Source: Leucothrix pacifica
GTDB lineage: Bacteria > Pseudomonadota > Gammaproteobacteria > Thiotrichales > Thiotrichaceae
DNA: 64,000 nucleotides
Assembly (NCBI RefSeq): GCF_003172875.1
Contig: NZ_QGKM01000004.1
Span: 1-64,000, forward strand
Direction: 5' to 3'
The notes under the pieces are model-generated. The model was given only the letters and a program-made list of their open reading frames with translations, searched no databases and was not told the origin of the DNA. Shown here in pieces: positions 1-64,000 of this stretch. The first letter of the stretch is position 1. Every line of letters begins with the position of its first letter. The translations under genes and the position numbers were made by a program.

Positions 1-71
1 TTGAAGAGGACTAATAAAGTGACAAGCCCCACCAGCATTGTTGATTTGGTTTTATTAAATAGTCTTTTCAT
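1..71 (-). CDS. N-terminus of an unidentified membrane or secreted protein (partial)
   Basis: Only the first 23 codons lie inside the window; the gene runs off the left edge. The ATG (69-71 on the plus strand) is preceded by a good AGGAG-type ribosome binding site (about 78-84). The peptide starts with basic residues (MKRLFNKTK) and continues into a hydrophobic run (LVGLVTLLVLF), as in a signal peptide or first membrane helix. The family cannot be named from this fragment. Confidence 0.5.
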   Translation of the reverse strand, partial: MKRLFNKTKSTMLVGLVTLLVLF

Positions 72-159
72 GCGGATAGCTCCTTTAAAATCTAAGCAAA
101 GTTTTGCTATTTATCAGAAGCTTGCCACAGCAGATGTGAAATAAACGTGAAGGCTTAGT

Positions 160-663
160 TTAATTTTCCGTATTCAGCTGCAACTGCCAATACCCAACAT
201 CAATCCACCGATCAAACTTTTTACCCACTTCAGTAAAGTGTGCGACTTTCTTCATGCCAAACTTTTCATGCAAGGCAATACTAGCCGGATTAGGCAATGC
301 AATAACCGCCATCACGACGTGCACCGATGACTGTTCAAAGCTGGCAAACAAAGCCTCATAAAGCTGCCGACCAATACCTCGTGAACTACTGCCATTCGCC
401 AAATACACGGAAACTTCTATGGTATGTTTATAGGCCGCGCGCTCTTTCCAGCTGGAGGTATACGCGTAGCCAACAAGCTCGCCCTCCTCTTCTGCAACCA
501 GCCAAGTGAAACCAGCATCTTGTGTTTTTTGAATACGCTTTGATATATCCGCAGCAGTCACCAGCTGCTCTTCAAAGCTAATAGTCGTCTGCTCAATATA
601 ATAGTTATAGGTATCCGCGATAGCCTGAGCATCTGCAGCGGTTACTTGTCGAATCAATACCAT
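160..663 (-). CDS. GNAT N-acetyltransferase, phosphinothricin acetyltransferase-like
   Basis: A 167-residue cytoplasmic acetyltransferase of the Pat/MnaT type, which transfers acetyl from acetyl-CoA to an amino group of a small amino-acid-like substrate. It starts with the family-typical MVLIRQVTAADAQAI and has the acetyl-CoA loop SRGIGR at residues 94-99. The segment NPASIALHEKFGM is the usual motif B, and the C-terminus has the DVGYWQ ending seen in Pat proteins. Length is normal. It is a single gene with no operon partner inside the window. Natural substrates of such enzymes include methionine sulfone or sulfoximine and related compounds; which one applies here cannot be told. Confidence 0.85.
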   Translation of the reverse strand: MVLIRQVTAADAQAIADTYNYYIEQTTISFEEQLVTAADISKRIQKTQDAGFTWLVAEEEGELVGYAYTSSWKERAAYKHTIEVSVYLANGSSSRGIGRQLYEALFASFEQSSVHVVMAVIALPNPASIALHEKFGMKKVAHFTEVGKKFDRWIDVGYWQLQLNTEN

Positions 664-821
664 AAAATACTCCTTGAAAAACTATTAACTATATTTACGA
701 TAACCTGTGTCAACTTCCAACTTTCAAATCATCTACTACAAAAGCAACATGTCCGCTTCAGTCCCAAACTAGTCCCCTACCGTCATACCCGTAACAATGA
801 CTGGCAAGTCGTCTATGTGTT

Positions 822-1061
822 TTGCAATTGGCTAAATTAGAATTGGCGCAGCGCCAATTGGAACAAACCTCATTGCCGCTTGATGAGATTGCAGAGCGTT
901 GTGGTTTTGCAGCAGAGCGCAGCCTGCGGCGGACATGGAACCGCTGGAAACCTCACACACCCGGCGAATATCGTCGAACTACTCATACCAATACGCAGCC
1001 GATACCGTTAAACTCCTGCTCTAACGTTATACACGAGCAAAAACATGAGCAGAAAGATTGA
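822..1061 (+). pseudogene. AraC-family regulator remnant (C-terminal DNA-binding tail)
   Basis: The open frame keeps about 50 residues resembling the second helix-turn-helix of AraC/GlxA-type regulators: helix 1 with LAQRQLEQTSLPLDEIAERCGF, then SLRRTWNRW and TPGEYR. The sensor domain and first helix-turn-helix are missing, and no start or ribosome site fits a real gene. The last part of the frame overlaps the start of the next gene. It is best read as a deletion remnant. A 19-bp palindrome (AATTGGCGC-A-GCGCCAATT, 841-859) lies inside it, probably as a by-product of the codons. Confidence 0.6.
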
Positions 1062-3348
1062 ATTATTAGCACCGGGTGGTGATGTTGAAGCCATAAAAGC
1101 AGCGGTCATCGCTGGTGCCAATGCAGTTTATTGCGGCCTTGATAAGTTCAATGCCCGTAACCGTGCCGCTAATCTTACTTATGATGATCTTGTGGGCGTC
1201 ATACGTTTAGCACATAGATACGACTGCGAAGTGTTTTTAACCATCAATGTGGTGATTCTGGAGCAAGAAATTCCCGCCTTGATCAAGCTGCTCAATAAGA
1301 TCGTAAACTCCGGTATTGACGGAATCATCGTGCAAGATCTGGGCATTTTTCACCTGGTGAAAAAGTACTTTCCGACACTGGATATACATGCGTCAACCCA
1401 ACTGACCACCCATAATGAAGGCCAGATTAAGTTCTTAGCCAAAGCTGGTGCCTCTCGCGTCAATCTGTCACGCGAACTCAATATCGATGAGATCAAATCA
1501 TTAACGGCATTGGCACATGAGCATGATGTACTGACGGAAGTATTTGTACACGGCGCGTTGTGTATTGCCTTCTCTGGGCAATGTTACTCCAGTTCTGTCA
1601 GTGTGGGTAACTCAGGGAATCGCGGCAGCTGCAGCCAAGCCTGTCGTGACGAGTATGAAATCACCGAAGCGGGGAATCGTTTCCCGCTAAATTTAAAAGA
1701 TAATTCGGCGTATTTTGACCTGCCACAGTTGGTCGATGCACAGGTGGATTCACTAAAGATCGAGGGTCGCATCAAGAATGCACATTATGTTTATACCGTG
1801 ACAGATACCTGGCGAAAATCGATGGACAGCTTTATTAGAGAAGGCAAATTAGCACCCGACGATTCGAATCTGCACCGTGTGTTTAACCGTAATTTCACCA
1901 ACTCTTTTTTACAGGGAAATCTCACCAAGGATATGTTTATCGACAATCCTCGTGACCACAGTCTGGAACATGCCGTCAAAGCAAGTGGTGCTAAAACGGT
2001 GATACATATTCAGAAAGCCAAGGCTGATTTATATGCCAAAAAGGATGAACTGAGTGATGAACTTCAAAGCAAAATCAAATACCTCAGCATTGCCAAACAA
2101 AGCTTACATCTCACATTCTCTGGCCAACTAGGTGAGCCATTATGCCTGACAATAACGGTTGGTGAGTCTGTCGCTGACAACAATACAGCGCATGCAAAAG
2201 TTCATCAGCTATTCAGTGATTCGTCATTCCGGGAAGCGCAAGACTTAGCACTCAGCCAGGCAGTCATTGATAAAAGCTTTAAGAACTTCAATCCTGACGG
2301 CTACACACTTCAGACAATAGACTATAGCGAACTCGGTAACGACTTGAGCATTCCGTTTAAAGAGCTCAACACGCTGAAAAAACAGGCGTTATTTTTATTG
2401 AATAATGATGTAGAAGTCAAACCTCCGGTTGAGGTTCCGGCTCTAATAAAGCACCCGAAACTCCCTTTAAGCGGTAAGTTGAAAAACAGCTTGTCGATAC
2501 TGATTGCTGATGAAAAAGATGTCCATCTCTGTGAACTTAGTGATGCGGATGTCTATTTCAAACTGCCTGAGAGCTGGAAGAAAGATTGTGACAAACACAT
2601 CGCCATTTTCCAGCGGAACCCTCAACTGATTCCATGGTTCCCTGCCGTGTTAATTGGTAAGGATTATGATGAATCCGTGCGTTTGCTGAAGGCCATACGC
2701 CCGGAACGTATCGTAAGTAATAATACCGGTATCGCCTATGTCGCCAATGAAATGGGAATTGAGTGGATTGCCGGGCCATTCCTGAATACCACGAACTCTT
2801 ACGCATTGCTGACGCTTCAGGAAGAACTCAATTGTGCCGGTGCGTTTATTTCTAATGAAATTAACCGTGTGCAAATCAGAAACATCGTGCGTCCAAGTGA
2901 AGGCTTTAAACTACTTTACAGCATTTACCATCCCATACTGATGATGACGAGTCGTCAGTGTTTCTTCCAGCAAACGGTCGGCTGCAAAAAGCCAAGCATC
3001 GAAGATGGTTGCATGTTGAAGTGCAGCAAAGCCACCACCATTACCAATGTCAAAGGTGTTTCTTTTGCCGTCGATAAGCAACGTGGCGGCTACCCAAGTA
3101 TTTATAACCACGAGCAATTCCTGAATGCTGAAATTGTTGAGGATTTGGGGCATTTGTTTGATGAATTCTTTATCGACCTCACCAATATCGGAGCAGGCTC
3201 CAAGCAACCGCATGACAAAGCTCAATTGATTAGCTATTTTGAGAATCTGCTGAGCAGCAGAAGTGATGATGAACATTTCCATGCGGCAAAACAGCTTAGT
3301 GAGCTGGTGACGCTATCGACTAATGCTCAGTATCGTCAGGGTCTGTAA
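1045..3348 (+). CDS. U32 family peptidase-like protein, RlhA-type
   Basis: A 767-residue protein of the U32 family. The N-terminal TIM-barrel-like half begins MSRKIELLAPGGDVEAIKAA, and the U32 signature EVFVHGALC(IAF)SGQC sits at residues 165-180, followed by the cysteine-containing NRGSCSQAC segment and the KIEGR motif. Characterised relatives of this size (RlhA/YdcP) take part in hydroxylation of 23S rRNA cytidine 2501 rather than proteolysis. The C-terminal third carries a second cysteine group (GCKKPSIEDGCMLKC). It is longer than E. coli RlhA, so RlhA function is likely but not certain. No strong Shine-Dalgarno is visible before the ATG. Confidence 0.8.
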   Translation: MSRKIELLAPGGDVEAIKAAVIAGANAVYCGLDKFNARNRAANLTYDDLVGVIRLAHRYDCEVFLTINVVILEQEIPALIKLLNKIVNSGIDGIIVQDLGIFHLVKKYFPTLDIHASTQLTTHNEGQIKFLAKAGASRVNLSRELNIDEIKSLTALAHEHDVLTEVFVHGALCIAFSGQCYSSSVSVGNSGNRGSCSQACRDEYEITEAGNRFPLNLKDNSAYFDLPQLVDAQVDSLKIEGRIKNAHYVYTVTDTWRKSMDSFIREGKLAPDDSNLHRVFNRNFTNSFLQGNLTKDMFIDNPRDHSLEHAVKASGAKTVIHIQKAKADLYAKKDELSDELQSKIKYLSIAKQSLHLTFSGQLGEPLCLTITVGESVADNNTAHAKVHQLFSDSSFREAQDLALSQAVIDKSFKNFNPDGYTLQTIDYSELGNDLSIPFKELNTLKKQALFLLNNDVEVKPPVEVPALIKHPKLPLSGKLKNSLSILIADEKDVHLCELSDADVYFKLPESWKKDCDKHIAIFQRNPQLIPWFPAVLIGKDYDESVRLLKAIRPERIVSNNTGIAYVANEMGIEWIAGPFLNTTNSYALLTLQEELNCAGAFISNEINRVQIRNIVRPSEGFKLLYSIYHPILMMTSRQCFFQQTVGCKKPSIEDGCMLKCSKATTITNVKGVSFAVDKQRGGYPSIYNHEQFLNAEIVEDLGHLFDEFFIDLTNIGAGSKQPHDKAQLISYFENLLSSRSDDEHFHAAKQLSELVTLSTNAQYRQGL

Positions 3349-3371
3349 ATCAGAATCATCAGGAGTCTTGT

Positions 3372-4082
3372 ATGTCAACGAAATCGACTGGGACAACAAC
3401 GGCACAATCAACCTTGCCAATACTCTATTCTCTGCAAAACTGCCCCTATGCGATCCGCGCGAGGTTGGCGATTTTACTGGCACAGCAGACGGTCCGGATC
3501 CGCGCCATCACGATGAAAAACAAACCGGATGAGATGATACAGGCATCACCAAAAGCAACGGTCCCTGTATTGATTTTGGGAAATGAGGCATCAGCAGATA
3601 GTGAGCCACAGTATACTGTCATGGACGAAAGTTTGGATATCATGTTGTGGGCATTGAATCTAAACGACCCTGAGAATGTCCTCTACTCCCACGATCCAAC
3701 AGCACTGACCGAAATGCTACGAATCATTCAGTGCAACGATGATGAATTCAAACCAAATTTAGAACGCTATAAACGAGCAAAACGCTTTCATGGTGATAAT
3801 CTGGAAGATTGTCGGTTGGCATGCGAGCCTTTCGTGCAGGACTTGGAGCAGCGTTTGTCAAAGCACGACTTCTTTATGGGAGACACGCCTAGCCTGCTGG
3901 ACTATGCCCTACTACCCTTTATCCGGCAGTTTTCACGCGTGAATAAGCCCGTGTTTAATCAGCCGGAGTATGCGAGTCTGCACCGTTGGTTGAGTCATCA
4001 ACTACAGAGTCGCTTATTTCAACGTTCGATGGTGCTCTATCCTCTGTGGCTGGATGAGCGCGAAGTGTGTTTATTTGGTTAA
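3372..4082 (+). CDS. Glutathione S-transferase family protein
   Basis: A 236-residue protein with an N-terminal thioredoxin-like fold and an all-helical C-terminal half. The motif NCPYAIRARLAI (about residues 22-33) matches GST/glutaredoxin-2-like proteins. The glutathione-binding ATVPVLIL segment with its cis-proline and the VMDESLDIM turn (E/D-S motif) follow in the expected order. An AGGAG ribosome site lies just upstream of the ATG. It follows the U32 gene by 23 bp on the same strand and may be co-transcribed. Substrate unknown. Confidence 0.8.
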   Translation: MSTKSTGTTTAQSTLPILYSLQNCPYAIRARLAILLAQQTVRIRAITMKNKPDEMIQASPKATVPVLILGNEASADSEPQYTVMDESLDIMLWALNLNDPENVLYSHDPTALTEMLRIIQCNDDEFKPNLERYKRAKRFHGDNLEDCRLACEPFVQDLEQRLSKHDFFMGDTPSLLDYALLPFIRQFSRVNKPVFNQPEYASLHRWLSHQLQSRLFQRSMVLYPLWLDEREVCLFG

Positions 4083-4156
4083 GGCAGCATTATTTTAATT
4101 ATATAGCTACCGAGACACACCTCACCTCAAACCACTTGAAGTCGCTAAAGACGTCA

Positions 4157-5026
4157 TTAGCCCTTACTCACTTTCGGCACCAAAGACAGAAAATCAAACT
4201 GGTATTTCTTCACTGAAGCAATTAATCGAGTCTTTTGTGTCGGCGTCAAAGCATTAAATAAATCTGACATCAGCTGTAAGGTCATCTGTTTGCGCTTCTT
4301 ATACGACTGCTGATAAGCCGGGCTGGAAAATCGCTCCGGCGTCTTAAACTGTGCCATCACATTCTGCCTGAACCTTGCCGGATCAGAACGCTCGTTTAAG
4401 TATTTCGATAACACCTCAACAAAACGATCTTGCCGCTCTACCCTTATCGTTTTATCAACCGGTAACTTGTTTGCCCATGCGGCGATCATGTCACGCTGTG
4501 TCTGATTCAAACCGCCGGTTAACTTACTGATACGCTTGATCATTTTATTCTGACGTTTAACGATCCGACGACTCTGCGATATAGCGAAATCTTTGCGGAG
4601 GTCTTTGGCAGATTCCTTTTTGAGGTTACTGATCACCACAGGAATTTGTTCATCATCCAGTGAGAGCAGCATGTTAGTAATGACAGGGCCAAGTTGATCC
4701 AGACTCAGCATGGCAAGAGAAAACGCCTCATCATATATTTTACTGACATCTGCCGGACTTAATGTTGCTTGCTCAAATTGAATGGCTTTTCTCCCCAAAA
4801 AACTGGCATATAAAGGCAACTGTGTTTTTTGGTGCCAGCGATGAAAGTTATTAATACCACGCGTTAGCTCAGCGCTCTGAACATTGTTCAAACTGACATA
4901 ATCATTCACCTTCCAGCGAATCGCGTTGTCCATCAAACGATAGCCAAGTTTAATACTGCTACAGCCTGCCAAAAATACTATCAGTAAACTGACTATGAAT
5001 ATTTTAGGTGCAACTTTCCTTTGCAT
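4157..5026 (-). CDS. DUF6279 family lipoprotein
   Basis: A 289-residue exported lipoprotein. The N-terminus has a basic start, a hydrophobic stretch and the lipobox LAGC before SSIKLGYRLMDNAIRWKV, the recognisable opening of DUF6279 proteins. The rest is helical, rich in charged residues, with no catalytic motif that I recognise. The start has an AGGA-type ribosome site. Function of the family is not established. The gene is convergent with the GST gene and divergent from the transglycosylase gene. Confidence 0.75.
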   Translation of the reverse strand: MQRKVAPKIFIVSLLIVFLAGCSSIKLGYRLMDNAIRWKVNDYVSLNNVQSAELTRGINNFHRWHQKTQLPLYASFLGRKAIQFEQATLSPADVSKIYDEAFSLAMLSLDQLGPVITNMLLSLDDEQIPVVISNLKKESAKDLRKDFAISQSRRIVKRQNKMIKRISKLTGGLNQTQRDMIAAWANKLPVDKTIRVERQDRFVEVLSKYLNERSDPARFRQNVMAQFKTPERFSSPAYQQSYKKRKQMTLQLMSDLFNALTPTQKTRLIASVKKYQFDFLSLVPKVSKG

Positions 5027-5360
5027 ATTCCTGTCCTTATTAGTCTGGTCGGATGATCAATCAGTCACTCTGCCATCAAGCTACTTCGTGACATCTAGTC
5101 TATGACTACAGTGACGAGGCATCGTTTCAATGTTTACGGCGATGATTCGAGTCCTGAGCGCGGTGTCGTGCGCTTATAAAGCGACGATCTGATAGGCATG
5201 TAAATACCACCTGCTGCCACAGATTCTGCAGTGTATCTAGCGTATATTACAACGATTACTGGAATTCGAGCCAAGGATGCGCCCGGATTGGCTGATAAAC
5301 TTAGTGGAGGAACGCAAAAAAACCGCCCGTGCGTAACGCCACGATAAAAAAGGAGCCCTA
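5027..5360. other. Intergenic region between divergent genes
   Basis: 334 bp between the divergent DUF6279 and transglycosylase genes. It must hold both promoters, but I see no convincing -35/-10 pair, operator or RNA hairpin. A strong AGGAG ribosome site for the transglycosylase lies at about 5350-5354. Confidence 0.4.
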
Positions 5361-6545
5361 ATGAAACAGCTTAAACTACTCGTATTGCTTGGAGCATTGT
5401 CACTGAGTAACCCGATACTCGCGGAGTGCAGAAACAGTGGTAGCTTCCAGCAATGGATGAATGGCTTTAAACAACAAGCGATTAAATCCGGCATTCCTGC
5501 CAATATCGTCAATGGCGCGCTCAATAATGTGCGGTTTGATCCGGGCATTATTCAGCTGGATCGTTCACAAAATACCGTTGCTCAAACCTTCCTTCAGTAC
5601 TCTGCGACCAAAGCGAATCCATACCGGTTAAGTAATGGTAAGCGAAAAATGCAGGAAGACTACCCCTTGTTTCAACGCATCGAGAAACAGTTTGGTGTAC
5701 CAGCGCCAGTACTGACTGCCTACTGGGCGCTTGAGTCGGATTTTGGAAATGTCACCGGCAATGTTCACACATTGCAAGCCTTAGCCACCCTCGCCTATGA
5801 TTGCCGTCGTGGAAGTTTTTTCAGAAACGAGTTAATCCACGCGCTACGGTTAATCCAACGCGGTGATATCACACCTGTACAAATGCGTGGTGCCTGGGCC
5901 GGTGAATTGGGGCAGTTGCAATTTATACCATCCAGCTATAACAAGCATGCGGTGGATTACGACGGTGACGGCCGTCGTGACCTGATTAATTCCAAAGCTG
6001 ATGCATTGGCCTCTGCCGCAAGCTTGCTGAGGCAATACGGTTGGCAAGCCAAACAGCCATGGCTCATTGAAGTGCGCGTGCCTCCACAAATGAGCTGGTC
6101 ATTAGCACGATTGGATAAGAAGCTACCTGTCTCGCAATGGGCTAAACAAGGTGTTACACATATCAACGGTCAGGCGCTTCATGGCAACACCAACACTGCG
6201 TTGTTATTACCGATGGGCAGAAATGGCCCAGCTTTTTTAGCATTTCCAAACTTTGATGTGATGTTACGCTGGAATGAGTCAACCGTTTACACAACGTCAG
6301 CCGCATACCTTGCATCGCGCTATGCTGGCGCAGGACAAGTTCGTTATGGGAACGCACCAATACAGGTATTGAATGTTGGGCAAGTGAAAACATTACAATC
6401 GAAATTACGCGCACGTGGACTACGGATCACGAAAATTGACGGGATTATTGGTGAGGAAACGCGGGCCGCGGTTCGTCAAGTTCAGTTGCAGATGAAACTG
6501 CCCGCTGATGGTTATCCTGATTTGCCCTTCTTTCAAAGGTTATAA
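5361..6545 (+). CDS. Lytic murein transglycosylase (MltB/SLT_2 family) with peptidoglycan-binding domain
   Basis: A 394-residue periplasmic enzyme that cleaves the MurNAc-GlcNAc bond to give 1,6-anhydromuropeptides. A signal peptide (MKQLKLLVLLGALSL..ILA) precedes the mature start near residue 22. The SLT_2 catalytic region includes YWALESDFGN with the predicted general acid Glu125, GELGQLQFIPSSY, and an Asp-rich DYDGDGRRDL loop resembling the MltB calcium-binding loop. The last 65 residues form a PG_binding_1 domain. The AAGGAG ribosome site is strong. Single gene, followed by a terminator. Confidence 0.92.
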   Translation: MKQLKLLVLLGALSLSNPILAECRNSGSFQQWMNGFKQQAIKSGIPANIVNGALNNVRFDPGIIQLDRSQNTVAQTFLQYSATKANPYRLSNGKRKMQEDYPLFQRIEKQFGVPAPVLTAYWALESDFGNVTGNVHTLQALATLAYDCRRGSFFRNELIHALRLIQRGDITPVQMRGAWAGELGQLQFIPSSYNKHAVDYDGDGRRDLINSKADALASAASLLRQYGWQAKQPWLIEVRVPPQMSWSLARLDKKLPVSQWAKQGVTHINGQALHGNTNTALLLPMGRNGPAFLAFPNFDVMLRWNESTVYTTSAAYLASRYAGAGQVRYGNAPIQVLNVGQVKTLQSKLRARGLRITKIDGIIGEETRAAVRQVQLQMKLPADGYPDLPFFQRL

Positions 6546-6605
6546 GCTGTATCTACCACAGGGTTCATTGATCTAATTAACGAACCCGACAGTCACAAAA
6601 CTAAC

Positions 6606-6643
6606 AAGCAGACTACGGTTTAAACACCAGAGTCTGCTTTTTT
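6606..6643 (+). terminator. Rho-independent terminator after the transglycosylase gene
   Basis: A perfect 9-bp stem (AAGCAGACT at 6606-6614 with AGTCTGCTT at 6631-6639) is followed by a T run, 60 bp past the stop codon. Confidence 0.8.
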
Positions 6644-6660
6644 ATCGGCAATGAAGCGCG

Positions 6661-6977
6661 TTATTTAATGGTAGAACGCAGCAACACCAAATTATCTAAT
6701 ACCAGATTCGACGACCAGATAAATTGCGCATCGGCGTCCTTAGCATCGAACAAATCGACAAAGTTTGTGTAGGATTTTTTATTATCAACACCAACCGTAT
6801 CATTGCTGAAGGTTGCACATTTGCACCTCAAAATCTCGGCAAATCAGACGTACCAAGTAAGTTTGGTGTGATGACAAACAGCAATCACTCAAATGATGTA
6901 GATAGCGTATAGCTTGCCAACATATCTGGCACATCGGATGCGGTATTAAATGGAGCTTTACCATCAATACTGATCCT
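6661..6977 (-). pseudogene. Decayed remnant of an unidentified minus-strand gene (C-terminal part)
   Basis: Two protein-like pieces can be read on the minus strand in different frames. One (about 6885-6977) reads RISIDGKAPFNTASDVPDML and ends STSFE plus stop. The other (6661-6810) reads SNDTVGVDNKKSYTNFVDLF and ends with a hydrophobic NLVLDNLVLLRSTIK plus stop. A 74-bp stretch in a different register separates them. Composition looks like the beta-rich C-terminus of a secreted protein, but I do not recognise the family. A plus-strand frame over the same bases has no coding character. Confidence 0.4.
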
Positions 6978-7004
6978 ACCGACTTAGTCTGGGGGGCTGA
7001 GCAA

Positions 7005-7032
7005 GGGTGCTTTTTAGGAAGCGCCCTTTTTT
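7005..7032 (+). terminator. Rho-independent terminator-like hairpin
   Basis: Stem GGGTGCTT (7005-7012) pairs with AAGCGCCC (7019-7026, one G-T pair) and is followed by six T residues. No intact plus-strand gene lies directly upstream; it may be left from a lost gene. Confidence 0.6.
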
Positions 7033-7087
7033 ATTCCGGTGATTTTATTATTTCTAGTAAGGGTTGGTCTTTTGCTTTTAGGCACAT

Positions 7088-7933
7088 CTAATTTTGATTA
7101 CCAAATCGTGCCAGATAATGCCAGACGCGTTTGATAGCATCTGCCGGATATTGTCCCGACAATTCAGCTTGAGCCAGTTTCAGGCAATCCAGACAACCAT
7201 CATCTGAGGTGTGAGTCGGAGCACTTTTCATTCCTATATCAGTCTCACACTCCCAACCACTGATAGACTCTACAGCGTTATCAGCAGATGCAATGGCTTT
7301 TGCTAAAGCAACATATTCTTCACCCCGATAATCCAAATGTTGATCCAGTATGGCAACATTCAGGAGAAAACCTTTATGCCATTCAATATCAACGGCTAAT
7401 CGCTGCGCCTCAGCTTCAATGACTGTCCCCTTAAATACAGGGTCTAACACTAAACAATCCACATCATCTTGCAGACTGATTTGCCCATGAATATGCGCTT
7501 CGATGTATTGATCCAGTAGATCACCATCATGCTGATCTGCCAGCCGAATTAGCCTGTCTATGCCTTTATAATCAGCAAAATCTTCAGGATTAAAACAGCT
7601 GTCAGGATAACAAAATGTCGTACGCTCAAGCACTTCAGGCCTCAAACAAAAATACGCAGAGCCGAAGCGTGGCGAAGCACCAGCCCTATGATTCAGATAG
7701 TTTAAGGCACCGTATTTAGGACGCTCCTCAGGTCTCACAGCATCATATTTCTGATTAAAGATGCGGCTCTCCCATTGCCACCTCGCACCACCTTGATAAG
7801 CGGTCAACCCTCCATTACTGGTCCGCGTCTCATACTGAGATCGTAAATAGGGGTCTTGGCGAAATGCCTGTAAAATCGAGTTTCCATTTTTCGTTCGTTT
7901 ATAAGGATGGAAATTAACCGTGACAGCTACCAT
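7088..7933 (-). CDS. DUF3626 family protein
   Basis: A 281-residue cytoplasmic protein that I match to DUF3626 by its overall pattern: an N-terminal segment with NFHPYK, a middle with GALNYLNHRAGASPRFGSAYFCLRP, and a long acidic helical half with QYIEAHIHGQI and LVLDPVFKGT. The histidines, glutamates and the R-GS-YF cluster could form a toxin-like or ADP-ribosyltransferase-like active site, but that is only inference. It follows the DUF1801 gene by 12 bp on the same strand, so the two are probably co-transcribed. Function unknown. Confidence 0.65.
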   Translation of the reverse strand: MVAVTVNFHPYKRTKNGNSILQAFRQDPYLRSQYETRTSNGGLTAYQGGARWQWESRIFNQKYDAVRPEERPKYGALNYLNHRAGASPRFGSAYFCLRPEVLERTTFCYPDSCFNPEDFADYKGIDRLIRLADQHDGDLLDQYIEAHIHGQISLQDDVDCLVLDPVFKGTVIEAEAQRLAVDIEWHKGFLLNVAILDQHLDYRGEEYVALAKAIASADNAVESISGWECETDIGMKSAPTHTSDDGCLDCLKLAQAELSGQYPADAIKRVWHYLARFGNQN

Positions 7934-7945
7934 ATAAGGCCTATC

Positions 7946-8350
7946 CTAGGCACCCAGCAATGGCAGGTGTTTGATTTTCTTATAATTCAACGCCATTTCA
8001 ATGCATTGTCGAATGGCCTCTTCGGGTAGAGCCTCATTTAGATTCAGCACAATCGCCCTATTTCCCTGAAACGTCAACGTCTCCGCATATAACTCACGAA
8101 AGGTATCTACCAGCTTGGTCTGACAATTAAAAAACAGATAATACTGCTGTGGTGTTTTAAGCTTCCAGTCACAACGAATTGGACTGCCCGTTTTACAGCT
8201 ATAACAAGGTTCGCCCCATTTTATACTTTCAGTAATATCGGCGATTTCGAGATCGTTAGCGACGGAATAAATCAACACATCCAGTTGTGATAATGCGGAT
8301 TGCGCATCTTTAGGGTAGTCCTGAAGTCTGTTTTTTATCTCCTGCTGCAT
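7946..8350 (-). CDS. DUF1801 domain protein (YdhG-like)
   Basis: A 134-residue protein of the DUF1801/YdhG fold. Typical marks are the N-terminal helix, the ESIKWGEPCYSCK segment, the C-terminal two-thirds with YLFFNCQTKLVDTFRELY, and the IRQCIEMAL helix before the end. The ATG at 8350 was chosen over the GTG three bases earlier because the GGAGGAG ribosome site is 6 bp away from it. Family members are small cytoplasmic proteins of unknown function. Confidence 0.75.
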   Translation of the reverse strand: MQQEIKNRLQDYPKDAQSALSQLDVLIYSVANDLEIADITESIKWGEPCYSCKTGSPIRCDWKLKTPQQYYLFFNCQTKLVDTFRELYAETLTFQGNRAIVLNLNEALPEEAIRQCIEMALNYKKIKHLPLLGA

Positions 8351-8399
8351 CACATACTCCTCCCACCCTATCGATTGCTCAGCCTCAATATATCATTTT

Positions 8400-9659
8400 T
8401 CAAAGTGAATTTGAGACTGCCTGCGATGTAGCGCGTTGACTCGGAACAATTTTCAACCAGATAAATAATCCCACAGCCAGCAAACAGCCATAAATCATTG
8501 AAGTACCAAGACAGTAAACAAACACGGCACAGGTTGCTAAACCCAATACAATAATTGGACGATGCCGTTGACTTAATAATCGCCACGCAGCCAGCATGGA
8601 GGCGGCGTATATAAATACAAATACCCCATTCACCCAGCGCACAATCTGCTCATAAGGTTCTGACATCACGTACGTGCCGATAATAATCAGAATGGCAATC
8701 GCCTGCACAATTAACAGGGCGTTGCGTGGTGTACCGTGCTGGTTTAAGCCGCGTAATTGCTTCGGCAACACACCATCATTACTCAGCACCCACACCAATC
8801 GCGCAACACTGGCAAAATATACATTCACAGTCGCAAAACCACTAACCAACCCCAGAATACCAATCACCCATGGCCCACTGTCTCCCAGTAGCATTTGATA
8901 AGCAGCCACCATGGCCAAGTCAGCTGTCGGATCAAACATCGACAGATAGGTGCAGAACATAAACACCACCCCCACCAGAGCAGTGCCCATCATTACGGCA
9001 GGGACGAAGTCTTTCTTAACATCCTTAAACTCTGCCGATAAGTGCGTCACGGCCTCAATACCTAAAAAGCCCCAGATCGCCAATGCGACAGCAGCCATCA
9101 CGCCACCTGATGTCCCTTGTGCCACCTCTTTTGAAACCGCTATGTCACTTGAGCTAAATAAAAACGCTGCGATCATGGTAAATACAACACCCGCAATGGC
9201 AAGTGTGAGAACCAGTTGCGCCTTGCCTGACAGTTGCATGCCTTTTAGATTTAATAAAAACATGCCACCAATCACAGTGATTTGTCCGAGCATGGCCTGC
9301 AGTGGTGTGAGCGTTATCAACGGCTTTAAAAACTCAAAAGTCATCATCAATGCAGCCGGTGCACCCAATGGCACCGCACAGGCGAACATCATGCCAACCA
9401 TGTGACCATAACGAATGCCAAAGGCTTCTTGCACAAAAAAGGCAGGACCACCGGCATGAGAATAATGTTTACTCAACGCAGCAAACACCCACGTTAGTGG
9501 CAATATCGCAGCAACCAGTAAGGCCCAGGTCCATACAGCCCAGTCCCCTGCCTCGTTAATAGTCAGTTGCGGCAAGATAAACACGCCGGTGCCCAGCAGG
9601 GTGCTGGCCATTAAGCCAACGCCTTGCCATCGCGTAATTGTTGGATTTAGTGATGTCAT
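8400..9659 (-). CDS. yjeH: APC-family amino acid exporter, YjeH-like
   Basis: An inner-membrane permease of about 419 residues with roughly 12 hydrophobic segments, close in length to E. coli YjeH, a methionine and branched-chain amino acid exporter. The family opening is clear: ITRWQGVGLMASTLLGTGVFILPQLT, the TMS1 glycine motif of APC transporters. The ATG at 9659 is preferred because a GGGGA ribosome site lies 7 bp before it; an in-frame TTG and ATG upstream are too close to that site. It is divergent from an Lrp-type regulator, a common arrangement for Lrp-controlled amino acid exporters. Confidence 0.8.
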   Translation of the reverse strand: MTSLNPTITRWQGVGLMASTLLGTGVFILPQLTINEAGDWAVWTWALLVAAILPLTWVFAALSKHYSHAGGPAFFVQEAFGIRYGHMVGMMFACAVPLGAPAALMMTFEFLKPLITLTPLQAMLGQITVIGGMFLLNLKGMQLSGKAQLVLTLAIAGVVFTMIAAFLFSSSDIAVSKEVAQGTSGGVMAAVALAIWGFLGIEAVTHLSAEFKDVKKDFVPAVMMGTALVGVVFMFCTYLSMFDPTADLAMVAAYQMLLGDSGPWVIGILGLVSGFATVNVYFASVARLVWVLSNDGVLPKQLRGLNQHGTPRNALLIVQAIAILIIIGTYVMSEPYEQIVRWVNGVFVFIYAASMLAAWRLLSQRHRPIIVLGLATCAVFVYCLGTSMIYGCLLAVGLFIWLKIVPSQRATSQAVSNSL

Positions 9660-9780
9660 TTTCATTTCCCCGATCAAAGCAATAGTTTACTGTATGCCCC
9701 CTTAGCACTGTGTCGTTTGCACCGCCATATCGCCGTCATTGTGCTGCCAACGGATTCATATCGTCGCCAGGTCGTTACAG

Positions 9781-10200
9781 ATGGATATATTTGATAAAAA
9801 AATTCTCAATGAACTAAAACTCAATGCTCGCCAAAGCGTGTCAGCAATTGCTGAAAGGGTGAACCTGTCACGCTCCGCTGTGTCTGAGCGCATCAAACGT
9901 ATGGAAGACAGTGGTGAAATTCTGGGTTATCAGGTGATTTGTAAAACGCCTGAAAACAGACAGCTCAAGGCCTATTTTGAAATTCGTCATGGCGGCTATC
10001 ATTGTGAATCCATCGCTAAAAATGCCCTATTGGTAGAGGGTATTAAGCTATGCCATGGCATCAGTGGTGATTTGGACTTATTGTTATATGCCGAAGCCGA
10101 ATCCATGGCAGCACTGCATGTGATTCGTAGCGAGCTGGATAAAATACCCAATGTCAGCAAGGTGACCACTCACATTGTCATGGGTGAATGGGAATCATAA
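9781..10200 (+). CDS. Lrp/AsnC family transcriptional regulator
   Basis: A 139-residue regulator with an N-terminal winged helix-turn-helix (MDIFDKKILNELKLNARQS, then AIAERVNLSRSAVSERIKRME) and a C-terminal RAM/AsnC ligand-binding domain ending GDLDLLLYAEAES and VTTHIVMGEW. The longest frame starts at a TTG 42 bp upstream, but the family always starts like MD..D..IL, so the ATG at 9781 is used. It lies head-to-head with the YjeH-like exporter and just before the GATE-domain gene, so it probably senses an amino acid and controls one or both. Confidence 0.88.
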   Translation: MDIFDKKILNELKLNARQSVSAIAERVNLSRSAVSERIKRMEDSGEILGYQVICKTPENRQLKAYFEIRHGGYHCESIAKNALLVEGIKLCHGISGDLDLLLYAEAESMAALHVIRSELDKIPNVSKVTTHIVMGEWES

Positions 10201-10206
10201 ACAGCC

Positions 10207-11148
10207 ATGACTGAATTTGCAGATTTAATCCTCCGTTCCGGGCGCTCCGGGGTTGAGCTGGCGCTGTTTGTCTTGCTGCCCATCATGATCGTGATGCTCA
10301 CCTTTATGCGCATTTTAGAAGCCCGTGGTATTCTGGGTTGGATTGTGAAGCGTGCAACGCCTTTAGTGCGTTGGTTCGGCATTCCGGGACTGGGTTTATT
10401 CGCCTTAATTCAGGTGGTTTTTGTCGGGGTTGCCGCGCCAATGGCTACGCTGGCGATGATGGATAAAAGTGCGATCCCGCGTCGTCAAATCGCGGCCACT
10501 CTGGCCATGGTGTTTGGTGCTGCGCAAGCGAATGTCACCTTTCCAATGGCCGCATTTGGTGTCAACACACCACTCATTATCTGTATATCGATGATTGGCG
10601 CACTGGCAGGTGCTGCTTCTACCTATTATGTGTTTGGCCGAGCCTTAAATGATCATGATGCACCTGCCATTGAGTTACCTACACACCCCACCGCAAATGA
10701 CACCCGCGGTATATTAGCACTCATCAATAGTGCGGGACGAGAGGCCTGGAATATTGCGATCTCTGCGATTCCAATGTTGGTTCTGGCCTTATTATTGGTG
10801 AATATTCTGCGCTCTTCGGGTCTGATTGCTGGCTTAGAAAGTTTGCTAATGCCGCTATTTAACAGCTTTGATTTATCCTCTGCAATGCTACTCCCGCTGG
10901 TGACCAAAGCCATCGCAGGGGGAACCGCGATGATGGGCGTTATGACCGAATATTTACAGCAGGATGTGATTAGCCTGAGAGAATTTCACATCAGCGCAGC
11001 CTTATTGATTACACCGTTTGATGTTGCGGGTGTGGCCATTTTAATTAGCGCGGGGCCACGTGTTGCCTCTGTACTGAAACCCGCGGCTTACGGCGCACTC
11101 GTTGCCATTACCCTACGCACCATCATGCACTATATCGCTGCCATGTAA
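10207..11148 (+). CDS. Nucleoside-recognition (GATE) domain membrane protein
   Basis: A 313-residue integral membrane protein with about eight hydrophobic helices and two copies of the Gate/nucleoside recognition fold: one around GWIVKRATPLVRWFGIPGLG, one around LESLLMPLFNSFDLSSAMLLP. The family includes SpmA/SpmB-like and nucleoside-transporter-like proteins; the transported compound is unknown. It starts 6 bp after the Lrp-type regulator and is probably in its transcript. Adjacent genes (regulator, amino acid exporter, PLP decarboxylase) hint at amino-acid or amine handling. Confidence 0.75.
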   Translation: MTEFADLILRSGRSGVELALFVLLPIMIVMLTFMRILEARGILGWIVKRATPLVRWFGIPGLGLFALIQVVFVGVAAPMATLAMMDKSAIPRRQIAATLAMVFGAAQANVTFPMAAFGVNTPLIICISMIGALAGAASTYYVFGRALNDHDAPAIELPTHPTANDTRGILALINSAGREAWNIAISAIPMLVLALLLVNILRSSGLIAGLESLLMPLFNSFDLSSAMLLPLVTKAIAGGTAMMGVMTEYLQQDVISLREFHISAALLITPFDVAGVAILISAGPRVASVLKPAAYGALVAITLRTIMHYIAAM

Positions 11149-11210
11149 AATCGCCTATTCTTCAACCCAACTCCCTAAATTGAACAACTCAACCCCAAGG
11201 AAACATCGTA

Positions 11211-12626
11211 ATGAATGCCAACGAAACACCCCTGCTACAACAGACCGCTGCTTTGTTAACAGAGTATTTGGACGAATGTCAGCAGACTGATCGTAGCATT
11301 AGTGAGTACCACAGTGCGGCTGAGTTGAGTGAAATACTGGCGCTAAACTTACCTGAAGACGCCTGTGATGAAGCGCAGATTTTGGATGATATCCGACAGT
11401 TCTTACAGTATAGCGTGCGTACCTCCCACCCCCACTTTATGAAACAGCTATACGCCGGCAGTACAGCAGCAGCGATTGCCGGTGATTGGGTAAGCAGTGT
11501 TACAAACACCGCCGCTCACACATTTCAGGTTGCGCCGGTAGCGACCCTGATGGAACAACAATTGATTGATGGATTGAATCAATTACTTGGCTTTGATGAT
11601 GGTGACGGCATCATGGCCAGTGGCGGTAGCAATGCCAATTTACTCGGCCTGTTATGCGGCTTGCATAGGCGCTGGCCTGAGATAAAAACTCAGGGATATC
11701 GGGGACAACAGCCGATCCTATATGTGTCTGACCAGTGTCATTACTCCTATGAAAAAGCCGTGTTTACACTAGGCATCGGCACAGACAATATGCGCCGGGT
11801 TCCCAGTGATGAAAGCTTTCGCATGTGTCCGGTTGCCCTGAAACAACTGATAGCAGCGGATATTGCTGACGGTAAACAACCATTCCTGATAGGCGCTACC
11901 GCTGGGACAACCGTTGCTGGTGCATTTGATCCGATTGATCAACTCGCTGATATCGCGCAGGAATTCGGGCTCTGGCTACACGTGGATGCCGCCTGGGGTG
12001 GCCCAGCTGCATTTAGTCATGAACACAAAGCTCTCATGCAAGGGGTGGAGCGTGCAGATTCGGTGACTTGGGATGCGCATAAGTTTATGTCCATTCCACT
12101 GATATGCTCAGCCGTATTACTGCGCGAAAAAGGTATTTTAGAATCTGCCTGTAGCGGTGGTGGCGCTTCGTACCTCTTCCATGCCGATGAAAATGCGGAT
12201 TACAACTTCGGCCAGAAGTCGTTGCAATGTGGTCGTCGGGTCGACTCCCTGAAGTTCTGGTTAGATTGGCGCAGTAAAGGCACAGCGGGCTATCGCGATC
12301 AGATTAACCATTCCATGCAACTAGCGCAGTACTGTTGTGAATTCATCAAGCAACACCCACAGATGGAATTATTGGTGGAGCCGGACTACCTGAATTTATT
12401 CTTCCGCTACACTCCCTCTACCGGTTACAGCGAAGGGCAACTTGCTGAATTAAATCTCGCGATTCTCGATGAGATGAAAAAAGCCGGATCATTCTATGTG
12501 GACTATTCAACCTTGCGTGAGCAGTTCGGCATTCGCCTGGTAATATCCAATAATAAGCTGGAGCAGCGCCACCTGGATGACTTATTGGCAGAGATCATCA
12601 GGATCGGTGAACAATTATCGCGCTAG
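11211..12626 (+). CDS. PLP-dependent group II decarboxylase
   Basis: A 471-residue pyridoxal-phosphate enzyme of the glutamate / aspartate / cysteine-sulfinate / diaminobutyrate decarboxylase family. Visible marks: SHPHFMKQLYAGS near residue 72, the GIMASGGSNANLL cofactor loop (133-145), HVDAAWGG (257-264) with the aspartate that contacts the pyridine nitrogen, and WDAHKFM with the Schiff-base lysine K291. The RBS is AAGGAAA upstream of the ATG. It removes the alpha-carboxylate of an acidic or basic amino acid in the cytoplasm. Which substrate cannot be told by eye; aspartate or cysteine sulfinate are reasonable candidates. Confidence 0.82.
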   Translation: MNANETPLLQQTAALLTEYLDECQQTDRSISEYHSAAELSEILALNLPEDACDEAQILDDIRQFLQYSVRTSHPHFMKQLYAGSTAAAIAGDWVSSVTNTAAHTFQVAPVATLMEQQLIDGLNQLLGFDDGDGIMASGGSNANLLGLLCGLHRRWPEIKTQGYRGQQPILYVSDQCHYSYEKAVFTLGIGTDNMRRVPSDESFRMCPVALKQLIAADIADGKQPFLIGATAGTTVAGAFDPIDQLADIAQEFGLWLHVDAAWGGPAAFSHEHKALMQGVERADSVTWDAHKFMSIPLICSAVLLREKGILESACSGGGASYLFHADENADYNFGQKSLQCGRRVDSLKFWLDWRSKGTAGYRDQINHSMQLAQYCCEFIKQHPQMELLVEPDYLNLFFRYTPSTGYSEGQLAELNLAILDEMKKAGSFYVDYSTLREQFGIRLVISNNKLEQRHLDDLLAEIIRIGEQLSR

Positions 12627-12694
12627 TTTGTATCTGAGATCCATCAGCCGACGTATAATACAACAAATCATTTAACCATAAGGTGCAGTCAGCA

Positions 12695-13966
12695 ATGCCG
12701 CGTAAAAAAGTCACATTTAACAATCGGGATGGAATCGAGTTAGCCGGCTTACTGGAAAAGCCACCAGCGGGCACGGCCATACGCAGTTATGCATTATTCG
12801 CACACTGTTTCACCTGCGGTAAGGATATTGCTGCAGCATCCCGTATCTCACGCGCACTCACCAAACACGGCATCGCGGTATTTCGCTTTGACTTTACCGG
12901 ACTGGGCAATAGCGACGGTGACTTTGCGAATACCAACTTTTCATCCAACATTGATGACTTAATCGATGCTGCAGAAATGCTAGGGCGTGACTTTAAAGCC
13001 CCGCAACTGATGATTGGCCACAGTCTGGGTGGTGCCGCCGTTTTAAGTGCCGCGGATCGAATGCCTTGTGTCAAAGCATTGGTGACTATCGGCTCGCCAG
13101 CGACCGCAGATCACGTAGAGCATCTCTTCCACTGCTCAATCGACACTTTGGAAAACAAGGGTGAAGCCGATGTTCAGATTGGAATGCGCCAGTTTAAAAT
13201 TCGCAAACAGCTTGTTGATGACCTTCGCAAGCATGCTGATGTTGAGCACATCGGTGATTTACGTCGTCCACTAATGATCTTCCATTCACCGATTGATAAT
13301 GTGGTGCCGGTTGATGAAGCAGCGAAGATCTTTCTTGCTGCCAAACATCCGAAAAGCTATGTCTCGCTGGATCACGCGGATCATTTACTAAGCCGTGCTG
13401 AAGATGCTGAATTTGTCGCACAAACACTGGCAAGCTGGGCGGATCGTTATTTAGATGACGCACCAATCGATTCCGATGCTGAGGTTGAAAAAAGCGTTTC
13501 TGAAGATGTACCTGCGCTGGTCAAATCACTTAAACATGGCGAAGTGCTGGTGACTGAAAAAGACCTCAAATTCCTACGCGGTTTGTATACTGAGGATCAT
13601 CAGGTTTTGTCAGATGAACCTCTAAGCTATGGCGGCCGCAATCTTGGCCCAAGCCCTTATGACTTACTGTTGATGTCGCTGGGGTCTTGCACGTCGATGA
13701 CCATTCGCATGTACGCCAACCACAAAAAGTTACCGCTGGAAGATATTAATGTACGTCTGAAGCACGAGCGTATTCACTCCGATGACTGCCCGGATTGCGA
13801 CGGTAAAACCGGTAAAATCGAGCGCATTACCCGTGATATCGAACTAAAAGGTGATTTGACTGAAGCACAACGCCAGCGCTTGATTGAAATCGCGGACCGT
13901 TGTCCGGTGCATCGCACTCTGGAGAATGATTTAGTCGTCAGAACGCGTGAGCAGCCTTGGAATTAA
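12695..13966 (+). CDS. Alpha/beta hydrolase-OsmC fusion protein
   Basis: A two-domain protein of 423 residues. The first 250 residues are an alpha/beta hydrolase with the nucleophile elbow GHSLGG (Ser110) and a late histidine in SLDHADHLL. Residues from about 270 form an OsmC domain with [16 protein letters not shown] and the second cysteine in [12 protein letters not shown], the pair used by Ohr/OsmC to reduce organic hydroperoxides. A CPDC pair lies between them. This fusion is a recognised architecture. The ATG at 12695 begins the conserved sequence; a GTG 12 bp upstream is a weaker alternative. Confidence 0.88.
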
Positions 13967-13972
13967 AAGTGC

Positions 13973-15019
13973 TCATGCCAATTCTTCCTGAAGTTCGCCG
14001 TTTATCACGATGGGTGTATCGTCGAGAGAAATATTGCAGTCACGCATCGGCAAATCAAAATGCCCTAAGGTGAAACGATCTGCAAATTGATTAGAGCCTG
14101 TGGACCAGAGGAAATTTCCTGCCCATGCGCGAAACTCAGTGGCTTGGATGTCACCTTTGTCGTAGAGCGCCAAACTTTCCCAACGCGCTTTTGGATTCAT
14201 GCCCCAACCGATATGGCTAATGCCGTAAGCTTTTGGGTCATCCCACGCAGCAAGATACTCGCGAAATAATTTTGCATCTAAACCTTCGCCTTGGATGTCG
14301 GTGATGTAATCGTTTTCGAGCGTGATGGTGATGGGATCACGAATATACTCTTTAAAGGTCAGATTCATATCTCCAGTGTTCATAACAATCTTGCCACTCA
14401 CCGTATTTGCCAGCGGGAAGCAAAGGCAAAGCCCACCCGGCCAATGACTGACTCCGCGGGGATGCGTTGAAAACCCGGGCGTTCCACCACACGGTGCATC
14501 TTTGATATTGATGGTAAGGTCAGTGCCAGCAGCAGACGTCACTCGCATTTCAGAGGCTGCATTTAACATCTTAATGCCCAGAGCCACTTTAGGCCCGAGC
14601 TCGGCACTCGGCTCAGTGCGTTCAAGAATTTCAGGGTGCTCGTTACAGATCACTAATAAGCGTGTATTAGCTTTCTCAACCTCTGCCATTTCTTCTGCAT
14701 GAAGCAAGCCTTCCACAGTCACATCAACAATGACCTCTACCGCTTTTAACGCCTCGATAACATGGCGCTTGCCTTGAATAGCATCGCAGGCACCGGTTGA
14801 TTTGACCGGTACAGGGGCGGTTTGAGGTGGTGTTGGCAAGACAATGGTTGAGTAAACTGCGCCAAGATCATACAACGCTAAGGCCGCAAGTTGACGCAAT
14901 ACCGGGCGTGATTGCGACTCACTGATAATGACGACTTCAGTCCCTTCGCCAATTCCGTTTAGCGCGAATACACGTTTGAAAGAGGCGACCCATTTGCCTT
15001 CCGGGATTTCTTGCATCAT
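13973..15019 (-). CDS. NicX-like / M29 aminopeptidase-fold metalloenzyme
   Basis: A 348-residue protein resembling 2,5-dihydroxypyridine 5,6-dioxygenase (NicX), an iron enzyme with the M29 aminopeptidase fold. Candidate iron ligands by pattern are His269 (ISHIGWG) and the pair His320/Asp322 (LGHFD), as in NicX from memory. The segment HWPGGLCLCFP and the central glycine-rich APCGGTPGFSTHP are also typical. No other nicotinate-degradation gene is nearby, so it may act on another ring or be a peptidase relative. The gene just upstream has been reduced to a 22-codon remnant. Confidence 0.65.
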   Translation of the reverse strand: MMQEIPEGKWVASFKRVFALNGIGEGTEVVIISESQSRPVLRQLAALALYDLGAVYSTIVLPTPPQTAPVPVKSTGACDAIQGKRHVIEALKAVEVIVDVTVEGLLHAEEMAEVEKANTRLLVICNEHPEILERTEPSAELGPKVALGIKMLNAASEMRVTSAAGTDLTINIKDAPCGGTPGFSTHPRGVSHWPGGLCLCFPLANTVSGKIVMNTGDMNLTFKEYIRDPITITLENDYITDIQGEGLDAKLFREYLAAWDDPKAYGISHIGWGMNPKARWESLALYDKGDIQATEFRAWAGNFLWSTGSNQFADRFTLGHFDLPMRDCNISLDDTPIVINGELQEELA

Positions 15020-15228
15020 CTGCTGGTTTTCCTATTCTTACAGTGAAAGTCTGCGAGTTTCATCGCTTAGGGAAAGTTTCATTATCACCCAGCGGGAAAG
15101 GAACGGCAAAGCTAACTGGTTTTCCCAGGGTAAACTGAACGCAGTAGACCATGTCAGGTGCAGGATTGTCAATTTCAACTCAAATGCCAGACTCTAGTCG
15201 TATGAAAGATAGAAAATGACGGCCCGAC

Positions 15229-15297
15229 TTAGTCAGACGGTGCATTATCTATGACATAACAGCTAACGCGCGGATCAATTACTTCAAAGAAAGACAT
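15229..15297 (-). pseudogene. N-terminal remnant of an SMP-30/gluconolactonase-like gene
   Basis: A good ribosome site (AGGAG, about 15302-15306) precedes an ATG that opens 22 codons, MSFFEVIDPRVSCYVIDNAP, before a stop. This matches the usual N-terminus of SMP-30/gluconolactonase/LRE proteins. The beta-propeller that should follow is missing; the next 200 bp toward the NicX-like gene show no continuation that I can follow. The gene has been almost completely deleted, leaving its translation start. Confidence 0.5.
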
Positions 15298-15327
15298 AGG
15301 TACTCCTGCGAGGGGTGTTGCCTACGA

Positions 15328-16215
15328 TCACAACTGCTTCTGCTTCCCCAGCTCCAAAAACGCATGCAAATACGGCGTCTCAACATCACTTTGTTTGTAA
15401 GCGGCATACAACGTTTTATTGACGCCATTCTTACCCAGTTTCAAGGTGGTCAAAGGGTATTGCTCGCAATACAGCTTCGCTAACCAACGCGGCAAGGTAA
15501 ACACACCTCGCTGGCAAACCGTCAGCTGCAGCATCATTTCGATCGACTCGGTAAACTTTTGCGCCTTGGCACTCACATGAGCTGGAATCAAAAACTCGGT
15601 ATAAATATCCAGACGATCGACGGGAACGGGAAACAGAAGCAAAGTCTGGTCACGTAGCATCTCAGGCTTACAATATTTCTCTTTTGCCAGCGGATGATCC
15701 TCAGCAATCACCAGCACTAATTCGTAATCAAATAAGCTATCAAAGATTAATCCGGGGTGTTCAAACGGGTCAGGCGTGATCAACAAATCCACCGAATGAT
15801 TCAGCAATCCCTCAACGCCGGAGAATTGAAATTTCTGCACAATATCTACATCGACTTCTGGTGAGGATTGCAGAAAGTCAGCGATCACCCGCATCAACCA
15901 TTCATAGCATGGGTAACACTCCACACCAATGCGCAAATTCCCCTGACGCCCCTCGGAGTACGCCTGTAAGGTTTGCTCTGTGCGCTGCAAAACAGGAATC
16001 ACGCGCTGTGCGGAACTCAGCAATTGCTCTCCCGGTTGGGTCAAACGAAGCAAGCGCCCTTCTTTCTGCCACAGCTTGACACCGAGGCGCTCTTCCAAGT
16101 GTTTTATCTGATGAGAAAGTGCCGATTGCGACAGATTTAATGAGCTGGCAGCCGCGGTCAACGTCTTGTATTGGTGCAATGCCAGTATGATTTGCAGATG
16201 GATACGTTCAATCAT
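15328..16215 (-). CDS. metR: LysR-type regulator MetR
   Basis: A 295-residue LysR-family activator of methionine biosynthesis that uses homocysteine as co-effector. The N-terminal winged helix reads MIERIHLQIILALHQYKTLT and continues with NLSQSALSHQIKHLEERLG. The effector domain has LRIGVECYPCYEWL and DYELVLVIAEDHPLA, closely parallel to E. coli MetR. The longest frame adds 25 residues, but MetR proteins start with MIE.., so the ATG at 16215 is used. It is divergent from a MetE-like gene with a MetR box between them, the classic metR-metE arrangement. Confidence 0.9.
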   Translation of the reverse strand: MIERIHLQIILALHQYKTLTAAASSLNLSQSALSHQIKHLEERLGVKLWQKEGRLLRLTQPGEQLLSSAQRVIPVLQRTEQTLQAYSEGRQGNLRIGVECYPCYEWLMRVIADFLQSSPEVDVDIVQKFQFSGVEGLLNHSVDLLITPDPFEHPGLIFDSLFDYELVLVIAEDHPLAKEKYCKPEMLRDQTLLLFPVPVDRLDIYTEFLIPAHVSAKAQKFTESIEMMLQLTVCQRGVFTLPRWLAKLYCEQYPLTTLKLGKNGVNKTLYAAYKQSDVETPYLHAFLELGKQKQL

Positions 16216-16218
16216 TGA

Positions 16219-16231
16219 TGAACTCAGTTCA
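16219..16231. promoter_or_regulatory. MetR-binding box TGAA-N5-TTCA
   Basis: TGAACTCAGTTCA matches the MetR consensus TGAA-N5-TTCA exactly and lies in the metR/MetE-like intergenic region, 3 bp upstream of the metR ATG. A half-matching copy (TGAA-N5-TAAA) is at 16268-16280, nearer the divergent gene. The position suggests metR autorepression and activation of the divergent gene. Confidence 0.65.
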
Positions 16232-16310
16232 TGGATAGTCTTATAACTATCATTATTCATCATTGATTGAAGCTTGTAAACTTGCCCCATAGTTTAAACA
16301 AGGACTCACC

Positions 16311-17312
16311 ATGATCACCACTCACACACTTGGACAGGTTTACAATCCAGCTTCACTAAGTAAAGCCGATGCACTGGTACATACTGACCTGCTTACCCTG
16401 CACACGGGTAGTGTGAGTGAGCAAGTGGCGTTTAATCATCACTTATTCGGATTCGATCAAGCTTGCAGTGGTTCTACGAAATGCACGGAATGGTTCGGCA
16501 GTAGCCAGTATTTTGAGGCGATTACACCAAAGCAAGATATCGCTTTGAAGCTCAACACTGACGCATTAGTCGAGCAGATTAAACAGGCTGATAAGGCAGG
16601 TTACACTTGTAAGGCGTCAGTGCTAGGCCCGATTAGTTTACTGTGGTCATTAAACCTCAGTGATGACGCCGAGCGCATGAGCTATCTTGATAAAGTCATG
16701 CCACTGTATACCCAGCTGCTGACTGAAATGGGTGAGCACAAACTGCCTTGGATTCAGTTCGATGAGCCAATGCTGACACAAGAGTTGAGTCGTGAATGGC
16801 AGCATGCTTACCGCACTAGTTACTTCAGACTACAACGTGCACCTGTGAAAGTCATGGTAGCCAGCACTTATGGCGCATTGAACCGTAATTTACAAATTGC
16901 TTGCCAGTTACCGGTTCAGGCGATTCATATCGATGCTTGCACAGCACCAGAGCAAATTTTACGCGTAGTTGATTGGTTGCCACGTCATAAAATTCTATCG
17001 CTGGGTGTATTGAGCGCAGATGATCTGGCTAAGACCGATTTGAATAAATGGCTGGAAAAATTGACGCCATTTGCTAATCGTTTGAAAGAACGCCTATGGC
17101 TTGCGCCGAATATGTCGCTACAGCACCTGCCAGTTGAGTCTCCAAAGGATGGGGCGAATACCGAGCAAAATGCATTTGTACTGCAAAAAGTTCGTGAGCT
17201 GATTACGCTTGCGCAAGGTCTAAAGCAAGGTGAATTTAAGCAGCCTGTGCGTTTGCCACGTACTAATGCGCCGGTTGATATTCAGAAGCCAGCACAAACT
17301 CAGGTCGCTTAA
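16311..17312 (+). CDS. Free-standing MetE N-terminal domain protein
   Basis: A 333-residue protein aligned by eye along the N-terminal half of cobalamin-independent methionine synthase MetE: HTLGQVYN at the start (MetE HTLGFPRVG), KASVLGPISLLWSLNLS (MetE VKPVLLGPVTWLW), LPWIQFDEPMLTQEL (MetE IEWVQIDEPALVLEL) and LPVQAIHIDAC. The C-terminal half, which carries the zinc ligands and binds homocysteine, is absent; the frame ends at a natural-looking stop after a poorly conserved tail, and no zinc-site sequence follows. By itself it is unlikely to make methionine. It could be a domain with a separate partner, a methyl-folate-binding relative, or a stably truncated gene. MetR control is likely. Confidence 0.7.
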   Translation: MITTHTLGQVYNPASLSKADALVHTDLLTLHTGSVSEQVAFNHHLFGFDQACSGSTKCTEWFGSSQYFEAITPKQDIALKLNTDALVEQIKQADKAGYTCKASVLGPISLLWSLNLSDDAERMSYLDKVMPLYTQLLTEMGEHKLPWIQFDEPMLTQELSREWQHAYRTSYFRLQRAPVKVMVASTYGALNRNLQIACQLPVQAIHIDACTAPEQILRVVDWLPRHKILSLGVLSADDLAKTDLNKWLEKLTPFANRLKERLWLAPNMSLQHLPVESPKDGANTEQNAFVLQKVRELITLAQGLKQGEFKQPVRLPRTNAPVDIQKPAQTQVA

Positions 17313-17544
17313 GGTACTCAATAATATCCAGCTATCACGCCTCGATACTGCTTCACAAGTAACGTGGTGTTGATAGCCTAAACAGTACACGCTCAATGTT
17401 TTAGCAGTAACTAATTTTTGTTACACAGAAAATCAGCGAAACATCAGAAACTGTTTTTTGACTTAGAACTACAACATACCTTCTTCAAACGTCTATTAAC
17501 TAAACCTCCCACAAAGACCCGATAGTGAAGAGTTTGATAAAATC

Positions 17545-18654
17545 TCATACTCTCTTTATTAAAGCTTCTGGCTTTTTTCCTTTAGGAAACTTAATCCCAC
17601 CCTCTTTATGTAAGTTGTTCGATAATATATCCGCCCAGAGATTTGTCAGCGGCTCACCAGAGACAAATACGCCATCAATTAGTTTAAGTTTGTTTTTATA
17701 AAATAACCAACGCTGTCCATTCTTAAAGTACATATTGCCATGATCTTTTCTCTCTAAAAACACCACTTCCGAAGGATTTTCTTTTGATAAATCGATGGCA
17801 TCACGTATATTTTGACCAACCGATTTATAATCAGGTCTAGCAGGCTGAACAACTCTATCCGCATTCGTTATAACAAACTCAGTAATTTTATCTTCATAAC
17901 TAGTACCAAGACGTTTTTTTAAATCTTTTTGAGGAATATTAAGGTGCTTGGAAAATGCTAAATTTAGGGGCTCAAGAGACCACTTTGAATATGGTTCTTC
18001 CGTGTTTTTTATAAACTGAGAGTAACGTGAATCTCTCTCACGAGCAGTAAATAACCGATTAGGTTTCCAATATTCCTTATTTTTAGCGTAGACCAAAATA
18101 TAGTTAGTCGTAGTAACTAAGCCAGGGTTAATCGACTTATGCCCAGTAGCCGACCCTTGCTTAAAGGTAATGATATTTATACGATTTTTTCGCCCAAAAA
18201 TTTCATCAAGAATCACCATGAGATAGGCTATTTCATTGTCATCTATGTGGACAAAAAGAGTTCCATCATTTGACATAAGACTGAATAACAGTTCAATTCT
18301 CTGTTGCATTAAAGACAACCAAACGGAGTGCTCCAAGCCATCTTCATAATTATCAAATGCATCACCTGTATTAAAAGGCGGATCAATGTAAATGCACTTA
18401 ACCTTCCCCGCGTACTCTTGCTCTAACGCTTTCAGTGCCAATAGGTTATCGCCATGAATCAGAATGTTGTCTTCAAAAGGCTTTGGAGTATCCTCTTCTG
18501 TCTGTGAAAACAAGTCAGTTGTTTCACCCTTCTCAGCTAAGTCAGGTACGTCAGCCCGATAAGAAAATTCAGGATCTTCTAGCAAAATACGTGGCTCCAA
18601 GCGTGGCCGTTTTTCTTTACCAATCCACGTTAGCTCTAATTTTTGTTTACTCAT
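17545..18654 (-). CDS. Type III-like DNA methyltransferase, C-terminally truncated
   Basis: The N-terminal part of a beta-class adenine methyltransferase of the Mod type. FEDNILIHGDNLLALKAL precedes motif IV (DPPFNTG, residues about 95-101 of the longest frame), followed by W-LMQQRIELL and GTLFVHIDDNE. It stops at KFPKGKKPEALIKRV, exactly where complete relatives go on to the F-G-SGTT motif that binds SAM. That motif is not found downstream in any frame, so the enzyme should be inactive. The ATG at 18654 overlaps the end of the AlbA_2 gene by 8 bp, showing translational coupling. Confidence 0.75.
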   Translation of the reverse strand: MSKQKLELTWIGKEKRPRLEPRILLEDPEFSYRADVPDLAEKGETTDLFSQTEEDTPKPFEDNILIHGDNLLALKALEQEYAGKVKCIYIDPPFNTGDAFDNYEDGLEHSVWLSLMQQRIELLFSLMSNDGTLFVHIDDNEIAYLMVILDEIFGRKNRINIITFKQGSATGHKSINPGLVTTTNYILVYAKNKEYWKPNRLFTARERDSRYSQFIKNTEEPYSKWSLEPLNLAFSKHLNIPQKDLKKRLGTSYEDKITEFVITNADRVVQPARPDYKSVGQNIRDAIDLSKENPSEVVFLERKDHGNMYFKNGQRWLFYKNKLKLIDGVFVSGEPLTNLWADILSNNLHKEGGIKFPKGKKPEALIKRV

Positions 18655-19927
18655 CAAATTGCTCAACTATTCCGTTCATCGCTTTGCTAGCTGCATAAAT
18701 TGTTAATTTTAACTCAGCCTGTGCTTCATCAGATTGCTCATACTTTGGTTTTTGTAAGGATAGCGTTTGGCTTGCTGACAAAATTTTGGGAACACCCTCG
18801 CCTCGGCGCTCAATAATATTTTGCCGCTTAGTCACTGGGTCAGCTGAATAATAACGACTTAACAAGTTAACCAACGTCTCATTACGAGTAATACTGTTAG
18901 CGTCCATCGTTTTAACCGTTAAGCTATTTGGTAAGCCACCGGGTGTCATTATTTCCAAGCGGTCACTAAACATATGCAAGCGAACTTTCGCTCCATGGAC
19001 GCCGTAATCACGATGCGCCACCGCATTAACAATCGCTTCATAAACAGCCCCTAGATCATACTGAGGAATATCAATTCGACCCGGTCGTTTAACGGCTTCA
19101 ATGCGCATATTTCGTTTCACAAAACTAAATGCACATTCTATTTGCTGATCAATACTGTCACGGCAATCCAATGCATCTACTTGAAACTCTGCATTGCGCT
19201 CAGTGCCGCTATATGCAACACACTGTAACCATGCTGAAGATAGATAATCAGAAGGTTGAGCAGTCAGCAGTAAAACACCAGAAACGGTTAAGTAAGTCTC
19301 TTTCTCATCATCTTCGCCGATCAGATAAAGCTTACTCAATTGCATGCTTTCAGGAAGATCATTATCGCGCAAGAAGCGTTCTTTCAAGGAGGGATCAATT
19401 GCTTCAAGCGGAGCATTAGGCACGACTTGTTCATCAAAACGGATCAATCGCGCCATGCTGCGCTGCTGAAACATTCGGGCTAACAAGTCAGGGGCCATTT
19501 CGCGTTTGCTGGAGCCAACGCGATGATAATAACCATTAGGACTACGATGAACGAATAAGCTTTTTAGGATACGCACCCAAATCACAGGCTTTTGGTAGCC
19601 TTCACGATTAGGAACCTCGACTAACCGTGTTTGGATTAAAGGCGGTGGGCTGATTTTTTCATTTACAATATTAGTAAGCCAAAGCTCAACATCATCTAAT
19701 TGTTCAGCAAGTATCCCCTCAACCGCTTTAGTCTGGTCATGAACCCCCAAAACAATAATGCCACCACTCGTATTGGCGAATGCTGCAATTTCATCTGCAA
19801 TACCGTCTTTGTGAGGTGTTTTTATTTTATTACCCTGAAAAGAGACTGACTTAAACTCATAAGCTGAGTCTTCACCTAATCTAAGTTGGTACACCAACTC
19901 CCTGATTAAATCAGTTGTATCAATCAT
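18647..19927 (-). CDS. AlbA_2 (Schlafen-type) putative DNA-binding protein with HATPase-like C-terminus
   Basis: A 426-residue protein of the COG2865 type. The N-terminal AlbA_2 domain has YEFKSVSFQGN and DEIAAFANTSGGIIVLGVHD. The C-terminal half has the AIVNAVAHRDY motif and SDRLEIMTPGGLP, typical of the GHKL-like ATP-binding part of these proteins. The start at 19927 overlaps the helicase stop as ATGA, and the longer frame's first 13 residues are not family-like. It is the middle gene of a helicase-AlbA-methyltransferase operon, a common defence-island arrangement. Its biochemical role is not established. Confidence 0.8.
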   Translation of the reverse strand: MIDTTDLIRELVYQLRLGEDSAYEFKSVSFQGNKIKTPHKDGIADEIAAFANTSGGIIVLGVHDQTKAVEGILAEQLDDVELWLTNIVNEKISPPPLIQTRLVEVPNREGYQKPVIWVRILKSLFVHRSPNGYYHRVGSSKREMAPDLLARMFQQRSMARLIRFDEQVVPNAPLEAIDPSLKERFLRDNDLPESMQLSKLYLIGEDDEKETYLTVSGVLLLTAQPSDYLSSAWLQCVAYSGTERNAEFQVDALDCRDSIDQQIECAFSFVKRNMRIEAVKRPGRIDIPQYDLGAVYEAIVNAVAHRDYGVHGAKVRLHMFSDRLEIMTPGGLPNSLTVKTMDANSITRNETLVNLLSRYYSADPVTKRQNIIERRGEGVPKILSASQTLSLQKPKYEQSDEAQAELKLTIYAASKAMNGIVEQFDE

Positions 19928-22746
19928 ACAGACTCCTGTAACGACCAACGCACTGTAAACAAACACTCGCTGTATGCACTTAGCTCTAGTGCAGCAGCGG
20001 CTTCCTCTAACAACTCATCTTCTTTTGCTTCGATTTTTTTCTTCTCTTCGTGGTAATTCAGCATAATCGTGTCACGTTCTCGCTCTAGTTTTTTTAGAGC
20101 ACGCTTAGCATCCATTTTTTCTTTTAAACTGGGTAGTTGGCGCGCGAGCCTTCGAGCATCACTCACCTCTCTATCTAATTGCTTCATACGTATCTCTAAA
20201 GCTGCTTTTCGGTCATCACTCCAGTGCTCTAGCTTCTCATTTTCTTCTTCGTAATATTGTTCACTTTGCTCCTCAGCTTTGGCAAAGTACTGACCGCGCT
20301 CCAGCTGCAACTGCTGCTCAAGAGTATCTGAATACATCAAAGCTTTTGTTGTCGCTGTTGCCTGCCCTGGGACCAACATTAAGCGCCGCGCAGTATCACT
20401 TTGTATTGCTTCACCATTATCTAAACAAGCGGTTACCAAAAGATACTCTAAGTGCTGTTTATTACTCGTGATAATGTATTTTTCCAACCTGAGTTCGCCA
20501 CTTGAGCCAATCAGATTTCGTACATCAACTCGTTGTGTTTCCAGTTGCCCATAATTTAGTGTTAATTCTATTTGTTCATCCAGCTGACGCTTCTGAGCTT
20601 TTTGTATTAACTCCTTACCTAACCCTTCATTCGGACGAAAAAACTTTGCATCATGTGTTTCAGCAGCTGGCCACGTCAGGTCATACCAATACGAGTTATA
20701 TCTAAAGCGGTCTTTGTGAAAGTCTGCATTAGGTAAAAGTTCAGCCTTTGCTAAGCGCATCATCATGTGCTGATACTCACCTAGGCTTTGAACAGTTGTT
20801 TCCTTACGCATGTTTAACTTCTGAACAACATCACTATCAAAATAGTTTAGAACAGAGCGAGACGTTTCTCGGATTTGATGGTCCAGAGTTTGTGCATTTT
20901 CTTCACGCCACTCATTATAAGCTGCATCAATTTCTTCATCACTACGACACTTCTGGTAAATTTCAAATATGCGGCGCTCAATGTCTACTCCAGACTCAAT
21001 AGAGCCTAAGATCTCATCTGATGCACCAAATACTCCTTCAAATAACTTAAATTTTTCATTAAGTAATTCGAAGACACGTTCATCAGCACGATTACCTTTA
21101 TTGATAAAGTTAACGACAACGACGTCATGCTTCTGACCATAACGATGAATACGACCAATGCGCTGTTCAACGCGTTGAGGGTTCCATGGCAAGTCATAGT
21201 TAATCAGCAAGGAACAGAACTGTAAGTTTATACCTTCTGCACCTGCTTCGGTGCTGATCATTAATCTTGAATCATCACGAAACTTATCAACCAAGGCCGC
21301 TTTCATATCAGAGGTTTTTGAGCCTGAAACACGGGCAGAGCCTTTGTGTTTTTCCAACCATTCCTTGTAGATCAGTCGTGATCTTGGATCATTATTCGTA
21401 CCATTTAAAAGTACAATCTGGTCTTGATAACCCTGCTTCTCCAGTAGATCGTAAAGCCAAGCCTGAGTGCGTATCGACTCCGTAAAAATAACGGCTTTAC
21501 GAGCCCCCCCTAAGCGTTCAGTCATTTCAAATGCTCGACTGAGTACCCTCAATAAAGCATCTGCTTTAGCATCTTGTTCAATATTTTTAGCGGCGTCACT
21601 AAATGATGTTAGACGTTCTATTTCTTCAGCTAATACCTCTGGGTCAATATACTCAATGTCTTCATCATCGGAATCCTCTACATCGTTGATAGACTCATAG
21701 TCTTTACTTAAGCCATCCACAACAGACTGCTTATCTTTCAAACGTTGAATCATGGTATCCAGTGTTCCCTGAATCGCATAGCTTGAAGAAGCAAGTATTT
21801 TACGTATCACTAATGCTACTAAGTGTCGGGCAACCGGCTTAATAGCAATTAAATTGTGATCTATTAAATAGTCAGAGATTGAATTATATAAAAGCTGCTC
21901 TTGGTCGCTTGGAGTGAAGTCTTCGGTAAGCGAGTAGCGCTTGGTGAAATTAAAGCTCCCTGTTTCCTGCACTTGTTTACGTAAACTTCGATTAACAATA
22001 GTACCTAAACGCTTACTCAGGAGAGTTAACTCTGACTGCTCAATATTGGGACGGGAATAACGCGCTTTAAACGAATCTAAATCACCAAAAAAATAAGGAT
22101 CAATTACAGATACCATGCCATATAGCTCTAGTAAGCTATTTTGTAATGGTGTGGCTGTCATTAAAATCTTAGGTCGATTAAGTAGTGCAGCATCTAATGC
22201 TTTAGCTGTTTTGGCACCCTCTTTTTTATAGATATTTCGCAGTTTATGCGCTTCGTCAAAGACGACTAAATCCCAGACAACCCTTCCAAGCTCTAGCTCT
22301 TTACGTGCAGCGAACTCATAAGAAGCTATAACGATTGCAGCATCTTGCCACTGTATGACATCAAAAGGATTTTCCGCGCCTGTTTTCAACGCATCTTTAT
22401 AGTTCGATGACTCTAAAATAACAGATGGTAGTTCAAATTTATCTTGTAGTTCTTGCGCCCATTGTTTACGTAATGTTGCTGGGACAATCAATAATAATTT
22501 ACGCTTCTGTTCAGCCCAACGCTGAGCTAAAACTAAACTTGCTTCAATGGTTTTACCTAAACCAACCTCATCAGCAAGAATCACACCTTTAGACAATGGC
22601 GAGCGAAGTGCAAAAAGAGCTGCTTGCACCTGATGCGCATTCATATCTACTTTTGCACTAGCGATAGTTTGCGTTAAAGATTCTTCGTAGTTTCCTTGCA
22701 AGGATAGCCAGTGTGAAAAGTACGCGCTTTGCTGAGGTGTATACAT
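19924..22746 (-). CDS. SNF2-family DEAH-box helicase
   Basis: A 940-residue superfamily 2 helicase of the SNF2/HepA group. Motif I is DEVGLGKT (residues 59-66), motif II DEAH (164-167), motif III LMTATPLQN, and the second RecA domain has STEAGAEGINLQFC and QRIGRIHRYGQ. An acidic insert (SDDEDIEYIDPE) lies between the lobes. The last 130 residues are a charged coiled coil. It is the first gene of a three-gene operon with an AlbA_2 ATPase and a methyltransferase, so it is probably the translocase of a restriction or defence complex. No nuclease domain is visible in it. Confidence 0.85.
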   Translation of the reverse strand: MYTPQQSAYFSHWLSLQGNYEESLTQTIASAKVDMNAHQVQAALFALRSPLSKGVILADEVGLGKTIEASLVLAQRWAEQKRKLLLIVPATLRKQWAQELQDKFELPSVILESSNYKDALKTGAENPFDVIQWQDAAIVIASYEFAARKELELGRVVWDLVVFDEAHKLRNIYKKEGAKTAKALDAALLNRPKILMTATPLQNSLLELYGMVSVIDPYFFGDLDSFKARYSRPNIEQSELTLLSKRLGTIVNRSLRKQVQETGSFNFTKRYSLTEDFTPSDQEQLLYNSISDYLIDHNLIAIKPVARHLVALVIRKILASSSYAIQGTLDTMIQRLKDKQSVVDGLSKDYESINDVEDSDDEDIEYIDPEVLAEEIERLTSFSDAAKNIEQDAKADALLRVLSRAFEMTERLGGARKAVIFTESIRTQAWLYDLLEKQGYQDQIVLLNGTNNDPRSRLIYKEWLEKHKGSARVSGSKTSDMKAALVDKFRDDSRLMISTEAGAEGINLQFCSLLINYDLPWNPQRVEQRIGRIHRYGQKHDVVVVNFINKGNRADERVFELLNEKFKLFEGVFGASDEILGSIESGVDIERRIFEIYQKCRSDEEIDAAYNEWREENAQTLDHQIRETSRSVLNYFDSDVVQKLNMRKETTVQSLGEYQHMMMRLAKAELLPNADFHKDRFRYNSYWYDLTWPAAETHDAKFFRPNEGLGKELIQKAQKRQLDEQIELTLNYGQLETQRVDVRNLIGSSGELRLEKYIITSNKQHLEYLLVTACLDNGEAIQSDTARRLMLVPGQATATTKALMYSDTLEQQLQLERGQYFAKAEEQSEQYYEEENEKLEHWSDDRKAALEIRMKQLDREVSDARRLARQLPSLKEKMDAKRALKKLERERDTIMLNYHEEKKKIEAKEDELLEEAAAALELSAYSECLFTVRWSLQESV

Positions 22747-23040
22747 GGGAGCTTAGTGTCCAATATTCTATTTATCAATAGGTTAGAAACCCTATCACTT
22801 CTAGTGTCTCACTATTGTGGCATCTTAACCTAAACAGAGGCAAGCGAGCATAGATTCTTAGCTCTCATGTTATCACATCACTACCCATTGCCACGTTGTG
22901 TTGTTTAGTTCGCAAAGCATCCTATCATTGGGATTTATAGATGCTAATAAAATGAGGTTTGTGTAAGGAGATTAAACAATATCGCACAAGCTTGACCCGA
23001 CCATAACTTCACACTTTATTCTTCACTGCCGCAACACACT
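22747..23040. other. Intergenic region upstream of the helicase operon
   Basis: About 300 bp between the helicase gene and the antitoxin remnant. It should hold the divergent promoters. A possible sigma-70 promoter for the toxin-antitoxin pair is TTGACC at 22992-22997 with TTTATT about 17 bp later. No hairpin or repeat stands out. Confidence 0.3.
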
Positions 23041-23054
23041 ACAAGGGGCAGTGA

Positions 23055-23276
23055 AATGACGATATCAGATCAAGAATGCATCAACAGTGTGAAAATGATG
23101 ATCAATGCCATTAAGTCTTAATTTCATGGTCGGAAGAGAAACAAGAGCTAATCATCGCAACCCGTAAACAACGCCTGCAGCAAGCTAGAGACTTAATTAA
23201 ACAATTCGCCAAGCCTAATGGATCTGTTGTAGACGAATTAATTGCAGAACGACACGAGGCTCCAAAATATGAGTAA
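23055..23276 (+). pseudogene. Antitoxin gene, apparently frameshifted
   Basis: An ATG after a GGGG-type site opens MTISDQECINSVKMMINAIK and stops at TAA (about 23120). The next frame (about 23125 onward) reads WSEEKQELIIATRKQRLQQA, then ARDLIKQFAKPNGSVVDELIAER, the kind of C-terminal tail found on antitoxins that wrap a PIN toxin, and ends in TAA at 23276. One lost or gained base joins the two into a protein of about 70 residues. The stop overlaps the toxin start (ATGAGTAA), as in coupled toxin-antitoxin pairs. Decay, sequencing error or recoding are all possible. Confidence 0.5.
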
Positions 23277-23658
23277 AGTCGTTCTGGATACTTCCGCTGT
23301 ATTGGCTTACCTGTTTGATCAAACCGGCGCAGAAAAAGTCGCGCCTATCTTAGAATCTGGTGCGGCAGTGATTTCAAGTGCGAATTATGCAGAAACAGTC
23401 AGCAAGTTATTTGACCTAAAAATGCCATCAGAAGCCATTCAGACAACCATGGACAACCTCGAAATGGAATGTATTGCACTATCTGAACAACAAGCATTTA
23501 TTGCCGGAGAGCTAAGACTGGCAAGCAAAGCCTATGGTTTATCACTGGGTGACAGAGCCTGTTTAGCCTTAGGAATAGAGACCGGATACGCCATTTATAC
23601 CGCCGCTAAAGCTTGGGCCAAAGTTCCTGTTGAGTGCGAAATCATACTCATTCGCTAA
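23269..23658 (+). CDS. PIN-domain toxin, VapC-like
   Basis: A 129-residue PIN-domain protein; family members are Mg-dependent ribonucleases held silent by an antitoxin. Acidic residues D7 (VVLDTSA), E42 (YAET) and D95 (SLGDRACLA) are in place. The fourth conserved acid, normally in T-A-D-x-x-W, is alanine here (YTAAKAW, A113). The ATG at 23269 is chosen because it overlaps the antitoxin stop and starts the conserved strand; the longer TTG frame is the antitoxin read out of frame. Given the frameshifted antitoxin, this pair may be inactive. Confidence 0.8.
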   Translation: MSKVVLDTSAVLAYLFDQTGAEKVAPILESGAAVISSANYAETVSKLFDLKMPSEAIQTTMDNLEMECIALSEQQAFIAGELRLASKAYGLSLGDRACLALGIETGYAIYTAAKAWAKVPVECEIILIR

Positions 23659-23756
23659 GTCTCACTCTTCGATCCCTGAGTGCTGCATTAAATTCAGCGA
23701 TGCTATTCTCTGTAATACTACCCAGCCTACTCACCCTCCCTCGCACAATGCCAAAT

Positions 23757-23833
23757 TGCCGCGGGGTGTTATTTAATTCGCTCATCGATTCAAGCGCAGC
23801 TTGTGTGAGCGAATTAAATAACACCCCGCGGCA
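23757..23833. repeat. 28-bp perfect inverted repeat with 21-nt loop
   Basis: Arm 23757-23784 (TGCCGCGGGGTGTTATTTAA and eight more bases) is the exact reverse complement of arm 23806-23833. The loop holds a second small stem (CAAGC-GCA-GCTTG). It sits between the convergent PIN toxin and aldehyde dehydrogenase genes and could end transcription from both sides, but it lacks a T run and is far longer and more perfect than normal terminators. It could also be a small palindromic mobile element. No target duplication is evident. Confidence 0.9.
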
Positions 23834-23836
23834 CCA

Positions 23837-25324
23837 CTACAACTGAATCCATGCAGTCTTCAGGTCAGTATATTTTTCCAAGGCATGTAGCGACTTATCC
23901 ACCCCGTTCCCCGATTGCTTAACACCACCCAGCGGCACCGTCACATCCGGCCCACCATAAGTATTCACGTGCACCACTCCAGCCTTAACCGCCCGAATCA
24001 TACGATGCGCCCGTGATAAATTCCCCGTCCAAACACCTGATGCCAAGCCGTAGTTGGAGCTATTCGCCATTTGTACCGCTTGCTCTTCAGTATCAAAAAC
24101 CACCACCCCTAGCACGGGTCCAAACACCTCTTCCTTATCAAGTTGCATATTGGTAGTGACATCAGAAAACACGGTTGGAGCCATATAATAGCCACCAGTT
24201 TCACCAAGAATTTGTTTGCCACCCGTGACTAGATTCGCACCATCTAACATGGCACTGTCAATAAATGATAAATCCTTATCCAGCTGTGCCGCGCTATTAA
24301 TCGCGCCGATGTCATTATCCAGATTAAGTGGGTCGCCGACTTTCAATTGTCTGGCAACAGCGGCAAGGTGTTCAACAAACTCATCATGTATTTCACGCTC
24401 AACGAGTAAGCGAGATCCTGCTACGCAAACCTGACCGGAGTTGCGGAAGATTCCCATCGCTGAGACCTTAGCAGCCTGCGCCAAGTCAGGAGCATCAGCG
24501 AAAACAATGTTTGGTGATTTTCCACCAAGTTCTAAGTACACACGTTTTAGATTTGAACGGGCCGAGTATTCCAGCAATTTACGGCCTACAAAACCCGATC
24601 CGGTGAATACCAAAACATCGACATCATTATGCAATCCTAAAGCTTCACCGCACACCGCACCTTGCCCGGTAATCACATTCAACACACCATCCGGAAGACC
24701 TGCTTCTGAAAATAACTCGGCAAGCCTCAGTAAGCTTAAGGAAGCGGTCTCAGATGGCTTGAGCACGACGGAATTACCGGTCGCCAGTGCCGGTGCTATT
24801 TTCCAGGCAGCGATCATCATTGGGAAATTCCACGGCACAATAGCCCCTACGACTCCGACAGGTTCGCGGTGAATCATTCCCAAAATGTTGTTCGGAGTGG
24901 GTGCAATTTCACCATAGACTTTATCGATTGATTCGGCGTAGAAGCGAATCGTTGCCGCTGCAGAACCCGGCTCTGCTCTAAACGCCATGCCGATTTCAGT
25001 GCCGTTATCACGTACTCCCAGTACAGCCAGCTCCAATGCATGTTTCTCAACGAGTTCAGCCGCTTTTAGCATCACTTTTTTACGTTCAGCGGGTGATGCC
25101 TGTGCCCAGCTTCCTTTTTCAAACACAGTACGAGCGGCTTTTACGGCGCGATCGACATCTTCAACGCCAGCATCGGCAGTGATAGTGATCACTTCACCGT
25201 TAATGGGACTGATGATATCCATGGTCTGGCCACTGCTAGCCGCTTGCCATTCACCATTGATAAACAATTGCTGAGGAGCAATGTTCTGTTGACGTAGCAC
25301 GTCAATTTGTTGTTGTTCTAACAT
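23837..25324 (-). CDS. Aldehyde dehydrogenase (PuuC/BetB-like)
   Basis: A 495-residue NAD(P)-dependent aldehyde dehydrogenase, normal in length. Visible: the PWNFPMMIAAWKIAPALA substrate/cofactor region, VFTGSGFVGR cofactor loop, catalytic glutamate in YLELGGKSPN, catalytic cysteine in NSGQVCVAGSR, and EEVFGPVLGV. The pattern is nearest to gamma-aminobutyraldehyde or betaine-aldehyde type enzymes. The start at 25324 has an AGGA site 7 bp away; the longer frame adds 12 non-conserved residues. It is on the same strand as the Tm-1-like/Tct genes and may oxidise an intermediate from that imported substrate. Confidence 0.85.
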   Translation of the reverse strand: MLEQQQIDVLRQQNIAPQQLFINGEWQAASSGQTMDIISPINGEVITITADAGVEDVDRAVKAARTVFEKGSWAQASPAERKKVMLKAAELVEKHALELAVLGVRDNGTEIGMAFRAEPGSAAATIRFYAESIDKVYGEIAPTPNNILGMIHREPVGVVGAIVPWNFPMMIAAWKIAPALATGNSVVLKPSETASLSLLRLAELFSEAGLPDGVLNVITGQGAVCGEALGLHNDVDVLVFTGSGFVGRKLLEYSARSNLKRVYLELGGKSPNIVFADAPDLAQAAKVSAMGIFRNSGQVCVAGSRLLVEREIHDEFVEHLAAVARQLKVGDPLNLDNDIGAINSAAQLDKDLSFIDSAMLDGANLVTGGKQILGETGGYYMAPTVFSDVTTNMQLDKEEVFGPVLGVVVFDTEEQAVQMANSSNYGLASGVWTGNLSRAHRMIRAVKAGVVHVNTYGGPDVTVPLGGVKQSGNGVDKSLHALEKYTDLKTAWIQL

Positions 25325-25415
25325 ATTTATTCCTGGTCGGTTGTGCGCTGTCGAACGCAAGTTTCACCGTGATATTCAAATTTTTCGCTATCAGCTAATC
25401 AATCCCTGACATCAC

Positions 25416-25447
25416 TTGATTACCTGATTACCTGATTACCTGATTGG
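25416..25447. repeat. Short tandem repeat, 8-bp unit TGATTACC
   Basis: About four copies of an 8-bp unit (CTGATTAC, the first and last diverged) lie in the gap between the aldehyde dehydrogenase and Tm-1-like genes. They could alter spacing of a regulatory site by slippage or simply be neutral. Confidence 0.7.
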
Positions 25448-25469
25448 TGCATGATTTAATTGCTGCAAA

Positions 25470-26702
25470 TTAAGTTTTAATCGTGCCATCCGCCACCCAT
25501 TGATCAAACTTGGCAAGTGCTGCATCTGCAAATGCCTGATCGTTAATATGAGCATCTAGTTCGGTCATTTCCACAGGGGACTGAATCGACTTTCGCATCT
25601 CAGCACAGAATGACTCTAAGCCCTCAGGATCATAAGCATCACCACCTTCTTTATCCCACTCTTCAAGTCCTTGTAGGGGAAGAAAAACATGCACCGCAGC
25701 TGTTGCCTGAGAAAGGCGTCGCCCCATTTCCCGAGCGGTCTCTCGCCGTTCTTCATTATTTAATGCTGACGACTTGATTAATCGATTGTGCGTATGAAAT
25801 GGTCTGTCCTGAAATTGCTCTGGTATCTCCTGCCAGCCTGCAAAATCAATCAGGTCTATCGCACCCGGCGCGACTAATTGAGGAATACCCGCACGACCAG
25901 CACTCAGCAAGCGATCCGGCCCAGAGCTAACCACGGAGCCGAAGATCAGATTGCTAAATTCCTGCATGGAAAAGTCCATGACACAGGCAAAGTCACCTTT
26001 GGCAGCGATGTTTTCAAAGGCCATACCACCCATGCCTGTTGAATGAAAAATAGCCACGTCAAAGCCCCGTTCCTCCAGTGCAGGTTTGAGTAATTTCATA
26101 TAGCTTAAACAGGAGCTGCCTAGCGAAGTCATTCCGACTACCGGACGATTATCTGTCACGGGTTCTACCGCTCGGGCCGCACCAAGCACTGCACCTGCTG
26201 CCTGACTAAGCGAGGACTTACAAATACTATTAAGCCCATACAAGCCACCTGCCCAAAGGATCATTTGGATATCTGCGGCTAAACGGCCCGGCGCTATCAA
26301 TGGTGAGAATGAAACCGTGGAGACAACATATTTAGGCACTCCCAAAGGTAGCGCCTGACACACATCAAGTGCCAGATCTGTCGCCATAGTCCCGCCTAGC
26401 AGTACAATACCGTCAAACTTACCCTGCTTAAAAAGATCTAATGCCACTGCTGACGCACCTGCAGCCATCATCTGCATCGCTTCATTTTCGCTATTGAAAT
26501 CGATGGCTTTTTGAATCGAACCATCGGCAGCCTCTGCAACTTGTTGTTTCGAGATATCCGTCGGGTTCTCCGGATCACCCAACACACTCACATCCATTGT
26601 CAACACACCGCCACCCATAGCTTTGATGCGTGATGCCATGTATTCCAATTCGTCGTTTTTAGTGTCGTATGTGCCGACAATTAATATCGTTTTATCCGAC
26701 AT
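25470..26702 (-). CDS. Tm-1-like ATP-binding domain protein (UPF0261)
   Basis: A 410-residue cytoplasmic protein of the Tm-1/UPF0261 family. It opens MSDKTILIVGTYDTKNDELE and has VLLGGTMATDLAL, PVVGMTSLGSSCLSYM and FHSTGMGGMAFE, all typical. The start at 26702 is preferred because AGGAG lies about 9 bp upstream. Family members usually sit with a TIM-barrel phosphoenolpyruvate-hydrolase-like partner, which is missing here. It follows tctA by about 35 bp, so it belongs to the transport operon, probably in breakdown of the imported acid. Exact reaction unknown. Confidence 0.85.
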   Translation of the reverse strand: MSDKTILIVGTYDTKNDELEYMASRIKAMGGGVLTMDVSVLGDPENPTDISKQQVAEAADGSIQKAIDFNSENEAMQMMAAGASAVALDLFKQGKFDGIVLLGGTMATDLALDVCQALPLGVPKYVVSTVSFSPLIAPGRLAADIQMILWAGGLYGLNSICKSSLSQAAGAVLGAARAVEPVTDNRPVVGMTSLGSSCLSYMKLLKPALEERGFDVAIFHSTGMGGMAFENIAAKGDFACVMDFSMQEFSNLIFGSVVSSGPDRLLSAGRAGIPQLVAPGAIDLIDFAGWQEIPEQFQDRPFHTHNRLIKSSALNNEERRETAREMGRRLSQATAAVHVFLPLQGLEEWDKEGGDAYDPEGLESFCAEMRKSIQSPVEMTELDAHINDQAFADAALAKFDQWVADGTIKT

Positions 26703-26737
26703 GACAAGCTCCTGATAATATCTCACCTTCTGGCGTG

Positions 26738-28249
26738 TTAGTCGGCATCATTACGTGCCTCCTCTATCTGCTGTTTATGCCCGCGATATTCCTTAATCAC
26801 CCCACGTATATGCAATACGATGACCAGCACGATAATCCCAAAAATAATTGCTGAGATTGGGCGATCAATAAAGTCTAACGGCGTCTTTACTCGTGCCATT
26901 GAAGCGCGCAGCTTAACCTCCATAATTCCGCCTAATACCATGCCCAATATAATCGGTACTATCGGTAAATTAAGGCGTTTTAACACCAGTCCAAATACTC
27001 CGAATCCTGCTGCGATTGCACAGTCCGTGATTGAATTACGCAAGGAATACACCCCCACAAAACTCAACACCAAGATCACTACGCCAAGGAAGCGAGTTGG
27101 GATTTGAATGATTTTTAGTATCCAATTGGTGGAGAACATAAGGAAGATCAGCACCATGACATTTAAAATCAATAATGCGATATACAGTGCCATCACAAAA
27201 TCCATCTGGTTTTGAAATAGCTGAGGCCCGGGAATAACGCTATGCACATAGAAGACTGACAGCATCATGGCCGTTAATGCTTCTCCGGGAATGCCCAGCG
27301 CCAGCAATGGGATCATTGCGGCGGCAGGAACAGCATTATTGGCAGACTCTGAGGCGACTAAGCCTTCCGGTGAGCCGTTACCGAATAACTCAGGATTGTT
27401 AGAGCTTTTATGGGCATAGGTGTAAGACATGAACTGCGCGGTAAATTCACCAACACCGGGAATCATTCCCATTAACACACCGAACCCCGAGGCAACTCCC
27501 GCAACTCGTTTATATATCCAAAGCTCCTTTAGTCCCTGAAATAAGCCGCCATCGACAGGCATCGCCTTTGGCGTCCTATCTTTTTCAACCAGTAATAAGA
27601 AAGCTTGCGAAAGAGCAAACAATCCCAATATAACCACGATTAAATCTATACCAGAGGCTAACCAGCTCTGATCGAAAGTGTAGCGTTTGGTGTACTTTAT
27701 CGGCTCCAGACCAATGCTGTTGATAAAGATACCGAAACACGCCAGCATACCCGCAGCCAACACCTGACCACGATGCGCAAAAATCACCAGCACAATACCC
27801 AACAATGCCGCCATAAATATCTCACGGCTACCAAACAGTGGTGCGACTAAGGCCAATACAGGGGCAAACAGAATTAAACAAATTACCGATATGATGCCAC
27901 CGAGAAATGACGCGGAATAAGCAAGGCTCAAAGCGCGGCGCCCTTCTCCACGTTTGGTCATCGGATAACCGTCATAGGTGGTCAGTGCATTAACCGCTGT
28001 GCCCGGGGTGTTTATCAGAATGGCTGGGATAGACCCGCCATACATAGAAGACCCATAAATACCCAGCAATAGGGTCAGTCCTACGATTGGCTCCAAAGAA
28101 AAAGTGGCGGGTAATAAGATTGCGATAGCAACTGCAGCACCAACACCTGGAATTGCCCCAATGAAGACCCCACCAACAGAACCGATCAATAATGCAATCA
28201 GCACATCCCAACGCAGCAGAGTGTCCATTGCACCGATAAAAACGTCCAT
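26738..28249 (-). CDS. tctA: Tripartite tricarboxylate transporter, large permease TctA
   Basis: A 503-residue inner-membrane permease with about 12 hydrophobic helices. The two TctA signatures are plain: IGAIPGVGAAVAIAILLPAT near residue 30 with the following YGSSMYGGSIPAILINTPGT, and the second GMIPGVGEFTAQFMSY with PLLALGIPGEALTAMML. It pairs with the small TctB subunit and a periplasmic TctC binding protein to import a carboxylate. TctB is directly upstream, but no TctC is in the window. Confidence 0.92.
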   Translation of the reverse strand: MDVFIGAMDTLLRWDVLIALLIGSVGGVFIGAIPGVGAAVAIAILLPATFSLEPIVGLTLLLGIYGSSMYGGSIPAILINTPGTAVNALTTYDGYPMTKRGEGRRALSLAYSASFLGGIISVICLILFAPVLALVAPLFGSREIFMAALLGIVLVIFAHRGQVLAAGMLACFGIFINSIGLEPIKYTKRYTFDQSWLASGIDLIVVILGLFALSQAFLLLVEKDRTPKAMPVDGGLFQGLKELWIYKRVAGVASGFGVLMGMIPGVGEFTAQFMSYTYAHKSSNNPELFGNGSPEGLVASESANNAVPAAAMIPLLALGIPGEALTAMMLSVFYVHSVIPGPQLFQNQMDFVMALYIALLILNVMVLIFLMFSTNWILKIIQIPTRFLGVVILVLSFVGVYSLRNSITDCAIAAGFGVFGLVLKRLNLPIVPIILGMVLGGIMEVKLRASMARVKTPLDFIDRPISAIIFGIIVLVIVLHIRGVIKEYRGHKQQIEEARNDAD

Positions 28250-28257
28250 ACTTCCCC

Positions 28258-28740
28258 CTAGAAATTTAGCAGCATGAAGCTGCGCATGGCATCTGGCAGG
28301 TATTCGTAGAGCTGTCCACCCGGAATCTTAACTTCCAGAAAGCTCTTAAATACCAATACGATGAGAAAGCCGATGAATGCAGAAAGTAGCAACATTTTTT
28401 TACTACGATAGCCAATGCGAAAGCTTAGAAGGGGCATGAAGATGAGCGTCATAGGTAAGTATCCCACGATTGGTACCAACCAGACATACAGTAAAAACCA
28501 GGCAGCATATTCCAAAGAGCGAAGCCACAAAGCTACTTCGGCCATACGTCCGTGAATACGTGGGGATAACGCGGATCCAATTAAGTGAAGTAAGGCAAAA
28601 AACGTCATACCCACTAAACTTACCGCAGGCCAGAATCCGGGCTGAGCAAATATCTTACCGCGTGATAACCATTTAACTTGTTCGTCAATTTGCGACAACA
28701 GCAAGTCACGATATTGAAACCGTACTGCAACGTCTCGCAC
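28258..28740 (-). CDS. tctB: Tripartite tricarboxylate transporter, small subunit TctB (start uncertain)
   Basis: A 160-residue membrane protein with four hydrophobic helices, as in TctB: FWPAVSLVGMTFFALLHLIG, two middle helices (EYAAWFLLYVWLVPIVGYLP and TLIFMPLLSFRIGY), and KMLLLSAFIGFLIVLVF. The frame starts at a GTG at 28740, but the first ten or so codons overlap, on the other strand, the recognisable end of a yjbQ remnant. The natural start may therefore lie farther in (TTG/CTG near residue 13) or may have been replaced by the rearrangement. No proper ribosome site or TctC gene is upstream. Confidence 0.75.
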   Translation of the reverse strand: MRDVAVRFQYRDLLLSQIDEQVKWLSRGKIFAQPGFWPAVSLVGMTFFALLHLIGSALSPRIHGRMAEVALWLRSLEYAAWFLLYVWLVPIVGYLPMTLIFMPLLSFRIGYRSKKMLLLSAFIGFLIVLVFKSFLEVKIPGGQLYEYLPDAMRSFMLLNF

Positions 28741-28946
28741 CAGATGGCGATCCGGAATACAGACATGATTATGAAGGCGATGATGATATGTCAGCGCACA
28801 TCCGCTGTATTCTTACCAATGACAGCCTGACGGTACCTGTGAGTAATGGCCGTGCCGCTTTAGGAACTTGGCAGGGAATCTATCTGTACGAGCATAGAAC
28901 TAGTCGATTTAATCGCGAGATTGTGGTGACTGTGATGGGCGACTAG
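28689..28946 (+). pseudogene. C-terminal remnant of yjbQ (UPF0047)
   Basis: The plus-strand frame reads HDIETVLQRLAPDGDPEYRH, then DDDMSAHIR, SLTVPVSNGRAALGTWQGIYLYEH and IVVTVMGD plus a TAG stop at 28944-28946. This is the well-known C-terminal half of YjbQ/UPF0047 proteins (GTWQGIYLxEHR motif). There is no start codon, and the frame hits a stop at 28674. The upstream half has been replaced by tctB sequence, so a recombination junction lies near 28.70 kb. Confidence 0.8.
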
Positions 28947-29042
28947 ACCTGGATAACAAAGAAATGAACAAATACCAGTGTGGCTGTGGTCAAGGTAACT
29001 AACTGATGCCTACATAACGATAATTACGCTCGAAATGAAGCA

Positions 29043-29540
29043 CTAGAGAATGCCCAAACTAGCGATCACCTGAAGCAATGCCAATGAGATAAAGCCCGCC
29101 AGAATATCATCCAGCATAATACCTAGACCGCCATGCACCTGCTTGTCAGCCCATTTAATCGGCCATGGTTTGATAATGTCAAAAATACGGAACAGTACGA
29201 AACCAAGCACAATCCACTGCCAGCCCGCTGGTGCGGCAATCATCGTAATGAAGTAACCGGCAAACTCATCCCAAACAATCCCACCATGATCATGCACACC
29301 CAGCATTTCCGAGGATCGACCACAAATCCAAACACCCGCCACACACACCGCAGCAACCATCAAACAATATAGCGGCAGACTTAAATACTGCATTGGTAGA
29401 TACAGCAAAACTGCGGCTAAAGTACCAAATGTACCCGGCGCAAATGGTGCTAAGCCACTACCAAACCCAAAGGCCAATAAGTGAACCGGCGAACGTATAA
29501 CGGTACTGACTAATTCACGTTGGGTAGGTTTATTGCTCAT
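29043..29540 (-). CDS. pgpA: Phosphatidylglycerophosphatase A
   Basis: A 165-residue inner-membrane phosphatase that removes phosphate from phosphatidylglycerophosphate to make phosphatidylglycerol. Family marks: LAFGFGSGLAPFAPGTFGTL near the N-terminus, the acidic motif HDHGGIVWDEFAGYF, and the late DDILAGF. Three to four hydrophobic helices. Last gene of the rib-nusB-thiL-pgpA series, 21 bp after thiL, the usual gammaproteobacterial order. Confidence 0.95.
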   Translation of the reverse strand: MSNKPTQRELVSTVIRSPVHLLAFGFGSGLAPFAPGTFGTLAAVLLYLPMQYLSLPLYCLMVAAVCVAGVWICGRSSEMLGVHDHGGIVWDEFAGYFITMIAAPAGWQWIVLGFVLFRIFDIIKPWPIKWADKQVHGGLGIMLDDILAGFISLALLQVIASLGIL

Positions 29541-29561
29541 GGGAAAATCGGCTCTTATTGT

Positions 29562-30527
29562 TTAGAAATGTTGAAAACCAGTGGCGGTTAATAGATGGCT
29601 ATATTGGTTAATGATTTGCTCGGCATCATCAGTAATGTAGCCAATTGCCTGACAGCTCAACTGTTGTTCTGACATTGCCTTGATAAAACCATCGCACTGA
29701 TCATCAGGCACCGTGAATAGTAGCTCATAATCATCGCCGCCAGTCAGGGCATATTGCAAGCATTGCTCTGGTGGGTGCAGCGACGACAATGCCTCTGAAA
29801 ATGGAATATCATCAGTGTTAATGACTGCTCCACACTGTGAGGCTTTTAGGACATGCATCAAGTCTTGTAATAAGCCATCGGATACATCAATGCAGGCATG
29901 AGCATACTGACGAATAATGCGACTTTCTACAGTCCTTGCAGTGGGACGGTTTAATCGTTGAATACAATAGTCGTGATAAGCACGCTTTTCGCCAGAAGCA
30001 TATATTGATGAATCTCCCTGAGCCAAAGCCAGACCAGCAGCCGCATCACCCAAGGTACCGGTTACAAAGATCACATCACCCAGTTTCGCTGCACTACGCT
30101 TCAAAGCAGCTGCGGGCGTCACTTCGCCCATAATCTGAACAGTGATGGTTTGCGACCCACGCGTGGTATCACCACCAATCAAATCAACGCCATAGTCATC
30201 CGCAGCTTGCTTTAATCCAGCAGAAAACCCTTCCAGCCATGCCGTATTGTATTCAGGTAAGGTCAGTGCCAGCGTAAACCATCGAGGCTCTGCGCCCATC
30301 GCAGCCATATCACTAACATTAACGCTGAGTGCTTTATGTCCGATATCAGCGGGATGTGTATTAACAGGGAAATGTACACCAGAAACCAGTGTATCGACCG
30401 AGATAGCCAATTGGTGTTGTGCTTTAACCGACAGTAAAGCAGCGTCATCGCCTACACTGAGGGAAACGCCCTCACCCTGCGCAGGCCAGTTAAAATAGCG
30501 GGCAATTAAATCAAACTCACCCGCCAT
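29562..30527 (-). CDS. thiL: Thiamine-monophosphate kinase
   Basis: A 321-residue cytoplasmic enzyme that phosphorylates thiamine phosphate to thiamine diphosphate with ATP. The family pattern is complete: GEFDLIARYF at the start, SVGDDAALL, SVDTLVSGVHFP, ALSVNVSDMAAMGAEP, GGDTTRGS, CIDVSDGLLQDL and LTGGDDYELLFT with the metal-binding aspartates. It lies between nusB and pgpA with 18-21 bp gaps, an operon typical of gammaproteobacteria. Confidence 0.96.
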   Translation of the reverse strand: MAGEFDLIARYFNWPAQGEGVSLSVGDDAALLSVKAQHQLAISVDTLVSGVHFPVNTHPADIGHKALSVNVSDMAAMGAEPRWFTLALTLPEYNTAWLEGFSAGLKQAADDYGVDLIGGDTTRGSQTITVQIMGEVTPAAALKRSAAKLGDVIFVTGTLGDAAAGLALAQGDSSIYASGEKRAYHDYCIQRLNRPTARTVESRIIRQYAHACIDVSDGLLQDLMHVLKASQCGAVINTDDIPFSEALSSLHPPEQCLQYALTGGDDYELLFTVPDDQCDGFIKAMSEQQLSCQAIGYITDDAEQIINQYSHLLTATGFQHF

Positions 30528-30545
30528 TCTTTAATCCATCCAAGC

Positions 30546-31010
30546 TTACAGACCGCCCGTTTCCAGCGTTCTGATCTGGCGAGCCATTTTATCAACCACG
30601 CCATTGATGTACTTGTGCGCCTGATCTGCACCAAACTTTTTAGTTAGATTTACAGACTCATTGACCACAACCTTGTAAGGAACGTCGATATGATTCTGTA
30701 ACTCAGTGGCTGCTAATCGCAGTGCTGCAAGTTCTATCTGATCGAGCATATCCACACCACGATCAAGTAGCGGCACAAATAAAGCGTCGACATCTTCCTG
30801 ATTTTCAATCACGAAACGAACCAGTGACTGAAAATAAGCAGGATCACATTTGCGGAAGTCTTTCGACAAATCGCGGTCATCCTGAATCGCCAGATAGATA
30901 TCCTGGTAACTGTTCTGCGTCATTTGCCATTGGTAAATAGCGATCATCGCTAGTTTACGAGCAACCTGTCGCTGAGAAATCAGCTGCTTAGTGTTTGGAG
31001 AATCAGTCAT
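30546..31010 (-). CDS. nusB: Transcription antitermination factor NusB
   Basis: A 154-residue RNA-binding protein that joins NusE (S10) on boxA of rRNA leaders for antitermination. It has the all-helical NusB pattern: [35 protein letters not shown] and the signature [18 protein letters not shown] with [10 protein letters not shown]. The start overlaps the ribH stop by 8 bp, showing translational coupling within the riboflavin operon. Confidence 0.96.
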
Positions 31011-31479
31011 TGAACTTCTTAATCAGAGAAACCATTTCTAAAGCCGTTAAACCAGCTTCAGCACCTTTATTGCCCGCCTTAGTACCACTACGCTCAATCG
31101 CTTGCTCGATTGAGTCAGTCGTCAAAATACCATTAATGACTGGCAGACCGGTTTGCAATGCAACCGCTGACAAGCCCTTAGCAGACTCATTTGCCACGAT
31201 ATCAAAGTGAGGTGTGCTACCACGAATCACCGCACCAAGTGCAATCACTGCATCGTACTTTTTGCTGTTAGCCATGTGCTGAACGATCAATGGCAACTCA
31301 AATGCACCGGGTACACGCGTGACTTCAATATCTTTCTCATCAACGCCGTGACGCACTAATGCATCTACCGCACCTTCCAATAGCGCTTCAACCACAAAAC
31401 CGTTAAAACGACCTACTGCAATACCGTAGCGTGCTTTCGTTGGCGTGAAATCGCCGACAATTTCTTTCACATTCTTCAT
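31003..31479 (-). CDS. ribH: 6,7-dimethyl-8-ribityllumazine synthase
   Basis: A 158-residue cytoplasmic enzyme that condenses 3,4-dihydroxybutanone phosphate with the pyrimidine intermediate, the penultimate riboflavin step. Marks: [22 protein letters not shown], the catalytic-loop [20 protein letters not shown] with the conserved histidine, and [26 protein letters not shown]. It starts 6 bp after ribBA and overlaps nusB. Confidence 0.97.
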
Positions 31480-31485
31480 TCTGGA

Positions 31486-32601
31486 TTATTCCTGTCTGTA
31501 TCCGGTTATTTCTAGCCCAAACCCTGCAATGCCGCTGAGGTGCATTGGGGCACTCATCACGCACATTTTACGCACGCCTAAGTCTAATAAAATCTGTGCA
31601 CCAATCCCGTAAGTTCTTAACTCGGCGGGTGCATCTTTGGCATCGTCATCAACAACTTCAGTATCCTGCGCCACGCCCATGACTTTTTGCAAGCGCTTTA
31701 GTATATCAATCTTTTCACGCGGCTCACGCAGAATAACAACCACACCCTGCCCGGCTTCATTAATCGTTTTCATGGCATCCTGCAATGGCCAGCCAGAACC
31801 CGGCTCACGCAATGACAGCAAGTCACAAATCGAATCTTCAAGATGTACACGCGTCAAAACTTCATCGCCCGGATTAATCTCGCCTTTCACTAAGGCCATA
31901 TGGGTTTGATCGCTGGCGATGTCTTTATACGCAATCAGCTTAAACTCACCATGTGCTGTATTGACCACTTTTTCAAAGGTGCGGTTAACGGTGGTTTCGT
32001 TGTCCAAACGATAACGGATCAGATCTTCGATCGTACCCATCTTAAGCTGATGTTTTTCAGCAATATCAACCAGATCATCACGACGCGCCATGGTGCCGTC
32101 TTCATTCAGGATCTCAACGATCACCGCTGAGGGTTCAAAACCTGCCAATGCGGCAAGATCACAACCTGCTTCAGTATGGCCCGCACGCGTCAATACGCCG
32201 CCTGGTTGCGCCATTATCGGGAAGATATGACCAGGCTGAACAATTGAAGCTGGAGTGGCATCAGGGGCAATTGCAGCACGCACGGTCAGGGCACGATCAT
32301 AAGCTGAAATACCAGTAGTGACACCTTCAGCCGCTTCGATTGAAACCGTAAAATTAGTCCCGTGTGCATCATTGGTCTTGGACACCATCAGTGGCAAGTC
32401 CAACTGCATGCAACGTTCACGACGCATAGTCATACAAACCAGACCCCGGCCATGCGTTGCCATGAAGTTAATGTCTTCAGGACGCACTTTTGAGGAGACC
32501 ATTAGAAAGTCTCCTTCATTCTCGCGGTCTTCGTCATCCACAATAATGACCATTTTGCCCTGAGCAAGATCGTCAATAATTTCTTCAATAGTATTGAACA
32601 T
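31486..32601 (-). CDS. ribBA: 3,4-dihydroxy-2-butanone 4-phosphate synthase with degenerate GTP cyclohydrolase II domain
   Basis: A 371-residue two-domain protein. The first 200 residues are a full RibB domain that makes dihydroxybutanone phosphate from ribulose 5-phosphate (DDEDRENEGDF acidic loop, THGRGLVCM, RAGHTEAGCDLA). The remainder is built like GTP cyclohydrolase II (FKLIAYKD, later VMSAPMHL) but the zinc-binding C-x2-GD-x-C-x-C cluster is absent: the region reads TRVHLEDSICDLLSLREP. The second activity is therefore probably lost, as in many proteobacterial RibBA-like proteins, and a separate ribA is expected elsewhere. Confidence 0.92.
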   Translation of the reverse strand: MFNTIEEIIDDLAQGKMVIIVDDEDRENEGDFLMVSSKVRPEDINFMATHGRGLVCMTMRRERCMQLDLPLMVSKTNDAHGTNFTVSIEAAEGVTTGISAYDRALTVRAAIAPDATPASIVQPGHIFPIMAQPGGVLTRAGHTEAGCDLAALAGFEPSAVIVEILNEDGTMARRDDLVDIAEKHQLKMGTIEDLIRYRLDNETTVNRTFEKVVNTAHGEFKLIAYKDIASDQTHMALVKGEINPGDEVLTRVHLEDSICDLLSLREPGSGWPLQDAMKTINEAGQGVVVILREPREKIDILKRLQKVMGVAQDTEVVDDDAKDAPAELRTYGIGAQILLDLGVRKMCVMSAPMHLSGIAGFGLEITGYRQE

Positions 32602-32614
32602 AGTTTATTACTTC

Positions 32615-33274
32615 TTAATAACCGTTTTCGGCCAGAAATGCTTCGGTGATTCCACGCTCACCGGCGCTACTGATTGCTGCCTTATCACCGAGTAATAAAC
32701 GCTCAAGATAACGGGCTAACAAATCCACTTCCAGATTAATCTTTGTCCCTGCCTGATAGCCATCGATAATGGTTTCCTGCAAGGTATGCGGCACAATATT
32801 GATTTCAAAGTCACAGCCATCAACACGGTTAACTGTCAAACTCACACCATCGATCGTAATAGAGCCTTTAGCTGCGATGTATTTTGCCAGCGTATCAGGG
32901 GCTTTAATTTTGAACCACTCAGAGCGGCCATCATGACGACGTGATTCCACCACACCCAAGCCATCAACATGACCACTGACTAAGTGCCCACCTAAATGAT
33001 CTTGCAGAGTTAGTGCTTTTTCCAGATTAACCGACGAGCCTGTACTGAGACTGCCCAATGATGTCAGAGAGAGTGTTTCGCGGGATACATCGGCAACAAA
33101 GGAATCCTCGCTAAGCTGAACGGCGGTCAAACACACGCCATTTACCGCAATACTGTCACCCAAAGCGACATTATTCATGGCTAGTTTGCCTGTGGAAATA
33201 CTCAGCGCCACATCGCCACCTTTACTACTGAGACTTTTTACTGTGCCAACAGCCTGAATGATACCGGTAAACAT
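32615..33274 (-). CDS. ribC: Riboflavin synthase, alpha chain
   Basis: A 219-residue cytoplasmic enzyme that dismutates two ribityllumazine molecules into riboflavin. It shows the two repeated lumazine-binding domains: MFTGIIQAVGTVKSL with IAVNGVCLTAV, then HLGGHLVSGHVDG with ITIDGVSLTVN. Length is standard. It is also called ribE in E. coli nomenclature. Position between ribD and ribBA is conserved, with 3-13 bp gaps. Confidence 0.96.
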   Translation of the reverse strand: MFTGIIQAVGTVKSLSSKGGDVALSISTGKLAMNNVALGDSIAVNGVCLTAVQLSEDSFVADVSRETLSLTSLGSLSTGSSVNLEKALTLQDHLGGHLVSGHVDGLGVVESRRHDGRSEWFKIKAPDTLAKYIAAKGSITIDGVSLTVNRVDGCDFEINIVPHTLQETIIDGYQAGTKINLEVDLLARYLERLLLGDKAAISSAGERGITEAFLAENGY

Positions 33275-33277
33275 TGT

Positions 33278-34411
33278 CTAAACCTGTGTTTGCTCAAGGG
33301 CGGCTATGATACGCCAATCCTCACCAATTGCACGTATATCCTTAATTTTCAGGTTAATTCTATCCTTCATTTTTTTCAATTGTGGCAAATAAAATGCCCC
33401 CATCGCATCGCTGCCTAATAAATGCGGCGCCATGTACAATAAAAGCTCATCTACCAAGCCTTTATCCAACAAATTACCGCAGATCAGCGAGCCTGCTTCT
33501 GTATGTACCTCATTGATCTCACGCTTCGCCAGATCTTTGAGAACAGCTTTTAATGACATACGTGCTGTTGTGTCTGCACTCTCCATGACAACGACTTCGA
33601 CATCTTCGCCAGCCTGCTCTAGTTCATAAACCGTATCTGAAGAATAGCGCTGGGTATATATGAGAGTTTTACCCGGAAGACTCAGGAGCCTGGCAGTAGC
33701 CGGACAACGCAGTTGAGTATCCAGAATCACGCGAGCCGGCTGACGAACCTCACCCTCAATCCCCAGCTCCAGCGTAGTTAAGCGAACCGTCAGTGAAGGA
33801 TCATCAGCTAACACCGTGCCAATACCTGCCAGAACCGCATCACTTTGGGCGCGCCAAAATTGAACATCGTGTCGGGCAGCTGGCCCTGTAATCCACTGAC
33901 TTTCACCCGAGGCCATAGCAGTTCGACCATCTAAACTGGTAGCCATTTTTAAGCGGACAAAGGGCATACCGTGAACCATACGACGAATAAATCCCGGATT
34001 AAGTTCGCGGGCTTGCTGCTCTAACATGCCGCTAGTCACCTCGATCCCTGCTGACTCCAGACGCGCGATACCGCCACCTGACACACAAGGATTAGGGTCT
34101 TCCATGGCGATAAACACGCGAGATACACCCGCTTTTACTAAGGCATCGGCACAAGGCGGGGTTCTGCCGGTATGAGAGCAAGGCTCTAAAGTGACATAAG
34201 CAGTTGAGCCTCTGGCATGCTCCCCTGCTTTTGCAAGTGCGACGGCTTCAGCATGCGGGCCACCTGCCGGTTGTGTGAAACCTTCTGCGATGACTTGCCC
34301 ATCTTTAACCAGCACACAACCGACCCGTGGATTTGGATGCGTCGTATAAATCCCCAAGCGTGCTAATTTAATCGCCTGAGCCATGTATTGCAGGTGCTGG
34401 GTATCGTTCAT
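33278..34411 (-). CDS. ribD: Bifunctional pyrimidine deaminase/reductase RibD
   Basis: A 377-residue enzyme for the second and third steps of riboflavin synthesis. The N-terminal deaminase has the zinc site HAEAVAL and PCSHTGRTPPC; the C-terminal NADPH-dependent reductase starts with RLKMATSLDGRTAMASGESQ and has DAVLAGIGTVLADDP and EAGSLICGNLL (usually E-GG/A). It is first of the rib genes proper, 61 bp after nrdR, and followed by ribC after 3 bp. Confidence 0.96.
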   Translation of the reverse strand: MNDTQHLQYMAQAIKLARLGIYTTHPNPRVGCVLVKDGQVIAEGFTQPAGGPHAEAVALAKAGEHARGSTAYVTLEPCSHTGRTPPCADALVKAGVSRVFIAMEDPNPCVSGGGIARLESAGIEVTSGMLEQQARELNPGFIRRMVHGMPFVRLKMATSLDGRTAMASGESQWITGPAARHDVQFWRAQSDAVLAGIGTVLADDPSLTVRLTTLELGIEGEVRQPARVILDTQLRCPATARLLSLPGKTLIYTQRYSSDTVYELEQAGEDVEVVVMESADTTARMSLKAVLKDLAKREINEVHTEAGSLICGNLLDKGLVDELLLYMAPHLLGSDAMGAFYLPQLKKMKDRINLKIKDIRAIGEDWRIIAALEQTQV

Positions 34412-34472
34412 ACTAATTGAAGGGTTAATTAGTGGAGGGATAGTGTAGCAGTTTTAGCGTCCGGACAGTCGT

Positions 34473-34949
34473 CTAAGACAAGCCTTTATCTGTTGCAACT
34501 TTCTTTTCCATCAGGTTGATGGTTTCGACGAATTCGTCAATATCATTGAAACTTCGATAAACCGATGCAAAACGAATATAGGCGACACCGTCGAGTTCAC
34601 GCAGCTCTTGCATCACACGTTCGCCAATCCAATGAGATTCGACTTCGCGTAGACCACTACTGAGAATTTTCTTCTTGATCTGCTGAATAGCCCGGTCAAT
34701 ATCAACCATACTGACCGGACGTTTTTCTAACGCCAGCATCATTCCGGCTCGCAGCTTCTCCACATTAAAAGCCTCGCCAACACCATCGCTCTTCATGACA
34801 CGAGGCATATTTAAGTCAGCGACTTCATAAGTGGTGAAACGTTCATCACAGGACCCGCATTTACGTCGACGACGAACTTGATCGCCATCCGCGCCTAAGC
34901 GTGAATCAACAACACGGGTGTCTGTGGCACTGCAAAACGGACAATGCAT
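34473..34949 (-). CDS. nrdR: Transcriptional repressor NrdR
   Basis: A 158-residue repressor of ribonucleotide reductase genes that senses ATP/dATP. The N-terminal zinc ribbon is [19 protein letters not shown] with [15 protein letters not shown]; the ATP-cone includes [20 protein letters not shown]. It lies 9 bp after glyA and before ribD, the standard order. Confidence 0.97.
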
Positions 34950-34958
34950 GGGCTTTAA

Positions 34959-36215
34959 TTACTCTGCGTATACGGGGAGACGTTTGCAGATCTCGCTGAC
35001 TTTGGCCTTGACTGACTCGATGACAGTTTGATCTTCAATATTTTCCAATATATCACAAATCCAGTTAGTCAGATCAATACAATCCTGCTCTTTAAAGCCA
35101 CGGGTTGTGACCGCAGGTGTACCGATACGAATACCACTAGTGACGAACGGTGACTGTGGATCATTAGGCACCGAGTTCTTATTGACAGTGATGTGTGCAC
35201 TGCCAAGCGCTGCATCCGCTTGCTTGCCCGTCAAACCTTTGTCGATCAAATCCAACAGGAACAAGTGATTGTCAGTACCACCGGAAACGATATTAAAACC
35301 ACGCTCCATAAAGGTGTGAGCCATCGCTTGTGCGTTCTTCACAACCTGTGCCTGATAGTCAGCAAAACCAGGATCCATTGCTTCTTTGAATGAAACCGCT
35401 TTAGCTGCGATCACGTGCATCAAAGGGCCACCCTGTGTACCCGGGAAGACCGCTGAGTTCAGCTTCTTCTCGATTTCAGGATTTGCTTTAGCAAGGATGA
35501 TTCCACCACGTGGGCCACGCAATGTTTTGTGAGTCGTTGAAGTGGTAACGTCAGCAATTTGTACCGGAGATGGGTAAACACCTGCTGCAACCAAACCTGC
35601 AACGTGCGCCATATCAACAAATAAGATCGCGCCTACTTCATCCGCGATATCACGGAAACGCTGCCAATCCATCACGCGAGAGTATGCAGAGAAACCAGCG
35701 ATGATCATTTTTGGTTTGTGCTCTTTTGCGAGTGCCTCAACCTGATCGTAATCCACTTCACCCGTTTCATTATTCAAACCGTACTGAACAGCTTTGTATA
35801 CTTTACCAGAGAAACTCACGTGTGAACCGTGAGTTAAGTGACCTCCGTCAGACAAGCTCATTCCCAGAACCGTATCACCCGGTTCTAATAATGCCATGTA
35901 GACAGATAAGTTCGCTGAGGAACCTGAGTGTGGTTGTACGTTTGCGTAGTCAGCACCAAACAACGCTTTAACACGGTCAATTGCTAATTGTTCAGCAACA
36001 TCAACATATTCACAGCCGCCGTAATAGCGCTTTGAAGGATAACCCTCAGCATATTTGTTAGTAAGTACTGAGCCTTGTGCTTCCATCACACGTGGGCTGG
36101 TATAGTTTTCTGAGGCGATCAGTTCGATATGATCTTCCTGACGCTGAGCTTCGTCAGCAAGTGCGTCATATAACTCGTTGTCATAATCGGCGATATTCAT
36201 ATTAATGTTAAACAC
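34959..36215 (-). CDS. glyA: Serine hydroxymethyltransferase
   Basis: A 418-residue PLP enzyme that interconverts serine and glycine while loading tetrahydrofolate with a one-carbon unit. Clear marks: [55 protein letters not shown], and [15 protein letters not shown] with the Schiff-base lysine. It is the first gene of a probable glyA-nrdR-ribD transcript. A terminator separates it from the radical SAM gene upstream. Confidence 0.98.
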
Positions 36216-36242
36216 GTCTGGCTCCTGACATTTTTACTGCTA

Positions 36243-36277
36243 TTACAAAACGGACTCTGTAGTAACTACAGAATCCG
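36243..36277 (-). terminator. Rho-independent terminator after the radical SAM gene
   Basis: An imperfect palindrome (TCTGTAGT-A-ACTACAGA flanked by CGGA/TCCG, 36251-36277) is followed on the minus strand by TTTTGTAAT. It ends transcription from the radical SAM gene before glyA. Confidence 0.65.
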
Positions 36278-36342
36278 GCAGTTTATCGGAAAGCGGAATT
36301 TCATGGCTAGTAAAAAAAAACAATTGCTTGCAGAAAGAATCT

Positions 36343-37830
36343 CTACATCATGCCGTTAAACTCTTTAGCATCATTTCTCAACGTCTTACGGTTGATTTTA
36401 TAAACCTGCTCAAGGAGTTGATTTTTATTGGCACGGTACTGTTTATCTCTGGGCGGTAAATATTGGTACAAGCCGCGAGCCAACTTGTAGTCCCACTTAA
36501 AATGCTTCATGTAAGGAAAACGATCTGGCTGTTTTTGATAGATACGATCGAATGGCGTATCCGGTAACGGCTTAAATCGGGACAAACGAATCCGGTCGAG
36601 ATATTGCTCATGCTCATTTATAAAGTCGACAGTCAGTTTTAAATCTTCTGCTGTCTCTCCCGGAAAGCCCTGCATCATTGAAGTACGCACACTGATACCA
36701 GCCTCATAAGCATGCTTTAAGAAATCACCTGCCTCCTCTACTTTGGTGCCTTTCTTCATGCTGTCCAGTAGTGCCTGACTACCTGATTCCAAGCCGAAGG
36801 ATATACGGGTGAGTCCTGCTTTTTTGGCGGCGATTAAGGTGTCTTTATCCAGACCATTATCACCCAGATGATTTACATGTACCGTCGCAATCCAGCGCGC
36901 ACCCGGTACCACATTTTGAATGTTCTTAATTAATCCGTACCACAGCTCGAGATCCGAGTTGAGTTTGATATCGAGGAAGATAAAATCCTTACTATCATGC
37001 GCCTTAGACTGTGCCGCCAACTCATCCAATACTGCTTTAAGCCCTCGGGAGCGGAAAGTACGGCCATTGGCAGAGACCACATCACCACAGAAAGTGCACG
37101 CACCCCAGCCACAACCACGGCCAGACATGATTGGGATGATTTTATGCGGGTATTTATCCCATGGGAAATCCGATAAGTCAGGTACCGGTAGTTGGTTCAG
37201 TTGTTGCAATGGCTTGAGTGCTTGAACGGTTTGCCTTGACTCCCTGGTGAATACACCAGCTCTACCTGCCAAAGACTTCCCTGCCAGTAGATCACTGACC
37301 ATGCCGGGTAATTCAAACTCAACTTCACCACCGACAATGGCAGTAATACCCTCTAGAGCCAACCACTGTTCGGTGACTTTATTTAGATTAAAAAAAGGGC
37401 CACCAAGCAATACGGGAATGCCTTTTTCTTTAGCCTTCTCACCGATTAGCCGGCACATTTCATAATGGTCTAAATAGGAGGAAATCAGAATGGCATCAGG
37501 TTTAGCGGTAAGTGCTTTATCTATCTCAGCAAGCATCGCAGGGTGGGGTTTAGCATTGCGCTTTGCCAGTTGTTCTCGCAAGAAGTCACGTGAAAATCGC
37601 ATCACCGGATGACCTGAAAAATACAGTCGGCGCATTAGCTGATCTTTCCACGTTTCCGGGTTGTCACGGGTAAAGGCGGGAACACCAAGTGCCAGTGGAC
37701 TAAGTAACCGTACACTGTAGTTGGCGTCACGAAGCGACCTGATCAAGTACCCAACGGCTAAGGTTGGGTAAGCAGCAAAATTGTTCAGGTCGATAAATAG
37801 CAGTTCGGGGGTATTTTTTATCGTATCCAT
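36343..37830 (-). CDS. B12-binding-type radical SAM protein
   Basis: A 495-residue radical SAM enzyme. The first 190 residues resemble a cobalamin-binding Rossmann domain (FIDLNNFAAYPTLAVGYLIRS, GIPVLLGGPFFN). The Fe-S site is GRGCGWGACTFCGD near residue 240, giving C-x4-C-x2-C, a spacing seen in a subset of B12-radical SAM proteins. A glycine-rich SFGLESGSQALLDSM and ASMMQGFPGETAEDL follow. The histidine of DxHxxG cobalamin binding is not evident, so cobalamin use is uncertain. Substrate unknown; it is a single gene with its own terminator. Confidence 0.8.
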   Translation of the reverse strand: MDTIKNTPELLFIDLNNFAAYPTLAVGYLIRSLRDANYSVRLLSPLALGVPAFTRDNPETWKDQLMRRLYFSGHPVMRFSRDFLREQLAKRNAKPHPAMLAEIDKALTAKPDAILISSYLDHYEMCRLIGEKAKEKGIPVLLGGPFFNLNKVTEQWLALEGITAIVGGEVEFELPGMVSDLLAGKSLAGRAGVFTRESRQTVQALKPLQQLNQLPVPDLSDFPWDKYPHKIIPIMSGRGCGWGACTFCGDVVSANGRTFRSRGLKAVLDELAAQSKAHDSKDFIFLDIKLNSDLELWYGLIKNIQNVVPGARWIATVHVNHLGDNGLDKDTLIAAKKAGLTRISFGLESGSQALLDSMKKGTKVEEAGDFLKHAYEAGISVRTSMMQGFPGETAEDLKLTVDFINEHEQYLDRIRLSRFKPLPDTPFDRIYQKQPDRFPYMKHFKWDYKLARGLYQYLPPRDKQYRANKNQLLEQVYKINRKTLRNDAKEFNGMM

Positions 37831-37961
37831 GTAAGTTTAATACATGAATTAAAGACACGATAAAAGAACAATTCACTGATAGATAACTATTTGCACAAAC
37901 CACTGATGAACATCACTAGCATATAGGCCGATAATTACATATTAAAACTGAAATCCCATAC

Positions 37962-38669
37962 TCAGTTAGTGACGTCCGCTGATTTAATTTCAGAAATTTT
38001 ACCCTCAGGAATTCCCTGACTTGCCCAGATCAACTCCAAATCTGAGTCGATAAAGTCATCAGGGATCAATGTAGGTCGTTTGGTAAAAGGGGCACGACGA
38101 TCTCTGAGTCTTACGCCCTCTTCCTGCATGATTTCCTCAAGACATACATAAACAAATTCCGTACAGGACATATTATTATATTGTGAGAAATCAAAACGAA
38201 AATCATAGGGTGTGCCCAAGGTCATCAATGCGCGGTTATAGATTTCATTGACGTTATCTTGCGTGATTTTTGAGGAGCGGAGTATTAACAGATAATCACA
38301 GCGACAAAAGTTTAATAAGTCTTCCATGAACACACCTTCTGCCATGGCGTGTACGACAATTTGCTCACCCTCAGCATAGAACTGGCTCTTCACTGAGGGT
38401 AACAAAGTAATATTATCTTCGTTTGGCACATCACCTAAATACAGACCCACATGAGAAAAGAAACCGGGTATGAAATAGCCATCGAGGTAGTTTTTATAAC
38501 CACGAACTACAATATCTCCGGGCTGCAGGGTCTTCATAATCTCACGGGTTTCATCGCCCTTGATCAAGTAACTACCGGGGTCGTACAGCAGAAAAAACGG
38601 AAACTTATAAACCTTTAAGTCACCGAATATTTTCAAGGTATTATTGTAAATCTGAGTTAACAGATTCAT
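37962..38669 (-). CDS. YiiX/YebB-like NlpC/P60 cysteine hydrolase
   Basis: A 235-residue protein of the permuted NlpC/P60 group. The GDIVVRGYKNYLDGYFIPGF stretch continues into SHVGLYLGD with the candidate catalytic histidine, and the cysteine is in NNMSCTEFVYVCLEE. These enzymes act on lipids or peptide bonds at membranes; the exact bond is not known. It overlaps the PLD gene by 4 bp (ATGA), so the two are translated together. Confidence 0.75.
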   Translation of the reverse strand: MNLLTQIYNNTLKIFGDLKVYKFPFFLLYDPGSYLIKGDETREIMKTLQPGDIVVRGYKNYLDGYFIPGFFSHVGLYLGDVPNEDNITLLPSVKSQFYAEGEQIVVHAMAEGVFMEDLLNFCRCDYLLILRSSKITQDNVNEIYNRALMTLGTPYDFRFDFSQYNNMSCTEFVYVCLEEIMQEEGVRLRDRRAPFTKRPTLIPDDFIDSDLELIWASQGIPEGKISEIKSADVTN

Positions 38670-40042
38670 GTCAGAATCCTTTTATAAGTGCCTTGGTCAA
38701 GCTCCTTTTGTATACCCTCAGGAACCATTTCCTTGCGGATCATTAAATCACGCTCGTGCAATGGTCTGGAGTAAGCATCCTCTTTGGGTAATCTAGGCGC
38801 TATCTGATCCAGATTGACCAATTTGCAATGCGTAATATCGTCATCGAACTGCTGCTTCACTTGCTGTGCGAACTCGTCATCATAGACAAAGATGTTGCTT
38901 TCAGAGTGATGGTAAGTCGAGCCACGGGCAATATTATAAGAACCCACTGACGCTATTTGCTCATCGACCAAAAAATTCTTGGAATGAAAAGCTCCTTCTA
39001 ACTGCCATTCATAGATCTTCACCCCACTCTCTAAGAGCCCCCGATAATGCTTGGTGCACTCCTTGTACATCCACCCCAGCAAACCTTTGACCATGAGCGA
39101 TTGCGAAGAATATTGTGAGTTAGTAATTAAGTGAACCTCAACGCCGCGAGCCACTGCATCTGCTAAGTATTCAGCAACGATGCGTGGCGGACGAATACCG
39201 TGGCAACCCCAGTAAATGCTTTTTTCTGCGTTTTTGATAAGCGTCAGAAATGCATGAGTGAGCGGCAGATCATTATCATCGTAAGGTTTGTGAGCGACGT
39301 AACGGACATCCACCGAGCCTGCATTTGCTTGCTCAGGAAGGTGAGGCGCATATTGCTGTGCAAGTTTCGTCAGATCAGGCGGTGTCTGTAATTTGACAAA
39401 CTCAGGATATGTCATGGCTTGTGACGCGGTTCGTTGATCCCATTCTTTATAGCGTGTGAAATCCTTCAGAAATTGCATCTGTATGTCATGCACAACAGGT
39501 CCCCGAAGATACACATCCGTGTCTCGCCATGCGAATGATTTAACCCCACCATAAGCGTATTTATCACCCCAGTTAATGCCCCCTAAAACTACCTCAGTGC
39601 CATCTACCACCATATACTTCTCGTGATAGTGACGTTTTAGTTTGAGCTTGATGCCTTGCATGACATGCTTGAGTGGCCCGGTATGTTTAGGAAACGGTAA
39701 CCACTCCTCAAATAAGCCATTGTAGCCATGCACATAAGCACCGGCATCTCTGAGTCGCTTTATCATTGGTCCGGCAAACGTGGTTCTATTCACGATTTCA
39801 TCAAGAATAATCCGAACTTCAACTCCTTCCTTAAGTTTCTGATGTAACACCTTCTCCATTCTTTCGGTCGTTTCATCCTTCATCATAGAGAAGGTTGCTA
39901 TGTGGATAGAATGTTTTGCCTCATCCAGCAAACGCCAACGAACTTCAAATGACTCTGCACCACTCGGCAAAAACCGAATGCTGTTACCACTGCGAATCGT
40001 ACTATTGGTTAGCTCGTCCAGAGCTTCAGGTCTGTGTGACAT
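38666..40042 (-). CDS. Phospholipase D-family protein (cardiolipin synthase-like)
   Basis: A 458-residue protein with two HKD active sites: HEKYMVVDGTEVVLGGINWGDKY in the first half and HSKNFLVDEQIASVGSYN in the second. This is the layout of cardiolipin synthases and other PLD phosphatidyltransferases. There is no obvious N-terminal membrane helix, unlike ClsA. ATGA overlap with the YiiX-like hydrolase suggests both act on one phospholipid or lipid-linked substrate. Confidence 0.82.
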   Translation of the reverse strand: MSHRPEALDELTNSTIRSGNSIRFLPSGAESFEVRWRLLDEAKHSIHIATFSMMKDETTERMEKVLHQKLKEGVEVRIILDEIVNRTTFAGPMIKRLRDAGAYVHGYNGLFEEWLPFPKHTGPLKHVMQGIKLKLKRHYHEKYMVVDGTEVVLGGINWGDKYAYGGVKSFAWRDTDVYLRGPVVHDIQMQFLKDFTRYKEWDQRTASQAMTYPEFVKLQTPPDLTKLAQQYAPHLPEQANAGSVDVRYVAHKPYDDNDLPLTHAFLTLIKNAEKSIYWGCHGIRPPRIVAEYLADAVARGVEVHLITNSQYSSQSLMVKGLLGWMYKECTKHYRGLLESGVKIYEWQLEGAFHSKNFLVDEQIASVGSYNIARGSTYHHSESNIFVYDDEFAQQVKQQFDDDITHCKLVNLDQIAPRLPKEDAYSRPLHERDLMIRKEMVPEGIQKELDQGTYKRILT

Positions 40043-40480
40043 AAATTACCGATGTTAATGTGAAGTCGAATAAAACAATAAAGTATTGTCGCTGCATTTA
40101 AATTTTTTGTTCATTTTATATCATTAAGTCAAACTAAAACCATGCCCTGTACGGCTTAAATATCTCTATTTTGGCGCTTATTTACCCACATAAAATATTT
40201 CAATAATAGCAATATGACAAGCACCCATGTCTAAGCTGATATTAATAACGGGTATATCGACAATAGAGAATTAGATTATCACTTGTTAAAATAAACCTAA
40301 ACATAAGCATATATATCAGTAAGATAGAAAACATATTAATAATATCGCTCAGTAGTGCTAAAAAAGCCTGGCACGTCTAACTTCTGTATCACTTCGTTAT
40401 TAATAAAAAATACAATTGGTAATGATAGATTTTTTTTCTTTGTAAGCTTGTCACCTTAATGTCAACTTAACGCCAGCTGA
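40043..40480. other. Long AT-rich intergenic region
   Basis: AT-rich DNA between the divergent PLD and LysM-transglycosylase genes, with no open frame of coding character. It must carry the PLD promoter; several TATAAT-like hexamers occur but none with a good -35. The structured part farther right is listed separately. Confidence 0.4.
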
Positions 40481-40702
40481 ACCTATTAGGGGCGGCGAGT
40501 TTCTGTGTGTATCAAATGGAATAGGACACACAGATTTTAATACATGGTTTATCCCCCGAGATTATGTATTTATCGACTAAATGGTTGGGTTAGAAACAAG
40601 GATGTTAGTAACTGCCTTTAGCTTGGATAAGATTTAGTCCAATTCGTTGGACTACGTCAACTGTGTATACCAGACAGTCAGGTTGTGTCACCTGACTGTC
40701 TG
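40481..40702 (+). ncRNA. Candidate structured RNA or leader upstream of the LysM transglycosylase
   Basis: Several hairpins follow one another: TCTGTGTGT/ACACACAGA (40502-40510 with 40526-40534) enclosed by possible GGGG (40489-40492) and CCCC (40553-40557) pairing; a 7-bp stem with a UUCG tetraloop (AGTCCAA-TTCG-TTGGACT, 40636-40653); and a perfect 12-bp stem CAGACAGTCAGG/CCTGACTGTCTG (40671-40682 with 40691-40702). The downstream gene begins about 100 bp later. I do not recognise a known riboswitch class. It could be a regulatory leader or a small RNA ending in the last hairpin. Confidence 0.35.
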
Positions 40703-40803
40703 CCTTTGCATGGTTTCAGCTTCTCTCCCTCTTTTATTCACTTCTTCCTATTTCAAATACTACGACTAGTTAACTAGTCTTAAGAAAGTTGCATGGAGTT
40801 AAA

Positions 40804-41703
40804 ATGAAGAAGCCAATTACCAGCCTTTGTGCTCTGGCTGTAATGTTAGCCTTAAGTTCCCCACCAGATGCTTTTGCCGCACCATCTAAGAAGTCCGCAA
40901 AAAAGTATTCTGTCAGCAGCAAGAAGGCTCGTAAATCAAGTAAGAAAAAGCGCCGCTCAGTGTTTACCTGTGACCAGTACAGTCGTAAAACATTGTTACG
41001 AAAGTCAAAGCGCTTTGCCGGAACCATCAACAGCGCCGCTAAAAAATACGGCGTGAGTGCACACTTCATCCGATCGGTAATTGCTGTTGAAAGTTGCTTC
41101 AACCCACGCGCTCGCGGAGGTTTAGGTGAAAAAGGCTTAATGCAATTAATGCCGGGCACAGCCAGAGAACTAGGTGTAAAGAATGGCTATAGTCCATGGC
41201 AAAACATTCATGGTGGCACCAAATATCTAAAGCGACTGCTAGTTCGCTATAACGGAAATAAGCACTATGCTGCCGCTGCCTACAATGGTGGCCCAGGTGC
41301 GGTTAGCAAGAAGTATGGCCCTAAATTCAATCAGGTCAAACGTTATTCCAGACACGTGATGCGTGCATACAGCACACTGACACGCGGTAAGGGCCCCGGT
41401 ATTGTTCCTGTTAAATCACGCAAGGTATCGCTGAAAAAGTCTAAATATAAAAAATATAAATCATCTAAGAAGAAGAACCTGAGATTGACTAAAAAGACTT
41501 ACAAGAAAACACGCCTAAGTAAGAAGTATAGAAAATCTACCAAGAAATCAAAATTCAGTAAGCGCAAAACACACTACATCAAGTCAGGGCAAACCTTATA
41601 CAGTATTGCCCGTGCACATAAGACCACAGTGAAAAAGCTAAAGCGTCTTAATGGTTTGAAATCAAACATGATCAAAAGTGGGAGTCGAATTCGCGTTCGC
41701 TAG
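40804..41703 (+). CDS. Lytic transglycosylase (SLT) with C-terminal LysM domain
   Basis: A 299-residue exported enzyme. Signal peptide MKKPITSLCALAVMLALSS..AFA; SLT domain with catalytic glutamate in AVESCFNPRARGG, then GLMQLMPGTARELGV and AAYNGGPGAV, as in MltE/Slt-type enzymes. A lysine- and serine-rich linker of about 50 residues (KKSKYKKYKSSKKKNLRL and similar) separates it from a C-terminal LysM (HYIKSGQTLYSIARAHKTT). The ATG at 40804 follows a GGAG site; an in-frame TTG 15 bp upstream is not used. The basic linker probably contacts acidic wall polymer or nucleic acid. Confidence 0.9.
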   Translation: MKKPITSLCALAVMLALSSPPDAFAAPSKKSAKKYSVSSKKARKSSKKKRRSVFTCDQYSRKTLLRKSKRFAGTINSAAKKYGVSAHFIRSVIAVESCFNPRARGGLGEKGLMQLMPGTARELGVKNGYSPWQNIHGGTKYLKRLLVRYNGNKHYAAAAYNGGPGAVSKKYGPKFNQVKRYSRHVMRAYSTLTRGKGPGIVPVKSRKVSLKKSKYKKYKSSKKKNLRLTKKTYKKTRLSKKYRKSTKKSKFSKRKTHYIKSGQTLYSIARAHKTTVKKLKRLNGLKSNMIKSGSRIRVR

Positions 41704-41737
41704 CGACTTGAGATGGTTTGAAAGTGCTCTGGTTATA

Positions 41738-42427
41738 TCAACGTAATGAGTCATTAATGGACTTTATAACAGCCAGCGGATTAGTTGCTGCTGTGATAGG
41801 TCTGCCGACTACGATATAGCTGGAGCCTGCTTGCTTTGCATCTTGTGGCGTCATAATACGCTGCTGATCACCCTGTTCACTGCCTAAGGGGCGGATACCT
41901 GGTGTGACTAGCACAAAATCCTGACCTTGTTGCTCACGTAACATGGCAGACTCTTGCGCGGAACAGACGACACCATCAAGACCTTGTTCAGCAGTCAGTG
42001 CCGCGAGCCGTTTAACTTGCGCTTCAGGTGAGGTAGAAACACCCGTTGCTCCAAGCTGTGCCTGATTCATGGACGTCAAAACAGTGACTGCTATTAATAT
42101 AGGTGGTTTTTCATAAGACGCCAAAGACTTAGCGGCCGCATCTAGCATCACCGGACCACCTCCGGCATGCACATTCATCATCCACACACCAAGATCCGCT
42201 GCACTTTGGCATGCACCAGCGACTGTGTTGGGAATATCATGAAACTTGAGATCCAAAAATACTTTGAAACCACTGTCTACCAGACGTTTGACAAACTGAG
42301 GGCCAGAAGCAACGTATAATTGCAAACCAACTTTAAGAATACAGTCATCAGGTGAAAGTGGTTCGATAAAGTGGAGTGCCTGATCGGCAGTAGGAAAATC
42401 AAGCGCGACAATTAGCATTTCAGACAT
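41738..42427 (-). CDS. pyrF: Orotidine 5'-phosphate decarboxylase
   Basis: A 229-residue TIM-barrel enzyme for the last step of UMP synthesis. Family marks: MLIVALDFPTADQAL, the KVGLQLY lysine, the catalytic FLDLKFHDIPNTV (D-x-K-x-x-D), and VTPGIRPLG. The ATG at 42427 is used; an upstream in-frame TTG adds five non-conserved residues. Last gene of the cmk-rpsA-ihfB-lapB-pyrF series. Confidence 0.96.
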   Translation of the reverse strand: MSEMLIVALDFPTADQALHFIEPLSPDDCILKVGLQLYVASGPQFVKRLVDSGFKVFLDLKFHDIPNTVAGACQSAADLGVWMMNVHAGGGPVMLDAAAKSLASYEKPPILIAVTVLTSMNQAQLGATGVSTSPEAQVKRLAALTAEQGLDGVVCSAQESAMLREQQGQDFVLVTPGIRPLGSEQGDQQRIMTPQDAKQAGSSYIVVGRPITAATNPLAVIKSINDSLR

Positions 42428-42457
42428 GTACTTTGTACCCAATCAAATTTGATGAAT

Positions 42458-43609
42458 TTAAATGTGTGCGACTTCATCCCAATGATTACATGCCGGACAT
42501 CGCCACAGGAAATCATGCATTTTATATCCGCAATGACGACACTGGAATCCGGGTTGAGTCGATAAGTGATTTGATACCGCTTTATCAATCAACGCAAGAG
42601 ATTGATCCGCAGGAATAATACTTTGCTCATTATACAACGTCAGCGCCTTACTGATAGACCTTACGTTTAGCTGCTTTTTCTCAAGCACATCTGGCAGACA
42701 AGACTTAACTTTGTCACTCAAACCATGTTCAATTGCCAGGCGTAACGTAAACTCCAATACTTTGACATCGGAGCATTGTTCGTAGATAGACAGTAATTGG
42801 TCTTGCAACTGATCGATGGTGCCGGCTTGCTGGTAAGCGTCAACCATTGGCGCGAATATCATTCCCAACAGTCTTGGCGAATCCTGAGCGGCGGCAAGGT
42901 AAAGCTGGCTGGCTTCAGCGGGTTTATGTTGAAGCATCTCTACACCTGCTCTCAATACACTCACCCGGCTGGACTCGGGATAGTTCGCAGCTGCTATCGC
43001 AAGGTGGTCATTTGCTTCCTGCAAGTGGCCCTTTTCAATAGCTTCATCGGCAAGTTCGCAGTAATAGTTTGCAATGAGATGCCTGACATCTTCATTATTC
43101 AGGCGCTGAACGGCCTGAGTCACCTCGATAGCTTTTTGCCATTCCTGAGTTTGCTCGTAAATGTGGCGCAAAGCCTGACGTGCTTCCACATCATCCGCAT
43201 TACTTTGCAGTAGCTCTGTGAATACGCGTTCAGCACGATCCATCATGCCGGCAGCGAGAAAGTCCTTGCCCAATGCCAGCATCGTCGTTGATTTTTGTTC
43301 GCGGCTTAGCGATGCACGTCCGATTAAATTCTGATGAACACTGAGCGCACGATCTACTTCACCCCTATTACGGAAAAGATTACCTAATAACAGATAAGTC
43401 TCCGCTGTGTATTCATCAATTTCAGGGCGATTAAGGAATACATCCAAGGCTTTATCCGGCTCTTCGTTCAGAAGGAAGTTTACTCCCTTCACGAAATTGT
43501 CAGATAGTGGACGTTTTTCCGGAAGTGATTTTTTTCTGGAGCTATTACCTGAAGCACGCCAGCCAGAATAAAAGGCCAACGGCAACAACAGGAATAATAA
43601 CTCAGTCAT
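42458..43609 (-). CDS. lapB: Lipopolysaccharide assembly protein B
   Basis: A 383-residue inner-membrane-anchored protein with a short N-terminal helix (LLFLLLPLAFYSGW), several TPR repeats facing the cytoplasm, and a C-terminal rubredoxin-type zinc ribbon (CRHCGYKMHDFLWRCPAC). In E. coli LapB (YciM) brings LpxC to FtsH and so sets LPS synthesis. Gene order with ihfB and pyrF is conserved, but the small lapA gene that usually precedes lapB is missing. Confidence 0.95.
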   Translation of the reverse strand: MTELLFLLLPLAFYSGWRASGNSSRKKSLPEKRPLSDNFVKGVNFLLNEEPDKALDVFLNRPEIDEYTAETYLLLGNLFRNRGEVDRALSVHQNLIGRASLSREQKSTTMLALGKDFLAAGMMDRAERVFTELLQSNADDVEARQALRHIYEQTQEWQKAIEVTQAVQRLNNEDVRHLIANYYCELADEAIEKGHLQEANDHLAIAAANYPESSRVSVLRAGVEMLQHKPAEASQLYLAAAQDSPRLLGMIFAPMVDAYQQAGTIDQLQDQLLSIYEQCSDVKVLEFTLRLAIEHGLSDKVKSCLPDVLEKKQLNVRSISKALTLYNEQSIIPADQSLALIDKAVSNHLSTQPGFQCRHCGYKMHDFLWRCPACNHWDEVAHI

Positions 43610-43648
43610 GAGTTAAATCACCGGGCAAGTAGCAGACATTGCCGGTCA

Positions 43649-43957
43649 TTATTGCTCGATGATCGGAAAGTTTTCTTTAGAGGCATCGACGCGATCACGC
43701 AATGCTTTTCCAGGCTTAAAGTGAGGAACATACTTTGGAGACAAATCAACCGTCTCACCAGTTTTCGGGTTACGGCCACGACGGGCCGCACGATAGTGCA
43801 GTGAAAAACTGCCAAACCCTCTGATCTCGATACGGTTTCCTGAAGAAAGTGTATCACTCATCTGCTCCAACAGAATTTTCACAGATAGCTCAACATCACG
43901 CCCGCTTAAGTGGCTTTGTTTTCTGGAAAGAATATCGATAATTTCGGATTTAGTCAT
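43649..43957 (-). CDS. ihfB: Integration host factor, beta subunit
   Basis: A 102-residue DNA-bending protein of the HU/IHF family, working as a heterodimer with IhfA. Marks: [23 protein letters not shown], then [25 protein letters not shown], the beta-arm with the intercalating proline (NPKTGE). It lies between rpsA and lapB. Confidence 0.97.
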
Positions 43958-44050
43958 ACCTGCTGTCCCTCTGACGTGTTCAAGTAGAGTTTACTACGAC
44001 TTTTGAATAAATCATAGAGAGAAAGTGAATAAGAGCTTGAATTTAAATGC

Positions 44051-44087
44051 AAAAAGCCGATTGCGCATCAACACAACCGGCTTTATT
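44051..44087 (-). terminator. Rho-independent terminator after rpsA
   Basis: On the minus strand AAAGCCGGTTG pairs with CAATCGGCTTT (one mismatch) and is followed by a T run (plus-strand A run 44051-44055), about 60 bp past the rpsA stop. Confidence 0.75.
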
Positions 44088-44149
44088 TAGCAAGTTAAAC
44101 CGAATAAATCAGTTTAACTAGTAAGCTACATTACGCACACTTGGCGCAA

Positions 44150-45814
44150 TTACTCACCCATCTGCTCTTTGAAGATATCGCCCAAAGAAGTACCAGAAGA
44201 AGAACGATTACTGTATTCCTTCATTACTTCTGCTTCATCAGCATACTCTTTCGCTTTGATAGACAAGTTCATCATGCGGCTCTTACGATCAACACCCATG
44301 AACTTAGCTTCAATCTCTTCACCAACTTTCAGGATAGTGCTCGCATCTTCAACGCGGTCACGTGAAAGCTCAGAAGCGCGTAGAGAACCTTCAATACCAT
44401 CACCAAGATCAACCTTAGCCATCTTAGGTGTTACTTCAGTGATTGTGCCCTTCACAATGCTACCCTTAGGGTTAGCTGCGAAGAATGCAGAGAATGGATC
44501 TTGATCCATCTGCTTGATACCGAGAGAGATACGCTCACGCTCAGGATCTACCGCAAGAACGATTGCTTCAACTTCGTCGCCCTTCTTGTAGTCACGAACT
44601 GCTTCTTCACCCTGAACATTCCAAGAAATGTCAGATAGGTGAACAAGACCGTCGATACCACCGTCCAGACCGATGAAGATACCGAAGTCAGTGATCGACT
44701 TGATGTTACCTTTAACGATGTCGTTCTTGTTGAATGACTTAGCAAACTCATCCCAAGGATTCGCTTTACACTGCTTCATACCAAGAGAAATACGACGACG
44801 TTCTGCATCGATATCCAAGATCATTACTTCAACTTCGTCGCCTAGTGTAACGACTTTAGATGGGTTAACGTTCTTGTTTGTCCAGTCCATTTCAGAAACG
44901 TGAACAAGACCTTCAACACCGTCTTCAATCTCTACGAAACAACCGTAGTCAGTTAGGTTGCTCACCTTACCGAATAGACGTGTGTTAACAGGGTAACGAC
45001 GTACTAGATCCTGCCATGGATCTTCACCCAATTGCTTCAGACCAAGTGATACGCGGCTCTTCTCTTTGTCGAACTTAAGGATCTTAACGTCAACTTCATC
45101 ACCCATCTGGATGATTTCTGAAGGATGCTTAACACGCTTCCAAGCCATATCAGTGATATGTAGAAGACCGTCAATACCACCCAAGTCGATGAATGCACCG
45201 TAGTCAGTAAGGTTCTTAACGATACCCTTAACCACTTTACCTTCTGCAAGCGTCTCAAGAAGTGCATCACGCTCTGCGCTGTACTCTTCTTCAACAACTG
45301 CACGACGAGAAACAACAACGTTGTTACGACGCTGGTCAAGTTTGATCAGTTTGAATTCAAGCTCTTTTCCTTCAAGGTAAGTTGTGTCGCGTACTGGACG
45401 TACGTCAACCAAAGAACCCGGTAGGAATGCACGGATATCACCAAGTTCAACAGTGAAACCACCCTTGACCTTACCGCTGATGATACCAGTAATAATTTCG
45501 TCATTTTCAAGCGCTTCTTCGAGCACTTCCCAAGCACGTAGACGACGCGCTTTTTCGCGAGACAGCTTAGTTTCACCGAAACCATCTTCAACGCTTTCCA
45601 ATGCAACTTCAACAACGTCACCACGTTCAACGGTTAGTTCACCCGCTTCGTTCTTGAACTGCTCTGCTGGAATAACGCCTTCTGACTTCAGGCCTGCACT
45701 TACTGTTACAAAATCTGGAGTTACTTCGACAACAGTTGCGTTGACCAAAGAACCTGGCGTCATCTCAATAAACGTCAAACTCTCTTCAAATAACTCTGCA
45801 AAACTTTCGCTCAT
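44150..45814 (-). CDS. rpsA: 30S ribosomal protein S1
   Basis: A 554-residue protein with six S1 RNA-binding repeats: [21 protein letters not shown] at the N-terminus, repeated [12 protein letters not shown]-type strands, and [53 protein letters not shown]. It binds mRNA to the 30S subunit. The ATG at 45814 begins the conserved E. coli-like N-terminus; the longest frame adds eleven residues of leader. Codon use is strongly biased, as expected for a highly expressed gene. Confidence 0.98.
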
Positions 45815-45977
45815 GGTATAAAACCTTAAATAAATAGACGACAGCACCCTGCTTACGTCGGGTTGAGTTAACTTTCAGTAGCGGAATTGCTAAAGAAAGT
45901 GGATCACTAAAAGCTACTAAGTGACTGATAAAATAAATAAGTGTCAACAGGGTGTTAAGTAGCTCTTATCAAAAATG

Positions 45978-46649
45978 TTAACGATTTTCGTACAGACCAA
46001 TTACTTTAGAAACCACCTCATCTATCGACAGATTACTCGTATCGACGGTATGGGCATCAGCAGCAGGACGGAGTGGAGAATGCTCACGGTTCATATCCCG
46101 TGCATCACGTTCCTGAATATCGCTCACCAAGCCGGCGAGGGTAGCATTAAGCCCATGATCTTTCAACTGTTTCAAACGTCTTTGCGCACGAACTTCAGCA
46201 CTTGCTGTTAGATATATTTTTAATGTAGCGTTCGGAAAAACAACCGTTCCCATATCCCTGCCATCGGCAACCAATCCTGGTGGCTCGGCAAATGCCCTCT
46301 GTCGTTCCAGCAAAGCCTCCCGAACTGAGATTACGGCAGCCACTTTTGATGCCGCCTCACCTGCTGATTCACTACGGATCGACTGACTCACATCAGTCCC
46401 TTCAAGAACTACCTTAAGTACACCACCCTGCTGAGGCAGAAAACTGACATCTAAATTTCTGGCTATATCGGCCAGCGCATCGTGATCGCCAAAGGAACAT
46501 CCCTTATCCAGAGCCGCATAGGCTACTAAGCGGTAAAGCGCCCCGCTATCTAAGATATGCCAGGATAATTTTTTTGCTACGTGTTGGGAAATCGTCCCTT
46601 TGCCTGAGCCGGCAGGACCATCGATAGTTATTACCGGGGCTTCATTCAT
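45978..46649 (-). CDS. cmk: Cytidylate kinase
   Basis: A 223-residue kinase that makes (d)CDP from (d)CMP with ATP. Walker A is TIDGPAGSGKGTIS; LDSGALYRLVAYAAL and VADGRDMGTVVFPNATLKIYLTAS follow in family order, with RDARDMNRE in the lid. Immediately upstream of rpsA, the usual pair. Confidence 0.97.
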   Translation of the reverse strand: MNEAPVITIDGPAGSGKGTISQHVAKKLSWHILDSGALYRLVAYAALDKGCSFGDHDALADIARNLDVSFLPQQGGVLKVVLEGTDVSQSIRSESAGEAASKVAAVISVREALLERQRAFAEPPGLVADGRDMGTVVFPNATLKIYLTASAEVRAQRRLKQLKDHGLNATLAGLVSDIQERDARDMNREHSPLRPAADAHTVDTSNLSIDEVVSKVIGLYENR

Positions 46650-46737
46650 AATGTTTGCCTGTTACGCTTTTCAATGTCGCGATTATGCCGATATAAGTCA
46701 GCCTTGGCTAATGGATTCCTTTATATGCATTCAGGAA

Positions 46738-46766
46738 TTGATTGCATTAGATTATACTAATATACT
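46738..46766 (+). promoter_or_regulatory. Predicted sigma-70 promoter of the rhodanese gene
   Basis: TTGATT (46738-46743) and TATACT (46761-46766) are separated by 17 bp and end about 29 bp before the rhodanese ATG, which has a GAGGAG ribosome site. Confidence 0.6.
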
Positions 46767-46794
46767 GTATTAACGATTTACGTGAGGAGCGTGT

Positions 46795-47184
46795 ATGAGT
46801 AACAAGACACTACGTGGCATGATTTCTGAAGCATTGGCCCATATCAAGGAAGTCGATATCGACCAAGCTGAAAAACTGATGTCTGAAGGATATCGAATTC
46901 TGGATGTTCGCGAACCTGGCGAATACGCCAATGGCACCATCCAAGGGGCTTTAAATATTCCAAGAGGATTACTTGAAGCTGCTGCAGACATTGAGTTTGA
47001 AGGTGCAAACCCGGCACTGCGTGATGGGCGAAATGATAACTGGTTGGTTTTTTGCCAAACAGGTGGACGCTCTGCGCTAGCGACTAAAACACTACAGGAT
47101 ATGGGTTTTGAAGCTGTCGTTAATGTGCACGGTGGGTTTTCCACCTGGTCCCAAGCAGGTAAAAGAGTAGTACAGCCTTCCTAA
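46795..47184 (+). CDS. Rhodanese-like domain protein
   Basis: A 129-residue single-domain rhodanese with no signal peptide. ILDVREPGEYANGTIQGALNIP is the typical entry, and the active-site loop CQTGGRS (Cys near residue 87) ends the sulfur-carrying pocket. Such proteins carry persulfide sulfur in the cytoplasm. It is transcribed alone, between divergent cmk and a convergent FimV-type gene. Confidence 0.9.
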   Translation: MSNKTLRGMISEALAHIKEVDIDQAEKLMSEGYRILDVREPGEYANGTIQGALNIPRGLLEAAADIEFEGANPALRDGRNDNWLVFCQTGGRSALATKTLQDMGFEAVVNVHGGFSTWSQAGKRVVQPS

Positions 47185-47197
47185 CTGATTCATTGCC

Positions 47198-47239
47198 AAA
47201 AAAAGCCGATACTTCGTGATTACAGAAGCATCGGCTTTT
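47198..47239. terminator. Bidirectional terminator between rhodanese and FimV-type genes
   Basis: AAAAGCCGAT-A-CTTC (47201-47215) pairs with GAAG-C-ATCGGCTTTT (47225-47239), with A and T runs on the two sides, between convergent stops. Confidence 0.8.
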
Positions 47240-47259
47240 CATAGATTATCGAAAATAGA

Positions 47260-48588
47260 TTAAGCAGCTTTCTTCATTAAACGAGTGGCCTTACGCTGCT
47301 GAAGTTCGCTTCCACCATCAATCACTTCCTGTAGTACAGACTTAGCCGATTCAAAGTCTGATACTTGCAGATATGCTTCCGCCATATCCAACTTCAAGTC
47401 CATCTCAAGCGTGCCTTCATCAAACATTTTGAAGACATTCTCTTCTGGTCGGTTACTTGTTTGTGCAAATCCACGCTCAATATCTTCTTCAGGGCTCTCA
47501 AGTAGCGCATCATAAGTATTGATCGTCTCCGGAGTGGCGACTTCGCTCTCTGTCTTCTCTGGGAATGGGTCTGTGTCATGCTTTTTCCGACGTGTCGCCA
47601 AAAGTGCAATCATAACGAGTGAAAACAATGCCCCACCTAAGATAGCCAACCATGATGGAAAACTAATTTTACCGCCCAACAGGCTCAGTTGAGAGCTGTT
47701 ATCAGTTTCACCAAAATAATGCACCCCAGGCTGAGATTGTTTCAGCAAGTGTTGCAACTGGCTATTTTCCTGAGTTAACTGCGCAATCGTCTGATCTGCC
47801 TGACTTTTAAGAAAGCTGTTATTGCTAAGTTCTGTTTTGGCTTTACTCAATTCATCACGAAGCTGTTCTGTTTCACGCTGCACACTTTGTAACTTCTCTT
47901 GTAACTCGCCGAGCTGTGTTAAATCAGCCTGACTAACCACATTGGTGGTACTATTGCTTGCATCAGCACTACTATTTTTAGTTTCAAGTAACTCGGTTAA
48001 ACGAATAATCTCTCTATCAAGCACGCGTAATTGTTCATCTGAGTTACCACTTTGCGACTCCAAGCGTTTAATCTTAGCCTCTAGCTTGGCTGTATCTCTT
48101 TTTAAAGCTTCCACCTGACTAATAAGGCTCAAACGCTCAGCCTCTAAAAACACAATACGGTCCTGCATTTGCTGCGGGGTCCGCTTTGGCACATCAAGTG
48201 CATCAGAAGTCGTTCTCTCGCTAACGCTGTTTATTGTTTGCTGTGCTATTAATGGAGCAGTAGCGCCTGATACAAACCGTGAATCATTAACCAACCACTC
48301 ATTTCCGGGCAGAACCAGTAATGCATCTTTCTTCAACAGATTCATATTACCCCTGACAAATGCCTGAGGATTATTCGCTACAATCGTCTTCATCAAGGAA
48401 ATTGTCGACCGATTAGGTCCTGCATAAAATCGTTTCACGATTTTACCCAAAGTATCTCTGGACTGAACTGGCCCATAAGTGACGTCTGCAAACGAGGTTG
48501 CAGGCATACTCAATAGAGCGGAAAAAATAGTTGCACTGATGAGTGTTTTTACTTTAACGGACTGTTTTTTTGAGGTTAACGCCGACAT
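47260..48588 (-). CDS. FimV/HubP-type polar membrane protein (460-aa frame)
   Basis: A 442-residue protein built like FimV: signal peptide (KTLISATIFSALLSMPATSFA), a LysM-like N-terminal segment (YGPVQSRDTLGKIVKRFYAG.. LLKKDALLVLPG), a coiled coil of about 130 residues, one membrane helix (WLAILGGALFSLVMIALLA), a short cytoplasmic linker, and the C-terminal FimV domain (LKLDMAEAYLQVSDFESAK). FimV/HubP proteins mark cell poles and organise type IV pili and chemosensory complexes. The start at 48588 is the ATG before the signal peptide. It is the last gene of the operon, 143 bp after its paralogue. Confidence 0.85.
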   Translation of the reverse strand: MSALTSKKQSVKVKTLISATIFSALLSMPATSFADVTYGPVQSRDTLGKIVKRFYAGPNRSTISLMKTIVANNPQAFVRGNMNLLKKDALLVLPGNEWLVNDSRFVSGATAPLIAQQTINSVSERTTSDALDVPKRTPQQMQDRIVFLEAERLSLISQVEALKRDTAKLEAKIKRLESQSGNSDEQLRVLDREIIRLTELLETKNSSADASNSTTNVVSQADLTQLGELQEKLQSVQRETEQLRDELSKAKTELSNNSFLKSQADQTIAQLTQENSQLQHLLKQSQPGVHYFGETDNSSQLSLLGGKISFPSWLAILGGALFSLVMIALLATRRKKHDTDPFPEKTESEVATPETINTYDALLESPEEDIERGFAQTSNRPEENVFKMFDEGTLEMDLKLDMAEAYLQVSDFESAKSVLQEVIDGGSELQQRKATRLMKKAA

Positions 48589-48731
48589 GATATGCTCCAG
48601 CCTGGTGCCGAAGATTCGCCCGTTGGCCCCGGTGTTTTGCATTATTATATTTTTATTATGCGAATCCCTGAGAACAATTTATCACTGTTATTAGTAAATT
48701 CTTATAAATCCCGATGGACGGTATAAAGCAC

Positions 48732-50459
48732 TTAACCAGCGAGCCGGCTAAGCATAATTTGCGCAGTTGCTGACTGTTTTTGATTCCCCTCTTGCTGCAC
48801 TTCCAATAGTAATTCGTTGGCAGCCTGAAGATCACCAATCTCACCATACGCCTCAGCCATGGCTAACTTCAAGCTAATCTCAGTTGATTCAGCATCACTT
48901 TGTGATGTATCAGGATTTAATACTGCTGTCGCATCAGGGGGAATGGTTGGCGTATCAGTCATCGTCGGATCGAGAATAGCTACTCTGGAAGGATCTCGTC
49001 TTGGCGGCACACGCAATGCGTCAATATCTGGCTCAATACGTTCAGGGTCAGCTGCTCTGAATACGACATCGTCAGCAGGTAAGGTGGCGTCATCACTGAC
49101 AATCAATGGCTCTGCCACAACGGTTTTGTTCGCCCGACCTCTGGCAAGAAACATCAACAAGGTTGTCAAGGCTAAGGCCAGCGCGCCCAGTAACGCACCC
49201 CATAACGGAAATGTCACCGGCTTTTCTAGCTGAGTTTTTATCGTCTGAGCGTTCAACTGAGTAATATCAAACGATTCATCCGTGGGTCCTGAAGCACCAG
49301 TAGCCTCTTCATCACTCGGAAGCGTTATATCAGTCTTAGGTTTAAACGCGGATGTTGTTTCTGCACTATTAGCGCTCGATGAAACACTCGCCAGAAGCGT
49401 TGCGTTCTGACTTTTCAAATCATCATTAGCCGCTCTGGATTCTGCAAGCTCAACCACTAACGATTCATTCTTAGCTTTAAGTTGCACCAGCTCAAGTTCA
49501 ACCCTACTCAAGTCACTCGTCAAATCATCAAGCTTCGTTATCATTGCGGCTTGCTCAGCATCTTTGTTGCTCAGTGATGAGTCGAGTGACTGCTGAACTG
49601 ACGCCTGGCTTTGTCTCAGCTCAGCTACAGTTGCTTCCAAAGACCTGATTTGTTCATCACGCTCAGCCAGTAAAGCGGACTGTTCGTTCTCTGATGAGGC
49701 TGCAGCAGCTCCAGACGAAGACGCTATCTCAGCCAGCTTCTCTTTGGCAGCTTGTTCAGCCTGTAATAGCGCTGCATTCGCTTTTTTCTCAGCCTCTGAC
49801 AAAGCTACCTGTGCGTCTTGTTGTGCTTTTTCAAGTTCAGCACGCGCTGACTCTCTGGCATCCGACAGCGCTTTACGAGCCGCATCAACAGACTCATTAG
49901 CTACCTTCAGATCCGCTTGTAAACCTGCATTCGCAGACTCAAGCTGAGAAATTTTACTCTCAAGGGTTGAGGCCTCACCTTCCAAACCCGATATTTTTGT
50001 GTTTAACCGATCACGCTCAGCCCGTACTGTCGCCAGACGACGCTGAAGGTCTAGATTAGCGGTGTTCGCTGAGGATTGACTAGCTACAGGTGTCACCGGT
50101 CGAACAGTTGCCGCTCTTAACTGAGTTTGACGAGTTGGTGTCACCGGCTGGGCAACCCTGGATGAAATCGTCTCATCGCTAGGAAGTGTTAATGTGACAC
50201 CCTGCCTCAACAACCCCATATTATTGCCAATAAAGGCATTGGGGTTGTTTCGGAAGATCTCCTGCATAATGACTTGGTCCGAATAGGGACTAAGCACATA
50301 GTTCTCGTTCACAATACTACTGAGTGTTTCACCTGAGCGGATTGGTCCATAGCGAGTATCAGCGACTGCGACAGACTGAAAAACAACTACGCTCATCAAA
50401 GCAAGCGGCAAAAGACGCTTACTCAGAACCTTAGTGGGTATCAGACGAGAACTATTCAT
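48732..50459 (-). CDS. FimV/HubP-type polar membrane protein (579-aa frame)
   Basis: A 575-residue paralogue of the next gene: signal peptide near residues 18-36 (RLLPLALMSVVVFQSVAVA), LysM-like segment YGPIRSGETLSSIVNENYVL, an Ala/Glu-rich coiled coil of about 200 residues (KAEKAN-type heptads), a membrane helix (WGALLGALALALTTLLMFLA), and a C-terminal FimV domain (LKLAMAEAYGEIGDLQAANELL). An ATG at 50459 gives the conserved start; the in-frame TTG overlaps the roadblock stop. Two FimV-type proteins in tandem are unusual. Confidence 0.85.
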   Translation of the reverse strand: MNSSRLIPTKVLSKRLLPLALMSVVVFQSVAVADTRYGPIRSGETLSSIVNENYVLSPYSDQVIMQEIFRNNPNAFIGNNMGLLRQGVTLTLPSDETISSRVAQPVTPTRQTQLRAATVRPVTPVASQSSANTANLDLQRRLATVRAERDRLNTKISGLEGEASTLESKISQLESANAGLQADLKVANESVDAARKALSDARESARAELEKAQQDAQVALSEAEKKANAALLQAEQAAKEKLAEIASSSGAAAASSENEQSALLAERDEQIRSLEATVAELRQSQASVQQSLDSSLSNKDAEQAAMITKLDDLTSDLSRVELELVQLKAKNESLVVELAESRAANDDLKSQNATLLASVSSSANSAETTSAFKPKTDITLPSDEEATGASGPTDESFDITQLNAQTIKTQLEKPVTFPLWGALLGALALALTTLLMFLARGRANKTVVAEPLIVSDDATLPADDVVFRAADPERIEPDIDALRVPPRRDPSRVAILDPTMTDTPTIPPDATAVLNPDTSQSDAESTEISLKLAMAEAYGEIGDLQAANELLLEVQQEGNQKQSATAQIMLSRLAG

Positions 50460-50467
50460 GGGCAATC

Positions 50468-50830
50468 TCAAATAATCTTAGCAATACTTTCAGCAGCACG
50501 TTTAACATCAAGGAAAATCAATCCCAGACGTGCATTTGGTTTGGCCAGAACTGTTACAACCGCTTCATGACCGGCATGAGTCATCAGAATATAACCTTGA
50601 TCACCCTTAACCAACACTTGCTCTAATGTACCGCGAGCCAGCTCCTGTGCTGTGCGATCCCCCAATGACAGCATTGCAGCACTCATTGCACCTACACGAT
50701 CTTCATCCATCGCTGCCGGTAACAAAGCAGCCATCATGAGACCATCTTTAGATAATACCGCCGAAGCTTCAATATCAGCGGTTGAGCCGTTTAAATCGCT
50801 CAGAATTGAATTTAGCATCTCTGCTCGCAT
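50468..50830 (-). CDS. Roadblock/LC7 domain protein (MglB-like)
   Basis: A 120-residue protein with the roadblock/LC7 fold: a first helix (MLNSILSDL), the strand ASAVLSKDGLMMAALLP, the long helix VGAMSAAMLSLGDRTAQELA, and the strand pairs VLVKGDQGYILMTHAG and AVVTVLAKPNARLGLIFLD. Relatives such as MglB are GTPase-activating partners of Ras-like GTPases. It has an AGGAG ribosome site and lies two genes after the GTPase, so the two are a probable regulatory pair. Confidence 0.85.
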   Translation of the reverse strand: MRAEMLNSILSDLNGSTADIEASAVLSKDGLMMAALLPAAMDEDRVGAMSAAMLSLGDRTAQELARGTLEQVLVKGDQGYILMTHAGHEAVVTVLAKPNARLGLIFLDVKRAAESIAKII

Positions 50831-50854
50831 GCGTTTACTCCTGTGAAGTCTATT

Positions 50855-51511
50855 TTAGTTCAGCAGCATTGAGCTGTGGGTGCCGTATCGACGCTCCAAA
50901 GCCCAAACCAGTTGTGTGAAAGCGGGTTGATTTAATTGTGGCATCCCACCCACGATTAGCGTGAACCGGTCTCCGCCGATATATAACGGCCAAAATCCGA
51001 TCTCACTATTACCCGCAGCATCAATCAGGCCCCAAGCCCGCTGTGTATAGCCGAGGTTTCCTCTTAGTACATCTTTGTGTCTTCGATAAATCGCTGTAAG
51101 GCTGGCACTCAATGCAGCTAATTCTTCAGCCGCCTCATGTGGGAAGCCAGAGCTACCCAAATACAACCCCTGTCCTTCAGCTAATACAGCACGACCATCA
51201 TCGGATAAACTCTCCAGTATCTCTGGTAACATACTTTCCAGACTACCGGTCGGAGCGACCTCTTGCTGCTTTTGCCCGTAGATGAAACCCGCATCCTGTA
51301 GCAAATGAATAAACTCAAGTGTTTCAGTTTCAGTTTCCAGACCACTTAGGTCCTGAGCGATTTCAAGATTAAAAGCCGGTGTTTCACTGACACTTAACAG
51401 CTTCAGCAAAAACTCACGACCAAACTCGTCAGCATCTGATTGCACCGCGTAAAAGCTTCCACCGGGCGTTACACCCATGTACAAATCATCACTTGATGTA
51501 AAATCACTCAT
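50855..51511 (-). CDS. Unrecognised 218-residue protein of the GTPase operon
   Basis: I do not recognise the family. It has no signal peptide or membrane helix. The first 110 residues are helical and acidic, with LLKLLSVSETPAF and EFIHLLQDAGFIYGQ resembling a winged-helix-like domain. The second half has alternating strands and helix (AVLAEGQGLYLGSSGFPHEAA, FWPLYIGGDRFTLIVGGMPQ), which resembles a roadblock/LC7-like fold by pattern. Its start overlaps the GTPase stop as ATGA, so it is translated with it and may be a second regulator or effector. Confidence 0.7.
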   Translation of the reverse strand: MSDFTSSDDLYMGVTPGGSFYAVQSDADEFGREFLLKLLSVSETPAFNLEIAQDLSGLETETETLEFIHLLQDAGFIYGQKQQEVAPTGSLESMLPEILESLSDDGRAVLAEGQGLYLGSSGFPHEAAEELAALSASLTAIYRRHKDVLRGNLGYTQRAWGLIDAAGNSEIGFWPLYIGGDRFTLIVGGMPQLNQPAFTQLVWALERRYGTHSSMLLN

Positions 51512-52053
51512 AAAATTTCTGCTCCGGGCGCTAAAGACATCAGCATCGCTTGTATTAACAGAGACACATCGTCACGTTGACGAGCATCCACTTCAAACAC
51601 AGGTGCTTTTATTCTTAATTGATCTAACCAGTTGCGGTAATCATTCACATTAGGTGTACGGTGAGTATCCATTCGCGTCACACCGACGACTAATTGCTGA
51701 GCTGCAATAAACTCACTAAATGCTTGCGTATAAAATTTGAGATCTTGCTGGGGGTCTTTGCGGGAATTATCGATTAACAAGACCAATCCAATCCCGCCCT
51801 GAGTAAGAATGTCCCACATAAAGTTGAATCTTTCCTGACCCGGCGTACCGTAGAGATGAACCCGCTCATTTTCCCCCAGACGAATCATTCCGTAATCCAT
51901 TGCGACCGTGGTTGCAGGCTTTTTTGCCTTAGCCATATCGGAAGCCTGCTCATCGGTGGTGACAATATCGATATCACTAATCGAGCGTATAGCGGTTGTT
52001 TTTCCTGCCCCAACCGGCCCTGTAAAGATAATTTTTTTGTTGTCTGTGCTCAT
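51508..52053 (-). CDS. Small Ras-like GTPase (MglA/COG2229 type)
   Basis: A 181-residue P-loop GTPase. Motifs: GPVGAGKT (12-19, P-loop), TTVAMDYG (48-55, switch I), LYGTPGQERF (67-76, switch II; the usual DTPGQ aspartate is replaced by Gly), VGVTRMD (123-129, in place of NKxD), and EVDAR (SAK-like). The altered base motif is typical of this prokaryotic group (COG2229; CvnD of streptomycete conservons). It is flanked by two possible regulators and upstream of FimV-type proteins, so it probably cycles nucleotide to control polar localisation or pilus function. Cytoplasmic. Confidence 0.85.
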   Translation of the reverse strand: MSTDNKKIIFTGPVGAGKTTAIRSISDIDIVTTDEQASDMAKAKKPATTVAMDYGMIRLGENERVHLYGTPGQERFNFMWDILTQGGIGLVLLIDNSRKDPQQDLKFYTQAFSEFIAAQQLVVGVTRMDTHRTPNVNDYRNWLDQLRIKAPVFEVDARQRDDVSLLIQAMLMSLAPGAEIL

Positions 52054-52062
52054 GATAATGCC

Positions 52063-53448
52063 CTACCCCCCTATCAAACGCTTAAGTAAACGTGAGAACA
52101 AACCACGTGGTGCTTCAGTGGTACGAGAAGTAGACTGTTTCTTAATCAATTTATCTGAATCCTGTTCGATCAACCCTAAGGCACTTGCCGCATTATAAAA
52201 GGAAAAGACATAACGTTGTGGTATATTTAATGACCTTGCTACGTCAAATGCACTCAGTGAATCTGCTGACCACAGTGCTGCTACTGGCATCACATGTGGA
52301 AATCTCTCCAACCTGGTCAGACTTGGCCAATGTCTTAAGTCAACTGGTTTAGATGGGTCTAACGCTCTTGATAACTTACCCTCAGCCGATAGCAGACTAC
52401 TCGTCCAGACAAACGACTCCAGATCATAAAGTGCTGAAGTCTGCTGCGCGATCATGTCATTGAGCTCATGAATTTCTTTGGTACTAAGAATATGCATTTT
52501 CCCGCCATCAGCAGCACTGCATGACTTGATGAAATCAATAAACTCGGGGGAATGCGTTGGTATCGCACAGAACACTCGGTGTATTTCAGGCAATACATAG
52601 ATTCGTGTGTCGGGAAAGTTTAGTAGTACGCCCTGCTGACATTGTCTCGCCAATCTCACTGCATCTTTCAAACTTGAGAGGAAGAAACCATCTTCGGCTT
52701 GAATCTCGCTGAGATCTGCTTTTGGGTCAATGTCTTGCTGTGTCCCACACAATTGTTGCCAGCGAGCTTCAAGTTCTTCGTCAGTCAGTACGACTTGTGC
52801 AATTGGTGGAGCAGCAGCCGCAGTTGATTGCTCTGATTGCTCTGATTGCTCTGATTGCTCTGATTGCTCTGATTGCTCTGATTGCTCTGATTGCTCTGCA
52901 GGTTTCTTATCTTCGACAGACTGGTCAACAGATTCTGTAAGTGCTGGCACTAGTGGGATATTCGGAACAGCAGCGGCAGCAGGCTTAATTTCAGGTCTTT
53001 GCAATAAAGCTTCGCGCTGAGCCGTTTCCTCTGCTTTCGCTCGCTGGTGAAGCGCTTGGGCTTCTGCGGCATCAGCGGGTGCTTTTCTAGATTCAGGTTT
53101 GTCTGATGAGCCTGCGACTAGTTCAGATTGTACATCCCCGGCTGCATCTAGTAATGCTCGGCTGGTTAAGGGTTTTGATAACCAAACTACACCCTCTAGC
53201 TCAACCGGTGAAATCGACAGCACGATTGTGGGCTTATTCCATTGCTGATATTCCTCCTCATAGCGATGTCTGGCTGGAGGATAATCGTAATCTATAATGA
53301 GTACATTAGCCTCTTCCTGAGTATCAACCCGGCTGAACGTATGTTGTCCGAGCTTCGCAAAAAAGAAATCCAGAACGGCTTTGTTGTGTGTGCCTACATC
53401 CTCAAGGCATACACGTAAAGTGATATTCTGATTGGATTTATCAATCAT
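52063..53448 (-). CDS. Pseudo-receiver protein with SEQ tandem repeat
   Basis: A 461-residue cytoplasmic protein. The first 110 residues look like a degenerate response-regulator receiver: ANVLIIDYDYP (aspartate region), KPTIVLS, and VVWLSKPLTSRALLDA with the conserved lysine. A charged linker follows with seven Ser-Glu-Gln units (about residues 184-206). The last 250 residues are unrecognised, with FVWTSSLLSAEGKLSRAL, and a C-terminal region containing a possible helix-turn-helix (SAFDVARSLNIPQRYVFSFY). The phospho-aspartate context is poor, so it is probably a protein-protein adaptor rather than a classic regulator. Confidence 0.7.
   Translation of the reverse strand: MIDKSNQNITLRVCLEDVGTHNKAVLDFFFAKLGQHTFSRVDTQEEANVLIIDYDYPPARHRYEEEYQQWNKPTIVLSISPVELEGVVWLSKPLTSRALLDAAGDVQSELVAGSSDKPESRKAPADAAEAQALHQRAKAEETAQREALLQRPEIKPAAAAVPNIPLVPALTESVDQSVEDKKPAEQSEQSEQSEQSEQSEQSEQSEQSTAAAAPPIAQVVLTDEELEARWQQLCGTQQDIDPKADLSEIQAEDGFFLSSLKDAVRLARQCQQGVLLNFPDTRIYVLPEIHRVFCAIPTHSPEFIDFIKSCSAADGGKMHILSTKEIHELNDMIAQQTSALYDLESFVWTSSLLSAEGKLSRALDPSKPVDLRHWPSLTRLERFPHVMPVAALWSADSLSAFDVARSLNIPQRYVFSFYNAASALGLIEQDSDKLIKKQSTSRTTEAPRGLFSRLLKRLIGG
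52831..52893. repeat. 9-bp tandem repeat (seven copies) inside the pseudo-receiver gene
   Basis: Seven exact copies of CTCTGATTG (plus strand) encode (Ser-Glu-Gln) units; partial copies extend it to about 52824-52898. The identity at the DNA level indicates recent slippage; each change of copy number keeps the frame. Confidence 0.95.
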
Positions 53449-53463
53449 TGATAACGGTTACCT

Positions 53464-54192
53464 TTAATTGGCATTGTCAGTCCTGGGCAAGTCCCATCCG
53501 GGACTTAACTCACGGCCTTGCTCCTGCAATAAACTCCGCAAGCGTTCCTGACTTTCATAATCCTTGGAATAACTATAAACACGTAATAGTTCTTCTTCTG
53601 TTCTGGGATCACCTTCAGGATTAAGCATTTCCTGCTCAAGTAACTCCTGTGCGACTTCCAGTTGACCATACTCCAAACAATCTACCGCTTCCTGGTAATA
53701 ACTGGTGTAGGTTGTTTTCTCCCGGGCTGCGAGTGTAATGAGTGGATAAGCCTTTTGTGGCAAGCCGGTGGCTAACACTGAACCAGTCATAAAACGATCA
53801 TCATAGCCTTGGTCAAAACCGTGCTCGAGCCAAGCGCTAAAATATTGCCTGTGTTCATCAGACAGATGTGCACTGACTTGCGCGAAGACCAATTCACGAA
53901 GCTTATGGCCATTGTCTTTAAGAGCGATGAATAAATCTTGCAAAGCACCGGCAAGGTCACTTTGATCTTTGTTCATAAGAACACGTTGAACCTGCGCGCG
54001 TAAATCCAGAGGATAACGTCTGATGTGATGAGCCAAATGATTGCGACCGGGGGAAGTCACTAAGTCGTCACTTAACTGCAACGCTTTCAAGTTATCTAAA
54101 CTGAATGTGGCGGGAAGCTTATATATTTCCAACGCATCCGTGCTATCACGGTTTTCATGCATATAAGGGTTACCCAAAATCCTGATTGACAC
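53464..54192 (-). CDS. Unrecognised 242-residue protein, first gene of the GTPase operon
   Basis: No clear family. It is helical and acidic, with no signal peptide or membrane segment. The second half (YQEAVDCLEYGQLEVAQELL, then RTEEELLRVYSYSKDYESQE) resembles one or two TPR-like helical pairs, similar in style to the FimV C-terminal domain. The start may be the GTG at 54192 or the ATG at 54162 (MHENRDSTDAL). It is 15 bp upstream of the pseudo-receiver gene in the same direction, so it should belong to the same system. Confidence 0.65.
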   Translation of the reverse strand: MSIRILGNPYMHENRDSTDALEIYKLPATFSLDNLKALQLSDDLVTSPGRNHLAHHIRRYPLDLRAQVQRVLMNKDQSDLAGALQDLFIALKDNGHKLRELVFAQVSAHLSDEHRQYFSAWLEHGFDQGYDDRFMTGSVLATGLPQKAYPLITLAAREKTTYTSYYQEAVDCLEYGQLEVAQELLEQEMLNPEGDPRTEEELLRVYSYSKDYESQERLRSLLQEQGRELSPGWDLPRTDNAN

Positions 54193-54510
54193 TCAAGGAA
54201 ATTCTAAATTGTGCCTAGACTCTATAAGAAAGAAGGCTAAAAAGATATACGAACCTTAAAATTTTCTGCTGTTTTATCGGCTAAATTAAGCTAGTTACAG
54301 AATTGGCAAACACCCCGCAAGCCCTTGTGACAAACAATTTGCAACGATTATCTATTGTTAATGACCCATAATCGGTCTGACACATGAAAACGTTGAAATA
54401 AAAAATCAACAAGCCGTATACTAAAGCGTATAAAAGCAATAATGACCTTGTTACTGATCTGCTAATCCCCCGGCTCAGCAATACTCCACCACAAAAGCCT
54501 CAAAGGCCAT
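54193..54510. other. Divergent promoter region of the GTPase operon and bactofilin
   Basis: 318 bp, AT-rich, between the divergent 242-residue gene and bactofilin. Both promoters must be here. No convincing operator or long hairpin; AAAGG precedes the bactofilin start. Confidence 0.4.
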
Positions 54511-54906
54511 ATGCTTATGTTTGGAAAGAAAAACAAACCCACTGAAATTACAAAACCACGTCGAATCGCTTCACAGCTAGAGCCAGATGTTGAACTGGTT
54601 GGTGACTTGTCGTTCTCCGGATTGCTGCAAGTAAAAGGTAACATCTATGGGAATGTGATTGCCCCTATGGATTCCGACGCGACTTTACTGTTAGAAGCTG
54701 ATGCCACCATTACAGGGGAAGTACGCGTTCCGTACATACAGATCAAAGGCAAAGTGACCGGTGATGTCTACGCAACTAACCGCATAAGCATCAAAGCAGG
54801 TGCAATCGTTATTGGTAATATTCACTACGAAGAGATAGAGCTAGACCAAGGCGCACATTTAGCCGGGCGCCTTATTTCATCCAAAGAAGAAGCAATTACT
54901 GATTAG
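54511..54906 (+). CDS. Bactofilin (polymer-forming cytoskeletal protein)
   Basis: A 131-residue protein with the bactofilin beta-helix: DVELVGDLSFSGLLQVKGNI, then GNVIAP, ATITGEVRVPYIQIKGKVTG and GAIVIGNIHYEEIELDQGA, a regular pattern of G/V/I turns. These proteins form nucleotide-independent membrane-associated filaments that position wall enzymes or polarity factors. It is divergent from the GTPase/FimV operon and convergent with ampD (stops overlap by 3 bp). In other bacteria bactofilins work with Ras-like GTPases at cell poles, which fits this neighbourhood. Confidence 0.92.
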   Translation: MLMFGKKNKPTEITKPRRIASQLEPDVELVGDLSFSGLLQVKGNIYGNVIAPMDSDATLLLEADATITGEVRVPYIQIKGKVTGDVYATNRISIKAGAIVIGNIHYEEIELDQGAHLAGRLISSKEEAITD

Positions 54907-55493
54907 CAACTCTCTGTCGTCGCCACCGCATTGGCAGGGAGCTCAATACCCAAGGCTTCACCCAATCGGGACCAATCAAAAAATGGGCCGGGATCTGTTT
55001 TTCTACCGGGAGCGATATGTTCATGCCCTGTAATCGGCGCATGACGCAAACTTGAGTAATCCCGCTGAAGCCCTTTAATCAAGTTCGCCAACACCTCATA
55101 TTGCACATCACAAAACGGTTCGAAATCGGTGCCCTCAAGCTCAATGCCGACAGAGTAGTCATTACAGACCTCGCGCCCCTGAAAGTTTGAAAGTCCGGCG
55201 TGCCATGCCCGCTTATGAAATGGTACGTATTGTATGATCTCGCCATCTCTGCGTATCAGCACATGACTGGATACTCGCAAGTGACTAATCTCAGCAAAAA
55301 ATGGATGATCACTCTCACACAAACAATTCGTGAACAGCTGGGTGATGAACTCACCACCAAACTGTTGGGGAGGCAAAGAAATATTGTGAATGACGATAAG
55401 ACTCAAATCTTCCGGATCAGGCCGGTCATCGTGATTTGGTGATGGAATGTAGCGCGCGCACTCAGCAAGTCCGGTGCGTTTTGATATATCCAA
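54903..55493 (-). CDS. ampD: 1,6-anhydro-N-acetylmuramyl-L-alanine amidase AmpD
   Basis: A 196-residue cytoplasmic zinc amidase that recycles anhydromuropeptides. Ligand pattern: LIVIHNISLPP (first His), AWHAGLSNFQGRE with the following NDYSVGIELEG, and GHEHIAPGRKTDPGPFFDW (second His and Asp). Length is slightly above E. coli AmpD. Convergent with bactofilin. It can influence beta-lactamase control where AmpR/AmpC exist, but those are not in this window. Confidence 0.95.
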   Translation of the reverse strand: MDISKRTGLAECARYIPSPNHDDRPDPEDLSLIVIHNISLPPQQFGGEFITQLFTNCLCESDHPFFAEISHLRVSSHVLIRRDGEIIQYVPFHKRAWHAGLSNFQGREVCNDYSVGIELEGTDFEPFCDVQYEVLANLIKGLQRDYSSLRHAPITGHEHIAPGRKTDPGPFFDWSRLGEALGIELPANAVATTESC

Positions 55494-55525
55494 GGAACCC
55501 CCCGATCGATTTAGGAATAGTAGAT

Positions 55526-55562
55526 AAAAAACTGGCTCAGATCTTCAAAAGAAATGAGCCAG
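55526..55562 (-). terminator. Rho-independent terminator after lhr
   Basis: On the minus strand CTGGCTCA/TGAGCCAG (plus 55532-55539 with 55555-55562) is followed by a run of six T (plus-strand A run 55526-55531), about 120 bp past the restored lhr stop. Confidence 0.7.
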
Positions 55563-55680
55563 AGGTACTGCTAGATTGGGGACTTATAGATTAAGTCCGA
55601 TACAGTTCTCTGACAAGGATTATATACACACATTGCCAAAACTTAATCTTACCTTAACAATAGATGCTTATACATATAGT

Positions 55681-58600
55681 TTAATGGACTCGTAATCCGC
55701 CCCGGGTACCCAAGCCTGAGCTTAAAACCAAGCGGGCATCCCATTGTGTTTTCTCATCGAGTTCGCACAAATAATCTAGCTGCTGCTTATGTTGAACGGC
55801 GATGGGTATACCATCCCTGAACACAATATGCTTATTACTCGCGATAGAAACTTTTCCCCCAGAATAAGTGTACCAGTGAGGTTTAGAGGATCTGCTGCGC
55901 TAATCGCAATCAAATCTCCGTTTTTATCTTGTCTGCGAATTTTACGCAAGCTGCCCAGGGCATCAGGCAGCGCGAACTGTTCGCCGCTCACACCCTGAAC
56001 AAACCGGCCACCGCGTATCTCACCACGTGCTTCCATGCGCCAGTAAACCCGTAGTAGATCGCGCCATGCTGGTAAAGCTGTTTCACGATCCAGCACACGT
56101 CTGAACACTACGCCGTAACGCATCAGCAGTGTGTGTGCAATGGTTTCAATCGACTCTGAATCAATCATGGAAAAAGACTGCATCTCATCTGCGTCATTCT
56201 CAAGACTCTCCAGCGGCACTATCAATGACCATCGCCCCGCTCTGTCAAAGGGTGAACCTGCTGCACCGCGCCCTCTTCTTCCGGAAAATCGCGGTAACTT
56301 GTTTGTCGGGGTAATCAGCGCACGCAAGCCAGCAAAACCATCTGAAGTCACCAACCCCCAACTCACCAGTTCACCCAGAGCATTTTCAACTTGCGTTCTT
56401 AGTAAGCCTGTTTGCATGACTAAATCGGTGAAGAACAGAGCCCCTTTGGTATCCAATGCGGTCGCAACCTTCTGTGCATAAGCACTGAGTGATACAGTAC
56501 CAGCTGTTTTAGTAAACACTTTCCAGTCCGGCAAGTGGTGACGTTGCAGCAGACTAATTGGTGTTAAACGTATTGGTGAGCGCTTTTTCTTATCGTCTTC
56601 TTGTGGAATGATATGCAGTCTCAACCAACTAAAGCGGCCAGTTGCGCACAAGGTCTCTAATAAATCCTGAGTGTATAAATCAATGCGTGCCGGAAGGATA
56701 TCCGTCTCCCATGCACCCGCCGCAGCCGAATAGCCCTCTAATTGTTGCAGTACAGAAGCCACAGCCTCAAGCCCTTCACCCTTTTCTGTTAAACTCTGCC
56801 AGTCAAATAAGAACCGCATATAATCAGCGATACTGACTGGTTTGATCTCGCTTCGTAGCCTGTTGATCGTGTAACGATGGATACGTGCCAGTAAACGACG
56901 CTCACACCATTCTATATCAGTATCGGAGGATGCCATCTCACTAAAATAGCCCTGTACAACAAATCCTTCTTGCTCCAGATTCAGCAGTGCAACCTCAACA
57001 GACACTAAGGACAACCCCAATGGCTCAGCAATTTGTCTTATCGTGACAGGCCCTAAGCCCTCCAGACGACTTCGTACCAACTCACGCAGTGGATCTTCAA
57101 GCTCAGCTGTATCAATCGGCTTGATATCTGGTGCTATTTTTGCGTCAGTGAATACCGCTTTGATTTGCAACAGACGCTCAGCCGCTACCCAGAGAACAGT
57201 GCCATTTGGTAAATACACCCGACACACCCGGGATTCTTTCAAAAGCTTTTTAAATAAAGGCAACCATCGGGCGTCACCATTCTCTTGATGCGCCGTAGCA
57301 GGTACCTCGGATTCCAAAATGAAACCCAACACCAGGAGTGCATCATGCAACTCATCGGCATCTCGCACCGTTGGCCAAGCCTCCTGCCGAACCTTTGCAA
57401 TAGCAGCTTCATCTAAACGTCCCAAATCTGCTGCATCCGTCGGGTTCAAACGGCTTCTTGAAGTTACTGCCAAAGTGCGTCGCTCTTCAGCAGGTGCTTC
57501 ATCTAAGAACGCATAGGGACGGGCGTTTACCACTTCTTCAGCAAGCGGTGAAGGCGCGGTTAAATCACAGCACTTCAGTGTCAGCTCACCTGCGGCTAAG
57601 CGAGACAATAACTTTTCCAGGCCCTCTATATCCATCGTGTCATGCAAACAGTCGTTAATAGTCTGTTTTATCAACGGATGATCCGGGACTTGTCGGTCTC
57701 CTGCGATATTCTCACCACAGGCAATTTGATCAGGAAACAAAATTGCCACCAGATCTTCTGCATCTGATCGCTGGAAATATGGGGGAGTTCGTTTACCGGC
57801 ACGATTACGCAGGACCGCCAATGCAATTGTCGCGTTCCAACGCCAGCGTGTCGGGAACATCGGAACGTCCAAAAAAGCTTGAATCAATACTTCCCGCACG
57901 GTGGTCGCATTCAAATACTTTGCCACCTCCTCCAACGGAAAGCTGTGACTGGAAGAAAGTGACAAAACAATACTGTCTTCGAGCGCAGCGGCCTGTAGTT
58001 CAAAATTAAACCGTCTACAAAACTTCTTGCGCAGCGATAAGCCCCACGCACGGTTGATACGCGAACCAAAGTTGGAATGAATCACAAAATGCATGTCACC
58101 GACATCATCAAAGAAACGTTCAAACACTATGGTCTCTTGCGTGGGTAGCTCACCTAATGCAGCTTTCGCAGCAGCCAGATAAGCGGTGATTTGCTCGCCA
58201 GCTGATGGTGGAATTGAATAGGTTTGCTGAACCCATTTTTGGGCAGCGGACATGCCTTGCTCTAACTGCTGATTCATACCCTTTCGCAGGTCTGAGACAG
58301 CCAGTGACAGCTCGTCAGTCCGCCCCGGTGCTTCACCAAACCAAAACGGAATATTGGGCGGTTGACCATTTGCATCCTCGACATACATACGGCCAGTTTC
58401 AACTTTTAGAATGCGATAGGAGGTATTTCCTAACTGAAAGATGCCGCCTGGCAAACTTTCAAACGCAAAATCCTCACCGACCGAACCAATACGGATATCT
58501 TCAGGACTCAGAATCACATCACAGTCAAACTGATCCGGTATTGCGCCACCGTTGGTGAGCGACACCAGACGTGCGTTTCGTCGTGCCCTGACTCGCCCAT

Positions 58601-60032
58601 TAACGGCATCATAATGAAGATAAGCCCCTTTGCGGCCCCGTCGCGTTGAATAGCCATCACTGAGCATTTGGATAATGCTATCGAAGTCCACACGCATTAA
58701 ATCCCGGTAAGGATAGGCTGACGAGAACACCTTAAATAAATCATCACACAACCATTCATCGCCACTTACTTCTGCAACGATTTGCTGAGACAACACATCC
58801 AATGGTTGCTCAGGAATAATGATTCTATCTAACTCACCATTATTAGCCGCCCCAAGCAGCGCGGTTGTTTCGACCAATTCATCCCGAGTCAGTGGAAAGA
58901 TCCGCCCTTTTGGCGTACCACCGACATGGTGACCAGAGCGACCAACACGCTGTAAGAAAGCTGCAATCGATCTGGGTGAACCAAGCTGACAGACTAAGTC
59001 AATCTCACCGATATCAATACCCAGTTCCAGAGATGCCGTCGCAACTAAACACCTCAGCTTACCTTGTTTCAGTGCCTGCTCCGCGGCATGGCGTTTATCT
59101 TTTGACATACTGCCGTGATGGGCCATAACACTATCTTCACCCACACGCTCAGCGATATTCTTAGAGACTCGCTCTGCCAGTCGCCTAGTATTCACGAAGA
59201 TCAGAGTGGTTCTGTGTTGGTCTATCAGCGAGTGGAGGCGGTTGTATACTTCTATCCAGACTTCATTCGCCATGACTGCTTCTAACGGCGAGCCCGGCAA
59301 TTCAAGGTTTAAATCACGCTGCCTGCTGTGCCCCGTATCGACAATCTCACAATGCTCATCTCGTTGCCCCAGCAGAAACTGCGCCATGGTTTCGATTGGC
59401 TTTTGCGTAGCGGATAAACCGATGCGTTGTAAAGAGGCGGAAGAATTGGTTGCTTTAACCAATGCATCGAGTCGTTCAAGCGATAAACACAAATGAGAAC
59501 CACGTTTACTGCCTGCTACTGCATGGATTTCATCGACGATGACCGTTTCTACAGTACTTAGCATTTTACGACCAGAGTCCGAAGTCAGCAGGATATAAAT
59601 CGACTCCGGTGTGGTCACCAAAATGTGCGGTGGATTTCTGATTGCTTTACTACGCTCTGAGGCGGGTGTGTCGCCCGTTCTCACCCACGCCCGCAGAGGC
59701 ACATCTGGTAAACCTTGCTCCAATAATTTGTCCCGAATCCCCTGAATGGGCAGCTGCAGATTAATCTGTATATCATTGGATAATGCTTTGAGTGGTGAGA
59801 TGTATAAAACGCGTGTCAATGACTCCAGTGGCTGCTCTAAGCCCTCACGAATCAGTTGATCAATGGCCACCATGAACGCAGCTAAGGTCTTACCAGAGCC
59901 AGTCGGTGCGGCTAATAGTGTGTGTTGTTGGCAAGAGATAGAAGCCCATGAAGCTTCTTGAACAGATGTTGGTTGATCGAAACTATGATCAAACCAAGAC
60001 TGAACAGCGGGATGAAATGCATATTGACTCAT
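55681..60032 (-). CDS. lhr: Lhr-type ATP-dependent helicase, apparent frameshift near the 3' end
   Basis: A very large superfamily 2 helicase of the Lhr type that unwinds RNA-DNA and DNA duplexes in repair. The open frame 55776-60032 gives 1418 residues. Motif I is PTGSGKT (43-49), motif II VDEIHAVAGSKRG, motif III LSATQKP and motif VI RVGRSGHHVG, followed by the long Lhr C-terminal extension. Family C-termini end after LNLTGTLILGEKV-type sequence and R-x-FRDG. Here the frame drifts after LILGEK; the next frame reads VSIASNKHIVFRDGIPIAVQ and ends at a stop at 55681. One lost base near 55848-55856 joins both. Sequencing error or real mutation cannot be separated by eye. Confidence 0.9.
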
Positions 60033-60143
60033 AACCGGCAGTGTACGCCTTTTGTTTCAGATGAGCCAATTTAAGGATAATGAACGATGGCATGCGACTT
60101 TAGAAATAGTGCAACGGTGAGTTATTTTCCGACCTTATTACGG

Positions 60144-60530
60144 CTAAAAACTAACGACCTTCCAGCCATCGGGACTAATAGAACCGTCAGATAACAGTAT
60201 TTTCTCTTTTGCCTGACTACCGCGATATTGATCCAAACTTTCAGCGGTCATACGCCCAAATGCAGTACGAAAAATAACAGAGTTTGATTTAAGCTCAGAC
60301 AGCACACCGAGCTGTGCCTTATCTGTACCAACCGTAACGATTTTATAACGAGCAGATTCATTGAAATTCTGAATCCAGTCAGTCATTTCCGGAAACTTAG
60401 GCTTCATTGAGTAAGAGGTATCCACCACCAGCAATACCTCCGTACGATTTTGATCCAGGTACCAATGCGCACCAGCCCATGCCGCAAGATGCAGGACAAG
60501 AAACAGTGCAAATACCTTGATAAATTTCAT
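60144..60530 (-). CDS. Small membrane-anchored von Willebrand A-like protein
   Basis: A 128-residue protein with an N-terminal hydrophobic anchor (KVFALFLVLHLAAWAGAHW) and a short vWA-like domain starting EVLLVVDTSYSMKPKF, the D-x-S-x-S metal site. It is shorter than a full vWA domain and lacks a clear second metal motif; a final LLSDGSISPDGWKVV recalls the vWA strand with LLSDG. Last gene of a three-gene cluster, 5 bp after the large SBP-vWA gene. Function not known; probably a partner in the same envelope complex. Confidence 0.7.
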   Translation of the reverse strand: MKFIKVFALFLVLHLAAWAGAHWYLDQNRTEVLLVVDTSYSMKPKFPEMTDWIQNFNESARYKIVTVGTDKAQLGVLSELKSNSVIFRTAFGRMTAESLDQYRGSQAKEKILLSDGSISPDGWKVVSF

Positions 60531-60534
60531 TCGT

Positions 60535-62226
60535 TTACATCTCCGAGTTCAGCAGATTACCAATCCGATAGGCTGCAGAGCCGGCGCTGGATTCAATATA
60601 AGCACCTTCAGCTAAGCTTGCCAATCCACGCAGGTGATCAGAACTTAGTTCATAGGCGATTGCGTGGATTGGGATACCAGACCATTCCAGCGCCTTCTCC
60701 ACTTCGGTGAAGTCCAAACCTCGATTAGTTTCACCGTCTGACAACAAGAAAATAACCTTTTTATGATCAGGGTGCGCCTTGCCATACTCAAGCAACAATT
60801 CAGCTGCGACTAACACCGCATCATTGGTAGCCGTTTTACCACCGGTACGCAAGCGTCCTACTGCACCATTAAAAAGTGCTTTTTGTTGTACATCGAAGGG
60901 GCGAATCATTAGGTCCACATTGACCCGTTCGCTGTAAGTGACCAAGCCAATGGCATTGGTTGAGTTGATCAAATCAGATGACTCAACCAGAGCCGACTTC
61001 AGGTTTTTGATACGGGTACCTTCCATAGAGCCGGACACATCTGCGACAAATACCGCAGCAATTGGACGCCCCCCTGATTTTTTCAGTTTCCACAATTTTT
61101 GTGCCTGACCAATAATAGAACCATCAGACAGCTTATAAGCATTTACATAGTCTGCTGATTGCCCAAAGCCAAAGCGCTTTACGACGGACTGCTGAGACTC
61201 AATGAACTTAGCAAACAGCTTTAGTACTTCTCGTTCAGCGGGGTCTGCTTCCGGTGTTGCATACAGTGGACTGTCATGACGCACGCCAAATGGAACGAAC
61301 TGATAATCATTCATACCCGTGACGTTAACCCAAGACTGGTGCTCCATCACCATGGCATCCAGCACACCACTGCCTTGTGCGGCATCTCGCATTTGAATGG
61401 TGTTTTGTGCCACAAACGGCACACCGGCCTGAAATGCTTCAAAGGCACTCGCCACATCAGGTGACAGCATTTGCGACTCATCACCTTCGGCAAATGAATT
61501 TAGTACGGTGAGCAGGAAGTTCAGACCTGTACTGGACTGATAAGGATTGGTATACCCCATTGCAAAGCTGCCACTACTAACATTGGTCAGCAACTTGGCG
61601 ATATCCAGCTTTCCATCCGTGGTGATCATGTCTAATTTAGACTTTTTAACGATGATACCAGCGGTATTTGGTGCGGTTACCTCAGCAATCATTTCGAGTG
61701 GTATGCCATTAGCATTGAGTAATTCCGCCCATAAGAAACTACTGGGTGAAAAGGCATCCGGCGTATATCGTCTGGCCTGAATAAACTGTGCGCCAAGGCC
61801 CGATGCCACCTTACGAATCGCTACCTTGGCCACTTTGCCATTGCTAATGCGATTGCCCTGCTGGTTAAACGCCTGAGCCAGTTCAATGTAAAACCCATCG
61901 CGCCCTTGCCCCGCCTTCTCTGAGGAAGTAAAAATCTCGACCGCCTCGGTTTGACTATCATCACGTGCATTCAATGAGATAGGGTATTCACGCAGATCAG
62001 GCAACATCGACAACAAATTCGTTTGTGTAAGCTGAATATTGGCACGCACCTGATTCTCACGATAACTAGGCTGGACCGTTTTATTGACCAGCTTATTAAT
62101 TTCCTCTGCGGCTTTCTCAGGCGAATCAATTGCTCCACCACAGCCACTCAGCGTGATTGCCACCGCTCCCGCCAGCAATAATCCCGGAATGCTTTGAGTG
62201 AATATCTTTTGAATGGCTTGTGACAT
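60535..62226 (-). CDS. Lipoprotein with solute-binding and von Willebrand A domains
   Basis: A 563-residue exported lipoprotein. Signal and lipobox: LLLAGAVAITLSGC near residue 29. Residues about 70-370 look like a type 2 solute-binding fold (VEIFTSSEKAG, GIIVKKSKLDMITTDGKL, ALQAF-type helices, VFVPFGVRHDSPLYA). The C-terminal vWA domain has VFVADVSGSMEGTR (metal site, about residue 395), LVTYSERVNV, GKTATNDAVL and FLLSDGETNRGLD. This fusion is known as a 'substrate-binding and VWA' protein whose ligand is undescribed. Middle gene of the cluster, 30 bp after the membrane protein and 5 bp before the small vWA protein. Confidence 0.85.
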   Translation of the reverse strand: MSQAIQKIFTQSIPGLLLAGAVAITLSGCGGAIDSPEKAAEEINKLVNKTVQPSYRENQVRANIQLTQTNLLSMLPDLREYPISLNARDDSQTEAVEIFTSSEKAGQGRDGFYIELAQAFNQQGNRISNGKVAKVAIRKVASGLGAQFIQARRYTPDAFSPSSFLWAELLNANGIPLEMIAEVTAPNTAGIIVKKSKLDMITTDGKLDIAKLLTNVSSGSFAMGYTNPYQSSTGLNFLLTVLNSFAEGDESQMLSPDVASAFEAFQAGVPFVAQNTIQMRDAAQGSGVLDAMVMEHQSWVNVTGMNDYQFVPFGVRHDSPLYATPEADPAEREVLKLFAKFIESQQSVVKRFGFGQSADYVNAYKLSDGSIIGQAQKLWKLKKSGGRPIAAVFVADVSGSMEGTRIKNLKSALVESSDLINSTNAIGLVTYSERVNVDLMIRPFDVQQKALFNGAVGRLRTGGKTATNDAVLVAAELLLEYGKAHPDHKKVIFLLSDGETNRGLDFTEVEKALEWSGIPIHAIAYELSSDHLRGLASLAEGAYIESSAGSAAYRIGNLLNSEM

Positions 62227-62255
62227 AGTTTTAAACTCTTATTAATTATTGGGAC

Positions 62256-62969
62256 TTATCGACCACTATTGTTCGCAATCTCTGCCAGTGCAACTAATCT
62301 GGCCAATGCATCAGTTCGCTCGTAATCGCTGAATGATCTTATATTAGCAATTTCTACCGCAGTTTCTGTTAAAGAATGAAACAACTGGTTATTTTCTTCT
62401 AAGAATCCATTTAAACGCGCCTCCTGCTCATCCTGAAGCACGGTCTGCTTATCATGGCGCTTTTGTTGTTCGTTGTTCTCAACCTGATCTGCCTGCCGAT
62501 AGGTGTGAGATAAGGTAGAAATGCTATGGCCGGTTGCCACTACATCTGCCAGATTCTGAATAGCATGCTTCTGAACCGTTCTCGCAGCGCTCAGGTAAGT
62601 CGTTGGCACATTGGCTTTGCCATAGAATCGCGTCTCCACCACAGAATGATAGTCATCAATGATAGCGGTTAGCACCTCGGTCTGACGAACGCCCTCTTTC
62701 AAACCAAGATCACTTAGCTCAGATTTGATCGTCATCAAACGTGCCCGCATCTCCTCATGCTCCCGGGCCTCACGTTCTTCCAGCCACTCCTCATCATCAA
62801 CATCTGAATATCCGGCGAAGCGATAAAACAAGGGAACTGTTAGAATGGATATCACCGAGATAACGGCATAAATGCCCGTTGCCAACAGATTGCCCTGAAA
62901 CCACCAGAAAAAAGCCAGTAATAGAATCAAAGAGAGAATTGCAGCGATTAAAGTATATCTTTTTATCAT
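62256..62969 (-). CDS. Two-helix membrane protein with coiled coil, vWA cluster
   Basis: A 237-residue protein with two membrane helices near the N-terminus (LIAAILSLILLLAFFWWFQ and TGIYAVISVISILTVPLFY), then a charged coiled coil and helix bundle (EEWLEEREAREHEEMRARL, then TYLSAARTVQKHAIQNLADV). I do not recognise a named family. The pattern YLSAARTV..AIQNLADV resembles uncharacterised proteins found beside TelA/XpaC and SBP-vWA genes. It is the first gene of the cluster and probably a cytoplasm-facing partner of the SBP-vWA lipoprotein. Confidence 0.6.
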   Translation of the reverse strand: MIKRYTLIAAILSLILLLAFFWWFQGNLLATGIYAVISVISILTVPLFYRFAGYSDVDDEEWLEEREAREHEEMRARLMTIKSELSDLGLKEGVRQTEVLTAIIDDYHSVVETRFYGKANVPTTYLSAARTVQKHAIQNLADVVATGHSISTLSHTYRQADQVENNEQQKRHDKQTVLQDEQEARLNGFLEENNQLFHSLTETAVEIANIRSFSDYERTDALARLVALAEIANNSGR

Positions 62970-62984
62970 GCGCTAAGTGTCTCA

Positions 62985-63406
62985 CGTTACCAGTCTAGTG
63001 TCATCCCGAAGCACTCGCCTCATTATCTTTTGTCAAGACGTATTTTGAGACTTATACACACCTACCGTTCGTCGGAAATGAAATGTCAATAGTTTTTAAT
63101 AAAATAAATTATGGATTAGCAATAGTTTTTAACTTATTGTTTTTATTAATAAATTTCACCATGTTTGTTTTTTGATCAATTCGCTGATAGCAAGGTATTT
63201 AAAGGCTTGATGACACTTTTCAGAACACTACTCACAGACTTATCCACAACCTCTGTGGACAAATCCACAAAGTGAATTGTCAAGATACCAGCGGTATAAA
63301 TAGTTAAAAAAATGAAAATATTCCGCTTGCATTGCCGCGAAATTTTCCGTCGAAATGCCGGACCGTTAACGCATGACAGCTCTCGTATAAAACACTTAAT
63401 TAAGCG
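62985..63406. other. AT-rich gap with clustered DnaA-box-like 9-mers
   Basis: The 420-bp gap holds TTATACACA (63052-63060), an AT-rich stretch (63086-63180), then TTATCCACA (63240-63248, exact consensus), TGTGGACAA (63254-63262, minus-strand TTGTCCACA) and a weak AAATCCACA (63261-63269). This arrangement resembles an initiator-binding or DnaA-titrating site. No gene-like frame is present. Confidence 0.45.
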
Positions 63407-64000
63407 CTAACTAATCACTTGAAGCAATGTGTGTGTTTGTTGAGGGTTCACTGTGACCCCTTGAGTAACTGCTGTCTCAACACACAACATTTTTTGATAA
63501 CCGTCGTTATCCATATCAATCATGGACGTAGCAATCTCAGACCAGGGGTTCCAAACCACTAAACTATCATGACCATAAGATTGAATGACCGTAGAGACAT
63601 TAGACTGATTAATGCTGACCTTTTCGACAGGATTCAAATGCACACGATCAGTCTCACTGGTAAACAAATACGGAGACGGTGTTTCAAACTCAGCCCAATT
63701 CAGAGGCTTGTCGGAGTAAATCCCAGATAAGCCTTTCAGTTCGGTATGATAAATATCATCCACTGCAAAATAGCTATGCAACGCTGCATTATATGTGAAT
63801 GTCTCTTCGCCCACATTTTTCGTGCTCAAACTGACATGCATCGTCTTCCCAATCCGAATTGTCAGCCTCAACTCAGCGATACCATCAAAGCCTGCACCTT
63901 GGGTGGTTTCAGGCGACAGCATCAACTCGGTATAATCAGTCTCATCAGTCGCACTAAGTAGTTGCCAAGGCTGTGTTCGTACGTAACCGTGAGCCTGCAA
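63407..64000 (-). CDS. yeaD: D-hexose-6-phosphate mutarotase, YeaD-like (5' end outside window)
   Basis: The C-terminal 197 residues of an aldose 1-epimerase-fold protein; the gene starts beyond the right edge. QAHGYVRTQPW (usual P-HGFAR), NAALHSYFAVDDI with the family histidine, VVWNPWSE and MLCVETAV are all in place. It interconverts alpha and beta glucose 6-phosphate in the cytoplasm. Nothing downstream on this strand shares the transcript within the DnaA-box gap. Confidence 0.88.
   Translation of the reverse strand: MQAHGYVRTQPWQLLSATDETDYTELMLSPETTQGAGFDGIAELRLTIRIGKTMHVSLSTKNVGEETFTYNAALHSYFAVDDIYHTELKGLSGIYSDKPLNWAEFETPSPYLFTSETDRVHLNPVEKVSINQSNVSTVIQSYGHDSLVVWNPWSEIATSMIDMDNDGYQKMLCVETAVTQGVTVNPQQTHTLLQVIS

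Follow-up and report, generated by a model that had tools for sequence, protein, structure and literature searches.

The window, i.e., the whole stretch of 64,000 nucleotides that was analysed, is the first 64 kb of contig C81 (191,739 bp) of a Leucothrix pacifica genome that amounts to 5,022,804 bp in 146 contigs. Close to its right end a group of DnaA boxes is found within a non-coding intergenic gap of 437 bp (nucleotides 62970 to 63406), which separates two genes of the minus strand, the 5' end of one for a 237-amino acid protein on its left and the 3' end of an epimerase-like one on its right; a non-coding location is one of the features by which DnaA-reactivating sequences (DARS) are defined. 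The features of the locus are collected in Table 1. An earlier note had reported the boxes TTATACACA, TTATCCACA and, in opposite orientation, TTGTCCACA, which are indeed present starting at 63052, 63240 and 63254, and had described them as flanking an AT-rich tract. The tract does separate the first box from the other two, but the note missed box III and the fixed spacings of the core, which in the window reads CTACTCACA gac TTATCCACA acctc TGTGGACAA. An RNA element was considered and rejected, as the window had no Rfam match at gathering level, the region 62900-63500 had none at E<=1 and no terminator-like site, and a tRNA search found none. Elsewhere in the window, nucleotides 55776-60032 of the minus strand encode a large protein (1,418 amino acids) related to Lhr-type helicases.

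Table 1. Features of the intergenic locus and its flanking genes (window coordinates; distances are from box II).
Feature	Position	Strand	Description
Gene, 237 aa	62256..62969	-	no Pfam match; heads a run with a VWA-domain protein (60535-62226)
Outlying DnaA box TTATACACA	63052..63060	+	-188
AT-rich tract	63090..63179		77-87% AT in 30-bp bins; between the TTATACACA box and boxes II/I
IHF-like site	63130..63142	-	-110; one mismatch; exact in orthologs G003 and G006
Fis-like site GTTTGTTTTTTGATC	63163..63177	+	-77; one mismatch to GNNNAWWWWWTNNNC
Second IHF-like site TATCAGCGAATTG	63177..63189	-	-63; exact match to WATCARNNNNTTR
DnaA box III-like CTACTCACA	63228..63236	+	6/9 matches; 3 bp from box II
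DnaA box II TTATCCACA	63240..63248	+	exact consensus
DnaA box I TTGTCCACA	63254..63262	-	8/9 matches; opposed to II and III; 5-bp spacer
Gene, aldose 1-epimerase-like	63407..64000	-	runs past the window end

Three boxes, with box I opposed to boxes II and III at the spacing of DARS1 and DARS2, constitute the DARS core as defined in PMC5742627. The arrangement was scored with a triad test, in which a box with at least 8/9 matches had to be accompanied by a box with at least 5/9 matches located 3 bp upstream and by an opposed box with at least 6/9 matches at 5 bp. Only one of the 24 boxes of the window with at least 8/9 matches was flagged, that of the core at 63228-63262, and none of the 10 found in a 20-kb stretch that includes dnaA. 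When ten E. coli stretches were subjected to the same test, DARS1 was flagged once and DARS2 twice (the core and a second cluster), and no triad was flagged among purH, polA, nrdD, nrdA, rpoH, dnaA, oriC/mioC and datA.

To describe the layout in other genomes, 57 of them (our own and its relatives) were scanned for convergent pairs of TTATNCACA and TGTGGAYAA with gaps of 0-30 bp. Pairs were present in 35 of these genomes. The gap was 5 bp in 57 of the 78 pairs, and all other gaps together accounted for 21, four of which were gaps of 17 bp that correspond to the third box of a triad. At 57 sites a third box located at 3 bp had at least 7/9 matches in 47 cases and at least 6/9 in 54, while the maxima for the other spacings between 0 and 30 were 5 and 13 sites respectively, the latter at a spacing of 14. 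A survey of the class that allowed gaps of 3-7 bp detected the box pair in 89 of 187 sampled genomes, compared with 2 genomes for a reversed control pattern, and among the matches listed all 150 rows (at least 78 sites by hand count) had a gap of 5. Forty stretches, comprising 42 sites from 38 other genomes of the class, were taken as a check set from the 78 listed sites in listing order, i.e., not at random; the third box at 3 bp had at least 6/9 matches in all 42 and at least 7/9 in 35, counts in which, as in those above, sites from related genomes are not independent of one another. The 5-bp gap was less exclusive outside the class (88 genomes of the same phylum included 14 with gap 5 and 5 with gap 3 or 6), and the pair was found in 12 of the 32 class genomes, own included, of the same-phylum sample.

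The AT-rich tract is read as the likely IHF/Fis regulatory part of the element and not as an unwinding element, because matches to the IHF and Fis consensus sequences fall there. Among the related sites (56-57), AT content is also raised, from about -120 to -61. For the following counts each site was oriented from box III alone. The exact IHF consensus was found on the box III side of 28 of 56 sites and on the side away from box III of 5 of 57, against 1.2 expected in each case; when one mismatch was permitted the figures were 51/56 (21.2 expected) and 31/57 (17.8 expected). These matches have their peak on one strand, between -109 and -111 relative to box II. The slot from -113 to -107 was occupied by an exact match at 20 of 56 sites and by one with up to one mismatch at 39, control slots reaching at most 2. 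The Fis slot, between -80 and -74, included exact matches at 31 of 56 sites and matches with up to one mismatch at 48 (control slots, at most 5), with the limitation that the Fis pattern is a rough guide, which in E. coli DARS2 finds just one-mismatch matches at -175 and +120. Both slots were occupied at up to one mismatch at only 34 of the 56 sites. At up to one mismatch, the 42 sites of the check set gave 25/42 for the IHF slot (controls at most 4) and 29/42 for the Fis slot (controls at most 5), and only 17/42 for both. The second IHF-like site is less regular: in relatives it has one mismatch in G006, is moved to -55 in G003, and was not found in G002.

Orthologs of the element were identified in three of six other genomes of the genus (G002, G003 and G006), and the three genomes with no match are 56-69% complete. 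Box II is TTATCCACA in G003 and G006 and TTATGCACA in G002, and box III, weak in the window, has 4/9 matches in G006. A TTATNCACA-type box at -188 from box II is common to the window, G002 and G003, with the sequence TTATTCACA in the latter two, and none is located at -188 in G006. Genes for the VWA protein and the epimerase adjoin the element in G003 and G006 as they do in the window. In G002, which is 97% complete, the element has ampD on one side and a gene for a TRAP transporter on the other, and the usual adjacent genes are absent from both sides, having been lost or moved. In C81 the next gene but one encodes a relative of this TRAP transporter, and a relative of the G002 ampD is found in G006 on the other side of the element at a distance of 3.3 kb. 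The element is kept in G002 without its usual neighbours and therefore is not simply their promoter.

The exact box pair occurs twice more in the L. pacifica genome: on contig C67 near sbcC, a copy also found in G002, and on contig C71 between rimO and a phosphoribulokinase gene, the rimO-adjacent copy being also present in G001, G004, G010 and G016. Three more pairs were found at one mismatch, and up to two mismatches yielded 11 pairs versus 2 for the reversed pattern. The best reading of these sequences is that the window element is one of three to six DARS2-type candidates in this genome. The same genome has exact TTATCCACA pairs on short contigs, one with its members 36 bp apart (L022, G000 C37:1063 and 1099) and another with a separation of 408 bp (L024, G000 C100:5715 and 6123). 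Two box pairs at a single locus were also seen, 424 bp apart in L266 (G195), 401 bp in L270 (G185) and about 1,090 bp in L108 (G003), and these loci recall the two clusters, boxes I-III and IV-VI, of E. coli DARS2. A DARS-type triad whose box III is CTATCAACA was also seen at position 6244 (L110) of C2 (89,037 bp), the small second contig of G003 and perhaps a plasmid or an additional replicon. In seven genomes (L116 near 6719 in G030, L117, L089, L091, L085, L087 and L114) a triad and the gene of the restart helicase PriA are separated by about 90-190 bp; PriA was identified by profile in G030 and by BLAST cluster in the other six. UvrB had been expected next to the copies in the genus of G030, and the shared neighbour proved to be PriA instead. 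Chromosome position, expressed as the distance from dnaA divided by half the contig and calculated by hand, was 0.88, 0.85 and 0.85 in G003; 0.17 and 0.68 in G054; 0.17 in G030; 0.16 in G025; 0.31 in G035; 0.71 and 0.68 in G100; 0.34 in G140; and 0.57 in G066. Thus, the position of the elements follows no single rule.

Taken as a whole, the sequence evidence suggests, with a probability of roughly three in four, that the cluster belongs to the chromosomal DnaA-reactivating sequences, the kind of element with which E. coli times the replication of its chromosome, and is of the DARS2 type with the variant order core-Fis-IHF. Protein binding, nucleotide exchange and timing at the element are inferred from E. 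coli. By analogy, ADP-DnaA would sit head to head on boxes I and II, which are opposed, and also on box III in tandem; IHF and Fis, attached at a distance of 60-110 bp on the side of box III, would shape the DNA in such a way that the DnaA oligomer releases ADP; and apo-DnaA would then depart and pick up ATP, so that the level of ATP-DnaA could rise ahead of initiation at the dnaA-linked origin. The genome encodes IHF-alpha (above the curated cut-off), a Fis homologue with 42% identity, and a DnaA protein 57% identical to that of E. coli. In the latter R227, K243, D269, R281, R285 and L290 are unchanged, residues that PMC5742627 names for DnaA interactions, with D269 and L290 named for DARS action. 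The window itself includes a gene of the HU/IHF family (43679-43957, minus strand) that scores 70 bits compared with an IHF-alpha cut-off of 120.

The alternative that best withstands these data, unlikely as it is, is that the locus acts as datA does or by plain titration, its boxes holding ATP-DnaA or, with IHF, speeding its hydrolysis, and initiation being delayed as a result. High-affinity boxes adjoin an IHF-like site, several copies are present per genome, and E. coli datA, like this locus, includes a double DnaA box at 3 bp and IHF; datA, however, has no opposed box at 5 bp and is left unflagged by the triad test. The essential datA boxes all face one way around the IHF site, according to PMC5742627, whereas boxes I and II are here opposed at a fixed 5 bp, and Fis positions are conserved as well. 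On these sequence features, a pair of opposed boxes accompanied by IHF and Fis sites is a better fit to DARS than to datA. Of the titration locus that the earlier note had offered as one option, what survives is that titration by the element may take place as a side effect.

Even less probable is that the element is a DnaA-regulated promoter through which DnaA, IHF and Fis would control the operon of the 237-amino acid and VWA proteins that starts at 62969. The element is indeed upstream of the 237-amino acid gene, E. coli DnaA regulates genes via box pairs 2-3 bp apart (PMC11317965), and copies in other genomes are found close upstream of genes such as priA. Against this, G002 keeps the element beside other genes, and the convergent 5-bp pair was found in only one of 59 VWA-relative loci from named genomes, some of them cut short. 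That locus, L. arctica L196, has a weak box III, and a triad filter that includes box III passes none of the 59. G002 and these VWA loci make a VWA-operon promoter unlikely. Moreover, E. coli purH and polA have the double boxes as a tandem pair and lack the opposed box, and the two weak promoter-like matches at the window locus, against 1.7 expected by chance, are both on the other strand.

A second chromosome origin, or one in an unusual position as the earlier note had put forward, is very improbable, even though DnaA boxes adjoin an AT-rich tract. A dnaA profile match is located on another contig (C114:34389-34874), with three exact TTATCCACA boxes 443-735 bp before it and the order mnmE, yidC, rnpA, dnaA, dnaN, recF in the surrounding ORFs (read from the sequence, dnaA alone by profile); DnaA-domain matches in the genome are confined to C114 and C67. 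The note was correct in that dnaA is not near, and as for gidA and rpmH, they are absent among the ORFs identified between 56 and 64 kb. GC skew on C114 in 3-kb bins shows a noisy turn, negative in 8 of 11 bins before 33 kb and positive in 9 of 12 after it. The skew of C81 is negative in 34 of its 39 5-kb bins and does not turn at 63 kb. In G003, whose main contig is 5,096,637 bp, 22 sampled stretches show the skew becoming positive between 3.75 and 4.0 Mb, an interval that includes dnaA at 3.90 Mb, and becoming negative between 1.85 and 2.0 Mb; the ortholog of the element maps to 1.647 Mb. Both the skew turn and the dnaA-linked region are elsewhere, and an origin at this site was rejected on account of dnaA with its own boxes on C114, the lack of a skew turn and the distance of the G003 ortholog. 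The more general proposal of the note, an origin or a DnaA-titrating site, holds in the sense of a putative DnaA control locus away from dnaA. Finally, a chance cluster, also entertained in the note, has a negligible probability and is refuted because the element is conserved in orthologs and its layout is common to many members of the class: although TTATNCACA is not enriched over the whole window (3 observed, 2.87 expected), when the window was resampled 300 times with a first-order Markov model, no resampling had three boxes, two of them TTATNCACA, inside 220 bp, and none had the convergent 5-bp pair.

If the element is a DARS2-type sequence, it is possible, although we advance it tentatively and at somewhat less than even odds, that an ancestral arrangement of IHF (-110), Fis (-77) and DnaA triad was common to many Gammaproteobacteria, that E. 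coli DARS2 is a rearranged descendant of it, that some lineages such as Leucothrix have several dispersed DnaA-recharging sites and not two fixed loci, and that these sites can outlive their neighbours. A fixed sequence grammar would let DnaA reactivation be predicted from sequence in organisms without cell-cycle data, and the order in which Fis and IHF follow the core, different from that in E. coli, offers a direct test of how both proteins activate DARS2. In PMC8682772, PMC5742627 and PMC6090056, DARS elements are described for E. coli and close kin. The passages covered by the literature search contained neither a DARS report from the Leucothrix/Thiothrix group nor a core-Fis-IHF order, so that earlier notice is possible.

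Among known systems, DARS2 homologues are reported in seven E. coli-proximal species (PMC8682772) and DARS-like sequences of V. cholerae at E. coli positions (PMC6090056), and a remark on DARS in PMC5742627 concerns beta- or gamma-proteobacteria close to E. coli. Compared by description, those sites have E. coli-like positions, whereas the window element and its relatives belong to other families and gene contexts. The genes next to the window element differ from those of the E. coli DARS, and the element, unlike E. coli DARS2, is one of several copies in its genome. The core itself is identical in organization: in both DARS1 and DARS2 of strain MG1655, box III is followed by 3 bp, box II, 5 bp and the opposed box I. 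DARS1, upstream of uvrB, has in common with the window this three-box core, and over 250 bp on its box III side a search that allowed one mismatch found no IHF-like site. A second cluster of E. coli DARS2 (L052, 2136-2170), about 315 bp from the core, repeats the 3-bp and 5-bp triad spacing and presumably corresponds to boxes IV-VI, reported as dispensable. DARS2, upstream of mutH, has at -109 the IHF sequence AATCAGAGAATTG, located on the side of box III and on the same strand as the IHF-like site of the window at -110. E. coli DARS2 depends on IHF and Fis, and in experiments its IBS1-2 was moved toward the core or toward FBS2-3 (both from PMC4245941); therefore the E. coli order is core-IHF-Fis, with the required Fis sites FBS2-3 beyond IHF. 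No match to the Fis pattern with up to one mismatch was found near -77 in E. coli DARS2, whereas in the window and its relatives, where Fis peaks at -77 on the core side of IHF, the order is core-Fis-IHF. Fis is thus not located beyond IHF, and the element is therefore classed as a probable DARS2-type variant, not as a strict DARS2.
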